Source: SAR202 cluster bacterium (lineage in GTDB: Bacteria; Chloroflexota; Dehalococcoidia; Lucifugimonadales; VGZY01). Taken from it: DNA of 55,512 nt. Below are positions 1 to 55,512 of the stretch, one piece after another. The translations under genes and the position numbers were made by a program. The notes beneath the pieces are model-generated. The model did no database searches. It was not told the origin of the DNA and saw only the letters and a program-made list of their open reading frames with translations. Location: NCBI GenBank assembly GCA_016872355.1, contig VGZY01000010.1, forward strand, positions 1 through 55,512, written 5' to 3'. Numbering within the stretch: the stretch's first letter is position 1; every line of letters begins with the position of its first letter.

Positions 1-195
1 GACCTTTCTCATCCCCAATCTTCACTCGGTGAGCAGCCAAAACCCGAAGCGCAGGAGTCTCCCACCGGAATTCAACCGAAACCTCGGGCGAGAGGACTCA
101 GTCCCTATCCGGCTAAGTCCACCGCCCATAAGCCGGCTGCAGACCACCCATGGAGACGAACCGTACTGACAAAATCACTGCACCCTAAACACTGA
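1..195 (+). CDS. C-terminal tail of a transposase-like protein (partial)
   Basis: The frame is open from the window edge to a TGA at 193-195, giving 64 residues without a start. The tail is Pro/Lys/Arg-rich and ends in a HPWRR segment followed by TKSLHPKH. An HPWR-type tail is something I associate with C-termini of integrase-core transposases; this is recollection, not a search. The last codons lie inside a pair of 20-bp direct repeats that carry a CTGACA core, as expected at a transposon end where the transposase gene runs into the terminal binding sites. The catalytic core would lie left of the window. It could also be a chance open frame in GC-rich DNA. Confidence 0.4.
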   Translation, partial: DLSHPQSSLGEQPKPEAQESPTGIQPKPRARGLSPYPAKSTAHKPAADHPWRRTVLTKSLHPKH

Positions 196-220
196 CAGAT
201 TCACTGCCCCTTGACAGAGT
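165..220. repeat. CTGACA direct repeats, possible insertion-sequence end
   Basis: Two 20-bp copies (165-184 and 191-210) differ at three positions and lie 26 bp apart. A third, shorter match (TTGACAGAGT) begins at 211. Read on the minus strand each carries TGTCA preceded by an AGTGA-like block. Multiple short repeats of this kind are typical transposase-binding sites. No target-site duplication can be checked because the other end is outside the window. Confidence 0.4.
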
Positions 221-253
221 GGCTACATAATGCAGGGAACGGGGCCAGGTTGA

Positions 254-283
254 TTGACACTGCCGGTCGCCCGCAGATATAAT
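254..283 (+). promoter_or_regulatory. Promoter of tRNA-Ile (TTGACA-N18-TATAAT)
   Basis: Consensus -35 TTGACA at 254-259 and consensus -10 TATAAT at 278-283 are separated by 18 bp. Transcription would begin near 290, about 40 nt before the tRNA. This is the best housekeeping promoter in the window. Confidence 0.85.
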
Positions 284-328
284 TCTTTCGTTGTTCAACT
301 GTCGACCCTCGTTTTCGTTTCACCTCAT

Positions 329-405
329 GGGCCAATAGCTCAGCTGGTTAGAGCGCAGTCCTGATAAGACTGAGGTCCCTGGTTCGAGTCCAGGTTGGCC
401 CACCA
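329..405 (+). tRNA. tRNA-Ile (GAT)
   Basis: A 77-nt cloverleaf with acceptor GGGCCAA (329-335) paired to TTGGCCC (395-401), discriminator A402 and encoded CCA at 403-405. The anticodon loop is 361-367 with GAT at 363-365. The T-arm contains GGTTCGAGTCC. It stands alone; no rRNA or tRNA-Ala is next to it. Confidence 0.97.
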
Positions 406-523
406 CTCCGCACCTCGAAACTCTTCCCACCACTCACCGTCTTTTTCTGCCTCGTCAAGTCTTCCCGACACCCACACATGCGGCTATACTAGCCATTATC
501 CCCTCTCGCAGCAGCCTGGACCA

Positions 524-811
524 ATGGCATACGGCATTGTGCACCATTTCCCCGGCGGTACAAAGGCGCAGTACGACGCGGTAATCAACGCTGTCCACCC
601 GGCCGGCGGACGCCTCCCGGAAGGTCAGATCTTTCATGCGGCCGGCCCATCGGCGGGCGGCTGGACGATTATGGCGGTCCACGAATCGAAGGCCAGCTGG
701 GAGAGCTTCCGCGAGAAGGTTCTCTTGCCCCGGATGACGGCTAGGATCAAGGGTGGGTTTGCCACGCCTCCCCAGGAGACCGAGATGGAGCTCTACAATC
801 TTGTGAAGTAG
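524..811 (+). CDS. Small conserved protein, dimeric alpha/beta-barrel-like
   Basis: 95 residues from the ATG at 524. A longer frame begins inside the tRNA at 395, but its first 43 residues are low-complexity Ser/His and it would overlap the tRNA 3' end, so 524 is preferred although no strong Shine-Dalgarno precedes it. The protein starts MAYGIVHHFPGGT and has the small beta-alpha-beta-beta character (HHF at the start, WTIMAVHES in the middle, a helix with WESF) of ferredoxin-like dimeric barrel proteins related to antibiotic-biosynthesis monooxygenases. Function is unknown; no catalytic residue can be named. It is followed by a compound hairpin (812-853). Confidence 0.6.
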   Translation: MAYGIVHHFPGGTKAQYDAVINAVHPAGGRLPEGQIFHAAGPSAGGWTIMAVHESKASWESFREKVLLPRMTARIKGGFATPPQETEMELYNLVK

Positions 812-853
812 GCCGGGCGAGCTGAGGCCGATGAATCGGCCCTACGGCCCGGC
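812..853. repeat. Nested palindrome with GATTCATCG core (REP-like)
   Basis: Inner stem GGCCGAT/ATCGGCC (826-832 with 835-841) sits inside outer stem GCCGGGC/GCCCGGC (812-818 with 847-853). On the minus strand the centre reads GATTCATCG. The same nonamer is the centre of another palindrome at 49452-49478 with different, compensating stem bases. There is no T-run, so it is probably a dispersed repeat, not an intrinsic terminator. Confidence 0.55.
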
Positions 854-876
854 TCACTCAACAACTCTATCATGGC

Positions 877-1260
877 ATGGCTGGTATGAAGAATTCGACC
901 GACAATTCAACAAGACCCAGAGTCTACTCGTACACCTTCGCCAGCGTGTACCCTCTGTACATCGCAAAGGCCGAGAAGAAGGGACGGACGAAGGCGGAAG
1001 TGGATGAGGTTATTCGCTGGCTGACGGGCTACACCCAGGGACAGATCGAGTCCCAGATTGCAAAGAAGTCGGACCTCGAGTCTTTCTACGCAGAAGCGCC
1101 CCTGCTCAACGAGTCCAGGTCCATGATCAAGGGCGTGATCTGCGGCGTTCGGCTTGAGGAAATCCAGGAGCCCACGATGCGGGAGATCCGTTACCTGGAC
1201 AAGATTATCGACGAGCTGGCCAGGGGCAGGCCCATGGAAAAGATTCTCCGGAAGCCGTAG
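877..1260 (+). CDS. DUF2200 family protein
   Basis: 127 residues. The core from about residue 20 ([19 protein letters not shown]) through [12 protein letters not shown] to a C-terminal [18 protein letters not shown] matches what I know of the DUF2200 family, small cytoplasmic proteins of about 110-120 residues without established function. The N-terminal ~15 residues are variable; translation could instead begin at the ATG at 886. It is followed after 65 nt by the dehydrogenase gene at 1326, which has its own TATAAT at 1291-1296, so the two are probably separately transcribed. Confidence 0.8.
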
Positions 1261-1325
1261 GCCGCCCCGGCACACAATGCTGCCCTGCCGTATAATCTCC
1301 GCAACTTCACCCTGCGGAGGCGGCA

Positions 1326-2546
1326 ATGGCAATACGAATCGGCGTTTGTGGCGCCGGCGCGTTCGCACAGCAGTTCATCCCACTGTTCAAGGCGCATCCA
1401 CGCGTCTCCGAAGTCCTGGTCGCCGACATCCTGCCTGACCGCGCCAGCGCTACTGCCGAGAAGTTCGGAATCAAACGACCGCTCTCCTCGCTCGACGATC
1501 TGTGCCGAAGCGACCTTGATGCTATCGCGCTCTTCACGCAGCGCCAGCTCCACGGCCCGCAGGCGGTGCAGGCGCTCAGGGCCGGCAAGCACGTCTACAG
1601 CGCCGTGCCGATGGGGCAGACCCTGGAGGAGGTCCGGGCCATCGTCCAGGCGGTCGAACAGACGCGCCTGGTGTACATGACCGGTGAGACGAGCTACTAC
1701 TACCCCGCCGCGGTCTACTGCCGCGACCGCTTCCGCAAGGGTGACTTCGGCGCGTTCGTGTATGGCGAGGGGCAGTACCTGCACGATATGTCGCACTTCT
1801 ACCAGTCGTTCATGCGCTCCGGCGGCGCGGACTGGAAGAAGGTCGCCGGTATTCCTCCCATGCACTATCCCACCCACAGCTCCAGCATGGTGCTCTCCGT
1901 CACCGGCGCCCGGGCCACCCAGGTCTCCTGCATGGGTTACGTGGACAACCACGAAGACGCCATCTTCCGGAGGGGCGCTAACCACTGGGACAATATCTTC
2001 AGCAACGAGTCGGCCCTCATGCGCACGTCCGATGGAGGCATGCTGCGGATCAACGAGTTCCGCAGGGTAGGGTGGAAGGGAATGTCGTCCGTGCAGACGA
2101 GCATCTTCGGGACGAAGGGGTGCTACGAGGAGCAGGCCAACGCGCAGGCGTGGGTGACGGTTGACCCAAAGCAGACCGAGGACCTCACGAACCTCCTCCG
2201 CGCGTCCGAGTCGCACGGCGGCAAGCCGGCGGCTGACGTGAACCCGGAGGTGTGGAAGGAGTTCCACATGAACACTGCGAAGGTCCACAAGACGGGCAGG
2301 CTGCCGAAGGAGCTCAAGGGGCTTCCGAACGGCCACGCAGGCTCGCACCAGTTCCTCGTGGACGATTTCGTGAAGGCCGTGGCCGCGAACAGGCTGCCGC
2401 CAAACAACGTCTGGGACTCGGCCCGGTACCTCGTGCCGGGGCTGGTGGCACACCAGTCGGCCGTCGCAGGGGGCAGGCTCATGTACATCCCTGACCTGGG
2501 CAGTCCGGCGAAGCACTGGGCGATGCTGGACCCGGACGTGGAGTGA
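1326..2546 (+). CDS. Gfo/Idh/MocA family oxidoreductase
   Basis: 406 residues starting at an ATG with GGAGG at 1316-1320. The N-terminal Rossmann fold opens with IRIGVCGAGAFA, containing the GxGxxA nucleotide-binding motif, and is followed by the usual beta-strand ending in AD (VLVADILPD). The dinucleotide-binding half occupies about residues 1-125, with AGKHVYSAVPMGQT where the family normally has the GKHVxxEKP motif; the catalytic Lys of that EKP is replaced here (AVPMG). The C-terminal alpha/beta domain contains a conserved GWKGMSS stretch. Such enzymes are NAD(P)-dependent sugar or inositol dehydrogenases in the cytoplasm, but the substrate cannot be read. A TATAAT at 1291-1296 lies upstream without a clear -35. 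The missing EKP lysine makes a non-standard reaction possible. Confidence 0.85.
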   Translation: MAIRIGVCGAGAFAQQFIPLFKAHPRVSEVLVADILPDRASATAEKFGIKRPLSSLDDLCRSDLDAIALFTQRQLHGPQAVQALRAGKHVYSAVPMGQTLEEVRAIVQAVEQTRLVYMTGETSYYYPAAVYCRDRFRKGDFGAFVYGEGQYLHDMSHFYQSFMRSGGADWKKVAGIPPMHYPTHSSSMVLSVTGARATQVSCMGYVDNHEDAIFRRGANHWDNIFSNESALMRTSDGGMLRINEFRRVGWKGMSSVQTSIFGTKGCYEEQANAQAWVTVDPKQTEDLTNLLRASESHGGKPAADVNPEVWKEFHMNTAKVHKTGRLPKELKGLPNGHAGSHQFLVDDFVKAVAANRLPPNNVWDSARYLVPGLVAHQSAVAGGRLMYIPDLGSPAKHWAMLDPDVE

Positions 2547-2677
2547 GGGCAACGGCTGTTGTGCCTTCGTTCCTCTCCTGACGCGGGGGTAGGCCACCGT
2601 GCCGGCCCGGCTGTTAGGCTCGACAGACCTCGCATTTAGATCCGGTCCCCGCCCGCGGGGCGTCAATGGACGGCGGA

Positions 2678-3337
2678 TCAGGTGGTGTGGTTGCTGGTCC
2701 GCAGGCGCAGGTATTCCAGGAACTTCACCTCAAGCTGCGGCTTGTCGATGAAGATGCCCCGACGGCCAGTGGTGACCGTGCTGCTGGCGCGCTGCTCCAC
2801 GCCGCGCTGAATCATGCAGTAGTGGACCGCCTGCAGCACCACGATCACGCCCAGCGGCTGGAGGTGGTGGTCGATAGCGTTGGCGATCTGCTGCGTCATT
2901 CGCTCCTGGATCTGGAGCCGCCGCGAAAAGAGCGTGACGACCCTCGAGAGCTTCGACAAGCCCGTAATGATCTTGCTCTCCGGGTTGGGAATATAGGCTA
3001 TGCGCGCCACGCCCCGGAACGGCGCGATGTGGTGCTCGCAGGTGGACGTGAACTCGATGTCGTTGACGATGATCATATCGTCTGAGCCGACGGGGTAGTC
3101 GTGCTCATCGAGCTGGAAGATGACGTTCAGGTGCTCTTCGGGGTCGCCGTTGTTCCCTTCGGTATACGTCAGGAGCGCCTCCGCCCAGCGCTCGGGCGTC
3201 CGGTCCAGCCCTTCGCGCTCAGGGTCTTCTCCCAGTATGGTGAGCACCTCCCTGAGCAATGGGGCGAGCTTTTCGACCCTCCCGGACCTTTCAATAAGCT
3301 TTTCGTACTTTTCCATGGTCTTGTTGTTCACTGCCAT
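2678..3337 (-). CDS. folE: GTP cyclohydrolase I
   Basis: 219 residues from the ATG at 3337; the upstream in-frame extension is basic and overlaps queD, so it was rejected. It converts GTP to 7,8-dihydroneopterin triphosphate, the first step of folate, pterin and queuosine synthesis. Zinc ligands are visible: Cys100 in TSTCEHH, and His172 and Cys174 in VHYCMIQRG, the latter followed by the QRASST loop. The length fits the classic zinc-dependent type I enzyme. It is the last gene of a minus-strand operon (SDR at 4564, queD at 3785, then folE 40 nt further), so its product feeds the neighbouring pterin enzymes. Confidence 0.97.
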   Translation of the reverse strand: MAVNNKTMEKYEKLIERSGRVEKLAPLLREVLTILGEDPEREGLDRTPERWAEALLTYTEGNNGDPEEHLNVIFQLDEHDYPVGSDDMIIVNDIEFTSTCEHHIAPFRGVARIAYIPNPESKIITGLSKLSRVVTLFSRRLQIQERMTQQIANAIDHHLQPLGVIVVLQAVHYCMIQRGVEQRASSTVTTGRRGIFIDKPQLEVKFLEYLRLRTSNHTT

Positions 3338-3377
3338 TTCGTTTCTCGCGCCAGCGGGACGGTGAAGAAAGCGGCGT

Positions 3378-3785
3378 TCAGGCACGATACGTGGCGTAAC
3401 TGGACGGCGTCTCCCAGAGGCGCACCTCGGTGAGGCGAAGCCCTTGCGACGCTGCCTGTTCGTAGACCAGCCTAGCAATGTTCTCCGCCGTGGGGTTCTC
3501 GTCGATCAGATAGAGCGGCTCACCTAGCTCCGCCAGCGCGGGGATCACCCGGTCGCGGCGGCAGAGGATCATCTTGTGGTCCAGGTTCGCGTCCACCCAG
3601 CCTTTCACGATGTCCCGGATGTCCCCAAAGTCCATCACCATGCCCATTTCGTCCAGCGCGTCACGCTCCACGTCCACCTCCAGGCGGCCGTTGTGGCCGT
3701 GCAGGTAGCGGCACTTGCCCTTGTGGCCGATCAGGCGGTGGCCGTAGCAGAAATCGATTGTCTTTGTCGCGCCGTGCAGCGGCAT
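3378..3785 (-). CDS. queD: 6-carboxy-5,6,7,8-tetrahydropterin synthase / PTPS family (QueD-like)
   Basis: 135 residues from the ATG at 3785, preceded by AGGAGACAG and 14 nt after the SDR stop. Zinc ligands His16, His29 and His31 are in FCYGHRL and CRYLHGHNG; Cys25 sits in the C-x3-HGH arrangement typical of bacterial QueD, unlike the eukaryotic biopterin enzyme. The catalytic dyad candidates are Asp69/His70 (NLDHK), with Glu126 (LWET) for pterin binding. QueD acts on dihydroneopterin triphosphate, the folE product. The other queuosine genes (queC, queE) are absent here and the companion is a pteridine-reductase-like SDR, so a role in a non-queuosine pterin pathway is possible. Confidence 0.92.
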   Translation of the reverse strand: MPLHGATKTIDFCYGHRLIGHKGKCRYLHGHNGRLEVDVERDALDEMGMVMDFGDIRDIVKGWVDANLDHKMILCRRDRVIPALAELGEPLYLIDENPTAENIARLVYEQAASQGLRLTEVRLWETPSSYATYRA

Positions 3786-3799
3786 CTGTCTCCTATGGT

Positions 3800-4564
3800 C
3801 TAGCCGATCGTTCCCGTCCCCAGGATATGCCGGCCTGCGTCTACCCTGATGATTTCGCCCGTGATCGTCTCGCTCTTGAGAAGCGCAATCACAAGCTCCG
3901 CAATCTCGTCCGGTGATGATTCTCTCTTGAGCGGCGTCCGGGCGGCGAGATGCCGTGCCCACTCCTCCTCCGACATGGAGTCAGGGCGCATCATTGGGCC
4001 GGGGGCGATTGCGTTCACGAGAATTCCTCGCTCCGCGAGCTCGGCAGCGAACGTCTTCGTGAGGGAATGCACCGCGGCCTTGCCGGTAAGGTATGGCAGA
4101 TAGTCCCGGTACGGCGTCTCGCCGGCCGCCCAGTCGCCGAAGAAAAGCATGTGGCCGCGCGTGGGCGGCGCGTTCTGCATCATCGCGCGCGCCGCGTTGA
4201 CCGCCAGCAGGTAGGTGCCCTTCGCAGTCGCCATCCCCCTGTCCCACGCCTCGCCGTCAAGGGCGTCGAAAGGCGTTCTCGGGAAGTCCGAGGCGAGGTT
4301 CACAACGAACGAGATGCTCCCAAGCTCCTTGATTGTCCTTGCCACCAGCCGTTTGGCGTCCTCTTCAATGGTAAGGTCGCCCTGGACGACGCATGCTTTG
4401 GCTGTGAGCTTCGCAACAGAGGCCCGCAGCTCCTCTGCCTCGTCGCGAGAGGAGCGGTACACGATGGCCAGGTTTATCCCTTCCTGCGCCATCCTGTGGG
4501 CGACGAGGCTTCCAATGCGCTTGGTGCCAACGACAATTGCGTTCCGGCCGGAGAGGGAGAACAT
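3800..4564 (-). CDS. Short-chain dehydrogenase, PTR1/FolM-like pteridine reductase candidate
   Basis: 254 residues from the ATG at 4564 with AGGAGG upstream. The cofactor motif is VVGTKRIGS, close to the TGxxKRxG form of PTR1/FolM, and the next strand ends in YRSS, an Arg-Ser pair that suits NADPH. The active site has Tyr158 and Lys162 (YLTGK), but the usual catalytic Ser position region reads FFGDWAAG, with Asp144 fourteen residues before the Tyr, as in pteridine reductases where Asp replaces Ser. It is first gene of the SDR-queD-folE operon. A role reducing a dihydropterin or dihydrofolate is inferred from motif plus context. The alternative is an enoyl-ACP-reductase-like or general SDR. 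Confidence 0.8.
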   Translation of the reverse strand: MFSLSGRNAIVVGTKRIGSLVAHRMAQEGINLAIVYRSSRDEAEELRASVAKLTAKACVVQGDLTIEEDAKRLVARTIKELGSISFVVNLASDFPRTPFDALDGEAWDRGMATAKGTYLLAVNAARAMMQNAPPTRGHMLFFGDWAAGETPYRDYLPYLTGKAAVHSLTKTFAAELAERGILVNAIAPGPMMRPDSMSEEEWARHLAARTPLKRESSPDEIAELVIALLKSETITGEIIRVDAGRHILGTGTIG

Positions 4565-4678
4565 AGAACCTCCTGCACTTGGCGAGCTTGTGGAAAATCG
4601 CCTCAATCATATCGGATGCACAGGTTTGTTGATAGGTGCAACGACGATGCCGTTTGTTCATCAAGTGCTAATCGCCCC

Positions 4679-4706
4679 TTAACTGTCCGTTAAAGGTCCA
4701 TTAACA
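4679..4706. promoter_or_regulatory. Upstream Pho-box-like array (three 11-bp-phased repeats)
   Basis: TTAACT at 4679, TTAAAG at 4690 and TTAACA at 4701 begin exactly 11 bp apart. The array lies between the divergent pterin operon (start 4564) and pstS, 89 bp (about eight helical turns) from the second array at 4790. It could serve pstS from a distance, the pterin operon, or both. Confidence 0.65.
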
Positions 4707-4789
4707 AAGGGGGTATAGCCTGAGATCAGAGGAGACGAGCCCTCCCCGCAGGCGGCCCAGGAGCTTCGAAAGCCCGTGGTAGCCTGGTG

Positions 4790-4828
4790 TTAACGGAATG
4801 TTAACGAGGCTTTAACAGAGCGTTAATG
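4790..4828 (+). promoter_or_regulatory. Pho box of the pst operon (four 11-bp-phased repeats)
   Basis: TTAACG 4790, TTAACG 4801, TTAACA 4812 and TTAATG 4823 start exactly 11 bp apart. This is the periodicity of PhoB/PhoP-family response-regulator sites. The last repeat ends 9 nt before a possible -10 (TAAACT, 4838-4843), the spacing known for activator-dependent Pho promoters lacking a -35. Confidence 0.8.
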
Positions 4829-4869
4829 TGAGTCAACTAAACTTGGAGTTCAACAGGAGAGAACGAAAA

Positions 4870-5871
4870 GTGATCAATAGACTTAACAGGTTTCTCAGAG
4901 TCCTCGGAGTAGCGGCCCTGGCGGCAACAGCCCTCGGCGCGGTTGCCTGCTCGAGCGGCACAGACCCAACCCCAGCGCCCTCTGCAACGCAGCCAATTTC
5001 CGGGACAACCCCGCGCTCGGGCGCGCCCGCTGCCCACTCCCTCCGTGGCACGATCGAGATCGACGGCTCCAGCACCGTGTTCCCGATCACCGAGGCGGTT
5101 GCGGAGGAGTTCCGAAGGGAGCAGCGCAACGTCCAGGTGAACGTGGGCGTGTCCGGCACAGGAGGCGGCTTCAAGCGATTCGCCGCCGGCGAGACGGCCA
5201 TCTCCGACGCTTCCAGGCCGATCAAGCAGTCCGAGGCGGACGAGGCGAAGAAGAACGGTATTGAGTTCGTCGAGCTTGAAATCGCAATCGACGGACTGTC
5301 TGTGATCGTAAACCCGCAGAACGACTGGGTTGACTGCCTCACCAAGGCAGAGCTCAAGAAGATCTGGGAGCCCACTTCCACTATCAAGAACTGGAAGGAG
5401 GTTCGGGCCGGGTTCCCTGACAGGCCCCTCAACCTCTATGGCCCGGGCACAGACTCCGGCACATTCGACTACTTCACCGAAGTCATAAACGGCGCCGTGC
5501 AGGCCAGCAGGGCCGACTACACGGCATCCGAGGACGACAACACGCTCGTGCAGGGCATCTCCGGCGACAGGAACGCCCTCGGGTACTTCGGTTATGCGTA
5601 CTTCGAAGAGAACGCTGGCAAGCTCAAGCTGGTGTCTATCGATAGCGGCAAGGGCTGCGTGACCCCCACCACCGACACTATAGCGAACGGTACCTACAGC
5701 CCTCTTTCGAGGCCTCTTTACATATATGTGAGCAAGGCCGCGCTGGCCAAGGCCGAAGTCAAGGCATTCGTGGAGTTCTACATGCGAAACGGCGCTGACC
5801 TTTCTTCCGAGGTTGGGTACATCCCGCTGAGCGACGCCAAGTACCAGCAGGGCATCGACGCGGTGAAATAG
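4870..5871 (+). CDS. pstS: Phosphate ABC transporter substrate-binding lipoprotein
   Basis: 333 residues from the GTG at 4870, preceded by AGGAGAG (4855-4861). A GTG at 4828 in the same frame is rejected because it lies in the Pho box and lacks a ribosome site. Residues 1-25 form a signal peptide ending ALGAVAC, so the mature protein is predicted to be lipid-anchored outside the membrane; a Thr/Pro/Ser linker follows. Phosphate-binding motifs are [20 protein letters not shown] with SDASRPI, and [10 protein letters not shown]. It captures phosphate for PstCAB. It is the first gene of the pst operon and is separated from pstC by a strong hairpin, which may raise its transcript level over the permease genes. 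Confidence 0.96.
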
Positions 5872-5919
5872 CAATCGTGAACAGCTTCCCAAGCCGGAAA
5901 ACGCTTGTATAAATGAATT

Positions 5920-5950
5920 GGGCGGCGACGGGCAAGAACCGTCGCCGCCC
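5920..5950 (+). terminator. Strong hairpin between pstS and pstC
   Basis: A perfect 12-bp stem, GGGCGGCGACGG with its complement, encloses a 7-nt loop (5932-5938). No T-run follows, so full termination is unlikely. It may act as a 3' stabiliser or partial attenuator so that binding protein is made in excess over permease, as commonly seen in ABC operons. Confidence 0.5.
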
Positions 5951-5983
5951 CGGCCTGTTCGAAACCTCCAACGGAGATAGAGA

Positions 5984-6946
5984 TTGGACCGAGGACTCGC
6001 AAGAAGAAGGGATGTGAGGGCCATGCCGCCGGCGCGGACCATCGGGGTGCAGTCGCCGGCGCGCAGGCGGCGCATCTACCTTGAAGGGCTCGCCTTCAAG
6101 TGGCTCTTCTTCGGCTGTGCAATCCTATCCATCTTCGTGACCGTCGGCATCGTTATCAGCCTGCTTTCGCAGGCCGTTGGCTTTTTCGGTGAAGTCTCTT
6201 TGTGGGAGTTCCTGACCGGCACCCGGTGGACGCCCATCCTGCAGCCCCGGTCCTACGGCGTGCTTCCCCTCGTGGCCGGGACGCTGCTCGTCTCAGCCAT
6301 CGCCGGCATTGTCGCCGTCCCCATGGGGACGGCAATCGCTATCTACATGTCCGAGTTCGCGGCAGACCGCGTGCGGCGCATTCTCAAGCCCGTGCTCGAG
6401 GTTCTCGCCGGCGTGCCTACTGTAGTCTACGGCTTCTTCGCGCTTACGTTCGTCACCCCTCTGCTGCAGAAGGTCTTCCCGGATATGCTCGTGTTCAACG
6501 CCCTTAGCGCCGGCGTGGTGATGGGGCTAATGATCATCCCGATGATATCGTCGCTGAGCGAGGACGCTATGCTCGCCGTGCCGCGCTCACTCCGCGAAGG
6601 GGCGTTTGCCCTGGGGTCGACCCGGCTGGAGGTCTCTCTGCGCGTCGTCTTCCCCGCGGCGCTTTCCGGCATCATCGCATCCTTCATCCTCGGCGCGTCC
6701 CGCGCTATCGGCGAGACGATGCTGGTGACCATCGCCGCCGGCGCAACTCCGAAGCTCACCGCCAACCCGCTGGAGAGCGTTCAGACAATGACGGCATACA
6801 TAGTGCAGCTCAGCCTGGGTGAGACGCCGCACGGGTCGCTGGAATACAACACCATCTTCGCGGTCGGTCTTTTGCTGTTCGTAATGACGCTCGGCATGAA
6901 CTTCATGGGCGCGTACATTGTGCGCCGCTGGGGAAACAGGTACTAG
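5984..6946 (+). CDS. pstC: Phosphate ABC transporter permease PstC
   Basis: 320 residues from a TTG at 5984 with GGAG at 5973-5976; an ATG at 6023 is the alternative start. After a basic N-terminus the protein has about six membrane helices. The EAA loop that contacts PstB is visible around [15 protein letters not shown], followed by SRAIGETM, a conserved PstC/PstA signature. It forms the inner-membrane channel with PstA. pstA begins one nucleotide after its stop, so translation is likely coupled. Confidence 0.95.
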
Positions 6947-6947
6947 C

Positions 6948-7844
6948 ATGAGCCAGGCAACTACCCCTGCACCCCAAGAAGTATTCAGCAGGCGGCTCCC
7001 TTTCAGGAAGTCGATGGGGAAGGGCGCCTACGTCGTCTTCATCCTAACCTTTATCGCAGGGATCTTCGGCCTGGTGACGCTCCTCGCCCAGGTGCTCATC
7101 CAGGGATGGGACTGGCTGACACCGGGACTGATATTCAATTACCCATCGCGCTTCCCGTCCCAGGCCGGCCTGCGGTCCGCCCTTATGGGCACAGTGTGGG
7201 TAATGAGTATCACAGCGGGGTTCAGCATCCCCATCGGTATCGGCGCGGCGATATACCTTGAGGAGTACGCGCCCAAGAACTGGCTGACCCGCCTGATTGA
7301 GGTCAACATATCCAACCTGGCAGGGGTGCCATCGATCATCTACGGCCTGCTCGGCCTCGCCCTCTTTGTCCAGTGGCTCGCGCTCGGCCGCAGCGTGCTC
7401 GCCGGGGCGCTCACGATGACGCTGCTTATACTGCCGATCATCATCCTCGCATCCCGCGAGGCGATACGCGCCGTTCCGCGCACATACCGGGAGGCGGCAT
7501 ACGCGCTTGGCGCGACGCACTGGCAGGTGGACAAGAGCGTGACGCTGCCGGCGGCCTTTCCGGGCATTCTTACCGGCATCATCCTGGGCATGTCGCGCGC
7601 CATCGGCGAGTCCGCACCCATGATAGCCATCAGCGCGCTCGTATACCTCACCTTCGTCCCTTCCAGCCCCATGGACAGGTTCACCGTCCTGCCGATCCAG
7701 ATCTTCAACTGGATCTCCCGGCCGCAGGAAGACTTCCGCAGCCTCGCGGCAGCGGGCATCGTCGTCCTCCTCGTCATCCTGCTTTCGATGAACGGAATTG
7801 CCATATACCTTCGCAACCGCTTCCAGAAGAGGTCCCATGACTAG
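6948..7844 (+). CDS. pstA: Phosphate ABC transporter permease PstA
   Basis: 298 residues from the ATG at 6948, directly after the pstC stop. Six hydrophobic helices; [14 protein letters not shown], the EAA loop in [15 protein letters not shown], and [10 protein letters not shown] are typical of PstA. It pairs with PstC to form the phosphate channel. The 3' end overlaps pstB by 8 nt. Confidence 0.95.
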
Positions 7845-8616
7845 CGAAAAGCCGTCCGCCAGGTTCAAGGCAGATAACCTGAACTTTTACTACGGCACCT
7901 TCAAGGCGCTGAAAAACATCAGCCTGGAGGTGAAGCGCAACAAGGTCACGGCGCTGATAGGCCCATCCGGCTGCGGCAAGAGCACGTTTCTCCGCTGCTT
8001 CAACCGGATGAACGACCTCATCCCGCACACGAGAGTAGAAGGCAATATCCTGTTCGACGGAAACGATCTTTACGGCCCCACCGTCGACCCGGTGGAGATT
8101 CGCTCTCGCATCGGCATGGTCTTCCAGAAGCCGAACCCGTTTCCTAAGTCGATCTTCGACAACGTCGCGTTCGGCCTCAAGATCAACGGCTACAAGGGAG
8201 ACCACAAGGAGGCGGTTGAGCGGTCGCTTCGCCGCGCCGCCCTGTGGAACGAGGTGAAGGACCGGCTGAACAAGAGCGCGTACGCCCTCTCCGGCGGACA
8301 GCAGCAGCGCCTGTGCATCGCCAGGGCCCTGGCGGTGGAGCCGGAGGTGATACTCATGGACGAACCAGCCTCTGCGCTCGACCCCATCGCCACACTCGCG
8401 ATTGAGGAGTTGATTCGCGACCTGGTGCGGGATGTTACTATACTCATCGTTACGCACAACATGCAGCAGGCGGCGCGTGTTTCTGACGAGACGGCCTTTC
8501 TGATGGTAGGCGAGGACCGGGCAGGATACCTGGTCGAACACGGGGACACCGGTCAGATCTTCACGAACCCCAGGGACGAAAAGACGGAAGCGTACATAAC
8601 CGGGCGTTTCAGCTAG
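7837..8616 (+). CDS. pstB: Phosphate ABC transporter ATP-binding protein
   Basis: 259 residues from the ATG at 7837, overlapping the end of pstA. Walker [10 protein letters not shown] is at residues 42-50, the ABC signature LSGGQ at 151-155, and Walker B VILMDEP at 171-177, with VTHNM for the switch His. RMNDLIP and FQKPNPFP are PstB-specific features. It powers PstCA from the cytoplasmic face and is thought to join PhoU in signalling phosphate sufficiency. Confidence 0.97.
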
Positions 8617-8634
8617 CGACGGAAAGGTAATCAG

Positions 8635-9300
8635 ATGCCCAGACTCGATTTCGACCGCAGCCTCAGGATCCTTCAGGACGAGCTTCTCGCGCTCGGCAGT
8701 ATGGTCGAGAAGGCCGTCATCAACTCCGTCGACTCCCTGAAGAGGCGCGACCTTGAGCTGTCCCGCCAGGTGGTGCAGCAGGACGACGTCATCGACAAGA
8801 TGCGGTACGAAATCGAGGAGAAGTGCATCGACCTTATCGCCAAGCAGCAGCCCTTCGCGCAGGACCTGCGCACTGTAATCGCCACCTTGCACATCGCGGT
8901 GGAGCTTGAGCGCATGGGCGACTATGCAGAGGGCATCGCCAAGATCAGCCTGCTCATGGGCGACCAGGCGCCACTCAAGCCGCTCATAGACATTCCCCGC
9001 ATGGCGGACAAGGCTACGAAGATGCTCCGCCGGGCGCTGGACGCGCTCGTCAACCGGGACGTCGTCGCCGCCAAGGTGGTCTGCAACGACGACGACGAGG
9101 TGGACGCGCTCTACGACCAGGTATACCGGGAGCTGCTCACCTTCATGATCCAGGACCCCAAGACCATCCAGCGCGCAACGTACCTGCTGTGGGTAGCGCA
9201 CGACCTCGAGCGCACGGCGGACCGCGCGACGAACATCGCCGAGCGCGTGATCTACCTCGTCACCGGCAAGCTTGTGGAGCTAAACGTCGGCAAGGGCTAG
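8635..9300 (+). CDS. phoU: Phosphate signalling protein PhoU
   Basis: 221 residues, 18 nt after pstB. The protein is wholly helical with two homologous three-helix bundles. Metal-binding-type motifs ELERMGDYAE (first repeat) and DLERTADRATNIAE (second repeat) are intact. PhoU couples PstSCAB activity to the Pho two-component system as a negative regulator. No phoR/phoB pair lies in the window, so the partners must be elsewhere. The operon ends at the hairpin 9334-9360. Confidence 0.96.
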   Translation: MPRLDFDRSLRILQDELLALGSMVEKAVINSVDSLKRRDLELSRQVVQQDDVIDKMRYEIEEKCIDLIAKQQPFAQDLRTVIATLHIAVELERMGDYAEGIAKISLLMGDQAPLKPLIDIPRMADKATKMLRRALDALVNRDVVAAKVVCNDDDEVDALYDQVYRELLTFMIQDPKTIQRATYLLWVAHDLERTADRATNIAERVIYLVTGKLVELNVGKG

Positions 9301-9333
9301 ACCCGCACCCGCAAGATGTAATGGTTTATGTGG

Positions 9334-9360
9334 GGGCGCACAGCAGTGCGCCCTTCCTTG
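9334..9360 (+). terminator. Terminator of the pst operon
   Basis: GGGCGCAC/GTGCGCCC stem (9334-9341 with 9346-9353) with a 4-nt loop, followed by a T-rich TTCCTTGTT. It is 33 nt after phoU. Confidence 0.75.
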
Positions 9361-9502
9361 TTAACAGCGGTCATAATCGTAGGCAGAGAACGGGCGTAGG
9401 GGCGGCGGACGCCCGTGAGATGACGACAATGTAAAATGTGTTCGATTGCTTTCTCGTGTAGTCTGCAACTGCGGCAAACGCGAACACGCCGACATCGCAT
9501 GT

Positions 9503-9508
9503 TATAAT
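9503..9508 (+). promoter_or_regulatory. -10 element of the DapA-family gene
   Basis: A consensus TATAAT lies 49 nt before the TTG start at 9557. No convincing -35 is seen 16-18 bp upstream. Confidence 0.45.
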
Positions 9509-9556
9509 ACGTCGGCTCATAACCGCCATAACATAGAGTCACCAGGAGGATTTCGT

Positions 9557-10507
9557 TTGGACAAGAAGAACCTGCGCGGCCTGCTCAGAGGGCCGATGGT
9601 CGCTGTGCCCACTCCTTTCAAAGAGGACTTCTCCCTCGACCTTGCCACGGCCAAAGAGAACATCAAGTTCATGATCAACGGCGGCGTTGTGACCGGCGAC
9701 GGCGCTCTGCTGGTCGGCGCGGCCGGCGGCGAGTTCCCCACGATGAGCGTGGAGGAGCGCAAGGCCGTCATGACCGCGTCCGTGGAGGCCGCGGCAGGGA
9801 AAGTGCCCGTTCTCAGCACCATCCAGCACACCGACTACCGCGCGATCATCGAGATGGCCCAGCACGCCTCAAAGGCCGGCGTGACCGCCGTCCAACTGGG
9901 TCCGACGTATTATTACGAGTCCACGGACCACGACGTTTACAACCTCTTCAAGCTCGTGACCGACAATTCCGATGTGCCGCTCATGATCTACCACACCTGG
10001 TGGAGCGGCTTCACAATGAGCCAGGACCTCCTGGACAAACTCATAGCGTTGCCGACGACCGGGGCAGTGAAGTGGTCCCACCGCGGCATGGGCGAGTACC
10101 GCGACGGCATCCTGGCGATGAAGGACAGGATCGCCGTCATCGACAACGCCGGATACCAAGTGCTGGCGCACATGTACGGCTCGCGCGCGTTCGTGACGCA
10201 CCTCAGCGCCTTCTGGCCGCAGTACCCGCTCAAGCTATGGCGGCAGATGGAGGCGAAGGATTACGACGGCCTGAACGCCACGCTGGCGATGTTCAAGTGG
10301 AAGTGGTCGAAGTGGGTTGGCAAGGTGGTGGAGTACACCGGTGGCGAGGGCCCCTTCATCAAGGCGGCGATGGAAGAGGTTGGCCTGAAGGCCGGCCCGC
10401 CGCGCCCGCCGTCAGCCCGCCCGACGCCCGAGCTGATCGCGGAGCTCCGCGCGCTGCTCAAGGAGGCCGGCGCTCCCACAGCGAAGGCCAGAGCGAAGGC
10501 GAAGTAG
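9557..10507 (+). CDS. DapA/NanA-family (dihydrodipicolinate synthase-like) aldolase
   Basis: 316 residues from a TTG at 9557 preceded by AGGAGG (9544-9549). The TIM-barrel family features are an N-terminal GPMVAVPTPF, the GAAGGEFPTM segment where true DapA has GTTGE, a Tyr in MIYHTW and the Schiff-base Lys in TGAVKWSH. Members condense or cleave pyruvate with aldehydes. The altered GAAGGE loop and solo location argue against lysine synthesis, so a sugar-acid or related aldolase/lyase is more likely. The C-terminus carries a Pro/Ala/Lys-rich tail. It ends against a 21-bp bidirectional terminator. Confidence 0.85.
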   Translation: MDKKNLRGLLRGPMVAVPTPFKEDFSLDLATAKENIKFMINGGVVTGDGALLVGAAGGEFPTMSVEERKAVMTASVEAAAGKVPVLSTIQHTDYRAIIEMAQHASKAGVTAVQLGPTYYYESTDHDVYNLFKLVTDNSDVPLMIYHTWWSGFTMSQDLLDKLIALPTTGAVKWSHRGMGEYRDGILAMKDRIAVIDNAGYQVLAHMYGSRAFVTHLSAFWPQYPLKLWRQMEAKDYDGLNATLAMFKWKWSKWVGKVVEYTGGEGPFIKAAMEEVGLKAGPPRPPSARPTPELIAELRALLKEAGAPTAKARAKAK

Positions 10508-10519
10508 CCTCTTCGGCCC

Positions 10520-10565
10520 GGAAATACAAGAGGGGCGGCCATGCGGCCGCCCCTCTTGTATTTCC
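10520..10565. terminator. Bidirectional terminator, 21-bp stem
   Basis: A perfect 21-bp stem (10520-10540 with 10545-10565) with loop ATGC separates the convergent aldolase and nhaA genes. The outer arms are A/T-rich and could supply the U-tract in either direction. Confidence 0.8.
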
Positions 10566-11939
10566 CTAGTGCCCGGTAACGACATGCTCTTCGTACCGGC
10601 GCCCGCGCGTCGTAAACATCAGGAAGGCGTATCCGATGACACCGGCGATTAGCGAGGCCGCCAGGATGCCCATCTTGGACTCGTCCACCAGAGCCTGGTC
10701 AGTGAAAGCCAGTCCATTGATAAACAGGGCCACCGTGAAGCCTATTCCGGCAATCATTCCCATCCCGAGCATCTGGCTCCAGGTAACACTCGTCGGCAGC
10801 GACCCGATTCTCAGCTTTACGGCCAGGAACGAGAACAGGAAGATACCTACCGGCTTACCAATCACCAACCCAAGCACCACCCCAAAGGTCGCCGAGCTGG
10901 TGAGAGCCGCATCCAGGGCGTCGCTGCTCAGCACTATGCCCGCGTTCCCAAGAGCAAATATCGGGAGGATGAGATAGTTTGACCACGGCGCAAGGCTGCG
11001 CTCAAGCCTCTCTACGGGCGCTTCCGTGCTAACGGTAGTCTCCTCGATTGCGCCAAGCGCGTCCTCCATATCCTGGTGGTCGTCCCGGGCTGCGGCGCCC
11101 TTGAACTTGGCCATCAGGCTCTCCATCCGCCGAGTAAACAGCTCTGTGGAAAGGTAGGGCCGGGCAGGGGTGAGGACGCCAAGGATCACGCCCGCAATCG
11201 TCGCATGCACGCCGGTGGCAAACACGGCCAGCCAGAAGACTGCACCGACTAGCACGTAGCCCGGTATGGCCCGGAAGCCGAGCCGGTTCATGGCCACGAT
11301 GATCGCGAGGACTACACCCGCCACGCCGAGCGCCGCGAGTGACAGGCCCTCGGTATAGAAGACAGCGATTACGAGAATCGCCCCAATGTCGTCCACGATC
11401 GCCAGGGCCAGGAGTATTACCCGCAGCTCGGAGGGTATGCGGTTACCGAGAAGTGTCAACACCCCCAGCGCGAACGCAATGTCCGTCGCCATCGGTATGC
11501 CCCAGCCGCTGAACGCCGCGCTGCCGCCGTTGAGCGCCATGTAGATGCCCGCCGGCACGACCATCCCTCCAAGAGCGGCGATTGCGGGCAACGCCGCGCT
11601 TTTGGGGTTCGCCAGCTTGCCGGCGACTAGCTCATGCTTGACTTCAAGACCAACGAGGAAGAAGAAAATGGTCATGAGCGCGTCATTCACCCAGTGGTGA
11701 ATGGACTCTGAGACCGTGATCACGACCAGGTCGACGGTGACCTTCGTTTCCCAGAAGTGGAAGTACGTGTCTTTCCACGGGGAGTTCGCCCAGGCAAGCG
11801 CCGCCACGGTGGCGACCATTAATACTGCAGAATAACGACCCGCGGTGTAAATGAACTGCTGGACGGGGAGGAGGACCTGCCGGGCGATGAATGTGCTCTG
11901 CGCGCCGACGGCCCCCCTGCTACGGTATGGAACGCTCAT
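10566..11939 (-). CDS. nhaA: Na+/H+ antiporter NhaA
   Basis: 457 residues from the ATG at 11939, which has GAGGTG about 12 nt upstream; an ATG at 11963 lacks a ribosome site. About twelve membrane helices are visible. The ion-binding Asp pair is in LALAIVDDIGAI, and FFFLVGLEVKHEL and ATDIAFALG are NhaA signatures. It exchanges Na+ for H+ across the inner membrane and manages pH and salt. A charged insert (about 60 residues around DDHQDMEDAL) lies in the loop before the last third. It is a single-gene unit whose stop codon abuts the terminator stem. Confidence 0.95.
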   Translation of the reverse strand: MSVPYRSRGAVGAQSTFIARQVLLPVQQFIYTAGRYSAVLMVATVAALAWANSPWKDTYFHFWETKVTVDLVVITVSESIHHWVNDALMTIFFFLVGLEVKHELVAGKLANPKSAALPAIAALGGMVVPAGIYMALNGGSAAFSGWGIPMATDIAFALGVLTLLGNRIPSELRVILLALAIVDDIGAILVIAVFYTEGLSLAALGVAGVVLAIIVAMNRLGFRAIPGYVLVGAVFWLAVFATGVHATIAGVILGVLTPARPYLSTELFTRRMESLMAKFKGAAARDDHQDMEDALGAIEETTVSTEAPVERLERSLAPWSNYLILPIFALGNAGIVLSSDALDAALTSSATFGVVLGLVIGKPVGIFLFSFLAVKLRIGSLPTSVTWSQMLGMGMIAGIGFTVALFINGLAFTDQALVDESKMGILAASLIAGVIGYAFLMFTTRGRRYEEHVVTGH

Positions 11940-12058
11940 GTTGCTCGTTGGCACCTCGGACATGGGGTGGGTATGGCATGGGTGCCGCATGAAAAGCGGC
12001 ATATCCGATGATACCAACATCGGGGCATAATGAATACAGTCTGTCGATTACGCCCTGG

Positions 12059-12727
12059 CTACTTCAGCTTAGCAACGGTCTCCTTCAGGCGCTGGACGCC
12101 AAGGCGTGGGCTGGAGCAGATTGGCACCTTCTTCTCCTCAGGCGCAAGCTGCCCGGCCACCCGGGCCATCGACGCCTGCGCCAGCACAATTACGTCCACC
12201 CGCTCCATAAGCTCCTTGAGGTGTTCTTTAACTATGCGGTCATGCGTGGCCATATCGCCCTTGCCGAGCGCCTCGAACGCGCCTTTGCACAGTAGCGTGT
12301 CCACAACGACCGGCTTACCCTGCAGGCGCGCCCTCTCCTGGACCAGGTCCGATGTGGGCTTGAGGGTGGTGTACAACGTGGCAATCACTCCAACGTGCCG
12401 CCCAAGGCGGACCGCCTCGTCAGCCATCGCCTCGTCCACCTTCAGGAATGGGACGTGCAGCATCTCGCTCGCCTTCGCGACCATGGGAGATACGGACGAG
12501 CAGGTCAGCATCACCGCCTCGGCGCCGGACTCCTCAGCGAACGAGGCCAGCTTGCCCAGTCGCGCCGCCCTTTCCGGCGTCAGCTCGCCGGTGGCGATGA
12601 CGTCCTTGAGCAGCCCCTCGTCCACGAGGTGGATCACCTCGGTGTCCGGCATAAGCTCGGCTGCGAGCTCCTTGAACATCGGGACAACGCCCGCAACCGT
12701 GTGGACCATTCCGACCTTCTTCGCCAT
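12059..12727 (-). CDS. Asp/Glu/hydantoin racemase superfamily protein
   Basis: 222 residues with GGAGGTG before the ATG at 12727. The fold is shown by an N-terminal VGMVHTVAG, the first catalytic Cys in MLTCSSVSP, and EALGKGDM. The second active-site region reads LAQASMARV, where racemases usually have a Cys, so the two-Cys mechanism is not obvious. A late Cys (VPICSSPRLG) is present. Family members racemise Asp, Glu or hydantoins or isomerise maleate. The substrate is not predictable. It is divergent from the sugar-acid kinase and may not share its pathway. Confidence 0.8.
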   Translation of the reverse strand: MAKKVGMVHTVAGVVPMFKELAAELMPDTEVIHLVDEGLLKDVIATGELTPERAARLGKLASFAEESGAEAVMLTCSSVSPMVAKASEMLHVPFLKVDEAMADEAVRLGRHVGVIATLYTTLKPTSDLVQERARLQGKPVVVDTLLCKGAFEALGKGDMATHDRIVKEHLKELMERVDVIVLAQASMARVAGQLAPEEKKVPICSSPRLGVQRLKETVAKLK

Positions 12728-12893
12728 GTGCTCACCTCCGTCGAAGCTCTTCCGCGCTGATGCTTCGATTGCTTCAAAGAGTATAGAAACGATGGGAATC
12801 CGGTCAATGGGCCGGCGGTAGAAGGTCGCACGCGGGCTGATGTATCATGGGTCAACGATCCGGGCGTCGCGGCCGCCTTGCCATGGTGACGAT

Positions 12894-13910
12894 TTGACGC
12901 TCCCGAAGCTCTCGCTTCAACAGACCCTGGGCGACCTCCCGCCGGAATGGCCGGAAAGCCCGCTACCGGCAATCCGCTCAATTAACGATACTAGGCGCGA
13001 AAAGCTCGTTGTTCTGGACGACGACCCGACCGGCACCCAGACGGTCCACGACGTGCCCGTGCTCGCGTCATGGGATACAGGGACCCTCGCGAGCGAGCTT
13101 TCGAACAGCCTGCCGGCGTTCTACGTCCTCTCCAACACGAGGGCAATGCACGAAGCCGAGGCGTGTGACGTGACGGCCGAAATAGGGCGAAACCTCGCAG
13201 AGGCCTGGCGGCGCACAGGAAAGCGCGTCACGGTCGTGAGCCGCGGCGACTCCACCCTCCGCGGCCACTTCCCGGCGGAGACAGACGCAATTGCGGCCGC
13301 GACCGGCCAGGACTCTGCGCCGAGGGTGCTCATCCCGTTCTTCCTCGAGGGCGGGCGTTACACCATAGGCAACGTCCACTATGTGGCCGACAGCGATGTT
13401 CTTACCCCGGCCGGGCAGACCGATTTTGCCAGGGATGCAACCTTCGGGTACGAGTCCTCCAACCTGGCAGTTTGGGTGCAGGAGAAGACCGGCGGGCGGG
13501 TGCCGGCAGGTGAGGTGGTAGCGATCACCCACAACGATATTCGGAGGAGTGGCCCTGACATGGTGGCGGCAATCGCGGGCGGGCTCGCGCCGGGCGCGGT
13601 GTGCGTCGTAAACGCGGCTTCGATGCGCGACCTTGAAGTTGTGACGCTCGGCCTGCTCAAGGCTAAGGGCGCAGGCGGCCGGTTCATATCCCGCACTGCC
13701 GCGTCCTTCGTGCGGGCTCGGCTAGGCCAGGAAGGCAGGGCGCTGCTCACCAAATCGGAACTGGGCATAGCCGGCGGCGGCGGCGCACTGGTGATCGTCG
13801 GTTCGCACGTACCGAAGACGACGGCGCAGCTGAATCACCTGCTGGCGAATTCGGCAACAAAGGCCGTGGAGGTCGACGTGCCGGCCCTGCTGACGGGCGC
13901 AAAATCATAG
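12894..13910 (+). pseudogene. Four-carbon acid sugar kinase, N-terminal part ended by in-frame TAG
   Basis: 338 residues from a TTG at 12894 (an in-frame ATG at 12840 is the other option). It matches the DUF1537/OtnK family: VVLDDDPTGTQTVHDVPVL near the start, LSNTRAM, SRGDSTLRGH and a conserved EGGRYTIGNVHYV. The C-terminal nucleotide-binding domain starts at GGGGALVIVGSHVPKTTAQ and is cut about 45 residues later by TAG at 13908-13910. The next codons in the same frame continue the family sequence (next entry), so the gene is interrupted by one base change, for example CAG to TAG. The enzyme phosphorylates threonate- or erythronate-derived acids; an aldolase gene follows. Confidence 0.85.
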
Positions 13911-13916
13911 CGCGAG

Positions 13917-14300
13917 GTGCGGCGGGGCGCTGCGGCGGCGGCCGCCGCGCTTGCACACGGCGACGTTGTCATCTACACGAAGCGCGAGGTGGTCCTGGGC
14001 AACTCCGCGGACGAGAGCCTGGCGCTGAGCAGGCTCGTCTCCGACGGCCTGGTACAGATGGTAGAGCGCATTGAAGGGCGACCTCGATATATCATCGCCA
14101 AGGGCGGAATCACGTCAAGCGACATAGCCACGCGCGCGCTGGGCGTCCGCCGTGCTGTCGCGCCCGGCCAGGTGCTCCCCGGCGTCCCTGTGTGGCGGCT
14201 CGGCCCCGAAAGCCGGTACCCCGGTCTGGCCTACGTGGTCTTCCCCGGCAACGTCGGCGGTCCGGATGCCCTCACGCGCGTCGTAAGGGCGCTGGCATGA
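13917..14300 (+). pseudogene. Four-carbon acid sugar kinase, C-terminal part after the TAG
   Basis: 127 residues counted from a GTG at 13917, in the same frame as the upstream part and two codons past the TAG. It holds the rest of the nucleotide-binding domain: VVIYTKREV, LVSDGLVQMV, YIIAKGGITSSDIATRALG and VVFPGNVGG are family motifs. Neither half contains the whole ATP site, so activity would require readthrough, complementation from two chains, or reversal of the mutation. The GTG has only a weak GCGAG upstream. A sequencing error or a true nonsense allele are both possible. Confidence 0.85.
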
Positions 14301-14346
14301 AGTCCAGGCTACGCTGCAGCGACATCTCTTCCCAGGCAGAAAGACT

Positions 14347-15192
14347 ATGCTAACCCCAACCCACAAACTGCTTCGTGCCGCAGACGCGGCCGGGTACGCC
14401 GTCGGCGCGTTCAACGTGTACAACCTTGAGGGCGTGCTCGCCGTTGTCGCCGCCGCGGAGGCGGAGCGCAGCCCCGCGATGCTGCAAGTGCACCCATCGT
14501 CGCTCGCCCACGGCGGCAAGGCGCTCGTGGCGATGTGCGTCGCCGCAGCACAGAACGCCCGCGTGCCGATGTCCGTCCACCTCGACCACAGCTCTTCGGC
14601 CGCCGATATCGGTTCGGCGCTGGAGGCGGGGATGCCGTCGGTGATGGCGGACGGGTCCCACCTTGAGTACGCCGCGAACGTGGCGTTCACGAAAGAGATG
14701 GCCGCCCTGGTCCACGCACGCGGCGGGTCAGTGGAGGCGGAGCTCGGTCGCCTTACCGGCACGGAGGACGACATGACAACGCCAGAGAACCTCTCGAAGC
14801 TGACCGACCCGGCGCAAGCCGCCCGGTTCGTTATCGACACAGGAATCGACGCGCTGGCTGTCTGCATCGGCAACGTGCACGGCAAATATCGAGGCGAGCC
14901 CAGCCTGGACTTTGACCGGCTTGGCGCAATTCGCGCGGCCACGCCAGTGCCGCTGGTGCTTCACGGAGCTTCCGGGCTGCCGGAGGGGATGATCGCGCGT
15001 TCGATCAAGCTGAGAGCGCGGAAGTTCAACGTGAACACGGAGGTCCGGGAGGCGTACGTGGCGTCTCTCCGCAACAGCGTGGGGGGCAAGGAATCGCCGG
15101 ACCTTTTGAAGCTCATGAAGGGCGCGGTGGAGGCTATGCAGGAGGTAGTGGCCGGTAAGATCCGGATGTTCGGGTCGGCAGGAAGGGCGTAG
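14347..15192 (+). CDS. Class II (zinc) fructose-bisphosphate/tagatose aldolase family protein
   Basis: 281 residues, 46 nt after the kinase. The catalytic Asp and zinc His are in VHLDHSS, later zinc ligands in IGNVHGKY and LVLHGASGLP, and the phosphate-binding residues in KFNVNTE. This is the class II ketose-bisphosphate aldolase fold. Because it follows a four-carbon acid sugar kinase, the likely substrate is a phosphorylated sugar acid or related ketose phosphate cleaved to a triose or glycolaldehyde product; that is inference. It could also be the housekeeping fructose-bisphosphate aldolase. Confidence 0.88.
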   Translation: MLTPTHKLLRAADAAGYAVGAFNVYNLEGVLAVVAAAEAERSPAMLQVHPSSLAHGGKALVAMCVAAAQNARVPMSVHLDHSSSAADIGSALEAGMPSVMADGSHLEYAANVAFTKEMAALVHARGGSVEAELGRLTGTEDDMTTPENLSKLTDPAQAARFVIDTGIDALAVCIGNVHGKYRGEPSLDFDRLGAIRAATPVPLVLHGASGLPEGMIARSIKLRARKFNVNTEVREAYVASLRNSVGGKESPDLLKLMKGAVEAMQEVVAGKIRMFGSAGRA

Positions 15193-15203
15193 AGACCCGT
15201 CAC

Positions 15204-15218
15204 CACCTTTGTCATCCT
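15204..15218. repeat. 15-bp sequence repeated inverted at 53233-53247
   Basis: CACCTTTGTCATCCT between the convergent aldolase and beta-propeller genes is identical to the minus strand of 53233-53247. Both copies are followed by a GC-rich stretch and a GGATC/GATCC. This is probably a decayed copy of a dispersed intergenic repeat. Confidence 0.45.
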
Positions 15219-15240
15219 TCGATGCCGCTCAGGATCACAA

Positions 15241-16794
15241 TTACTCAAACCAGAAGCTGTACATCTCCGCGTTCTCCATCCAGAAGTGCAGCCGGACGGA
15301 CTTGCCCTTGAAAGCGTCGAAGTTTGCGTGCCCGTTCCACTCGAACACGTGTGATGTGTTGTCCCCGGCAAACGGCTTCATGTCCTCGAAGTTCCACCCC
15401 TCGAACCAGTTGCCGTCCTGAACGCCGTTCCCATCGCGCACGGCCACAAGAATGCGGCCGCCCGGCGCAGTCTTGGCGTTTATGCGAAGCTTCCCGCCGG
15501 GGCACAGCAGCGGCTTCGTCAGCATGTAGCCGGGGTGCTCCGACTCTCCCAGAGTGCCAAGGGAAACGAAGCCATCCTTACGTATCGTCGCCAGGCAGAA
15601 GTTGCCGTATGTGCCGGGCATCGTTGTGTGGAGCAGCGAGCTGCCGCTGTAGTAAATGTAGACCTCTTCGCCCATCTCTATCATGCCCTGGCAGCCGATG
15701 ATCATGCCCCTGTCGTAGGCCGACTCTTTCGCCCACGGCCCGTTCACGATGAATATGGGCCTTCTGGGGTGCCGATCCCACGTCTTGCCGTCTCGGCTCC
15801 AGGCGAGCTGGACATCGATTTGAAGGTTCTTTTCCACGTGGCCGTGGCGCCACAGGCGGCTGCCGTTCTTGTACCCTGCGTTGGCCGCGTAGAATGAGCA
15901 AAACATGCCCAAATACAAGCCGCCGTACTTGCTGACGACGAAGTCGTACAGGGCGGGCGGGTCCATCTCGTCCATGTCCAGGATGACCTCAGGCTGCGTC
16001 CATGACACCAGGTCTCTACTCTCCGAGTACGCGAATTTCCGCGACTCGTGTGCGTTGACCGTGGCGCGGCGGTACATCATGAAAACGTCGCGGTCCTCGT
16101 TATGGACGACGTTCACGAAAGTGTCGTTGCGACCGGCAAAGACGGGGCTGGCTGGATCAGGGGTCCAGTGAATGCCGTCTTCGCTCCATGCCAGGTCGTC
16201 CGCCATTCCGTGCTTCATGCCGGGGTTGAACTTCTGCCGGGAGGCGGAATAGACCATTGCGTAGCGACCCTTGTGCCGCATTCGCTCAGGAAGCGGAATG
16301 ACGCTCCCGCCGCTGCCGTATGAGAGGTTGTTTGTGGGCTGGATGACGCTGTTGTCCTTCGACCCCTTCCACTCCACGATGCCCAGTGATGGCGCATACC
16401 ACTTCACGCCGTCCGTGGACTCCCAGTAAGTCTGGACATTGCTGTCCCAGACCGGGAGGTAGGTGTCGATCGTCATCGCGACCATTCGCAGCTTGTCCCC
16501 CGGGGCGTCCTGCCAGACGGAGCCCCACATCGCCGGTACGCGATAGCGGTTTTCTTTGTCAGTAGGCTCGCTGGGGATGAGAGGGTTATTCGGATGCTTC
16601 TTCGGCTGGTGGACGACGCGGAACATGTTCCATGTGCTGTCCACGACATGCCTGTCCATCAGGAGCTGGCGGCGGTTGCCTACGTCCACGGGCCTGGATG
16701 GAATAATGTTATGCGAGCCTTCGATAAGAAACTGGCGCATCGAGTAATTGAAGTAGGGTGCGCCGTCAAGCTTCGGAAGAGACACATCGGGCAT
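15241..16794 (-). CDS. Glycoside-hydrolase-like five-bladed beta-propeller protein
   Basis: 517 residues from an ATG with AGGAG upstream. Repeated blades contain ESTDGVKWYAP, WSEDGIHWTPD, YSESRDLVSWTQP and WSRDGKTWDRHP, the sugar-binding propeller pattern of GH32/43/62-like proteins. The N-terminal RQLLMDRHVVDST resembles a group of uncharacterised planctomycete and environmental proteins, and a C-terminal beta-sandwich ends in MENAEMYSFWFE. No secretion signal is present. Catalytic acids cannot be assigned with confidence, though DMDEMDPP and the blade-initial Asp residues are candidates. It may handle plant or algal oligosaccharides. Another glycosidase-like gene lies nearby at 18483-20480. 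Confidence 0.7.
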   Translation of the reverse strand: MPDVSLPKLDGAPYFNYSMRQFLIEGSHNIIPSRPVDVGNRRQLLMDRHVVDSTWNMFRVVHQPKKHPNNPLIPSEPTDKENRYRVPAMWGSVWQDAPGDKLRMVAMTIDTYLPVWDSNVQTYWESTDGVKWYAPSLGIVEWKGSKDNSVIQPTNNLSYGSGGSVIPLPERMRHKGRYAMVYSASRQKFNPGMKHGMADDLAWSEDGIHWTPDPASPVFAGRNDTFVNVVHNEDRDVFMMYRRATVNAHESRKFAYSESRDLVSWTQPEVILDMDEMDPPALYDFVVSKYGGLYLGMFCSFYAANAGYKNGSRLWRHGHVEKNLQIDVQLAWSRDGKTWDRHPRRPIFIVNGPWAKESAYDRGMIIGCQGMIEMGEEVYIYYSGSSLLHTTMPGTYGNFCLATIRKDGFVSLGTLGESEHPGYMLTKPLLCPGGKLRINAKTAPGGRILVAVRDGNGVQDGNWFEGWNFEDMKPFAGDNTSHVFEWNGHANFDAFKGKSVRLHFWMENAEMYSFWFE

Positions 16795-16940
16795 GGATGA
16801 CTCCTGAGCGAATCACATTTGGGTCGCCTCAAGTATACGCGTCCGATAGCTACGCTTCAATGCGATTGTAGACATGCAGCGCTCCGGGCGTTAGGATTCT
16901 GCATGCCGTCAACTAACGTGAAATCCCTCGGAGAAGCAGT

Positions 16941-18422
16941 ATGCGAATTGGCGTTAAGCCCGCCAGCACCATTGCGACAGCCTGCGCTGTCTCCACATTT
17001 CTCCTGATCGCCGGAGGAATGTATTTCCTGTTCAAAGGCGATTTCGTCCCCGTGGAAGGCTACTGGGGGATACGCGGACATCCCGCATGGAACGGTCTCT
17101 GGTGCATCGGGTTGGGATACGTCATGGCCACCAGGAAGCCCGATAACGTCCTCGGCTGGCTTTTTTGCACTGCGGCGGTGCTTTGCGGGCTACAGTTCCT
17201 CATTGAAGAGTATGCCTTCTACTCCAATCTGGTCGCTCCGGGCGCCATGCCGTTCCAGGAGCTTAGCGCCGGTGTGCAGGGCTGGGTGTGGCTGTTCCTC
17301 GTTGGAATCGTAGTGAATAACCTGGTGTTGTTGTTCCCGACCGGGAGCCCTCTCTCCAGGAGATGGGCGGTGCTGCTGTTCGTGTCGCCGATTGCAGCAC
17401 TTATCACCATTGTGGGAGTCCACTTTGCCCCAGGGCCGCTCGAGAATCTCTCAACCATTCAGAATCCCTATGGCGTGGAGGACAACCCCTTTCTGACTGG
17501 CGCGTTCTACCTGGGTTTCGGACTTATCTCGGCAACAATGCTGGCGAGTGCGGCTTCCACCGTGGTGCGGTTTCGCCGCGCAAAGGGGATTGAGCGCCAG
17601 CAGATGAAGTGGTTCACGTTTGCCGGGTTCATTGTGCTGGTGGCAGTCGTGGCAGCCGTAACTATCGGAGCTACGGGCGCCGATGATGCTGACATCCCTC
17701 CAATCGTGCCCGCACTAACGATTCTGGCCGCGACGGGCATGTATGCCGCGACTGCAATGGCTATCCTTCGCTACCGGCTGTACGACATCGACATGGTGAT
17801 CAACCGGACGATGGTGTATGTGCCGCTGACGGCGATTCTGGCAGGGGTATACATCGCGGGAATCGGAGTCGCCAAGGCGGTCTTCTCGAACTTGACCGGG
17901 ATGACATCTGACGCTGCGGTAGCATTCGCAACGCTTGTTGTGACCGCGCTATTCACACCGCTTCGGAACAGTCTTCAGGGGATGGTGGACCGCCGCTTCA
18001 AGGAGCCGAGCGAGCCCGACAAAATGCTGAACAAGTACGAGAAGGCGCTGCAGGCCGTATTGCATGTCCACGATCGCGGCGCTGTAACGAAGCGCTTTAT
18101 GGACGAGGCAGTCAAGGCGTTCGGCGCGCAGTCCGCTGCCGTTCATTTACTTAACGGGACGGCGATGGCGACGGCGTGCGAATTCGGGACTTCTCACACC
18201 CCTGTACTGACGGTCCCGAAAAAGGCAAACGGCGCCTTTGTCGGATCGCTCACCCTGGGTGCGCGGGCAAATGGTGGGCCGTACACGCAGCAAAACGTCG
18301 CATCGCTGGAACGGGCCGCCGGCACGGTCGGGCGCGCGCTCCTGCTGTCGGGCGGCGTCCCGGCGAGCACTCAGAACCAGCCTGTTTTGACGGGCCATCC
18401 CGAACAGGCGTCTCCAACGTGA
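16941..18422 (+). CDS. Membrane sensor protein lacking a kinase domain
   Basis: 493 residues with GGAGAAG before the ATG. About nine membrane helices fill residues 1-330. The stretch YRLYDIDMVINRTMVY, then a helix pair and FTPLRNSLQGMVDRRF, is the linker seen in a class of actinobacterial and Chloroflexota histidine kinases between the membrane part and the GAF/HisKA part. Here the C-terminal 150 residues form a GAF-like module and then stop. There is no H-box or ATPase domain. It may be a kinase remnant, a ligand sensor that works with a partner, or a family of its own. It ends at a shared terminator (18427-18456). Confidence 0.7.
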   Translation: MRIGVKPASTIATACAVSTFLLIAGGMYFLFKGDFVPVEGYWGIRGHPAWNGLWCIGLGYVMATRKPDNVLGWLFCTAAVLCGLQFLIEEYAFYSNLVAPGAMPFQELSAGVQGWVWLFLVGIVVNNLVLLFPTGSPLSRRWAVLLFVSPIAALITIVGVHFAPGPLENLSTIQNPYGVEDNPFLTGAFYLGFGLISATMLASAASTVVRFRRAKGIERQQMKWFTFAGFIVLVAVVAAVTIGATGADDADIPPIVPALTILAATGMYAATAMAILRYRLYDIDMVINRTMVYVPLTAILAGVYIAGIGVAKAVFSNLTGMTSDAAVAFATLVVTALFTPLRNSLQGMVDRRFKEPSEPDKMLNKYEKALQAVLHVHDRGAVTKRFMDEAVKAFGAQSAAVHLLNGTAMATACEFGTSHTPVLTVPKKANGAFVGSLTLGARANGGPYTQQNVASLERAAGTVGRALLLSGGVPASTQNQPVLTGHPEQASPT

Positions 18423-18426
18423 AAAG

Positions 18427-18456
18427 AACAGGGCGGGCAATTTGGGCCGCCCTGTT
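18427..18456. terminator. Bidirectional terminator
   Basis: AACAGGGCGG/CCGCCCTGTT stem (18427-18436 with 18447-18456) lies between the convergent sensor gene and the recN-glycosidase frame. T residues follow on the plus strand and AAAAG precedes, giving a T-run on the minus strand. Confidence 0.7.
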
Positions 18457-18482
18457 TCCTGGTCAGCCGGTCGGGGAGACGG

Positions 18483-20480
18483 TCACTTCCACTCCATGAC
18501 GACCAGGTCCCATATGCGCAGCACAGGGACGGTGAAGCTGATCGTCTTCGCGTCTTCCTTCAGGTCTGCGATCGAGACCTGGTCCGGGTCCGTCGTGAGG
18601 ATGTTGATGGACTTGAGCGACTTGCCCTTCGGCTTCCGCACCGTAGCGGTGATGCCCTCCACCCGGCGAACGAAGCCGAGCGCGAGGTTCGGCATGTACT
18701 CGTTCTGGTAGGACATCTGGTTTTCATTTTGATGGATCTCGAAATTGATCAGGTGGAGCAGGGTAGCGCCGTTGCCCGCCGTTTCCGTGACATTGATGAT
18801 TGTCGTGTGAGGTGCGTCGACCTTCAGCTGCCAGTCGCCTCTGAGGGCGTAGTCCATTGCCTCCTGGAACTTGGCCACCACCTGCGGCAGGCCTGTCTTC
18901 CAGAAGTCCTCATCGGCGGGGCCGGTGATAAAGGCAGCGCGGCCCTTCCCGTACTCGTGCTTCACAACGGCGTCCGCCTTTTGGCCATAGTGCACGCCGA
19001 AGACCTTCGCCAAGGCGAAGTCCTGCCTGGCCCTGTACTTCTCGTCGTAGAGCGAAGTCACGTTCGTGGCGACGATACTGCCGCCGTTCTCGACGTACTT
19101 CGTGACTGCCGCCGCCTGCTCGTCGCTCATACAGGCCGAATTCGGCAGCACCACAACCCGGTAGCCGTGGTCGCCTCTTACAAGGTCCTCGTCCAGCACC
19201 ACGTTGTACGGCAGGTGCATCTCTACCAGCGCCTGAGAGAAGCCCTGCACGTTCATCGGAAGCTCAGCCTTCTCCTTGCCGCCGCTAAGGGACATCGCGG
19301 CGTGGTCCGGCAGGTACCAGTTGATTGTGGGCATGGAGATGTGCATCGCCACGTCCGCAACCGGCTTGACCTCGGCGAAGTACTGCGGGTGCTGCTGGAG
19401 GAACTGGTAGTGCTGGCGTATGGCAGCAGACTTTTCTTTCTCGCGCGACAGCCCGGCTGCCATGATGTGGTGCGTCGCGCCGTTGAACGCCGATGCCTCT
19501 GCCAGTCCGACGCGCATCTGGTCCGGCGTGTACGAGCCTGGCTTGTTCATCCTGTACCAGGTCGGCGTGTCCTTGAGTCGAGAGCCGTACTTCCAGTCGG
19601 TCACGGCGTGGATAGCGCGCGGCGTGCCGCCGGAGGGTGTGGCCTCCATCCTTGGGGCGCCGCTGCGCTCCAGGAGAAGCAGGTCCACCTTGTCCGCGAT
19701 CATGTTTGTGGCCGAGCCCTTTGCGCCGCCGCCGCCGGCCCAGGGCGGCGCGACGTTGGGGTAGACGAGCAGGTCCGGCTTCTGCGAATGGGCGTACTTG
19801 ACGAGAATGTCCATTGCGTCAGTGAAGTACTTGTCGCGGAAGTTGATGAATGCCTGCCAAATGGGGTCGTCCCAGTCCGGCGTAACCGGTAGCTCGCACT
19901 CCCAGCCGATCGCCTGCTTCGCGTACTCGCGGAACTTCACGGCGCAGACCTTGCAGTAGCACGCCCAGCCGCTGGACGCGCCCTCCTCCTTGGAGCCCTT
20001 TAGCTCGCGTGGAATAAAGCAGTTATCGTAGAAGAGCGCGTCCGGCTTGTACTCCAGCGCCTTCCTGATCATCTCGTTCCGGTATTCCAGCCAGCCGGGG
20101 TTATTGAGGCAGCCCATATACCTGTCCGGAGCTCCGCTGTAGAGCGCGGGCTTGCCGTTGGCGTAGGTCATGATCCACTCTCTGGACTCCGGACGCTCGT
20201 ACCACATCGTCTTCCAGTTGATGTTGGTGAACTTCATGTAGAAGCTCACCATCAGGCCGCGCTTGTGCGCATTTTCCACAAACGCGGGCAGCAGCCGCCA
20301 GTTCCAGCGCTCCTTTTCCTCGCCGGAGGTGCCGGTGAAGCTGGTGAGGATCAGGCTCGCGTCGATTTCCTTCGCGACGTCGAGCGCCGCATCGCCGTAG
20401 CTGTTAACGTCGTCCTTGATGTAGCGGTGGCTTATGACCGTAATCGGAGTCTTCGCTGTTGCAATCGTCTTTGTCGCCAT
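18483..20480 (-). CDS. Glycoside-hydrolase-like protein (TIM barrel plus trimerisation-like domain)
   Basis: 665 residues from the ATG at 20480, preceded by an AGGAGG-type site six nt upstream, so it is likely translated independently although no stop separates it from recN. Residues 1-380 resemble a hypothetical-glycosidase TIM barrel: SFYMKFTNINWK, PDALFYDNCF and a CYCKVC cluster. The next ~200 residues (LPYNVVLDEDLV, VVVLPNSACMSDEQ, YVENGGSIVATN) match the glutamine-amidotransferase-like trimerisation domain of GH42 beta-galactosidases. A C-terminal beta-sandwich ends at the stop. No signal peptide. Substrate unknown; the catalytic acids are not assigned. Confidence 0.75.
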   Translation of the reverse strand: MATKTIATAKTPITVISHRYIKDDVNSYGDAALDVAKEIDASLILTSFTGTSGEEKERWNWRLLPAFVENAHKRGLMVSFYMKFTNINWKTMWYERPESREWIMTYANGKPALYSGAPDRYMGCLNNPGWLEYRNEMIRKALEYKPDALFYDNCFIPRELKGSKEEGASSGWACYCKVCAVKFREYAKQAIGWECELPVTPDWDDPIWQAFINFRDKYFTDAMDILVKYAHSQKPDLLVYPNVAPPWAGGGGAKGSATNMIADKVDLLLLERSGAPRMEATPSGGTPRAIHAVTDWKYGSRLKDTPTWYRMNKPGSYTPDQMRVGLAEASAFNGATHHIMAAGLSREKEKSAAIRQHYQFLQQHPQYFAEVKPVADVAMHISMPTINWYLPDHAAMSLSGGKEKAELPMNVQGFSQALVEMHLPYNVVLDEDLVRGDHGYRVVVLPNSACMSDEQAAAVTKYVENGGSIVATNVTSLYDEKYRARQDFALAKVFGVHYGQKADAVVKHEYGKGRAAFITGPADEDFWKTGLPQVVAKFQEAMDYALRGDWQLKVDAPHTTIINVTETAGNGATLLHLINFEIHQNENQMSYQNEYMPNLALGFVRRVEGITATVRKPKGKSLKSINILTTDPDQVSIADLKEDAKTISFTVPVLRIWDLVVMEWK

Positions 20481-22220
20481 GCAGGCCTCCTGCCGATTTT
20501 GTAGCAACGTAGCACCGGCATTACCGGGTGTCAACGGGCGTGGCCCCCGCTTCCATTCCGCCGCCAGGGCCAGCATTTCCTTTGCGCTGTCCCGTGTGGC
20601 CTGACCTGTGTAGCCGATCATCCGGCTTATCTCTTTCACGCGTTCCGCGCCGGTCACGCGGTCCGCCCCAAAGACCGTCCTGCCGGCCTCCTGGTATTTC
20701 GCCACCATCACGTGGTTGTCCGCGAAAGCCGCAATCTGAGGCAGGTGGGTCACACAGACCACCTGGCGCCGCCGAGAGAGCTCCCATAGCTTCTTCCCGA
20801 CTGCGAAGCCCGCGGCCCCGCCTATGCCGGCGTCAATCTCGTCAAACACGAGCGAAGACATGCGGTCCGCTTCGGCGATGCTGACCCTGAAGGCCAGCAT
20901 GAGCCTGGAGGTCTCTCCGCCTGAGGCGATCCTGGCTACCGGCTGGACGGGCTCACCCGGGTTGGCGGATATAAGGAACTCTACCTTGTCTATCCCCGTT
21001 GAAGAGAGCCCGCCGAAGCGCTCTACCTGGATTTCCACCCTGGCGCCGGCCATCTCAAGCGCGGCAAGCTCGGCCTGCACGACGCTGCCGAGGCGCTGCG
21101 CACCTGCTGCACGCCGGCCTGAAAGGTTCTCTGCGATGGCTATTGCTTCCGAGAGCAAAACGCTCTCACGCCCCCTGAGCTCCCCGGTCCTTTGCTCGCG
21201 CCCCTCAAGGGACGCCAGCTCTTCTGAAGCCTTCTGCGCGAATGTGATCACGTCCTCAACGGTATCGCCGTATTTCCGTTTCAGGTTGTTGATCAGGTCT
21301 AACCGCTCCTCGATCTCGCTCAGCCGCGCCGGGTTGTACTCGGTCCCATCCCTGTACGACCGTACGGAGCGGGCAAGGTCCTCCGCCTGGAACATGAGCG
21401 ACTCCGCGCTCTCGCGCAGAGGCCTCACGGAGGGGTCGATCTCCTCAATCTGTCCCAGCAGCCTGGCGGCCTTGCGCAGTGACTCAACAACGGCTGCCCC
21501 GGAATTTCCGAGCAGCGCATGCGCTTCCCCTGAAAGTGAGATTAGCCGGCGCGCGTTGCTGACGATTGCATGCTCCTGCGCCAGCCTCTCATCTTCGCCG
21601 GGTGAGAGCTTCGCCCCCTGTATTTCGCCGAGCTGGTATTCAAGCAGGCCGACGCGCCGCGCAACTTCCCTGGAGCTCATGTCCATGTCGGCTATCTTCT
21701 TGCGGACCGCCAGAAGCTCGGAGAATTTCCGCGCCACGGCCGAACGAAGTTCCCACAGCCCTGCGTAGCGGTCAAGGATGTCGATGTGCTCGGCCACGCG
21801 CATGAGGGACAGGTGCTGTCCCTGCCCGTGGATGTCCACGCGGCGCTCGCCCAGCCTTTTCAGGGTAGCCAATGGGGTTATCCGACCGTTAAGGCGGGAG
21901 ACGCTCCGCCCGTCGGCTGAGATTTCACGCGAGACGATGATCTCTTCTTCCACGTCCCCGAACCCCATGTCACCAACCGCGGCCTCCACCGCAGGGCGAA
22001 TGTCACCCCCAACGCTGATGACCGCTTCGAGCCGCGCTTTCCCCGCGCCGGCCCTCACCATACCGCCGTCGGCCTTCGCCCCAAGCAGCAGGCCAATGGC
22101 ATCCACAATAATCGACTTGCCCGCGCCGGTCTCCCCGGTCAGCACTGTAAACCCTTCGCCGGGCTCAAGCTCGGCGCTCCCGATGATGGCGAAGTCCCTT
22201 ATTGTGAGCAGCTTCAACAT
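18483..22220 (-). CDS. recN: RecN continuous in frame with a glycoside-hydrolase-like protein
   Basis: One frame of 1245 codons. Residues 1 to about 560 are RecN, the SMC-like ATPase of double-strand-break repair: Walker A GETGAGKS at 29-36, RLNGRITP and the HGQGQH motif, a coiled coil, ASGGETSRL and SLVFDEIDAGIGG near the C-terminus, and VTHLPQIAAFAD. RecN normally ends soon after the region SAKEMLALAAEWK seen here. Instead no stop occurs, and after a Pro/Gly-rich join the frame continues into an unrelated protein at residue 581 that has its own ribosome site. Either the RecN stop codon was lost, making a fusion or readthrough product, or an assembly change removed it. The RecN start is at 22220. 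Confidence 0.85.
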   Translation of the reverse strand: MLKLLTIRDFAIIGSAELEPGEGFTVLTGETGAGKSIIVDAIGLLLGAKADGGMVRAGAGKARLEAVISVGGDIRPAVEAAVGDMGFGDVEEEIIVSREISADGRSVSRLNGRITPLATLKRLGERRVDIHGQGQHLSLMRVAEHIDILDRYAGLWELRSAVARKFSELLAVRKKIADMDMSSREVARRVGLLEYQLGEIQGAKLSPGEDERLAQEHAIVSNARRLISLSGEAHALLGNSGAAVVESLRKAARLLGQIEEIDPSVRPLRESAESLMFQAEDLARSVRSYRDGTEYNPARLSEIEERLDLINNLKRKYGDTVEDVITFAQKASEELASLEGREQRTGELRGRESVLLSEAIAIAENLSGRRAAGAQRLGSVVQAELAALEMAGARVEIQVERFGGLSSTGIDKVEFLISANPGEPVQPVARIASGGETSRLMLAFRVSIAEADRMSSLVFDEIDAGIGGAAGFAVGKKLWELSRRRQVVCVTHLPQIAAFADNHVMVAKYQEAGRTVFGADRVTGAERVKEISRMIGYTGQATRDSAKEMLALAAEWKRGPRPLTPGNAGATLLQNRQEACMATKTIATAKTPITVISHRYIKDDVNSYGDAALDVAKEIDASLILTSFTGTSGEEKERWNWRLLPAFVENAHKRGLMVSFYMKFTNINWKTMWYERPESREWIMTYANGKPALYSGAPDRYMGCLNNPGWLEYRNEMIRKALEYKPDALFYDNCFIPRELKGSKEEGASSGWACYCKVCAVKFREYAKQAIGWECELPVTPDWDDPIWQAFINFRDKYFTDAMDILVKYAHSQKPDLLVYPNVAPPWAGGGGAKGSATNMIADKVDLLLLERSGAPRMEATPSGGTPRAIHAVTDWKYGSRLKDTPTWYRMNKPGSYTPDQMRVGLAEASAFNGATHHIMAAGLSREKEKSAAIRQHYQFLQQHPQYFAEVKPVADVAMHISMPTINWYLPDHAAMSLSGGKEKAELPMNVQGFSQALVEMHLPYNVVLDEDLVRGDHGYRVVVLPNSACMSDEQAAAVTKYVENGGSIVATNVTSLYDEKYRARQDFALAKVFGVHYGQKADAVVKHEYGKGRAAFITGPADEDFWKTGLPQVVAKFQEAMDYALRGDWQLKVDAPHTTIINVTETAGNGATLLHLINFEIHQNENQMSYQNEYMPNLALGFVRRVEGITATVRKPKGKSLKSINILTTDPDQVSIADLKEDAKTISFTVPVLRIWDLVVMEWK

Positions 22221-22425
22221 ATATATACCGGCCGATTTCTAGTAGCGAATTATGTCAAAGACGAGCGTGTAAGAGCGAGGGTGCGACGCCTAGGCGTAAT
22301 TGATTAACTCGCGAGAGGTACTACTCTGCTAATCCTCGGGGTGATATCTCTACCCCAATCGGGTGGTGAATAGGTGATGGCATACCGATATTGTGAGCGC
22401 ACCAAACCGACTCAGGAGAACGCCC

Positions 22426-23115
22426 ATGACGCTACTCTTTCGGGACCGTGAGGAGGCAGGCCGGGTTCTTGGAGACAGACTGGTGGAAATGGGAGTTCCC
22501 AATCGTGAAGAGGTGATAGTTCTCGGGCTACCCAATGGGGGAGTGCCGGTTGCCTACGAAGTCGCGAGGGAGCTCGGCTGCCAACTGGACATAATTCTCG
22601 TACGCAAACTTGGAGTCCCCGGAAACGACGATCTCGCTATGGGCGCGGTAGCGCTCGGAGGTATGAGGGTCATATATGACCCTGTTGTCCGCCGGCTAGA
22701 CCTCGATGAGTCCGTCATAGACAGGGTGACCCAGGATGAGATGGAAGAGATTGAGAGGCGCGAACAGGACTACCGCCGCAACCTTCCCCCGGCGGACCTG
22801 AAGGGCAGAACAGTAGTGATTGTGGACGACGGCCTAGCAACGGGCTCAACAATGAAGGTGGCGATAAACGTGGCCCGGCGGGAACAGCCCCGCCGGGTTT
22901 TTGTTGCGGTCCCAGTAGGAACAGCAGACGCAGTGGACGAGCTGCAAGCCTACGCCGATGACGTTGTTTGCCTCCACACGCCGGAGCCGTTCATCTCCAT
23001 TGGCAACTGGTACCAGGACTTCCACCAGGTGCCGGACGAAAACGTGAGGCGCCTTCTGGATACCGCGGCGCGCTCAAACGGGCTTCTGTCACCGGCGGAA
23101 GTCTACCTGGGCTGA
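22426..23115 (+). CDS. Phosphoribosyltransferase domain protein
   Basis: 229 residues from the ATG at 22426 with AGGAG at 22414-22418; an upstream start at 22393 is rejected. The PRPP-binding motif VVIVDDGLATGSTM is typical of type I phosphoribosyltransferases, and LGLPNGGVPVAYEVA and VRKLGVPGNDDLAMGAV belong to a widespread subfamily of unknown nucleobase preference. The codons just after the PRPP loop contain a terminator-like hairpin (22874-22902). It heads the block PRTase, CBS protein, protease, PRC-barrel, but a 200-nt gap follows, so it may be transcribed alone. Confidence 0.82.
   Translation: MTLLFRDREEAGRVLGDRLVEMGVPNREEVIVLGLPNGGVPVAYEVARELGCQLDIILVRKLGVPGNDDLAMGAVALGGMRVIYDPVVRRLDLDESVIDRVTQDEMEEIERREQDYRRNLPPADLKGRTVVIVDDGLATGSTMKVAINVARREQPRRVFVAVPVGTADAVDELQAYADDVVCLHTPEPFISIGNWYQDFHQVPDENVRRLLDTAARSNGLLSPAEVYLG
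22874..22902 (+). terminator. Terminator-like hairpin inside the phosphoribosyltransferase gene
   Basis: CCCGGCGGG/CCCGCCGGG stem (22874-22882 with 22889-22897), a 6-nt loop AACAGC, then TTTTTGTTG. The structure meets intrinsic-terminator criteria yet lies in sense orientation in the coding region. It is suppressible by translating ribosomes, so it may act only when translation is poor. Confidence 0.5.
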
Positions 23116-23315
23116 GGACTTGCAAGTTCGGCTACCCAATGGCCTTTCGTGGTACGCGGAGATAATCCGCTTGTTAGGCCATGCTTAACTCTTAACGGCG
23201 ATTTCCGCAGTCGCGCAATCGTATACGTTGAAATTGGCCCAACTGCTCGTGCAGAGTCGTCGGGTACTCCGGCTTCGCCTCTTGGCGGAGTTTAGAAGAT
23301 GAGGGGAGGAGCACC

Positions 23316-23732
23316 ATGGCACAGACCGTAGGCGAGATCATGACGACCGACGTTGTTACGGTGCAGTTCGAAGCTACCGTACTTGAAGCGGCGCAGCTCA
23401 TGCGCGACGAGGACATCGGCGACGTGGTGGTCATGCAGGACGACAAGACGGTCGGCATCCTGACCGACCGAGACATCGTCGTCAGGGTCGTGGCGGAGGG
23501 TAAGGATTTCAACACTACTGTGAGCGAGATCGCGAGCCACAGCCTCACGACCGTCTCTTCCGAGACCGATATTGACGATGCGATCGACCTGATGGGCGAT
23601 GAGGCGATCCGCCTCCTGCCTGTGGTGGACAACGGCAGGCTGGTCGGCATCCTCTCGCTCGGCGACCTCGCGATCGATGAGGACGAGACCTCGGCCCTCA
23701 GCGAGATAAGCACGGCCCCTCCCAACAACTAG
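23316..23732 (+). CDS. CBS-domain pair protein
   Basis: 138 residues with GGGGAGGAG before the ATG. Two CBS motifs, about residues 8-62 (VGEIMTTDVVTV to GILTDRDIVVRVV) and 75-125 (VSEIASHSLTTV to GILSLGDLAI), form one Bateman module. Such modules bind adenine nucleotides and regulate partners. The next gene, a site-2 protease with its own C-terminal CBS-like domains, is 39 nt away, which suggests a shared regulatory role. No catalytic domain. Confidence 0.88.
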   Translation: MAQTVGEIMTTDVVTVQFEATVLEAAQLMRDEDIGDVVVMQDDKTVGILTDRDIVVRVVAEGKDFNTTVSEIASHSLTTVSSETDIDDAIDLMGDEAIRLLPVVDNGRLVGILSLGDLAIDEDETSALSEISTAPPNN

Positions 23733-23740
23733 GGGCCTCC

Positions 23741-23757
23741 CGGGTGCTCTGCACCCG
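23741..23757 (+). promoter_or_regulatory. Hairpin abutting the protease ribosome-binding site
   Basis: CGGGTGC-TCT-GCACCCG forms a 7-bp stem directly followed by AAGGAG (23758-23763), the ribosome site of the site-2 protease. It may tune protease translation or simply separate it from the CBS gene. Confidence 0.4.
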
Positions 23758-23771
23758 AAGGAGTTTTGCCG

Positions 23772-24980
23772 ATGCGTCCAACGGTCAGGCTGGGCCGCAT
23801 AGCCGGGATCGAGATCGGGGTACATATCACCTGGCTCGGCGCGTTTTTCGTGATTACCTGGTCGCTGGCCGGGGCGCTTTACCCTGCGACCTTTCCGGAG
23901 TGGAACCCCGTCACGTACTGGGCAGCAGGAGCGGTTACGACGCTCCTGCTGTTTGCGTCCGTGCTTGTGCACGAGCTGGCCCACCCATTTGTGGCCCTTG
24001 GCCGGGGCCTGCCCGTTGACAGCATCACGCTTTTCATTTTCGGCGGCGTGAGCAACCTCAGGGCAGACGCGCGAAAAGCGTCGGACGAGCTGCTCATAGC
24101 CGCCGCCGGCCCGGCCACCAGCATGGTCCTTGCGGTCCTCTTCTGGAGCGTTTCGACGCTCGACGCCGAGGGCCTCGGCCTTACCGCGGAGCGCAACCCG
24201 GTGTGGGCCGCGGTGGCCCTGAGGCTCGCTGTGATTAATGCCCTAGTGGCGGCCTTCAACATGCTGCCGGGCTTTCCACTGGATGGAGGCCGGGTCCTGC
24301 GTTCCGGCGTCTGGGCGGCCACGGGCAGCCTCGTCAAGGCCACAAACGTGGCCACGGCGCTGGGACAGCTCTGCGGCTGGGCCCTGATGGCGCTGGGTGT
24401 GTACTACATCGTCTGGCTGGACAGCATTTTCGGCGGGGTATGGATCGCAGCCACCGGCTGGCTTATCAGCGCTGCCGCGGCGGGCGCCAGGCAGGAGATG
24501 GCAGCGCTGCAAATGTTCCGGCAGGTCAGGGCCAGCGACATGGTGCGCGCCGGCCGCCGCTGGCCCACGCCGTGGCTACCACTCGACCACGCCATCTCCC
24601 GCTGGCTCATCACAGAGGGCGCCAGAGTGGCGCCCGTGGAAGATGGCGGAGCGCCCGCTGGGCTGCTGACGATGGACGCCGTGAAGGAGGTGCCGCCGCG
24701 AGTGCGGCCATTCCGCTGCGTGGCCGACGTACTGACGGCAGAGCCGATGCCGATTGCCTCGCCGGAAGACGACCTTGCCGGAATCGTGGACGACATGGAC
24801 CGCACGAACGTGCCTTACGTGATCGTCGCCGAAGAAGGGCACCTCCTGGACATCATCGACCGGTCCAGAGCGGTGACGTACCTGAAGCAGGCCAGGGAGT
24901 TAGGCCTCGTAGTTGAAGGCGGCGAGGAGGCGACGTCCCGCCTCGGGACGGGTCCACAAGCAGAGCGCAACAGAGTCTAG
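23772..24980 (+). CDS. Site-2 protease family (M50B) with C-terminal CBS-like domains
   Basis: 402 residues from the ATG at 23772 with AAGGAG. The zinc motif is HELAH at residues 67-71 in a membrane helix, and the third ligand is in NMLPGFPLDGGR (163-174). About six membrane helices fill residues 1-220. The last 160 residues contain two degenerate CBS-type repeats. Such membrane metalloproteases cleave single-pass membrane substrates such as anti-sigma factors; CBS domains probably regulate activity by nucleotides. An anti-sigma factor is encoded 2.5 kb downstream, but a link is only inference. Overlap-free with the PRC-barrel gene, 19 nt on. Confidence 0.92.
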   Translation: MRPTVRLGRIAGIEIGVHITWLGAFFVITWSLAGALYPATFPEWNPVTYWAAGAVTTLLLFASVLVHELAHPFVALGRGLPVDSITLFIFGGVSNLRADARKASDELLIAAAGPATSMVLAVLFWSVSTLDAEGLGLTAERNPVWAAVALRLAVINALVAAFNMLPGFPLDGGRVLRSGVWAATGSLVKATNVATALGQLCGWALMALGVYYIVWLDSIFGGVWIAATGWLISAAAAGARQEMAALQMFRQVRASDMVRAGRRWPTPWLPLDHAISRWLITEGARVAPVEDGGAPAGLLTMDAVKEVPPRVRPFRCVADVLTAEPMPIASPEDDLAGIVDDMDRTNVPYVIVAEEGHLLDIIDRSRAVTYLKQARELGLVVEGGEEATSRLGTGPQAERNRV

Positions 24981-24999
24981 ATGGGGAGGTGGAGGAGCA

Positions 25000-25755
25000 A
25001 TGTATCGCAGCCTGAAGAGCCTGAAGAACTACAAGATTATCGGCGCGGACGATGAAATCGGGAAGCTGAAGGACTTCCTCTTCGAGGCGGAGACCTGGAA
25101 GATCAGGTATCTGGTCGCAGAGCCCGGATCATGGCTCTCCAACGACGAGGTGCAGCTTGCAACCACTGCCATAGACAAGCCGGACTGGGACACGAAGACA
25201 TTCCATGCCGCCCTCACCAGGGACCTCGTGCGCAGCGCCCCAAACATCGACTTTGAGAAGCCCGTCAGCGTTGAAATGGAGCGCAGTCTTCACACGCACT
25301 ACAACTGGCCGCTCTACTACAGCCACGGCGGCGGTATTCCTTCAGCCGCGCGCGACCCCATGGCTACAACGGAGGATATCGTAGCCACGGAGCCGACGAC
25401 GTTCCCGACGGGCGCCACGTACCAACTTCACAGCGCCATGAAGACTATCGGCTTTGCCGCCAAGGCGCGCGAGGGCGACATCGGCAGCATCGACGACATC
25501 ATAATCGATGACGAGCTCTGGCAAATCCGGTATCTCGTGGTGGAAACCGCGGCCTGGGTGTCCGGCAAGAATATACTGGTCTGGCCGGAGTGGGCGGACC
25601 GAGTCGGCTGGCAAGACGAGGCCGTGTTCCTGGATATGTACCAGGAGCACGTACGCAATAGCCCGGAATACGACCCGGATGCGCCCGTGAACCGGGAGTA
25701 CGAGGAGCGCCTGTACGACTTCCACGGCAAGCGCCGCTACTGGAAGGACAGGTAG
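25000..25755 (+). CDS. Protein with two PRC-barrel domains
   Basis: 251 residues from an ATG preceded by GGAGG (24991-24995). Two homologous PRC-barrel units are visible: residues 1-75 (KIIGADDEIGKLKDFLF, IRYLVAE) and about 145-215 (GDIGSIDDIIID, IRYLVVE), each followed by a similar ~50-residue segment containing paired aromatic residues. PRC-barrels are small beta-barrels found in RimM and photosynthetic reaction centre H subunits. The function here is unknown. It ends the presumed CBS-protease-PRC operon at a clear terminator. Confidence 0.85.
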   Translation: MYRSLKSLKNYKIIGADDEIGKLKDFLFEAETWKIRYLVAEPGSWLSNDEVQLATTAIDKPDWDTKTFHAALTRDLVRSAPNIDFEKPVSVEMERSLHTHYNWPLYYSHGGGIPSAARDPMATTEDIVATEPTTFPTGATYQLHSAMKTIGFAAKAREGDIGSIDDIIIDDELWQIRYLVVETAAWVSGKNILVWPEWADRVGWQDEAVFLDMYQEHVRNSPEYDPDAPVNREYEERLYDFHGKRRYWKDR

Positions 25756-25782
25756 CAGAAAGGGATCCCGCACAAGAACAAG

Positions 25783-25817
25783 AGGCCGCTCCAGAATCCC
25801 GGAGCGGCCTTCTTTAT
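25783..25817 (+). terminator. Terminator after the PRC-barrel gene
   Basis: AGGCCGCTCC/GGAGCGGCCT stem (25783-25792 with 25801-25810), 8-nt loop, then TCTTTAT. Confidence 0.85.
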
Positions 25818-25832
25818 GCGCTTCGTGGGGAG

Positions 25833-25905
25833 TGAGCCGGGCGGGATTCGAACCCGCGACCAACGGATTAAAAGTCCGATGCTCTACCAACTGAGCTACC
25901 GGCCC
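25833..25905 (-). tRNA. tRNA-Lys (TTT)
   Basis: A 73-nt cloverleaf on the minus strand. Acceptor GGGCCGG (25905-25899) pairs with CCGGCTC including one G-U pair; D-arm GCTCAGTTGGTAGAGC; anticodon loop CTTTTAA; T-arm GGGTTCGAATCCC. The CCA end is not encoded, unlike the other tRNAs here. Confidence 0.97.
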
Positions 25906-25927
25906 ACGAAGTTACGGCTACCTGTTC

Positions 25928-25956
25928 ATTGTAGGTATGAAATACGGGGGCTGCAA
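25928..25956 (-). promoter_or_regulatory. Promoter of tRNA-Lys (TTGCAG-N17-TACAAT)
   Basis: On the minus strand -35 TTGCAG occupies 25956-25951 and -10 TACAAT 25933-25928, with 17 bp between. Transcription would start about 16 nt before the tRNA. Confidence 0.7.
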
Positions 25957-26015
25957 TAGAGGGAAGGCACTCTGTGGAATAGAGGCCGCACTCCGGTACG
26001 GGCGGGAGCACCGAC

Positions 26016-26588
26016 CTAGAAGGAGATCAGCTTGTCCAGGGGCCAGAAGACGAACCATGCCCTGCCTATAATCAGGTCCGCCGGAACGAGGCCCCAATCG
26101 CGGGAGTCGTTACTCGCCCTGCGATTGTCGCCCATCACGAAATAGTGGTCGGGCGTAACGAACATGGGCGCCATGTCCGTGCTATCCGGTTCTACGATAT
26201 AGGGCTCGTCCAGCTTCACACCGTTGACGTATACGGTGCCTCGCTTCACTTCAATCGTGTCCCCGGGTACGCCTATCACCCGCTTTACGAAGTCCCGCGA
26301 GGGGTCTTCCGGGAACTTGAAGATTATGACCTCGCCTCGGGTGGGAGCGTGAAGGGGGAACATCGTCTCGCCCTGGCTCGCCTCTATAGTCGGGATTAGC
26401 CAGGAAAGAAGGTGCGTCTGCACGCGCGCGTAGACGAACTTGTTCACCATCACGTACTCGCCCTCGACGAGCGTGGGCTGCATGCTCGGGCCCTGTGCGC
26501 GGTAGGTCTGGATGCTCAGGCGCAGGCTGAGGAAGATAACAAGGGCGAGAATGAAGGTCTGGAAGACCTCGCGAAGTAGGGATCTCAA
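26016..26588 (-). CDS. lepB: Signal peptidase I
   Basis: 190 residues from a TTG at 26588 with GGAGGT five nt upstream. One N-terminal membrane helix (residues 9-25) is followed by the catalytic Ser35 in GPSMQPTL and Lys102 in FVKRVIGVPGD, and the conserved GDNRRASNDSR. This serine/lysine protease removes signal peptides outside the membrane. The size and single helix fit the Gram-positive type. A TATAAT at 26617-26612 on the minus strand is its likely -10. It is divergent from the sigma factor gene. Confidence 0.95.
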   Translation of the reverse strand: MRSLLREVFQTFILALVIFLSLRLSIQTYRAQGPSMQPTLVEGEYVMVNKFVYARVQTHLLSWLIPTIEASQGETMFPLHAPTRGEVIIFKFPEDPSRDFVKRVIGVPGDTIEVKRGTVYVNGVKLDEPYIVEPDSTDMAPMFVTPDHYFVMGDNRRASNDSRDWGLVPADLIIGRAWFVFWPLDKLISF

Positions 26589-26806
26589 TGGGACCTCCGC
26601 ATCTAAACCTTATTATAGCTGCACCCGGCGCACCGTTCCACTCCCGGGTATTAGTCGCCGTAATGAGATATGGCCATTGGTTGACTATGCCGCGAATCTG
26701 AGAGATGCTACTCATGAGCGTTCGCACAGGCCGCCGGACCACTCCGGGACCTGCCTCCGGGCGTTCAGCCGCAACGCACTCTTTCCCAGGCCTCAGGCAC
26801 TCCCGG

Positions 26807-27466
26807 ATGACTGAACGGTCGCTTCCAGATAACCTGCAAAAGCACGACTCAAATATCCCTTCCGACGGGGCGGCAGGCCCGGGCGCAGAAGACATGCTGC
26901 TCGTGGACGGCGCTCGCAAGGGCGATATCTCCGCATTCAACACCATCGTTGAGCGTTACCAGTCGCACGTCCTGAACCTCTCCGCAAGGATAGTCGGCGA
27001 CCGCCACATGGCAGAGGACATCGCGCAGGAGACGTTCATATCCGCGCACCGTGCCCTTGGAGGCTTCCGCGGCGGAAGCCTCCGGGCGTGGCTCCTCAGG
27101 ATCGCCTCGAACCTCAGCTACGATCACCTGCGCTCCAGCAAAAGGCGCCCGGCGGACTCGCTTGACGAATCGATGGAGCACCCCGGATTCGCGGTTCCCA
27201 CCGAAGGCCCCGGCCCGGAGGAACAGGCAGAGCGCAAGGACCTGAACGCGTATATCCAGAAGGCGATACTGTCCCTGCCGCCGGACCAGCGGACAGTGCT
27301 TGTGATGATTTACGTCCAGGGCCTCAGCTATGAGGAGACCGCCGAGTCCACGGGGGCATCGCTCGGCACCGTGAAATCGCGCCTGAGCCGCGCCAGATCG
27401 AGAGTCAGGGAGGTCCTTTTGCAACACCGGGAACTTTTGCCTGACCAATTCCGTCAGGTACATTGA
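26807..27466 (+). CDS. ECF RNA polymerase sigma factor
   Basis: 219 residues from an ATG with no strong ribosome site; longer in-frame versions reach back to 26705. Sigma region 2 is at about residues 40-105 (ALGG preceded by DIAQETFISAHR, and WLLRIASNLSYDHLR), and region 4 at about 150-205 (LPPDQRTVLVMIYVQGLSYEETAE, LGTVKSRLSRARSRVRE). There is no region 3, as in group 4 sigma factors. It directs polymerase to envelope- or stress-type promoters. The anti-sigma gene follows 10 nt later, and a GGAACTT-type promoter lies in front of the next gene. Confidence 0.94.
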   Translation: MTERSLPDNLQKHDSNIPSDGAAGPGAEDMLLVDGARKGDISAFNTIVERYQSHVLNLSARIVGDRHMAEDIAQETFISAHRALGGFRGGSLRAWLLRIASNLSYDHLRSSKRRPADSLDESMEHPGFAVPTEGPGPEEQAERKDLNAYIQKAILSLPPDQRTVLVMIYVQGLSYEETAESTGASLGTVKSRLSRARSRVREVLLQHRELLPDQFRQVH

Positions 27467-27476
27467 GGTGGTTGCA

Positions 27477-28550
27477 ATGCTCCGATTACTCAAGACTAAC
27501 AAACACGAAAAGCTCCGCGAGCTCCTCTCCTCTTACTCTGACGGACAGGTAAGTAAGGACGAGAAGGCGATCGTCGAGGCGCACCTTGCCACGTGTTCCG
27601 CGTGCACGGCAGAGCTTGCCTCGCTCAAGATGACGGTGGGCCTGCTCAAAGGGCTGCCGCAGATCGCAACGCTGCGCTCCTTCAAGCTCGAGGCCGCGCC
27701 GAAGGCGGTCAAGGTATCGCGCGTCCCGCAACTGATGCTAGGCCTGGCGACGGCAGGCGCCGCGGCGGTATTCATGGTGCTCGTCGTCGGCGATGCCACC
27801 AATGCAATTGTCCAGCGCGGGGAGCTGGAAGAGGCGGCGGCAGCCGCAGGCGCATTCGCCTCTGACATGGCGTCGAAGAGCCCCGCCGAAGACGGCTTGC
27901 AGGGCGGGCCGGGCAATCCGGGCGAGCCCAACAGCTTCGAGGCGGCGACGATACAGTCTCCTGAAATGGCCGCCGCTTCGCCTTCGCAGCTGCGCTCCAG
28001 CGCAGCGGCCCCCGAGGCCCCGCCCGAGCCATCGCCGACAGAAAGCGGAATGGACATCGCCTCGATCTCCCCGGCTGCTCCTGAAGGGACGCCGATGCCT
28101 CCGAGCTTCGCCGCATCCGCGCCGGTCGACGACAAGACGCTCGATTCAACGGACCCGCTGCCGGCGTCGGCAGCTCAAACCACAGGCGCACCCGATTCGA
28201 CGGCTGCATCCGAGGCGATGACGGGCGCTTCCGCGGCCCAACCGGCCGCCGGATCGGGGTTTGCGCCGGAGTCGCCCACGGCGTCCGGAGCAGGCGTCAG
28301 CACTGAACTGCCGCTCACCACGGCCGCAGAGGACACGGCCGTTACCGGGCCGACCGAGGCGCAGCCTCCGGTTTCCACGGGCCGGCAGGCGCCTGGTGAC
28401 GAGCTCGCCGGTGCGCAACCGGCACTGGAGGACGGGTCCGGCCTCGGGCTGCCGCTAAGGCAGCTCCAGATCGCCGTCGGCCTGGCCCTAATCGCCTTGA
28501 TGGGCGCCACGGCCTATATGTTCATGGCCGGCAGGCGAAGGAACTTCTAG
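27477..28550 (+). CDS. Zinc-finger anti-sigma factor with long Ala/Pro-rich outer region
   Basis: 357 residues from the ATG at 27477 with GAGGT upstream. The anti-sigma zinc motif H36-x3-C40-x2-C43 (EAHLATCSAC) is in the first 50 residues. A membrane helix spans about 84-105. An unusually long, low-complexity stretch (about 220 residues, rich in Ala, Pro, Ser, Thr and Glu) follows, and then a second helix near the C-terminus (LQIAVGLALIALMGA) ends in GRRRNF. The pair with the ECF sigma factor predicts that it holds that factor at the membrane until released. The second helix is unusual; most family members have one. Confidence 0.88.
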   Translation: MLRLLKTNKHEKLRELLSSYSDGQVSKDEKAIVEAHLATCSACTAELASLKMTVGLLKGLPQIATLRSFKLEAAPKAVKVSRVPQLMLGLATAGAAAVFMVLVVGDATNAIVQRGELEEAAAAAGAFASDMASKSPAEDGLQGGPGNPGEPNSFEAATIQSPEMAAASPSQLRSSAAAPEAPPEPSPTESGMDIASISPAAPEGTPMPPSFAASAPVDDKTLDSTDPLPASAAQTTGAPDSTAASEAMTGASAAQPAAGSGFAPESPTASGAGVSTELPLTTAAEDTAVTGPTEAQPPVSTGRQAPGDELAGAQPALEDGSGLGLPLRQLQIAVGLALIALMGATAYMFMAGRRRNF

Positions 28551-28563
28551 GAGCGAGAAAAGA

Positions 28564-28606
28564 GCGGCGCGCAGGAAACCTTCATCTCCTGCGCGCCGCC
28601 TTTTTC
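28564..28606 (+). terminator. Terminator after the anti-sigma gene
   Basis: GCGGCGCGCAGGA pairs with its complement (28564-28576 with 28587-28599), 10-nt loop, then CTTTTTCT. Confidence 0.9.
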
Positions 28607-28668
28607 TGTTCCTTGCATCCTGTCAGCCCAAAGTCCTAGTCCATTCGTGAAAATTGCCTCCGAATCGT

Positions 28669-28697
28669 GGAACTTTCTCCGGACGGGCAACGTCATA
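28669..28697 (+). promoter_or_regulatory. ECF-type promoter (GGAACTT-N15-CGTCATA)
   Basis: GGAACTT (28669-28675) is the -35 core known for RpoE-like sigma factors, and CGTC (28691-28694) is a common ECF -10. The spacing is 15 bp. It lies about 75 nt before the SIMPL gene and follows the sigma/anti-sigma pair, so it is a good candidate target of that sigma factor. Confidence 0.65.
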
Positions 28698-28771
28698 TAT
28701 GCGAACCGGTCTACAGAACGGCAGAAAATCTCACCAGACATCAGTCTCGGTCCGGTCCGCAGGAGGTATGT

Positions 28772-29833
28772 GTGAACAAGGTAAAGATCTTATTGGCAGG
28801 TATGGCACTGACTTCAGTGGCCCTCGCAGGCATCGCCTGCAGCGATAACGACAACGCGCCGTCCACGCCGGCGGCAGTAGCGACGCCCACGGCAGTATCT
28901 TCCAGCCAGGGCAACGTCCCAGCAGCCCCTTCCGAACAGACTGGCGCCGTTGCGCCGAGCCTACCTATCGGACAGGGCTCCACAGGCAACCCGGTAACTG
29001 ACATTGCTACGCGAGAGGTCAGCTCACCAGACGGCCCTACCGTCGGCACCAGCGCCTATCCGGGCAGGTCTTCGGACGGGTCTTACCCGGTCAGCCACGG
29101 CGCCGGGTATACAACCCCGACGTTCTACCCGCAATACCAGTATGGAGCGAGCGGCATGCCCACAGGCATCTGGGCGACAGGCAAGGGGACCGTAACGGTT
29201 GACCCTGACCTGGCGATCATCAACATTGGCGTAGACTCCAGCGCGGCAACTGTGGAAGAGGCGCGCAGCAAGGCGGCCACGGCGATGAACGCGATCATCG
29301 CGGCAGCCAAGGGCCACGGCATTGCCGAGGCGGATATCCAGACGCGGTACTTCAACATCTACCCTGAGTACCAGTGGGTGGAGGAAAAGCCTGCCGACCC
29401 GCGCCAGAGCTACGTCGGCGGCAAGCAGGTCCTCGTCGGTTACCGCGTGCAGAACCAGGCTGTCGTCAACGTCCGCACAATGGACAAAGTCGGCGATGTG
29501 ATCGACAGCGTCGCGACGGGCGGCGGAAATGACACGAGGATCGACGGCGTCCAGTTCACGGTAGAGGACCCTTCGAAGTACACGAACCAGCTCCGCGAGC
29601 AGGCGGTGAAGGAAGCGCAGGAGACTGCAGCGCATTTCGCATCGATCACCGGCCAGACCCTCGGCAAGGTGCAGTACATAACTGAGACCAGCGGTTACCA
29701 GCCGCTCGTCCAGAACTTCGCTGAGGATGCGGCCGTAAGGTCCGCGGCAGGGACCCCGGCCCCCATGACGCCGATCAGCACCGGGACGCTGGAGCTGACG
29801 CTGACGGTCCAGGCAGTGTTTGGGGTCCAGTAG
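28772..29833 (+). CDS. SIMPL (DUF541) domain lipoprotein
   Basis: 353 residues from a GTG at 28772 with AGGAGG at 28761-28766. The signal peptide ends in LAGIAC, so it should be lipid-anchored; residue -3 is Gly, a weak lipobox. A low-complexity Ala/Thr/Pro/Ser linker of about 100 residues leads to the SIMPL domain, about residues 130-350 (WATGKGTVTVDPDLAIINIGV, SSAATVEEARSKA, YRVQNQAVVNV, and the C-terminal ELTLTVQAVFG). The function of SIMPL proteins is poorly known; some act at the envelope. An ECF-type promoter precedes it. Confidence 0.85.
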   Translation: MNKVKILLAGMALTSVALAGIACSDNDNAPSTPAAVATPTAVSSSQGNVPAAPSEQTGAVAPSLPIGQGSTGNPVTDIATREVSSPDGPTVGTSAYPGRSSDGSYPVSHGAGYTTPTFYPQYQYGASGMPTGIWATGKGTVTVDPDLAIINIGVDSSAATVEEARSKAATAMNAIIAAAKGHGIAEADIQTRYFNIYPEYQWVEEKPADPRQSYVGGKQVLVGYRVQNQAVVNVRTMDKVGDVIDSVATGGGNDTRIDGVQFTVEDPSKYTNQLREQAVKEAQETAAHFASITGQTLGKVQYITETSGYQPLVQNFAEDAAVRSAAGTPAPMTPISTGTLELTLTVQAVFGVQ

Positions 29834-29876
29834 TGGGCAGTTGGTCGTTAGAAGTTGGTATTTGGTAGTTAGCCAG
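29834..29876. repeat. Low-complexity TTGGTAGTTAG-type repeat after the SIMPL gene
   Basis: A run of degenerate GTTGGT/TAGTT units. TTGGTAGTTAGC (29862-29873) is repeated inverted at 42655-42666, also immediately after a stop codon. Confidence 0.4.
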
Positions 29877-29920
29877 AGTGAGGGGGCCGCGGTAGATGCG
29901 GCCCTCTCACTGTTTGTTTA
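29877..29920 (+). terminator. Terminator after the SIMPL gene
   Basis: A 14-bp stem with one mismatch (29877-29890 with 29898-29911), loop GGTAGAT, then GTTTGTTTA. Confidence 0.8.
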
Positions 29921-29952
29921 CCTTTGCCGTACTTCGTTGTTTCTCTTCATCG

Positions 29953-29981
29953 TTGCGCGGCAAATGGCCTGCTGTTAGAAT
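29953..29981 (+). promoter_or_regulatory. Promoter of the dcd-rib operon (TTGCGC-N17-TAGAAT)
   Basis: -35-like TTGCGC at 29953-29958 and -10-like TAGAAT at 29976-29981 with 17 bp spacing, about 80 nt before dcd. The leader shows a CCGGCT/AGCCGG hairpin but none of the conserved FMN-riboswitch blocks. Confidence 0.5.
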
Positions 29982-30061
29982 TTGCGCAGCTACAGGAAGG
30001 GAACGGGTCCGGCTGCGACGGTAGCCGGCTTCCTACAGCCAAATAACGCGCCGGAGGGGAC

Positions 30062-30637
30062 ATGGTTCTCAGCGACCGCACGATCAAGGAAGAGATGGCA
30101 AAGGGCCGGATTATTGTCACCCCCCTCGGCGAGGGGTGCATCCAGCCCGCCAGCGTGGACGTGCACCTGGGTCGCAACATTCTCGTATTCCGGAACTCTC
30201 GGCGGCCTTTCATCGACGTGCGGCAAGACATGAGCGACCTCACGGAGATGGTGCCCACGGAGGACGATAAGCCGTTCATTCTGCACCCCGGCGAGTTCGT
30301 GCTGGGAACTACCCTGGAGCATATCGAGGTGCCGGATGACCTGGTGGCGCGGCTGGAGGGCAAGAGCTCCCTGGGCCGCATTGGGCTGCTGATACACTCC
30401 ACCGCAGGCTACGTTGACCCCGGGTGGAAGGGCCATCTTACCCTCGAGCTGAGCAATGTCGCCAACCTCCCTGTCACGCTCTACTTCGGCATGAAGATAG
30501 GCCAGCTTTCCTACTTGCGTCTCACCACCGCCGTAGAGAACCCTTACGGGTCGGCCGCGCTGAAGAGCAAATACCAGAACCAGGTTGACCCGACGCCCAG
30601 CCGGATCTTCCGCGACTTCAACGACGCCCGCAAATAG
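30062..30637 (+). CDS. dcd: dCTP deaminase
   Basis: 191 residues with GGAGGGG before the ATG. The trimeric dUTPase-like fold is shown by EGKSSLGRIGLLIHSTAGYVDPGWKG's parts: the SSLGR motif, the catalytic Glu in LTLELSN and the HSTAGYVDPGW loop. It converts dCTP to dUTP (or dUMP in bifunctional types) for dTMP synthesis. It heads the rib operon, six nt before ribD. Confidence 0.95.
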   Translation: MVLSDRTIKEEMAKGRIIVTPLGEGCIQPASVDVHLGRNILVFRNSRRPFIDVRQDMSDLTEMVPTEDDKPFILHPGEFVLGTTLEHIEVPDDLVARLEGKSSLGRIGLLIHSTAGYVDPGWKGHLTLELSNVANLPVTLYFGMKIGQLSYLRLTTAVENPYGSAALKSKYQNQVDPTPSRIFRDFNDARK

Positions 30638-30643
30638 ACGCCA

Positions 30644-31735
30644 ATGGACTACATGCGCCGGGCCATAGCCCTTTCTCGCCGCGCACTTGGAACGGTCAGC
30701 CCCAATCCTGCCGTGGGCGCGGTGATCGTGAAAGGCGGCACGATAGTCGGGGAAGGCTTTACCCAGCCTCCCGGCGGGGACCACGCCGAAATCGTCGCCC
30801 TAAAGCAGGCAGGCGGGTTGGCAAAAGGCGCTGTCCTTTTCTCCACTCTTGAACCGTGCAGCCACTTCGGCCGGACCCCGCCCTGCGCCGACGCCATAGT
30901 CCGGGCCGGCATTTCTGAGGTCCACGCGGCCGTCATCGACCCCAACCCAATTGTGGCTGGGAAGGGCATGCAGCGCCTCAATGACGGTGGCATCGAGACA
31001 CTCGTCGGGGAGCGCTCAGGCGAGGCGCGAGAGGTGATGGAGGCATTCTTCAAGTACATCACTACCGGCATGCCCTTTGTAACCGTTAAGTTCGCTATGA
31101 GCCTGGACGGCAGAATAGCCACTTCAGCAGGCGACTCCCGGTGGATCACCGGCGAGGCAGCCCGGCGGCACGTCCACGCGCTGAGGGCGCACAGCGATGC
31201 GATACTGGTAGGCATCAACACCGTCCTGGCCGACGACCCGCAGCTCACAGCCCGCTACATCTCTGGCCGCCCTCGGGGCAGGCAGCCGCTGAGGGTGGTC
31301 GTAGACTCTCGCGGCCGCTTGCCGCCGACTGCGAAGCTCCTGGCCCAGCCAGGCAAAACGCTTGTAGCCGTGGCCGATTCATCTGACAGCCTGCGATATG
31401 CAATGGCAGATAAGGGCACGGACATCATCGAGTTGAAGGACGATAAGGGCAGGGTAGACCTGTCGGCGCTGCTCAGCTACCTGGCCATGGAAAGCAAGGT
31501 CACAAGCGTGCTCGTAGAGGCAGGCGGGGAGATTACGGGGTCGCTCTTTGATCTCCGCCTTGTGGACAAGGTCGTCGCATTCCTCGCGCCTGTGATAATC
31601 GGGGGGAAAGCGGCATTGTCCCCGGTCGGCGGCGCAGGCGCGGAGCGCATGGCGGACGTCTTGAAGCTCACACGGGTGAAACATGTCCGGCTCGGCCCGG
31701 ATACAATGATTTCCGGTTACACGAAAGAGGGCTAG
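30644..31735 (+). CDS. ribD: Bifunctional pyrimidine deaminase/reductase RibD
   Basis: 363 residues. The N-terminal zinc deaminase has the ligands in GGDHAEIVAL and PCSHFGRTPPCADAI; the C-terminal NADPH reductase domain begins at FVTVKFAMSLDGRIA and includes RWITGEAARRHVH and VLVEAGGEITGS. It carries out the second and third steps of riboflavin synthesis. ribE starts one nucleotide after its stop. Confidence 0.96.
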   Translation: MDYMRRAIALSRRALGTVSPNPAVGAVIVKGGTIVGEGFTQPPGGDHAEIVALKQAGGLAKGAVLFSTLEPCSHFGRTPPCADAIVRAGISEVHAAVIDPNPIVAGKGMQRLNDGGIETLVGERSGEAREVMEAFFKYITTGMPFVTVKFAMSLDGRIATSAGDSRWITGEAARRHVHALRAHSDAILVGINTVLADDPQLTARYISGRPRGRQPLRVVVDSRGRLPPTAKLLAQPGKTLVAVADSSDSLRYAMADKGTDIIELKDDKGRVDLSALLSYLAMESKVTSVLVEAGGEITGSLFDLRLVDKVVAFLAPVIIGGKAALSPVGGAGAERMADVLKLTRVKHVRLGPDTMISGYTKEG

Positions 31736-31736
31736 C

Positions 31737-32339
31737 ATGTTCACGGGCATTGTGGATGAGGTTGGAGTCGTGACCGGCACACGACCGGGTGGACTCACGG
31801 TCAGGGGCGCAGTGACGGTTGACGGGCTGGTTAACGGCGCCAGCATTTGCGTGAACGGCGTGTGTCTCACTGTGACGGGACTCAAGGATGGGGAGTTCAC
31901 GGTCGACATTGTTCCCGAAACGGTACGGCGCACAAACCTGGGAGACTTGCGTCCCGGCAGCCCGGTGAACCTTGAACGACCCGTTCTCGCCAACGGCCGG
32001 CTAGACGGCCACATAGTCCAGGGCCATGTGGACGGGACAGGGGCCGTGCTCTCCATTGAGCCGGAGAATGATGCGATAATGGTTGCGATTGCTGCGGGGC
32101 CGGACTTGCTGCGCTACATCGTGGAGAAGGGCTTCATAGCGGTGGACGGGACGAGCCTCACGGTCGTAAAATGTCATCCCGGATACTTCACCGTTACGAT
32201 TATTCCCTATACCCGATCGCACACGGTTGTCGGAAGCCGCAAACCCGGCGACAGGGTCAATCTGGAAGTAGATATCCTGGCAAAGTACGTAGAAAAGTTG
32301 GCAGCGCCGTGGCTACAGACACAGTCGAACAGGCAATAG
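31737..32339 (+). CDS. ribE: Riboflavin synthase
   Basis: 200 residues beginning [10 protein letters not shown], the conserved N-terminus. Two lumazine-binding repeats are visible ([11 protein letters not shown] with [12 protein letters not shown], and DGTSLTVV). It dismutates two 6,7-dimethyl-8-ribityllumazine molecules to riboflavin. The 3' end overlaps ribBA by 31 nt. Confidence 0.95.
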
Positions 32340-33535
32340 CAGACACCCGCGCGGGGAAAATGGTCATCATCGTCGATGACGCCGACCGCGAAAACGAAGG
32401 CGACCTGTGCGTCGCCGCCGAGAAGGTCACGCCCGAGATCGTGAACTTTATGGCGACTCACGCGCGAGGCCTCATATGCGTGCCGATGACATCCCAGCGC
32501 CTGCAGGAGCTGCGGCTCCCGATGATGGTGCAGGACAACACGGCCCGGATGACGACGGCGTTCACGGTATCGGTAGACGTGCTCAAGGGCGCGACTACCG
32601 GCATATCCGCCGCAGACCGCGCGGCGACAATCAAGGCGCTAGTAGACCCTGCGACGCGGCCTGAGGACCTTGGCCGCCCAGGCCACATCTTCCCGCTGCG
32701 CTACGCCGACGGCGGAGTGCTGGTGCGGACCGGCCACACCGAGGCTACCGTAGACCTGGCCAGGCTCGCGGGGCTGTACCCTGCGGCCGTCCTATGCGAA
32801 ATCATGTCCCCCGACGGGACAATGGCGAGGATGCCTGAGCTGCTGGAGTTCGCCAGGAAACACAAGATCTGCATAGTTAGCGTTTCCGACATCATCACCT
32901 ATCGCCGCGAGCACGAGAAGCTTGTCGAGCGCGTAGCCCACGCCCACCTGCCGACGCAGGACGGCGAGTTCGATGTGGTCTCCTATCGTAGCGTCGTGGA
33001 CAAGGACGACCACATAGCGCTCGTCATGGGCAACATAACGCCCGAAGAGCCCACGCTGGTCCGCGTTCACAGCGAATGTCTCACCGGCGACGCGCTGGGC
33101 AGCATTCGGTGCGATTGTGGCGAGCAGCTGGCGATGTCGCGGCAGGCCATTGCGAGCGAGGGCAAGGGCGTCCTGCTGTACATGCGCCAGGAGGGCAGGG
33201 GGATCGGCATTCACAACAAGATCAAAGCCTACCTGCTGCAGGAAGACGGGCTGGATACGGTGGACGCGAACATACACCTCGGCTTCGCGCCGGACGTGCG
33301 CCACTACGGCATTGGCGCGCAGATACTGCGCGACCTCGGGGTGGGCAAGATGCGCCTCCTCACTAACAACCCACGCAAGGTTGTGGGCCTCAAGAGCTTC
33401 GGACTGGAGATCGTCGAGGTCGTTCCCATCGTCGGTCACCCGAACAAGGCAAACATTCGGTACCTTGAGACAAAGCGAAAGCGGATGGGCCACACCTACG
33501 GCGAACAAAAACTTGCAGAGGAGTCCGGAAAGTGA
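32309..33535 (+). CDS. ribBA: DHBP synthase / GTP cyclohydrolase II RibBA
   Basis: 408 residues from a GTG at 32309 inside the end of ribE; the ribosome site is weak, so the start is approximate. Residues 1-205 are the ribulose-5-phosphate enzyme ([29 protein letters not shown]). Residues 210-400 are GTP cyclohydrolase II, with zinc Cys in [11 protein letters not shown] and CDCGEQL, and [16 protein letters not shown]. It supplies both precursors of riboflavin. It overlaps ribH by 4 nt. Confidence 0.95.
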
Positions 33536-33999
33536 CAACTGAATTGCAGGGGAGCCTCCAGGGAAACGGCCTCAAAATCGGCATCGTCGTCGCCCGGTTC
33601 AACGACTTCATCACGTCGAAGCTCCTGGACGGTGCAAAAGCAGGCCTCACGCGCCACGGCGCCAGCCTGGACGACGTAACCGTTGCCTGGGTGCCCGGCT
33701 CATTCGAGCTTCCCGTCGTCGCCAAGAAGATGGCCGGCTCCGGCAAGTACGACGCCGTCATTTGCCTTGGCGCCGTCATCAAGGGCGAGACGAGCCACTT
33801 CGATTATGTCGCCGGAGAGGCCGCGAAGGGAATTGCCTCCGCCGGCGTCTCCACCGGCGTCCCGGTTATATTCGGCGTCCTGACAACCGACACCGTGGAC
33901 CAGGCCATAAACCGGGCCGGCGGGAAGAGCGGGAATAACGGCTACAGCGCAGCGCTTGCTGCAATTGAGATGGCGAACCTGATGAAGGCGCTGGGGTAG
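33532..33999 (+). CDS. ribH: 6,7-dimethyl-8-ribityllumazine synthase
   Basis: 155 residues from a GTG overlapping the ribBA stop. Motifs: [40 protein letters not shown] with the catalytic His, and [18 protein letters not shown]. It condenses the RibBA and RibD products into lumazine, the RibE substrate. Confidence 0.96.
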
Positions 34000-34000
34000 G

Positions 34001-34969
34001 GTGCGGCCGGACCTGGTCCAGCGGATGCTGACCGGCGACCGCGCGGCCCTCGCGCGGCTGTTCACCCTCATCGAGCGCCGCCCGGACGAAGTCCCGGCCC
34101 TGATGCAGGCGGTCCACGAACGGACCGGCCGCGCCTACACCGTCGGCATCACCGGCCCTCCGGGCGCGGGGAAAAGCACTCTCACCGACTCTCTCATCGA
34201 AGGTGCGCGCAAGGACGGGCAGACCGTCGGCGTCATCGCTGTGGACCCCAGTAGCCCATTCGGCGGAGGCGCGCTCCTCGGTGACCGCGTCCGCATGTCA
34301 CGCCACTACCTGGACGATCGCGTCTTCATCCGCAGCCTGGCGACCCACGGCGCCCACGGCGGTCTCTCGCGCGCCACCCGCGCGGGACTGCGGCTCCTGG
34401 ACGCGTTTGGAGCAGGACTGATCGTCGTCGAATCGGTCGGGGTCGGCCAGACGGACCTTGACATCCGCAACGTCGCCGATACAGTTGTGGTGGTGCTTGT
34501 GCCTGAGGCAGGCGACGCTATCCAGGCCCTCAAGGCCGGCATCATGGAGATTGCGGACATCTACGTGGTCAACAAGGCGGACCGGGAGGGAGCGGGGCAG
34601 CTTGCTGCTGCGATCAAGGCGGAGACGCGTCTCGGCCGGGCGCCGGGATGGTGGACTCCGCCGATCATCCTTACACAGGCCCACACGGGGCAGGGCGTTC
34701 AGGAGCTGAGGGACGCCGTAGAGGAGCACCGCCGAGAGTCCGAGCGGACAGGCAACCTCGCCCGTCGCAGGGAATCGCGCAGCGTCCAGGAGTTCAAGGA
34801 CGCTCTTCGGGACGCCATAGAAGCAAGGTTGACTGAGATTACGGCAGGAGCAGTAGGCGGGGCCATGGGACTTGACGAGATTGCGTCCGGCGCAGTGGAC
34901 CCGTATTCGGCGGCCAGGGCAGCTATGGAGAGGTGGGCCAGAGGGCTCACACAGCTTGATTCAGAATAG
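34001..34969 (+). CDS. meaB: MeaB/ArgK family GTPase
   Basis: 322 residues from a GTG two nt after ribH. P-loop GPPGAGKST at 52-60, AVDPSSPFGGGALLGDRVRM, the switch region in VVESVGVGQTDLD, and VVNKADREGAG as the base-recognition motif. MeaB chaperones methylmalonyl-CoA mutase by gating cobalamin loading. No mutase gene lies nearby, so the riboflavin operon location is either incidental or a sign of a cofactor-linked role. A promoter for the next tRNAs overlaps its last codons. Confidence 0.92.
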   Translation: MRPDLVQRMLTGDRAALARLFTLIERRPDEVPALMQAVHERTGRAYTVGITGPPGAGKSTLTDSLIEGARKDGQTVGVIAVDPSSPFGGGALLGDRVRMSRHYLDDRVFIRSLATHGAHGGLSRATRAGLRLLDAFGAGLIVVESVGVGQTDLDIRNVADTVVVVLVPEAGDAIQALKAGIMEIADIYVVNKADREGAGQLAAAIKAETRLGRAPGWWTPPIILTQAHTGQGVQELRDAVEEHRRESERTGNLARRRESRSVQEFKDALRDAIEARLTEITAGAVGGAMGLDEIASGAVDPYSAARAAMERWARGLTQLDSE

Positions 34970-34984
34970 GGCGGCTGATAGAAT
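34956..34984 (+). promoter_or_regulatory. Promoter of tRNA-Gln/tRNA-Glu (TTGATT-N17-TAGAAT)
   Basis: -35 TTGATT 34956-34961 and -10 TAGAAT 34979-34984, spacing 17, overlapping the 3' end of meaB. The start would be near 34991. Confidence 0.65.
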
Positions 34985-35024
34985 GAGAAAGCCCCATTTG
35001 AGATGGGCACGGTTTCTACCGCGC

Positions 35025-35098
35025 TGGGGATTCGTCTAGTGGTAGGACAACAGACTCTGGATCTGTGAGCCGAGGTTCGAATCCTCGATCCCCAGCCA
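35025..35098 (+). tRNA. tRNA-Gln (CTG)
   Basis: 74 nt including encoded CCA. Acceptor TGGGGAT (35025-35031) pairs with ATCCCCA; anticodon stem ACAGA/TCTGT with loop CTCTGGA, anticodon CTG; T-arm GAGGTTCGAATCCTC. Confidence 0.95.
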
Positions 35099-35187
35099 AG
35101 AAGCCCTTACGAGCCCTCACCTGTCGCGAAGACGCGACATTCTCTCCCAGAGGGAGAGGATAACGAGGTTGGGGCCAACCTTCTTCC

Positions 35188-35264
35188 GGCGCGTTCGTCT
35201 AGCGGCCAAGGACATCGCCCTCTCAAGGCGAAGACCACGGGTTCGAATCCCGTACGCGCTACCA
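35188..35264 (+). tRNA. tRNA-Glu (CTC)
   Basis: 77 nt including CCA. Acceptor GGCGCGT pairs with ACGCGCT with a G-U at the end; anticodon stem TCGCC/GGCGA with loop CTCTCAA, anticodon CTC; T-arm CGGGTTCGAATCCCG. Probably cotranscribed with tRNA-Gln. Confidence 0.95.
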
Positions 35265-35279
35265 CCGGAAACCTGTACG

Positions 35280-35306
35280 GCCCCCTCACGGGGGCTTTTA
35301 TATTTT
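35280..35306 (+). terminator. Terminator after the tRNA pair
   Basis: GCCCCC/GGGGGC stem (35280-35285 with 35290-35295), TCAC loop, then TTTTATATTTT. Confidence 0.85.
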
Positions 35307-35356
35307 CGTCGGTAGAAGGCTTAGACGTAACCGCTGCAGGGACCGCAGGAGCTTGG

Positions 35357-36223
35357 ATGACAGACGGGCTATCGCTAACTCCTCTTGAGACGCTATTCGA
35401 AGCGCCCTTCGAACAAGGTGTGCCGGTACCCATGGCCGAGGCGCTAATGCGCCTGTATGGAAAGCTAGAGTACACGCCGCCGTCGACAGGGCCCGCCGTC
35501 ATCGGCAACTTCGTGACCACGCTGGACGGCGTGACCGCGCTGAACACCCCCGGGAAGACTGGCGGCGGGCCGATCAGCGGCTCGAACAAGCATGACCGCG
35601 CCGTTATGGGCATCCTGCGGGCCATATCGGACGCAGTCGTGGTCGGAGCGGGAACGCTCAGGTCCGTGCCCCGGCACGTTTGGACACCCGGCCATATCTT
35701 TCCGCCGCTTGCCTCCGAGTACGACAGGCTCCGGAAGGCGATGGGAAAGTCCGGGCCGCCTCTTAACGTGATAGTCTCGGCCACCGGGTCGCTGGACCTG
35801 GGCCTGCCGGTCTTCGCGTCCGGTGAGGCGCCCGTACTGATCGTAACCACCAGCACGGGAGCGGACAAGCTCTCAGATGTAGCTCTCCTCAGCCACATTC
35901 GCGTAGTTGCGGTCCCGGGCGAACAAGCGACGGCCGCCGCCATCCTTTCGGCCGTACAGGATCAGATTGCACCGGAATTGGCGCTCGTCGAAGGCGGCCC
36001 GCAGCTTATGGGCGCATTCTTCGGCGAGAGCCGGCTGGATGAGCTATTCCTGACGCTATCTCCACAGGTGGCGGGCCGAGACGGCTCTATAGACAGGCCC
36101 GGACTGGTCTCCGGCAGGCTTCTGGCCCCCAATGCCCCGGTGTGGGGCAATCTCCTTTCCGTCAAACGGGCGGAAGACCACCTCTTCCTTCGATATTCCT
36201 TCAAAACCGGCAGGCAACCGTAA
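35357..36223 (+). CDS. RibD C-terminal/dihydrofolate-reductase-like protein
   Basis: 288 residues. The reductase fold resembles the C-terminal half of RibD: VIGNFVTTLDGVTAL, a segment with RAVMGILRAISDAVVVGAGTLR's family pattern, VIVSATGSLDL, and LVEGGPQLMGAFF. There is no deaminase domain. A 70-residue N-terminal part precedes the core. Family members reduce pterin-like, pyrimidine or flavin substrates with NADPH. It could be a stand-alone reductase related to the nearby riboflavin pathway or the pterin operon, but it is separated from both by a terminator. Confidence 0.8.
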   Translation: MTDGLSLTPLETLFEAPFEQGVPVPMAEALMRLYGKLEYTPPSTGPAVIGNFVTTLDGVTALNTPGKTGGGPISGSNKHDRAVMGILRAISDAVVVGAGTLRSVPRHVWTPGHIFPPLASEYDRLRKAMGKSGPPLNVIVSATGSLDLGLPVFASGEAPVLIVTTSTGADKLSDVALLSHIRVVAVPGEQATAAAILSAVQDQIAPELALVEGGPQLMGAFFGESRLDELFLTLSPQVAGRDGSIDRPGLVSGRLLAPNAPVWGNLLSVKRAEDHLFLRYSFKTGRQP

Positions 36224-36302
36224 GATTTTCGCACGAGTCGACCTCCACCCATTCGGGAAGCATAATCGTCTACCATCGGGATGGCACGGTATACAGGCGT
36301 CA

Positions 36303-36331
36303 TTGCGAGTCCTATGCTTCTTGCATAAGAT
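36303..36331 (+). promoter_or_regulatory. Promoter of the histidine kinase gene (TTGCGA-N17-TAAGAT)
   Basis: -35 TTGCGA 36303-36308 and -10 TAAGAT 36326-36331, spacing 17, about 48 nt before the TTG start. Confidence 0.55.
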
Positions 36332-36378
36332 CTTTCATAGTGAGGCGTACCGGCCTCACATGACACCAGGGATGGCAA

Positions 36379-37905
36379 TTGCGCTTTTCCTTTAGCAGGC
36401 GACGGTTCAGGCCGGGAATTGCCGTTGTGCTTACCACGGCAATGATCGTCATCATCACCACGTTGATGGCCATCACGACCTTCCTGGACGTTCGCCGTCA
36501 CACAGAGGACTTCGCAAGGCAGCAGGTGGCGGCCGGCCACGGCATTACCGATGTGGTCGGCAAGATCGCTGCAATACCGCTGGTCTTCATGAACCCGGAA
36601 GCGATCAAGGGACTGACTGACTTCATCAGCAGCCTACCGGGCATTGAGGCAATGACCATATTCGGCCCGGATGGCAGAGTGCTCTCCGCCGGCCCCCAAC
36701 CTGACGACACGGTTAACACGGTGCCGGTTGACCAGGTACAGCGAGCAATCACGCGCTCCGAAGTCTTCAGCCACAGGGAAGGGGACACCTTCTACTTCGT
36801 CGCCCCAATCAAGTCCCAGGACCAGACGATCGGCGGTATCGAGATTGGGTTCTCCACCGCCGACCTCGACGCCGAGATAGCGGCCATCAAGCGCGATGCG
36901 GTGGTGCAGTCCCTGGTCCTCATCGCCATCGGGTCAGGTATTTCCTTCCTTTTTGCCAAATACTTCGAGGCCCCGATCAAACGCCTCGCCATGGATACGA
37001 GACAGGTCTCCGAGGGCAGCTTCAACATTCCCCCTCGAACGCGACGCAATGACGAGATAGGCGACCTGGCGGCCGCGTTTGACGTCATGGCGGCAACAAT
37101 TAGCGCCAATACCGCCAAGCTGGAAGACCGCAATCGCGAGGTGAATGACGTCAATGCTAGGCTCCTGGCGCAAATAGAGGAACGCAGGCAAATTGAGGAC
37201 GAGCTGCGGCGCTCAAGAGAGCGTGTCGTGGAGGTTTCGGAAGCGCTCCGCCGCGACATCGCCAGCCACGTCCACGGATCGGTGCAGAACCGCCTTATCC
37301 TGCTCATGCACAGGCTATCGGAGCTGGGCCAGGCAGGGTCCAGGGAGGACGTTGACGCGGGATTAAGGGAGCTAAAGAGCAGCCTCAGCGATGTGATCGA
37401 GAATGAGGTCCGAGAGGTAAGCCGGCAGTTGTACCCTTCTATTCTGCGGCGCGGGCTCACACCCGCCCTGTTATCGCTAGCGGACCACGCGCAGCTGGCA
37501 ATCGCAGTGGATGTGGAAATAGACCCTGTGATCAAGCAGCGGGAGCGCCAGGACAGCTCGTACATTCCGGAGAAGGTGCGACTCGCAGCGTTCCGCATCG
37601 CGGAGGAGGCGCTTTCCAATACCATTAAACACGCCGAGGCGAAACAGGTCTGGCTAGGCCTGGCTCTGGCTCCGGACGATGTTCTGGTGCTGACAATACG
37701 TGACGATGGCAAGGGGTTCCAGCCCGGCGCTGGCGACAGCGGTGCAGGAATGGGCATCATGAACGACTACGCCCAGGTTGCCGGCGGCGAGTGCCGGACC
37801 GAAAGCGCCGGAGGGGCTGGGACGAGAGTGGAGGCGCGCCTGCCCATATCAGGAATACCTGCCTCTTCAGACGACCGCAAGCTGACCGTCGGAACAGTTA
37901 ACTGA
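36379..37905 (+). CDS. Membrane sensor histidine kinase (orphan)
   Basis: 508 residues from a TTG at 36379. Two membrane helices (about 13-35 and 176-194) flank an extracellular sensor of ~140 residues. A HAMP domain (195-250) and coiled coil lead to the phosphoacceptor region, DIASHVHGSVQNRL, with His299 followed by Gly where NarL-type kinases usually have an acidic residue. The ATPase domain has AFRIAEEALSNTIKHAEA (N-box) and IRDDGKGFQPG, GAGMGIMNDYA (G-boxes). No response regulator is adjacent. The gene overlaps the convergent VTT gene by 8 nt. Confidence 0.88.
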   Translation: MRFSFSRRRFRPGIAVVLTTAMIVIITTLMAITTFLDVRRHTEDFARQQVAAGHGITDVVGKIAAIPLVFMNPEAIKGLTDFISSLPGIEAMTIFGPDGRVLSAGPQPDDTVNTVPVDQVQRAITRSEVFSHREGDTFYFVAPIKSQDQTIGGIEIGFSTADLDAEIAAIKRDAVVQSLVLIAIGSGISFLFAKYFEAPIKRLAMDTRQVSEGSFNIPPRTRRNDEIGDLAAAFDVMAATISANTAKLEDRNREVNDVNARLLAQIEERRQIEDELRRSRERVVEVSEALRRDIASHVHGSVQNRLILLMHRLSELGQAGSREDVDAGLRELKSSLSDVIENEVREVSRQLYPSILRRGLTPALLSLADHAQLAIAVDVEIDPVIKQRERQDSSYIPEKVRLAAFRIAEEALSNTIKHAEAKQVWLGLALAPDDVLVLTIRDDGKGFQPGAGDSGAGMGIMNDYAQVAGGECRTESAGGAGTRVEARLPISGIPASSDDRKLTVGTVN

Positions 37906-38530
37906 ACCATCCAAGTACCACGTCCGCGCCCCAGTAACCGGCAAGCGCAACGACAACGTACTTGATCGCCTTGCCGGCGCCGCACGCAAATAGGAAACGC
38001 CCAACGTGGTACTTCAAAGACCCCGCGATGAAACCCGCAACGTCGAACAACGGGTTCGGCACTGCGGCAAATATGAACAGGGTCAGCGTTCCGCTTCTCT
38101 CGATCCACCCCTGCAGCTTGTTGTACCAGCGACTCTGCCGCAGCCGAGAACCGATAGCAGATTGCGAGCTTGCCCCGGCCAGGTATCCGGACAGCTCACC
38201 GATCGTGGAGCCAAGTGCGCCTGCCAGGCCGACAGCTATTGGGTTCCAGATCCCCCCGGCGGCGAACGCGGCTGCGAGGCCCGGCACAGGCAGAAAGAAG
38301 GTGCCGCTGGCCACCATATTTACGACGAATACACCGAAATACCCCAGTCCGCTTATGCGGTCCAGGTCGTTGCGGAACACAAGCACAACGATCGATAGGA
38401 TGACAATGGGGGCGAGAGCCAGGAGACGCAGGGCAATCCTATGGGTGCGCGGGGAAGCAAGAGGCCGAGGCCCGGAGCCTGCCTCGGCCTTCTCACCTGC
38501 GTTCCCTGGAAGTGCGTTATCTTCATTCAA
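37898..38530 (-). CDS. VTT-domain (SNARE-associated/DedA-like) membrane protein
   Basis: 210 residues, with about five membrane helices. The VTT pattern is visible in GTFFLPVPGLAAAFAAGGIW, ALGSTIGELSGYLAGASS, and NPLFDVAGFIAGSLKYHVGRFL. Such proteins may flip lipids or move solutes in the inner membrane. It is the last gene of the minus operon, 12 nt after the unknown protein gene. Its stop lies inside the end of the histidine kinase gene. Confidence 0.88.
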   Translation of the reverse strand: MNEDNALPGNAGEKAEAGSGPRPLASPRTHRIALRLLALAPIVILSIVVLVFRNDLDRISGLGYFGVFVVNMVASGTFFLPVPGLAAAFAAGGIWNPIAVGLAGALGSTIGELSGYLAGASSQSAIGSRLRQSRWYNKLQGWIERSGTLTLFIFAAVPNPLFDVAGFIAGSLKYHVGRFLFACGAGKAIKYVVVALAGYWGADVVLGWFS

Positions 38531-38542
38531 TTGCGGCCCGCA

Positions 38543-39367
38543 CTACCCACGAAGCTGGAATCCCCATTTACGCATCGAGCGGCTGCAGAAGTCCGCTGCA
38601 AGGTCAAGGAGCTCCCTCGCCTGGTCGTCCGTCGGACTGTACGCCCGCTTCACTACGTCCGTCCTGACGGCTCGGGCGGCATGCAGACGGCCCCTGTCCT
38701 CCTCCGACAACACCGCTTCCAGATAAAGCCCTTCCCAGATCGTCTCTGGTGTCCAGGACCGCTCGTCAGTGATCTTGTCGTAAGTCTCTTTGGGGACCTT
38801 CTTGTTGCTCAGGAGGGTGCACCAGTCGCGGCTAAGCCAGATCTCCAGGGCGTCCCAAGCCAGCATGTAGGACTGTTTGTTTTCGCCCTCGGCAAACTGT
38901 GTATGCGCCTCAAGCAGGTGTTGTATCGCGTTCGTCAGGTTCGGATGGTCAATGAGCACCTCGCCACCCCTGAGGATCGCGCGCATCTGGTCCTCGGACA
39001 CACGCTGATTGCCCTCATCCAGGTCGAAGGTGACCACGTCGTCTCCGAGGCCGGAGATCTCGAACGTCTCGTCCGTGATCTCGACCTCTTCGAGCTCGCT
39101 CCTGCGGACCGTGCGCACATCCAGCCCGGCCAGCAGCGCCACGCACATGATTCGGTTCAGCGCGTCCACCGCGTCGCGCTCGTCGCCGGTCTCGATGCCG
39201 ATAAAGCCGTATCGGCCTACGATGACCTTCCGACCCTTGTGGCCTGCGCCAAGCGGCTTGGCGGCCACGGTGATCTCGTTCGTCGCGGCGGCCTTGGTGG
39301 TGCCGTTCGCGTGGTGCTGCTCGCCGATCCATACCGGCGGGAAGAAGTGTGTAGCAAAACCAGTCAC
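38543..39367 (-). CDS. Conserved-looking protein of unknown function
   Basis: 274 residues from a GTG with GGAG nine nt upstream. I do not recognise the family. The first ~110 residues are mixed alpha/beta (VGRYGFIGIETGDERDAVDAL); the region 85-125 is acidic (ELEEVEITDETFEISG). The C-terminal half is helical and holds HLLEAHTQFAEGENKQSYMLAWDALEIWL and ends in a basic patch (RSMRKWGFQLRG). The helical part reminds me vaguely of HEPN-type folds but no RxxxxH motif is visible. Cys98-type pairs are absent. It lies between the aminotransferase and VTT genes with 25 and 12 nt gaps, so it belongs to that operon. Confidence 0.6.
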   Translation of the reverse strand: MTGFATHFFPPVWIGEQHHANGTTKAAATNEITVAAKPLGAGHKGRKVIVGRYGFIGIETGDERDAVDALNRIMCVALLAGLDVRTVRRSELEEVEITDETFEISGLGDDVVTFDLDEGNQRVSEDQMRAILRGGEVLIDHPNLTNAIQHLLEAHTQFAEGENKQSYMLAWDALEIWLSRDWCTLLSNKKVPKETYDKITDERSWTPETIWEGLYLEAVLSEEDRGRLHAARAVRTDVVKRAYSPTDDQARELLDLAADFCSRSMRKWGFQLRG

Positions 39368-39392
39368 TGCTCTTTACTCCGATGAAAAACTT

Positions 39393-40736
39393 CTAGCTCA
39401 CCAGTCTCCTGAAGGGCTCCTTCTTGACCTCAACCTCCAGCAGGCGGTCCAGCTCGCCCTCCAGGCCGCGCCGCACCACCTTGAGGGCCTGTTCGGCCAC
39501 ATCGGCTGTGATGCGGATGTCCTCGTCGGTGTGCGCAAGCGTTGCCTTGAACTGCGTGGGGCAGAAGATGCCGCGCCGCGCCATCTCCTGTATGAAAAGC
39601 GTGTTCACCTTGGGCTTCAGCGCCGGGTCAGGCACCTCAATATCCATCGTGGGCGCGATGTGCAGGCCGGTCACCTTCGCCTTGATGCCCACGGACGCTA
39701 TTGCGCCTTCAAGCGCCTTCCGCGCCTTCTCTCCGATGATCTTGAACTGCTCCGTCGAGTCCCGCCGCTTGAGCTCGCCGATCGTCGCAACTGAGGCCGC
39801 CAGGCCGATGTTGTCGCTCCAGTACGAGCTGGAGATGAACATGCGGTCGGCAAGCTGCATCGACTCGCGCGAGCCGACTACGACGCCCATTGGGTAGCCG
39901 TTAGACATCGCCTTCGCGAAGACGGACATGTCCGGGGTCACGCCCAGCCACTCCTGTGCCCCGCCCAGGGAAATGCGCCAGCCGCTGGAGACCTCGTCAA
40001 ATATGAGCAGCGCGCCGTTCTTGTGCGCAATCTCCTTGACCTTTTCGAGATAGCCTTCCTTCGGTCGGAAGCTGCGCATCGGCTCCATCATCACAGCGGC
40101 GATTTCGCCCTTGTTGTCCTTGAAAATCTTCTCAAGTCCTGCGATGTCCCCCTCAGCGAAAGGTATTGCCGTCCCCGCCAGCGCCTTCGGCACGCCCAGA
40201 GGCTCAATGCCCGCAAAAGGGAACTGCCCTGTCGTTGGGTCGGCAAGGAAGTTGGCCGCCTGGTACCAGTCGTGCCAACCGTGGTAACCGCAAAATGCGA
40301 TCTTGTCGCGCCCGGTCGTCCCGCGCGCGATGCGGACCGCCACCGCGCAAGCCTCGCCGCCGCCCTTGGTGTACCGCACCATCTCGCAGCTGGGGATGAT
40401 GTCGCACAGGACCTCGGCCAGCTCGATCTCCATCGGGCTGTTGAGCGTGTAGAGGCTGCCCCTGTCGATCTGTTCCTTGACGGCGTTGTCCACAACGTCG
40501 TCTGCATGGCCAAGAATGATCGCCGTAACGGCGTTCACCCAGTCGATATACTCGTTGCCGTCCACGTCGACGAACCGCGACCCCTTCGCGCTCTTTGCGT
40601 AAATGGGGCTCACTCCGTCCGCGTAAGACCGCGATCGCCGGCTGATGAGCTGCGTCTTCCCGGGAATCAACTGCTCGGCGCGGTTATACAGGTCTACCGA
40701 CTTCTTGACTCTCTGGTCGATTGCCCTCGTAGGCAT
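39393..40736 (-). CDS. Class III aminotransferase, glutamate-1-semialdehyde aminomutase-like
   Basis: 447 residues with AGGAGAG before the ATG. PLP features: YTKGGGEACAVAVRIARG, CGYHGWHDW, the Asp in LLIFDEVSSGWR, and the Schiff-base Lys in FAKAMSNGYPMG. The sequence is closest to HemL-type enzymes (TDR/RRSRSY, ISSSYWSDN), but its operon (MDR dehydrogenase, unknown, VTT) does not fit haem synthesis. A transaminase or mutase acting on an unknown amino or oxo acid is more likely. The gene begins nine nt after the dehydrogenase stop. Confidence 0.9.
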   Translation of the reverse strand: MPTRAIDQRVKKSVDLYNRAEQLIPGKTQLISRRSRSYADGVSPIYAKSAKGSRFVDVDGNEYIDWVNAVTAIILGHADDVVDNAVKEQIDRGSLYTLNSPMEIELAEVLCDIIPSCEMVRYTKGGGEACAVAVRIARGTTGRDKIAFCGYHGWHDWYQAANFLADPTTGQFPFAGIEPLGVPKALAGTAIPFAEGDIAGLEKIFKDNKGEIAAVMMEPMRSFRPKEGYLEKVKEIAHKNGALLIFDEVSSGWRISLGGAQEWLGVTPDMSVFAKAMSNGYPMGVVVGSRESMQLADRMFISSSYWSDNIGLAASVATIGELKRRDSTEQFKIIGEKARKALEGAIASVGIKAKVTGLHIAPTMDIEVPDPALKPKVNTLFIQEMARRGIFCPTQFKATLAHTDEDIRITADVAEQALKVVRRGLEGELDRLLEVEVKKEPFRRLVS

Positions 40737-40745
40737 TTCTCTCTC

Positions 40746-41759
40746 CTAGTCCTTCCACGTGAATATGACGCCGAGCATGTTCTTCTCACGGCGGTAGATC
40801 ATTTCATAAGGGACTTTGATGTCCTTGTAGCTGAACCTGTGGGTAACGAGATCCTTCGGGTGCAGCCTGCCGTCCTTCATTAGGTCGATCACGTATTCGC
40901 ACTGCCGGTCCCACGAGAAGCGGTCTTCCTTTCCGGAAGGGTACATGTAGCCGTGCGTGCCGTTGACGGCGATGATTGAAACGCCCTTGTTGTAGAACCA
41001 CTCCATCGCAAGGGGATTGAAGTCCAGCGCCGCCTCGCCGCGGCCCAGGAGGCTGACAATCGAGACGCGACCGTTGTTGCGGACTATCTCCATCGATGTC
41101 TTGTAGGCAGGCCAGGGGTTAGCTGTAAGGATCACCAGGTCAATGCCGTTGCCATGGGTGAACTTTTCCAGCTTCTTATTCAGGTCAGGGTCGTCGGAGA
41201 GCATCGTCTCGTGCGCGCCCATCTTCTTCGCCATCTCGGCGCGGATGGGGCTATTTGCAAGCGCGACCACCCGGGCGCCCATGAGCGGCCCCAGCGCGAC
41301 CGCGCCCAGGCCGAGCACTCCAACGCCCACGACTGCGACGGTCTCTCCGGGCACAAAGTTCGCCTTGCGGTAGCACAGCCCGCTGAGCGTGTACAGGTGC
41401 GCCCACACCGCATCCTCGGAATCGACGCCTTCCGGCACCTTCACGATCGACTTCGCAGTGCTCATCAGGTACTCGGAGGTGTGGGGCGCGCGCGTGATTA
41501 CGCGGTCGCCGACCTTGAACCTCGCGACGGCCTTGCCGACGCCGCGGACGGTGCCCAGGTTGCTGTCGCCAACCCATCGCGGATACGTGGGCGCCCCGGG
41601 AACGTTTTCCGCGCCCTCGTAATTACCACGGTCCGTGCCGATCTTGAGGGCGGAAATCTCGGTCTCCACCCATATCTCGTCCGGCTTGAGGTTCTTTGTA
41701 TCCAGCGGGTGTTCTTCTATGACCAGGTCACGGGGACCTCGGAGCATTGCGATCTTCAT
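40746..41759 (-). CDS. MDR-family dehydrogenase without visible catalytic zinc site
   Basis: 337 residues. The GroES-like domain is followed by a Rossmann fold with VAVVGVGVLGLGAVALG. The catalytic-zinc Cys of alcohol dehydrogenases is replaced (SALKIGTDRGNYEG) and the four-Cys structural zinc loop is missing; GERVITRAPHTSEY-like positions read GDRVITRAPHTSEY. It is therefore a zinc-independent MDR, possibly a quinone-reductase- or threonine-dehydrogenase-like protein. Motif ANSPIRAEMAKKMGAHE binds NAD(P). It is the first gene of the minus operon. Confidence 0.88.
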   Translation of the reverse strand: MKIAMLRGPRDLVIEEHPLDTKNLKPDEIWVETEISALKIGTDRGNYEGAENVPGAPTYPRWVGDSNLGTVRGVGKAVARFKVGDRVITRAPHTSEYLMSTAKSIVKVPEGVDSEDAVWAHLYTLSGLCYRKANFVPGETVAVVGVGVLGLGAVALGPLMGARVVALANSPIRAEMAKKMGAHETMLSDDPDLNKKLEKFTHGNGIDLVILTANPWPAYKTSMEIVRNNGRVSIVSLLGRGEAALDFNPLAMEWFYNKGVSIIAVNGTHGYMYPSGKEDRFSWDRQCEYVIDLMKDGRLHPKDLVTHRFSYKDIKVPYEMIYRREKNMLGVIFTWKD

Positions 41760-41902
41760 CTGCGAGACCTCTGATGCGGGTTTGGAAAGAGGCGGCCGGA
41801 GCCGAACTTTATGCTCCGATTATGGTACCACAAATAGGGTGCCTGGTAGCGTGTGGTACGATTGTCATCCGGAACGATTCGACCGCACGGAGCCTTCGGG
41901 AA

Positions 41903-42655
41903 ATGCTTCAGCACGCCCGCCACCTTGTAAGGTCCATTGCATATAACAAGGGGAGCCTGGCGCACCCCGTCCGGGCTGCCGGACTAGCCCGCGCGTGGAC
42001 ACGGAACGAGGTCGCGTTCCTGCGGCGGACCGGCCGGCTGTCGAAGGTGCTTGGCACGTCCGGGAAGGAGCTTGAGCGGTGCTTCGAAGAGGCGAGGCCG
42101 GTGATGGAGTACTGCGCCGGCGAGCTGCGCAAGTACTCCACGGTCCTGCCAGGCCTGCTGAACCCGAACTACGGGCCCGTCATTTACGCGGCTATTCGAG
42201 TTCTCAAGCCTGAAGTAGTGGTGGAGACCGGCGTAGCCAGCGGCACTTCAAGCACGTTCTTCCTCAGCGCGATGGAAAAGAACGGCACGGGCAGGCTCTA
42301 TTCGATAGACCTTCCGCTGCCCAACGAACAGCTCGTTCCCACGGAGCGGCGCACGGGCTGGCTCGTGCCGTCGCGGCTGCGCGAAAGGTGGGAGCTAACA
42401 CTGGGCGACGCCAAGGTCGAGCTTCCCAGACTGCTGGACCGCCTGGGAACCATCGACTGCTTCTACCACGACAGCGACCACAGCTACGAGCACATGACCT
42501 GGGAGTTCTCCACCTCCTACCCCCGCATCCGTCCCGGAGGCCTGCTGCTCTCCGACGACATCACCAATAACGCCGCCTGGAAAGATTTCACGAAGAAGAT
42601 CGGCGACAAGAGCGCGAAGATCAACCGGACGGGGGTGATGAGGAGGAGAGGGTAG
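41903..42655 (+). CDS. Class I SAM-dependent methyltransferase (Methyltransf_24 type)
   Basis: 250 residues from the ATG at 41903; longer in-frame starts reach 41747 but overlap the divergent dehydrogenase. The SAM core includes VVVETGVASGTSSTFFLSAME and LYSIDLPLP, then DCFYHDSDHSYEHM, where Asp residues may bind a metal or substrate, and GGLLLSDDI. Such enzymes methylate sugars or small metabolites. Its ending is unusual: the stop is followed by a low-complexity repeat. Confidence 0.8.
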   Translation: MLQHARHLVRSIAYNKGSLAHPVRAAGLARAWTRNEVAFLRRTGRLSKVLGTSGKELERCFEEARPVMEYCAGELRKYSTVLPGLLNPNYGPVIYAAIRVLKPEVVVETGVASGTSSTFFLSAMEKNGTGRLYSIDLPLPNEQLVPTERRTGWLVPSRLRERWELTLGDAKVELPRLLDRLGTIDCFYHDSDHSYEHMTWEFSTSYPRIRPGGLLLSDDITNNAAWKDFTKKIGDKSAKINRTGVMRRRG

Positions 42656-42684
42656 CTAACTACCAACTACTAACTACTTACTAC
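42653..42684. repeat. Low-complexity CTAACTACCAA repeat, inverted to 29862-29873
   Basis: Short CTAACTA and TACTAACTACT units begin at the methyltransferase stop. GCTAACTACCAA (42655-42666) is the exact complement of 29862-29873. Confidence 0.4.
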
Positions 42685-43028
42685 CCTCTCCTCACGTACA
42701 GCCCCAGCGGCGTGCCGCCGATGACGTGCACGTGGCCGTGCGGCTGCGACTGCATGGCATCGTGGCCGAAGTTGGACAGGATGCGAAACCCTCCCGGGCA
42801 GTGCTCCTGGCCCAGCCTGCTTGCCAGCTCGCCGATGCGGCCAAGGAGCGGCCCGCTGCCCCACAGCTCGGCCTGGCTCATGTGCTTGCGCGGGATGAGC
42901 AGGAGCATCACGGGGACCCATGTGAGGATGTTGCGAAAGACCAGGATGTCGTCATCCTGGTAGAGGACTCGCGCGGGCTCACGACCCGCAACTATCTCGC
43001 AGAAGACGCAGTGGGCTTGACCCGTCAT
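42681..43028 (-). CDS. HIT family protein
   Basis: 115 residues. An N-terminal CVFCEIVAG and a C-terminal QPHGHVHVIGG with the HxHxH triad mark the histidine-triad nucleotide-binding fold. Members hydrolyse purine phosphoramidates such as AMP-lysine. The start overlaps the loader ATPase stop by 4 nt, so it is translationally coupled at the end of the replication operon; no functional link to replication is known. Confidence 0.93.
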   Translation of the reverse strand: MTGQAHCVFCEIVAGREPARVLYQDDDILVFRNILTWVPVMLLLIPRKHMSQAELWGSGPLLGRIGELASRLGQEHCPGGFRILSNFGHDAMQSQPHGHVHVIGGTPLGLYVRRG

Positions 43029-44434
43029 CGGCCCTGGTCCGCCCGCCGGGGCGCGGCACGGCGGGCCGCCGCTCCGCGCTGGCCGTCCCGGTTCTTGTTG
43101 CGGTAGTCCGGCGCGTCCATCCTGACAAGCTGCCCCACAGAAGGGTCCTGCACGCGCGATCCGATTGGGCCGCGCTCCTTTGTGAAATCAATCATGCTGG
43201 TTATCACCGTCGGCAGGCGGGCGTTGTGGCGGTGGACAACGATCTGGTACAGCTTCTCGTTCGCCCAGGGGCTGCTATGCTCCTGCCCCAGATCGTCAAG
43301 GATCAACAGGGGTGCGTTTTTGATCTCGTCGAAGATGTTGTCGTAGGTCACCTTCGCTTCCGGGCTGAAGGTGTAGCGCAGATAGTCCAGGAGCTCGGGC
43401 ACGAACGCGTAGAACACGGGCCGACCGCGCTTGAGTTGCTCCACCGCGATCGCCACAGCCAGGTGCGTCTTTCCGACGCCGGTCTCCCCAATAATCGTCA
43501 GCCAGCCGTCCGGGTCCGCCGCGTAGTTCCTGGCGACGCGCATTGCGTTATCAAGGCTGGCGCGCTGTTCGGCGCTCGGGTTGTTTCCGCGGCTGTCGAA
43601 CAGCTCGAATGTCATCCGCTGGAGCATCTGGGGCTCGATGCCTCCGAGCCGCTTCGCCCTCGGCTGGGCCATACCCGGAAGCTCCAGTATCCGGCTCAGG
43701 CCCGGCGTCCTGATCCTGCTGACGATGTACCGGTCAAGCTCGTCCAGCGAGCCCGAAATGGTCATCACCGTCGGCAGCTCAAGGTCGAAGCGGTGGTTGA
43801 CGATCTGCATCAGCTTCTCTTCCGCCCAGGGGGTCGTGCTGTAGTTGCCGATGCCGTCCAGAATGAGAAGAGGGGTGCTTTTGACCTGCTCGAAGAGCTG
43901 GCTGTAGGCAATCTCGCTCGTTGGGCTGAAGGTGGAGCGCAGGTGGTCCAGAAGGTCAGCCACGTGCGTGAACAGCACAATGTTGCCTTGCTGGATAACC
44001 CTGTTGCCTATGGCCGCGGCCAGGTGCGTCTTGCCGGCCCCATTCGGCCCGGTCAGCACGAGCCACCCTTTCGGGTCCGCGGCAAAGGCCAGCGCCGCAT
44101 CGTACGCGGCGCGTATTTGCGGTTGCGGGGCGTCTTTGGCGCGACCGTCCGGGCAAAACGTCTCAAAGGTAAAGCGCTTCAGGTTACCAAGGTTGCTGTA
44201 CCGCAAAAGCCGGTGGTGGCGCTCGTCCACGATCCGCTGCTGCTGGCAGTCGCATGCGATTATGCGGCCGAAGTCGTGGTGGCCCACCGGCACATCAGGC
44301 GTGAACCAGCCACGGCCGCCGCACCTCTCGCAAGTGGATACCGGCGGCTGAGATCCCTCCACCGGGGGAAAGCCGTCGCCGTTCGCCGGAGGCCTAATAG
44401 CGAGTTTTTTGAATATATCGCCCAGGTCCTGCAT
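43025..44434 (-). CDS. DnaC/IstB-like helicase loader with two tandem AAA+ ATPase modules
   Basis: 469 residues from the ATG at 44434 (an ATG at 44485 would add 17). An N-terminal zinc-finger-like Cys cluster has Cys35, Cys38, Cys61 and Cys63. Two homologous ATPase modules follow. Module 1: GPNGAGKTH 129-137 and Walker B LLILDG 189-194. Module 2: GETGVGKTH 316-324 and LLILDDLG 376-383. The segments DPKGWLVLTG / DPDGWLTIIG and LLDHLRSTFSP / LLDYLRYTFSP show the duplication. Module 1 lacks the acidic residue after the Walker B Asp (Gly instead), so it may bind but not hydrolyse ATP. Located directly after dnaB and a DnaD-like gene, it is likely a DnaB loader in the cytoplasm. Confidence 0.88.
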   Translation of the reverse strand: MQDLGDIFKKLAIRPPANGDGFPPVEGSQPPVSTCERCGGRGWFTPDVPVGHHDFGRIIACDCQQQRIVDERHHRLLRYSNLGNLKRFTFETFCPDGRAKDAPQPQIRAAYDAALAFAADPKGWLVLTGPNGAGKTHLAAAIGNRVIQQGNIVLFTHVADLLDHLRSTFSPTSEIAYSQLFEQVKSTPLLILDGIGNYSTTPWAEEKLMQIVNHRFDLELPTVMTISGSLDELDRYIVSRIRTPGLSRILELPGMAQPRAKRLGGIEPQMLQRMTFELFDSRGNNPSAEQRASLDNAMRVARNYAADPDGWLTIIGETGVGKTHLAVAIAVEQLKRGRPVFYAFVPELLDYLRYTFSPEAKVTYDNIFDEIKNAPLLILDDLGQEHSSPWANEKLYQIVVHRHNARLPTVITSMIDFTKERGPIGSRVQDPSVGQLVRMDAPDYRNKNRDGQRGAAARRAAPRRADQGR

Positions 44435-45086
44435 CGTCTCTGCCTTCTCGTCCTTCTCTGTCCCAACGGTCCAGGATTGCGGCAATGTACCGCCAGCTCC
44501 GCCTGTTGCTCGTCACCGCCGCCTTGAACGCGTCCCGTATCCAGGTCTCAGGGTAGGACTGCTCCGCCAGTTTCAGCTCTTCCGCAATCATTGGGCTCAT
44601 CAGGCCGATGTTGTCCTCGTAGAGCTTGAAGATATTCGGCCGTGAATCTTCCGCGGCGTCTGTGTCGGCCGGCGACGCCGCACCGGACACCTGGGGCGAC
44701 GGTGTTGTCCGCGGTAGCGCGGTGAGACCCTCCATAGCCCTGCGCTCGGACTCTGCATTCAGCATGAACACCTGGGTGCGCGCCCCGTCTATGGTGGCCG
44801 TGCCGGCGATGAACGTTCTCCTGGAGACTGCCTTCGCCATCGTCTCTTCAGCGCATCGCCTGGCAGACTCAGCCCCAGGCCCGAAGACCCTGAGGCAGGT
44901 CTGGTCTGTCATCAGGTCGTCAACCGTCAAATACCTCGGATACGTGCGCTTGTGGTGGAGCAGCCAGATTGCACGAAGCGTTACCTTCAACTCCTGAAGG
45001 TCGTCAATCTCCTCAAGCAGCTGGCCCAGAACGGGGGTCGGGACGGGCGTATACCTCGGCCTGGGCGGGAATCCCGCGAAAGCCAT
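44394..45086 (-). CDS. DnaD-like replication initiation protein
   Basis: 230 residues starting directly before the dnaB stop codon (in transcription order just after it). Residues 20-115 form an N-terminal winged-helix-like part. Residues 151-210 (NIFKLYEDNIGLMSPMIAEEL to WRYIAAILDRW) match the DnaD/DnaB C-terminal DDBH2 domain, including the YxxxIG and WxYIxxIL motifs. DnaD remodels DNA and helps load the replicative helicase in Firmicutes and related phyla. Its 3' end overlaps the loader gene by about 41 nt. Confidence 0.85.
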   Translation of the reverse strand: MAFAGFPPRPRYTPVPTPVLGQLLEEIDDLQELKVTLRAIWLLHHKRTYPRYLTVDDLMTDQTCLRVFGPGAESARRCAEETMAKAVSRRTFIAGTATIDGARTQVFMLNAESERRAMEGLTALPRTTPSPQVSGAASPADTDAAEDSRPNIFKLYEDNIGLMSPMIAEELKLAEQSYPETWIRDAFKAAVTSNRRSWRYIAAILDRWDREGREGRDDAGPGRYIQKTRY

Positions 45087-46463
45087 TTACGCGAACTCCC
45101 TGGACCGGTGTTGAAGAGTCGCATTCTCGAAGCGCACCAGGTCGTTCCTGAAGTACAAAGGCACTGTTCCCACCGGCCCGTTGCGGTGTTTCGCAAAGAT
45201 TATCTCGGCGATGTTCTCGGGGAAAGGCTCGCTGGGGTGACTTTTTGCCCATTCGTCCCTGTTCATGTACTTGTCTTCGCGGTGAATGAAGGCGACCACG
45301 TCTGCGTCCTGCTCAATGGAGCCGCTCTCCCGGAGGTCCGAGAGCATCGGTCGGTGGTTGGGGCGCTGCTCCACGGCGCGGCTGAGTTGGGAGAGGGCGA
45401 GGATGGGCACGTCCAGCTCCCTGGCGACGCCCTTGATGGACCGGGAAATCTCTCCCATCTCCTGGACGCGGTTGTCCGTCCTGCCGGAGCCCATGATGAG
45501 CTGGAGGTAGTCGATTATCACGAAGTCCAGCCCGCGCTCCATCTGGAGCCGGCGCACCTTGCCGCGCATCTCGACAATGCCCTGGAAGGGCGTGTCGTCG
45601 ATGTATATGGGCAGCTCGGAAAGCGTGCCGATAGCATCCAGCTCTCGCTGGCGCTCGGCCTCACTGAGCATGCCTATCCTCATGCGGTGGCTATCGACTT
45701 TGGCCTCGCTGGCTAGCAGCCTCACCGCGATCTGGCGCGCACTCATCTCCAGGCTGAAGATGCCCGTGACCATGCCTTGTTCCGCCGCGTTCCGGGCGAT
45801 GTTGAAGGCGAGCGTGCTCTTGCCGAGGCTGGGACGGGCGGCGAGGACGACCATATCCGAGCGCTGCAGGCCGCCGCCGAGCAGCTTGTCCATATCCAGG
45901 AAGCCCGTGCTTACGGGGGCGAGGTGCTGGTCGCGCGCCGCGTCCAGGCTCGCCATCTCCTCCATGTACTGGTCCAGCACTTCTCGGAGCTGAACAAAGT
46001 CGCGTGTGCCTTTGCCTGTGCGCACTTTGAACAACAGGTCTTCTGCGCGCGACAGCGCCGCATCCGTATCGGCAGCGCCCTCGTAGCCGATCGCAGCAAT
46101 GTCGCTGGCTGCCGAAATAAGCTGGCGCATCACAGACGTGCGCTGGACTATACCGGCGTAGTGGGCGATGTGGACGGATGTGGGGACCGACCGTACAAGG
46201 TGGGCCAGATAGGCCGCGCCGCCCACGTCCTCCAGCTTGCCGCGGAGGGCGAGTTCGTGTGCTATCGTCACCTGGTTGATTGCCTCGCGCCGGTCGAACA
46301 GCGTCAGGCACGCCTCGTAGCACCAGCGTGACTTGGCCATGTAGAAGTCGCCAGGCTTGATAAGAGACGTGACTTTGGCGAGCGCTTCGTCGTCGATGAG
46401 GATGGAGCCGACGACGGCTTCCTCGGCGACGGGATCGTTTGGTAGAAGACGTTCAGCGTACAC
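45087..46463 (-). CDS. dnaB: Replicative DNA helicase DnaB
   Basis: 458 residues from a GTG at 46463 with GGGGGG upstream. N-terminal domain (PNDPVAEEAVVGSILIDDEALAKV) about 1-105, then the RecA-like motor with ARPSLGKST at 209-217, SLEMSARQIAVRLL, FVIIDYLQLIMG and LSQLSRAVEQRPNHRPMLSDLRESGSIEQDADVV's conserved parts. It unwinds DNA at the fork. It is followed without gap by the DnaD-like and loader genes. A 285-nt gap separates it from rplI. Confidence 0.97.
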   Translation of the reverse strand: MYAERLLPNDPVAEEAVVGSILIDDEALAKVTSLIKPGDFYMAKSRWCYEACLTLFDRREAINQVTIAHELALRGKLEDVGGAAYLAHLVRSVPTSVHIAHYAGIVQRTSVMRQLISAASDIAAIGYEGAADTDAALSRAEDLLFKVRTGKGTRDFVQLREVLDQYMEEMASLDAARDQHLAPVSTGFLDMDKLLGGGLQRSDMVVLAARPSLGKSTLAFNIARNAAEQGMVTGIFSLEMSARQIAVRLLASEAKVDSHRMRIGMLSEAERQRELDAIGTLSELPIYIDDTPFQGIVEMRGKVRRLQMERGLDFVIIDYLQLIMGSGRTDNRVQEMGEISRSIKGVARELDVPILALSQLSRAVEQRPNHRPMLSDLRESGSIEQDADVVAFIHREDKYMNRDEWAKSHPSEPFPENIAEIIFAKHRNGPVGTVPLYFRNDLVRFENATLQHRSREFA

Positions 46464-46749
46464 TCAGTGTTAACCCCCCGGCACCGCTTGTCGCATCCGT
46501 CGCCGACGGCCTTACGCAGCCGTTCCTGACACACATGTTCTGCATCGGAAAGGCCAGAGCGGGGCTCATGTGTAAACCGTGCTCAACAAAAAGGAAAGGT
46601 TCGCAGGTAGATCGAGTGCGCCCGGACCAGGGCGTACGGCCTCGTGGCATACCAGTATCTTAGTGCTTCCCCGGAACTTCCTCAAGCGAGGAAGGCAGCA
46701 AAAAAGGCCGCCATTTGGGCGGCCTTTTCAGGCGAAACGGAGTAACGCG
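46464..46749. other. Non-coding gap between dnaB and rplI
   Basis: No coding pattern, RNA gene or clear promoter is seen on either strand apart from the rplI terminator (46701-46728). The dnaB promoter should be here on the minus strand, but I cannot identify it with confidence. Confidence 0.4.
46701..46728 (-). terminator. Terminator of rplI
   Basis: On the minus strand AAAAGGCCGCC/GGCGGCCTTTT (46728-46718 with 46712-46702) encloses CAAAT and ends in TTTTTT. Confidence 0.85.
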
Positions 46750-47328
46750 TTAGCTCTTCGGGGCCTCGGCTTCGGCGGCGGGCGCCTCGGCGGCGACGGC
46801 GACTGCCTCGGCCTCCGGGGCCGGAGCGGCCTCGCCCTCAGGCTTGGCTTCCTTCGACTTGAGGAACGTCTCAGCATCCATCGTCAGCGGGTGGACGACG
46901 ACCCTTATCGTCGCCTTGACGTCCGCGTGGAGCTTGACAACCACGTCGTAAGAGCCAACTTCACGCAGCGGCTCCTTCAGGTCAACCACTCGCCTGTCGA
47001 TGGTGCGCTCGATCTGCTTCGAAAGAGCTTCAGACACCACCGCGTTGGTAACAGAGCCGTACAGGCGGCCGCTTGCGCCGGCGCGCATCGGAATGCCGAC
47101 CTGCTTGCCTTCAAGTTGCGATGCCAGGCCCTTCAGGTCCTGCATCGTCTTGACGCGCTCTGAGTCTGCATGCTTCTTCAGGCGCTCCACCCGGAGCAGG
47201 GCTTCGCGGGTGGCCGGTGTGGCCAGATTCTTTGGAATAAGGTAGTTGCGCGCGAAGCCGGCCTTTACAGTCTTGATCTCTCCGCCGTTGGCTACCCCTT
47301 GAACGTCTGCAAGGAAAACGACCTTCAT
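46750..47328 (-). CDS. rplI: 50S ribosomal protein L9
   Basis: 192 residues. N-terminal MKVVFLADVQGVANGGEIKTV and the FARNYLIPKNLA loop are diagnostic. The C-terminal 45 residues are an Ala/Glu-rich low-complexity tail not in the usual ~150-residue protein. It binds 23S rRNA domain V. Confidence 0.97.
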   Translation of the reverse strand: MKVVFLADVQGVANGGEIKTVKAGFARNYLIPKNLATPATREALLRVERLKKHADSERVKTMQDLKGLASQLEGKQVGIPMRAGASGRLYGSVTNAVVSEALSKQIERTIDRRVVDLKEPLREVGSYDVVVKLHADVKATIRVVVHPLTMDAETFLKSKEAKPEGEAAPAPEAEAVAVAAEAPAAEAEAPKS

Positions 47329-47363
47329 TTCAAGATACCCCTGGGATTTGTTGCAACCTGCGA

Positions 47364-47394
47364 ATTATAACACGGTAAGTGCCTGCGTTGACAA
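47364..47394 (-). promoter_or_regulatory. rplI promoter (TTGTCA-N19-TATAAT)
   Basis: Minus-strand -35 TTGTCA occupies 47394-47389 and -10 TATAAT 47369-47364. Spacing is 19 bp, a little long. Its -35 overlaps that of the divergent rpsP promoter. Confidence 0.6.
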
Positions 47395-47417
47395 GTGCAT
47401 TGAAAGAAAGCTAGAAT
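47388..47417 (+). promoter_or_regulatory. rpsP promoter (TTGACA-N18-TAGAAT)
   Basis: -35 TTGACA 47388-47393, -10 TAGAAT 47412-47417. Transcription would begin near 47425, about 38 nt before rpsP. Confidence 0.75.
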
Positions 47418-47462
47418 CTCCTTTACGCTCAAATTTGAATAATACTCGGAAAGTGGTGTCCA

Positions 47463-47720
47463 ATGTTGCGAATTCGCCTACGTCGCGTAGGTGCCAAGAA
47501 GAAGCCCAGCTACAGGATCGTCGTCGCGGACCAGCACGCATCCCGCAACGGCGCCTTTGTGGACCAGATCGGGCACTATGACCCTATGATCAACCCTCCC
47601 GCCGTCACCATAGATGAGGAAAAGACGCTCAAGTGGCTCCGCACCGGCGCGCAGCCCAGCGAGTCCGTCGCGCAGATCCTCAAGAAGACCGGTGTCCTCG
47701 AAAAGGTCAAGCAGGCCTGA
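47463..47720 (+). CDS. rpsP: 30S ribosomal protein S16
   Basis: 85 residues beginning [23 protein letters not shown], with [11 protein letters not shown] and a C-terminal helix. A typical S16. It heads rpsP-khpA-rimM. Confidence 0.97.
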
Positions 47721-47725
47721 GCCCC

Positions 47726-47953
47726 ATGAAAGAGCTCGTCGAGTACATAGCGCGCTCGATCGCAACCCATCCGGACCAGGTCCAGGTAACAGAGGAGACC
47801 TCCGGAGGGAGGATAATCCTGCGCCTGACCGTTTCACCGGAGGACAAGGGCAAGATCATCGGGCGCGAGGGCACGGTGGCGCAGTCCATTCGCGCCCTCC
47901 TCCGTGTCGCCGCTGTAAAACAGGGTACGCGCGCGGTCCTCGAAATAGACTGA
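47726..47953 (+). CDS. khpA: KH-domain RNA-binding protein KhpA
   Basis: 75 residues from the ATG at 47726, 5 nt after rpsP. The KH motif [21 protein letters not shown] is intact. It is a small cytoplasmic RNA-binding protein, commonly placed between rpsP and rimM. Confidence 0.93.
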
Positions 47954-47964
47954 CCTCTCCGCAA

Positions 47965-48501
47965 TTGCCAGCACAAGACCAGCAACGCCACGGACCCGCG
48001 ACCCCGCCCGACGGCCATATCGTCGTTGGGAAAGTCGTGAGTCCGTGGGGCATTTCCGGCGAGCTCAAGGTAGAGTCTATGACCGACGTGCCGGGCCGCC
48101 TTGACAAAGGGAGCCAGGTCCAACTGAACGGCCGCCCGGCCATAATCGTATCGTCGCGACAGGCCAAGGGACTGCACATAGTCGAGCTCGATACCGTGCC
48201 CGACCGCAACACGGCCGAGACACTTCACGGCGCGCTTCTCACCATTCCACAGGACCAGACCCCCAGGCTCCCTGACGGCACCTTCTACCACTACGAGATC
48301 CTCGGCATTGACGTCCGGACCGAAGGCGGTGAGCCGCTGGGGCAGGTCACGGAGATCATGACCACGGGCGGGAACGACGTTTACGTCGTGTCCGGCGCGG
48401 ACAGCCAGGACATCCTTTTGCCCGCCGTCAAGGACGTTGTGCTGCATATCGACGTGGGCAAGCGCCAAATGGTTGTACGGCTCATCGAAGGGCTGCGGTA
48501 G
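47965..48501 (+). CDS. rimM: Ribosome maturation factor RimM
   Basis: 178 residues from a TTG at 47965; the frame is open farther upstream but would overlap khpA. N-terminal VVGKVVSPWGISGELKVES and the C-terminal PRC-barrel (YEILGIDVRTEGGEPLGQV, DILLPAV) fit RimM, which assists 30S head assembly with S19. The trmD and rplS genes that usually follow are absent. Confidence 0.92.
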   Translation: MPAQDQQRHGPATPPDGHIVVGKVVSPWGISGELKVESMTDVPGRLDKGSQVQLNGRPAIIVSSRQAKGLHIVELDTVPDRNTAETLHGALLTIPQDQTPRLPDGTFYHYEILGIDVRTEGGEPLGQVTEIMTTGGNDVYVVSGADSQDILLPAVKDVVLHIDVGKRQMVVRLIEGLR

Positions 48502-48623
48502 CTTCCGCCGCTCCCGAGCCCCGTGCTAAAATTGTCCACGAGCCGATACAACGTTTACCAGGGCCACCCAGCCGCACGGGCCTGTATCGCCCTGCAAGGT
48601 AACAGAGTTTTCAGGAGACTCCC

Positions 48624-49385
48624 ATGTCAGGTCACTCAAAATGGGCAACGATAAAACACGCGAAGGCAGCCACCGATCAGAAACGTGGCGCCCTTTTCAC
48701 CAAGCTGTCCAAGGAGATAATCGTTGCCGCGCGCATGGGCGGCGGTGACCCGGAAGGCAACTTCAGGCTGCGGCTCGCGGTGCAAAAGGCCCGCGACAGC
48801 AATATGCCTGTCGATAACATCAACCGCGCAATCAAGAAGGGCACCGGAGAGATGAAGGACGGCGAAGTGCCCGTTGAGATGGTGTACGAGGGCTACGGCC
48901 CCGGCGGCATCGCCATCATAGTACAGGCCGTCAGCGACAACCGAAACCGCACCGTCTCCGACATTCGCTCCAACTTCACCAAGCGCGGAGGCTCCCTTGC
49001 GGAGAGCGGCGCGGTCTCCTGGCAGTTTGCGCAGAAAGGCGTCCTCACGGCGGACATCGGCAGCCCGGACAAAGCGGATGACATGACGCTCACGGCAATA
49101 GACGCCGGCGCAGACGACATCAATGCCGAGAGCACAACGCTCACTGTCTACTGCCCCCCGGAAACCATGGAGAAGGTGAGGCGGTCCCTAACCGAGGCCG
49201 GCGCCACAGTCTCGTCTGCGGAGCTCTCGATGGTCCCCAAAGTGATGGTGCCGATGGATGAGAAATCCGCGCTGTCAGCCCTGAAGTTGCTGGACATACT
49301 GGAGGACCTGGACGATGTCCAGAAGGTCTTCTCCAACGGCGACTTCCCAGACTCGGCGATAGAGCAGTACCGGAACGGTAACTAA
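48624..49385 (+). CDS. yebC: YebC/PmpR-family regulatory protein
   Basis: 253 residues starting MSGHSKWATIKHAKAATDQKRG, the family signature, with YEGYGPGGIAIIV and GALAESGAVSWQF-like segment (GSLAESGAVSWQF). YebC proteins help translation of difficult stretches or act as regulators, and yebC often precedes ruvC. A possible -10 (TAAAAT, 48527-48532) lies upstream without a strong -35. Confidence 0.96.
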   Translation: MSGHSKWATIKHAKAATDQKRGALFTKLSKEIIVAARMGGGDPEGNFRLRLAVQKARDSNMPVDNINRAIKKGTGEMKDGEVPVEMVYEGYGPGGIAIIVQAVSDNRNRTVSDIRSNFTKRGGSLAESGAVSWQFAQKGVLTADIGSPDKADDMTLTAIDAGADDINAESTTLTVYCPPETMEKVRRSLTEAGATVSSAELSMVPKVMVPMDEKSALSALKLLDILEDLDDVQKVFSNGDFPDSAIEQYRNGN

Positions 49386-49407
49386 CAGGAAAGTCAAGAA
49401 AAGCTCA

Positions 49408-49440
49408 GGGGCACACACATGTGTGCCCCTTGTCATTATA
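49408..49440 (+). terminator. Terminator after yebC
   Basis: GGGGCACAC/GTGTGCCCC stem (49408-49416 with 49421-49429), 4-nt loop, then TTGTCATTAT. Confidence 0.7.
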
Positions 49441-49451
49441 CGCGTCCCTGA

Positions 49452-49478
49452 TAGCCGCGCGATTCATCGCGCGGGCTA
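49452..49478. repeat. Nested palindrome with GATTCATCG core (REP-like), second copy
   Basis: GCGCGAT/ATCGCGC (49457-49463 with 49466-49472) within TAGCC/GGCTA. The nonamer GATTCATCG (49461-49469) matches the centre of the palindrome at 826-841, but the stem bases differ with compensating changes. Confidence 0.55.
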
Positions 49479-49537
49479 CGAAGCCGGCAGCATCGGATCA
49501 AATACACCTGACTGCGGAACCCTTCGGGAGGTCCGAC

Positions 49538-50032
49538 ATGCGCATCCTCGGAATCGACCCGGGGACATACAAAATGGGCGTCGCGGTAGTGGAGTACGAC
49601 GGCGCGCGTTACAGCGCCCTCTATTTTGATGTAATCACAACGCCTTTGAAGCAGCCCCTGTCGCGCAGGCTGGACTGCATTTTTGAGCGCCTGACAGACA
49701 TCGTCGACCGGTGGAAGCCCACCGAAGTCGCCCTTGAGGAGCCCTTCGCCGCGAAGAACATCAAGGCGGCGCTGGCGACAGGACAGGCCCAGGCGATCGC
49801 TCTCCTTGTCGCCGCCCGGGCCGGCCTGGACGCAAGCGTCTACGCACCGGCACAGGTGAAGCGTGCCGTAGTAGACTACGGCGTGGGAACAAAGGAGCAG
49901 GTCCAGGAGATGGTCCAGATAATCCTGGGCCTTGATTCCACACCAAAGTCAACGGACGCCGCGGACGCTCTGGCCGTAGCCATCTGCCACATCAACGGCG
50001 CACGGGCATCCGAAATTGAGATGCGCGAGTAA
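49538..50032 (+). CDS. ruvC: Holliday-junction endonuclease RuvC
   Basis: 164 residues from the ATG at 49538 with GGGAGG upstream. Catalytic acids: Asp in ILGIDPGTYKMG, Glu in VALEEPFAAKN, and Asp pair in STDAADALAVAICH. It cuts Holliday junctions. ruvA follows after 65 nt; ruvB is not in the window. Confidence 0.95.
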   Translation: MRILGIDPGTYKMGVAVVEYDGARYSALYFDVITTPLKQPLSRRLDCIFERLTDIVDRWKPTEVALEEPFAAKNIKAALATGQAQAIALLVAARAGLDASVYAPAQVKRAVVDYGVGTKEQVQEMVQIILGLDSTPKSTDAADALAVAICHINGARASEIEMRE

Positions 50033-50097
50033 CGCCCACCGTCAAAAGCCATTGTGATAACCTGTTCCAACATCCTGCAACTTCGGACTTGTCCCTC

Positions 50098-50673
50098 ATG
50101 ATAACTGGAATTGAAGGCAAGCTGGTGAACATCGGCATCGGCTGGGTGGAGGTCTTCGTAGGCGGCTTCACCTTACGGGTCAACGTGCCGGTTCCCATGG
50201 CGGACTCCGTCGGGGCGATCGGCGAGACTGTGAGGCTCTACACCTCGTTCCAGGTGCGTGAAGACGGCATGTCGCTCTACGGCTTCAGCAACACCGAGTA
50301 CCGGCAGGCATTCGAGGCGTTGCTCACAGTTAATGGAGTCGGCAACAAGGTGGCCATGTCCGTCCTCTCCCGCCTCTCGCCGGAATCGCTTGCCGCGGCA
50401 GTGGCGACGGGCGACACGGATGCCTTCAAGGGCATCCCGGGTGTCGGCCCCAAGACCGGCAGCCGCATCGTACTCGAGCTCAAGGGCAAGCTCAACATCG
50501 AGCTCACTGCCGCGCCGGCGGCGGCGGGGGAGGGGGATGTTTTGCAGGCGCTTACGGCGTTGGGGTACACCGTAGCGGAGGCGACGCAGGCGGCGGCGTC
50601 AGTACCGAAGGGCGCGGGGTTGACATTTGAGGACAGGGTGCGCATGAGCCTGCAGTTCCTGGCGGGGCGGTAG
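50098..50673 (+). CDS. ruvA: Holliday-junction DNA-binding protein RuvA
   Basis: 191 residues from the ATG at 50098 (a TTG at 50089 is possible). OB fold MITGIEGKLVNIG; helix-hairpin-helix motifs VNGVGNKVAMSVL and IPGVGPKTGSRIVLEL; C-terminal RuvB-binding domain from about residue 145. It docks RuvB on Holliday junctions; ruvB is missing here. Confidence 0.95.
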   Translation: MITGIEGKLVNIGIGWVEVFVGGFTLRVNVPVPMADSVGAIGETVRLYTSFQVREDGMSLYGFSNTEYRQAFEALLTVNGVGNKVAMSVLSRLSPESLAAAVATGDTDAFKGIPGVGPKTGSRIVLELKGKLNIELTAAPAAAGEGDVLQALTALGYTVAEATQAAASVPKGAGLTFEDRVRMSLQFLAGR

Positions 50674-50680
50674 CACAGCC

Positions 50681-51457
50681 ATGGAGAGCAATCCTTACGA
50701 TTCATGCGCGGACGTTTACGATGCCATCTACTCGTACGTACAGGATGACATACCCTTCTACGTGGAAGAGGCCGTCGAGTCCGTAGGGCCGGTGCTGGAG
50801 CTGGGGTGCGGGACGGGCAGGGTGGCTATTCCGATCGCCGAGGCGGGCGTGGAGGTTGTGGGGCTGGACTTTTCGAAGCAGATGCTCCAGGTAGCGCGGC
50901 GCAAAGCGAAGCAGGCGATGCCACGAGGCGAGAGCAAGCTGACGCTCGTGCACGGCGATATGCGGGACTTCTCTCTCGACCGCAAGTTCAAGCTCGTTAT
51001 CATTCCCTTCAGGGGATTCCTCTCGCTACTCACTGTGGACGACCAGGTGAAGTGCCTGGAGACGATCAGGCGCCACCTTGAGCCGGACGGGCGGCTGATC
51101 TTCGATATCTTCGTGCCGGACCCGCAGATGCTGGCGCAGGACGAGGACATCGCCTACCACCTCAGGGACGTCGAGGACGGGGAGGGTGGGAAGATCGTCC
51201 TGTGGCACCAGACAAGGTACGACCACTACAGCCAGGCCATGTCCGTGCGGGTTACCGCGGACGTGGTCGCGCCCGGAGGGGACGTTTCCCGCCGCATCTA
51301 CCGCGAATTCGACCTCCGCTACGCGCATCGCTGGGAGATGCACCACCTTCTCCGCACCTGCGGCTACGAAGTGCTTGACCTGTTCGGGGACTTTGGGATG
51401 TCGCCGTTTGAGGAGGGGAGCGAAGAGATGATATGGGTGGCGCGCGCCGCACGCTGA
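50681..51457 (+). CDS. Class I SAM-dependent methyltransferase
   Basis: 258 residues, 7 nt after ruvA. The SAM motif VLELGCGTGRVAIPIAEAG is followed by VVGLDFSKQML, LVHGDMRDFSL and GRLIFDIFVP. The N-terminal CADVYDAIYS resembles small-molecule methyltransferases. Substrate unknown. Confidence 0.88.
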   Translation: MESNPYDSCADVYDAIYSYVQDDIPFYVEEAVESVGPVLELGCGTGRVAIPIAEAGVEVVGLDFSKQMLQVARRKAKQAMPRGESKLTLVHGDMRDFSLDRKFKLVIIPFRGFLSLLTVDDQVKCLETIRRHLEPDGRLIFDIFVPDPQMLAQDEDIAYHLRDVEDGEGGKIVLWHQTRYDHYSQAMSVRVTADVVAPGGDVSRRIYREFDLRYAHRWEMHHLLRTCGYEVLDLFGDFGMSPFEEGSEEMIWVARAAR

Positions 51458-51479
51458 AGCCCGCGCGGGCATTCGAGCG

Positions 51480-51524
51480 GTTGGACGAGTTAGACGGGTT
51501 GGACGGGTTGGACGGGTTGGACGG
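51480..51524. repeat. Five 9-bp tandem repeats (GTTGGACGG)
   Basis: Units start at 51480, 51489, 51498, 51507 and 51516; the last three are identical and the first two differ by one base each. Located between the methyltransferase and the protease gene. Confidence 0.85.
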
Positions 51525-51652
51525 CGGCCTCTTCAAAGGGTCTTAACATCCGCTTGCTAAAATACCCTCCTGAATGGCAGCCACGTTGTATCTATCGCTG
51601 GTGCATCGGATGCCGATGTACCAACCCACATTTTGCCGTTCAGGGGTCGTTT

Positions 51653-53056
51653 ATGTCACGAAAGCACATATTCAGTCTCGCGTTGCCCTTCGTTTCTCTC
51701 CTGAGCATTATTGCCGTCGCCGCGTGCGGCGACGCCTCACCCACTGCCACGCCTACGTCCGAGCCTGCGTCGCCAGCGACGATTCCGCCTGAAGTTGCGA
51801 CCCAGACGCCGGCCCCTCCCGCGGAGCCTACGTCCGCCGGCGCCCAGGGCTCCGCGCCGACGCAGACCGCGCGGCCGATCGACATCATGTCGCCTGCCCA
51901 GGCGTCCACGGCAACGCCGCCGGTCGTTGCGCCGTCGGCAACGGCCGCTCCCGCGCCAACGGCTGCGCCTCCGGTCCCGACGCCCACGCCGCTGCCCGCA
52001 GCGGTGGTGGACCAGATCATGGGGCACCCGGACGCCGTGGCGGCCGCCGTGGACCAGGCGATGAGCAGCCTTTACGAGCGCGTGCTGCCTTCAGTGGTCC
52101 ACATCCGCGTCCAGCGGCGGACGACTTCCGGCGCGTTCGTGGACCTGGGCGAGGGCTCCGGCTTCGTTTGGGACAAGCAGGGCCACATTGTGACGAACAA
52201 TCACGTTGTCAGCGGCGCAGCGCGCGTAATCGTCATTTTCCACGACGGCACGGAGGCGAACGCGACGGTGCTCGGCGTCGATCCTTATGCTGACCTTGCG
52301 GCGCTGAAGGTTGACCTGCCGGCCGAGCGGCTGACGCCTGTTGCACTCGGCGACGACAGCGAGGTAAAGGTCGGACAGATGGCGATAGCCATCGGCAACC
52401 CCTTCGGCCAGGACTTCACGATGACGAAGGGCATTGTGAGCGCCCTCGGCCGCACCATTGAGGGGCTGGTGGCATCGTACACGAACCCCGAGATCATCCA
52501 GACAGACGCGCCGATCAACCCGGGCAACTCCGGTGGGCCTTTGCTTGACAGGCTGGGGCGCGTGATCGGCATCAACACACAGATCATCAGCGAGACGGGC
52601 GGCTCGGCGGGCATCGGCTTCGCGGTGCCTGTGGACACGGCGAAGCGGGTGGTCCCCGACCTCATCTCGAAGGGCAAGTACGAGTACGCCTACCTGGGGA
52701 TCAGCGGCGGCGACCTCTACCCGGAGCTGGCCGCGGCGCTGGGAGTGGAGACGACCCTCAAGGGCATCTACATGGAGCAGGTATTCACCGGAGGGCCGGC
52801 CAGCCAGGCCGGGCTGATGGCGACGACGATCACAAGCGACGCCCGCGGCAACCCGGTGGTCCGGCGCGGCGACATTATCCTGGCGCTCGACGGCGTGCCG
52901 ATGAAGTCGATGAAGGACCTCAGCGCGCACATGGTCAGGCACCGCAGGCCGGGCGACACGGTAAAGGTCACGATTTTGAGGGCGAGCGGCATTACTGTGA
53001 CCGTGGACGTGGTCGTTTCCGTGCGGCCGATATCGCAGCTGACGGACAACCATTAA
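51653..53056 (+). CDS. HtrA/DegP-like S1C serine protease with PDZ domain, lipoprotein
   Basis: 467 residues from the ATG at 51653 with AGGGG upstream; a longer frame from 51554 is rejected. The signal peptide ends AVAACGD, so it is likely anchored outside the membrane. A Thr/Pro/Ala linker of about 100 residues precedes the trypsin fold: His in VTNNHVVS, Asp in DPYADLAALKV, Ser in NPGNSGGPLLD. A PDZ domain (about 370-455) includes RRGDIILALDGVPM. It degrades or refolds misfolded exported proteins. It may relate to the ECF/lipoprotein envelope functions. Confidence 0.94.
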   Translation: MSRKHIFSLALPFVSLLSIIAVAACGDASPTATPTSEPASPATIPPEVATQTPAPPAEPTSAGAQGSAPTQTARPIDIMSPAQASTATPPVVAPSATAAPAPTAAPPVPTPTPLPAAVVDQIMGHPDAVAAAVDQAMSSLYERVLPSVVHIRVQRRTTSGAFVDLGEGSGFVWDKQGHIVTNNHVVSGAARVIVIFHDGTEANATVLGVDPYADLAALKVDLPAERLTPVALGDDSEVKVGQMAIAIGNPFGQDFTMTKGIVSALGRTIEGLVASYTNPEIIQTDAPINPGNSGGPLLDRLGRVIGINTQIISETGGSAGIGFAVPVDTAKRVVPDLISKGKYEYAYLGISGGDLYPELAAALGVETTLKGIYMEQVFTGGPASQAGLMATTITSDARGNPVVRRGDIILALDGVPMKSMKDLSAHMVRHRRPGDTVKVTILRASGITVTVDVVVSVRPISQLTDNH

Positions 53057-53086
53057 GAGGCGCACGGGTGACGTGTGGGCGGAAGC

Positions 53087-53142
53087 CGTGGGCGAATGAA
53101 GTCAGGGCGGAAGGCGTGGGCGAATGGGGACGTGGGCGAATG
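53087..53142. repeat. Three copies of CGTGGGCGAATG
   Basis: Exact 12-bp copies at 53087-53098, 53115-53126 and 53131-53142. Confidence 0.7.
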
Positions 53143-53206
53143 TCCGGCATGCCCCTGGAACGTTGCCTGATGATGAGGCGGTCTGGCCCTGCGGCGTCGC
53201 CTGAAC

Positions 53207-53247
53207 GATCCTTCGTCCGCCGCAGCGGACTCAGGATGACAAAGGTG
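53207..53247. repeat. REP-like hairpin element with GATCC/GTCATCCT ends
   Basis: Contains stem GTCCGC/GCGGAC (53215-53220 with 53225-53230). Its end (minus strand CACCTTTGTCATCCT) matches 15204-15218 exactly. Elements with a GTCATCCT arm are known as dispersed repeats in many environmental genomes; that is recollection. Confidence 0.5.
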
Positions 53248-53368
53248 GGGAGCGCCCCAGGATAGGCCTCCCCATTTTCCCCTCGCCAGAGGGGGGCAGT
53301 CTGGACTACAATATCCATGCGGCCATCTGTTCCAATTCCCTCGTTTTGCGCCACGGGAGAGCTGTCTC

Positions 53369-55360
<1,992 letters not shown>

Positions 55361-55390
55361 TCCGCAGATTTCACGGATTCAGGAAAAGGA

Positions 55391-55512
55391 TTAAGGGTTT
55401 TTTGTTCCGTCTGGTATCGACGGTGAGGACGTGCGGGGCCATGTCCAGGCGGAGCGCAGGATGAAGGCCAGGAGCAGCACCTCGATTCCGATGGAGAGGC
55501 CGTAGAAGGACG
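55391..55512 (-). CDS. C-terminal end of a membrane protein (partial, runs off the window)
   Basis: 39 residues before the TAA at 55393-55391, without a start in the window. The stretch YGLSIGIEVLLLAFILRSAW looks like a final membrane helix followed by a short Pro/Ser/Thr tail. Convergent with uvrB; no family can be named from this fragment. Confidence 0.45.
   Translation of the reverse strand, partial: SFYGLSIGIEVLLLAFILRSAWTWPRTSSPSIPDGTKNP

Follow-up and report, generated by a model that had tools for sequence, protein, structure and literature searches.

The ECF sigma factor gene of this window, by which the whole 55,512-nt stretch of DNA analysed is meant, most probably encodes an envelope-stress regulator that activates the genes for its anti-sigma factor, a SIMPL protein and lipoproteins, but not its own gene (we put the probability of this reading at about 0.86). 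Its predicted promoter code, deduced from comparison of related loci, is GGAAC-N17-CGT(C/T), and two such promoters would lie at the locus itself, one ahead of the anti-sigma gene and one ahead of the SIMPL gene (Table 1). The source genome comprises 3.07 Mb in 133 contigs. In another part of the window, the minus strand holds a single ORF of 1245 amino acids (18483-22220), which by eye consists of RecN fused in frame to an unrelated protein starting with MATKTIATAK; this is either a true fusion or the result of a lost stop codon.

Table 1. Features of the sigma/anti-sigma/SIMPL locus, in window coordinates
Feature	Position	Strand	Basis or remark
ECF sigma factor gene, 219 aa	26807-27466	+	Pfam Sigma70_r2 and Sigma70_r4_2; upstream start codons also possible
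Promoter-like GGAAC-N17-CGTC for the anti-sigma gene, within the last sigma codons	27430-27455	+	Motif match, conservation, codon test
Ribosome-site-like GAGGTGG 5' of the anti-sigma ATG	27465-27471	+	From sequence
Anti-sigma gene, 357 aa, N-terminal zf-HC2, two predicted membrane segments	27477-28550	+	Pfam, hydropathy
Strong terminator-like hairpin with T tract in the anti-sigma/SIMPL gap	28563-28605	+	Hairpin listed for the - strand; T tract read on +
Promoter-like GGAACTT-N15-CGTCATA (GGAAC-N17-CGTC) of the SIMPL gene	28669-28697	+	Sequence; syntenic conservation
SIMPL/DUF541 protein, predicted lipoprotein	28772-29833	+	Pfam SIMPL 2.9e-48

The sigma protein holds the two domains that define ECF (group IV) sigma factors, with Sigma70_r2 at residues 47-114 and Sigma70_r4_2 at residues 149-199, and no match to the sigma3 model in Pfam. 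It scores above the NCBIfam sigma70-ECF cut-off, and its region 4 aligns with RpoE/AlgU-type sigmas. The adjacent anti-sigma gene typical of ECF sigma factors is represented by the zf-HC2 protein encoded directly 3' of it, whose binding to the sigma factor is predicted. This protein resembles the Class I anti-sigma factors (ASDI), as far as the available portion of PMC7406223 describes them, in combining an H-x3-C-x2-C motif (here HLATCSAC, within a zf-HC2 match of 6.1e-9) with a membrane anchor, and differs from them in that a long low-complexity stretch links its two predicted membrane segments. According to hydropathy, the N-terminal zinc-finger domain is followed by a membrane segment that begins near residue 86, the low-complexity stretch and the second hydrophobic segment; the stretch between both segments covers some 200 residues and is rich in Ala, Pro, Ser and Gly. 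Among the 119 related loci that carry the 3'-end motif described below, 102 have two predicted membrane segments in the longest ORF that follows it. H-x3-C-x2-C is present downstream in 82 of the 119, and in 78 a broader H/C pattern occurs in the longest downstream ORF, within its first 110 residues. Zinc and non-zinc forms are mixed within some ASDI groups, in the same portion of that source (PMC7406223). The SIMPL protein, whose GTG start was picked by its signal peptide, matches the SIMPL/DUF541 family (PF04402) with 165.3 bits against a Pfam cut-off of 25.2, and stands apart from that family as a predicted lipoprotein tied to a putative ECF regulon.

The initial annotation had pointed to GGAACTT-N15-CGTCATA before the SIMPL gene, just after the sigma/anti-sigma pair, as a candidate target promoter for the adjacent sigma factor. 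The sequence is present, with GGAACTT at 28669-28675, CGTCATA at 28691-28697 and 15 nt separating the heptamers. In the available parts of the sources, GGAACTT is given as the -35 box of RpoE (PMC8103513) and CGTC as a common ECF -10 element (PMC3426412). The spacer of N15/16 proposed for a genome scan was wrong, since GGAAC and CGTC are 17 nt apart, and such a scan would miss the pre-SIMPL site itself. The enrichment that had been anticipated is not seen for the loose form GGAAC-N16/17-CGTC, which occurs 121 times genome-wide against 120 in the reversed control; it is found only for the stricter form GGAACTTTT-N13-CGTC, with 80 sites against 7 in the reversed control across 117 genomes of the order. 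Within the window, there are two matches to the loose motif where 0.85 are expected, a number that 18 of 100 shuffles also reach. Counts of the loose motif were consequently rejected as evidence, being equal to the reversed control and within chance inside the window. The motif is not above chance by number, but it is far above it by position and conservation. The stronger of the two sites, at 27430-27455, had gone unmentioned. The target-promoter assignment itself gains support, at the level of sequence comparison, from footprinting with a fixed 17-nt spacer, and from the recurrence of the same motif before the anti-sigma gene, a second SIMPL copy and lipoprotein genes of relatives.

Orthologs of the sigma factor were found in 57 of the 117 genomes of the order (E<=1e-25), and relatives in 158 of 301 genomes of the phylum (E<=1e-36). 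The 122 loci compared comprise 54 from the order (62 sigma matches, minus seven paralogs with E values of 5e-28 to 5e-26, including 2.5e-27 in G009, and minus the truncated G109) and 68 from the phylum outside the order, a non-random set made up of the 28 best-scoring new loci and 40 others hand-picked to cover families. A search of genome contigs for related loci returned only distant ECFs of other phyla, which were reused as negative controls, and a plasmid search with the sigma factor returned one 37% match. In G233, a genome of the same phylum, the M chain of a photosynthetic reaction centre is identical to PDB 8ydm_M over 307 residues. We take this structure to be from Chloroflexus aurantiacus, and the phylum hence to be Chloroflexota.

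Within the order, the SIMPL gene lies 3' of the pair in 47 of the 54 loci, and GGAAC-N17-CGT[CT] occurs in the 900 nt ahead of the first aligned SIMPL codon in 35 of these 47, with every other spacer from 10 to 24 nt represented 0 times or once. The exact motif is absent before the remaining 12 SIMPL genes, among which L131 holds a plausible one-mismatch form and 11 have no convincing one; after shuffling, 5 of 47 pre-SIMPL regions contained a one-mismatch site. A second SIMPL copy of the genome (48% identical; L147, G000:C58:1-6000) is preceded by GGAAC-N17-CGTC between a terminator-like hairpin and the start. In four loci of family f7 (L088, L089, L091 and L093), the pre-SIMPL site carries GGAACCCC or GGAACCTA instead of GGAACTTT, and the site at the 3' end of the sigma gene ends in CGTT.

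The site in the 3' end of the sigma gene is better conserved than the one before the SIMPL gene. Between the end of the region-4.2 helix and a point 45 nt beyond the stop codon, GGAAC-N17-CGT[CT] is present in 119 of the 122 orthologous loci (100 with CGTC and 19 with CGTT), each other spacer from 10 to 24 nt occurs in 0 or 1 locus, and dinucleotide-preserving shuffles yield a mean of 0.13 and a maximum of 2. The three loci without the exact motif are L139, with N16 and an altered tail; L259, where GGTC replaces CGTY; and L261, with none. The site is found in 0 of 24 ECF sigma factors from other phyla and in 0 of 7 paralogous sigma factors of the order. Upstream of the sigma gene, none of the 120 loci with 450 nt of sequence ahead of the first aligned sigma codon carries the motif, which indicates that the sigma-type site faces the inhibitor rather than the sigma factor. 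The upstream site of positive autoregulation is thereby missing from these 450 nt; such autoregulation is usual among ECF sigma factors and not obligatory, as stated in the accessible text of PMC8103513. Instead, the window shows an ECF motif within the sigma coding sequence, 21 nt from the ATG of the anti-sigma gene, the arrangement of the PrshA and rseA P3 promoters discussed below. This intragenic site probably activates the anti-sigma gene only.

The strict motif also delineates a wider candidate regulon in the order. In addition to the 80 sites with a spacer of 17, only 11 have a spacer of 16 and 2 a spacer of 18. When positions were compared with the sigma matches, 48 of the 80 fell at the sigma locus and 32 elsewhere. 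Nineteen of these 32 off-locus sites precede a lipobox protein, judged from the first 60 residues of the longest ORF starting at most 350 nt from the site and with a PROSITE-type pattern taken by us as the lipobox definition; among controls, 127 of 3000 random positions in the same loci and 99 of 3000 in the regions of the sigma locus qualified, as did 60 of 654 long ORFs. One of the 19 cases (L216) resembles an ordinary signal peptide more. Among 20 products scanned against Pfam, which correspond to 18 of the 32 off-locus sites and two from the source genome, the domains found were DUF4349 with or without PKD, vWA/VIT, DUF2330, clostripain, alpha-2-macroglobulin, AIM24, DUF6970 and DUF5671, while several products had no match. 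The 8 nt after CGTC, which are outside the search pattern, are 71% AT across the 32 sites. In the source genome, the strict motif with one mismatch gives eight sites, two at this locus and six more, against four in the control; several lie within coding sequence, so this set holds false positives. One of the six (G000:C21) lies ahead of the gene for a large, apparently secreted protein whose PKD match stays below the cut-off.

Since the motif class also occurs upstream of two other ECFs of the order, its assignment to this sigma factor rests on position and co-occurrence. The sites could be true ECF promoters with another ECF sigma factor of the cell as their main reader, a reading that we regard as unlikely. 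In its favour, both the -35 and the -10 element belong to a class common among ECFs in the available parts of the sources (PMC8103513; PMC3426412), and two paralogous ECF genes (L125 and L126) carry GGAAC-N17-CGTC 70-73 nt before their first aligned codons, in the usual layout of upstream autoregulation. The motif class is therefore not exclusive to this sigma factor, and other ECF sigma factors in these genomes may read it. However, the off-locus sites track the sigma gene studied here, in that the 57 sigma-positive genomes hold 28 of the 32 (3 control sites) and the 60 that lack a sigma match hold 4 (4 control sites). Among the sigma-positive genomes, G009 and G040 contribute two sites each and have only weak, possibly paralogous sigma matches. 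The presence of the 3'-end site in nearly all orthologs and in none of the paralogs also argues against another main reader.

Could the 3'-end motif be a mere shadow of a conserved protein tail, and the SIMPL site a coincidence? The sigma factor ends in an ELLPxxFR tail that is indeed conserved, with ELL invariant in the 25 rows of the protein alignment and P and R nearly so, and AlphaFold, run with a 25-row alignment, gives it middling confidence (81 and 63 for the last two block pLDDT values, pTM 0.43) rather than clear disorder. The codons speak against this explanation. Where the motif sits in the usual frame (115 loci), the codon preceding GAA covers 11 amino acids and has G as its last base without exception (33% in the gene body), and the Glu codon is GAA in all 115 (35% in the gene body). 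The Arg codon of the -10 element is CGT in 107 of 107 (13% in the gene body), and the codon following Glu is CTT in 88 of 115, whereas CTT makes up 11% of the Leu codons in the gene body. Moreover, the motif is read in a different frame in four loci (L108, L260, L262 and L291), and CGTY lies wholly past the sigma stop codon in 12 (such as L095, L241 and L281) and overlaps it in two. Across the loci, relative to the last base of the stop codon, CGTY ends anywhere between 62 nt upstream and 16 nt downstream. Taken together, the fixed synonymous bases, the loci in other frames and the placement of CGTY at or after the stop indicate that conservation acts on the DNA. As the same motif and spacer also recur before SIMPL and lipoprotein genes, an origin of the site at the protein level is highly improbable and was rejected on codons, frames and stops. 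As judged from the sequences compared, the protein has changed while the DNA motif and its spacing stayed. In one locus (L282, G277:C49), an in-frame TAG lies within the motif and codons for RFRLYI still follow, the DNA motif being kept past the stop. An action of the 3'-end sequence in RNA, for instance in translational coupling of sigma and anti-sigma, would fit its place at the junction of both genes in 119 of 122 loci, but it can be practically discarded, because the distance to the stop codon varies while the GGAAC-CGTY spacing is constant, and because the two-part motif also stands, at other places, before genes that have no sigma gene ahead of them.

With the site regarded as a promoter, a further step is likely, if less secure than the promoter code: the ELLPxxFR tail would exist mainly because its codons form the promoter of the sigma factor's inhibitor, in a dual-coded circuit with negative feedback only that extends over the phylum, and in which the DNA motif outlives frame shifts and early stops in the sigma protein.

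In the circuit that we infer, including promoter activity, recognition by the sigma factor, start sites, signal and feedback behaviour, the sigma factor would read GGAAC(TTTT)-N17-CGT(C/T) promoters and be held at the membrane by its anchored partner. The sigma/anti-sigma bicistron would be made at a basal level from another promoter, the sigma factor itself being probably produced at a basal rate, as no site of its own type lies upstream of it. An envelope signal would free the sigma factor from its anchor, and the free sigma factor would fire the promoter embedded in its last codons, yielding anti-sigma factor alone and thus negative feedback without positive autoregulation. It would also fire the promoter located after the terminator, and thereby produce the SIMPL lipoprotein, together with those of further lipoprotein genes, until the extra anti-sigma factor closes the response. 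Motif positions suggest a leader of about 15 nt with the GAGGTGG ribosome site for the anti-sigma mRNA, and one of about 70 nt for the SIMPL mRNA.

What began as a guess from a single site has become a testable promoter code, GGAAC-N17-CGTY, with a candidate regulon of envelope lipoproteins. The sigma family to which both apply is widespread in one phylum, with relatives in 158 of 301 genomes. For ECF41, another group containing Chloroflexi members, a different motif has been published, according to the available part of PMC3426412. Prediction of ECF targets leans on over-represented motifs of autoregulated ECFs, in the accessible text of a review (PMC8103513). The feedback site of an ECF sigma factor can hide within the sigma gene, and is then missed when searching upstream of the operon; if the dual-coding reading is true, part of the ECFs regarded as non-autoregulated may be alike.

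Promoters for anti-sigma genes inside sigma genes are already known in kind, as PrshA and rseA P3 document. Phylum-deep conservation, a fixed 17-nt spacer and sigma-tail codons set by a promoter were found described nowhere in a limited search of titles, abstracts and open-licence full texts. One close likeness is PrshA of Corynebacterium glutamicum, a sigma-dependent promoter in the sigma coding region that serves only the anti-sigma gene. In the available portion of PMC3489674, sigH and rshA are cotranscribed from housekeeping promoters, the SigH-dependent PrshA within sigH makes only rshA, and PrshA is proposed to shut down the SigH response. SigH, however, is described there with a GGAAT/GTT-type motif, a response to heat and disulphide stress, and starts 62 and 66 nt before rshA (PMC3489674), whereas here GGAAC-N17-CGTY lies in the last codons, recurs across the phylum and fixes the codons of the tail. 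A second likeness is the P3 promoter of rseA in E. coli, an ECF-sigma-dependent promoter within rpoE that drives the anti-sigma gene in envelope stress, with a start 228 nt before rseA, according to the accessible part of PMC8595263. Upstream, the rpoE operon has a further promoter that depends on sigma-E (PMC8595263), whereas an upstream site was found in 0 of 120 loci here; the feedback through the inhibitor alone that this implies would depart from the usual positive autoregulation of ECF sigma factors.
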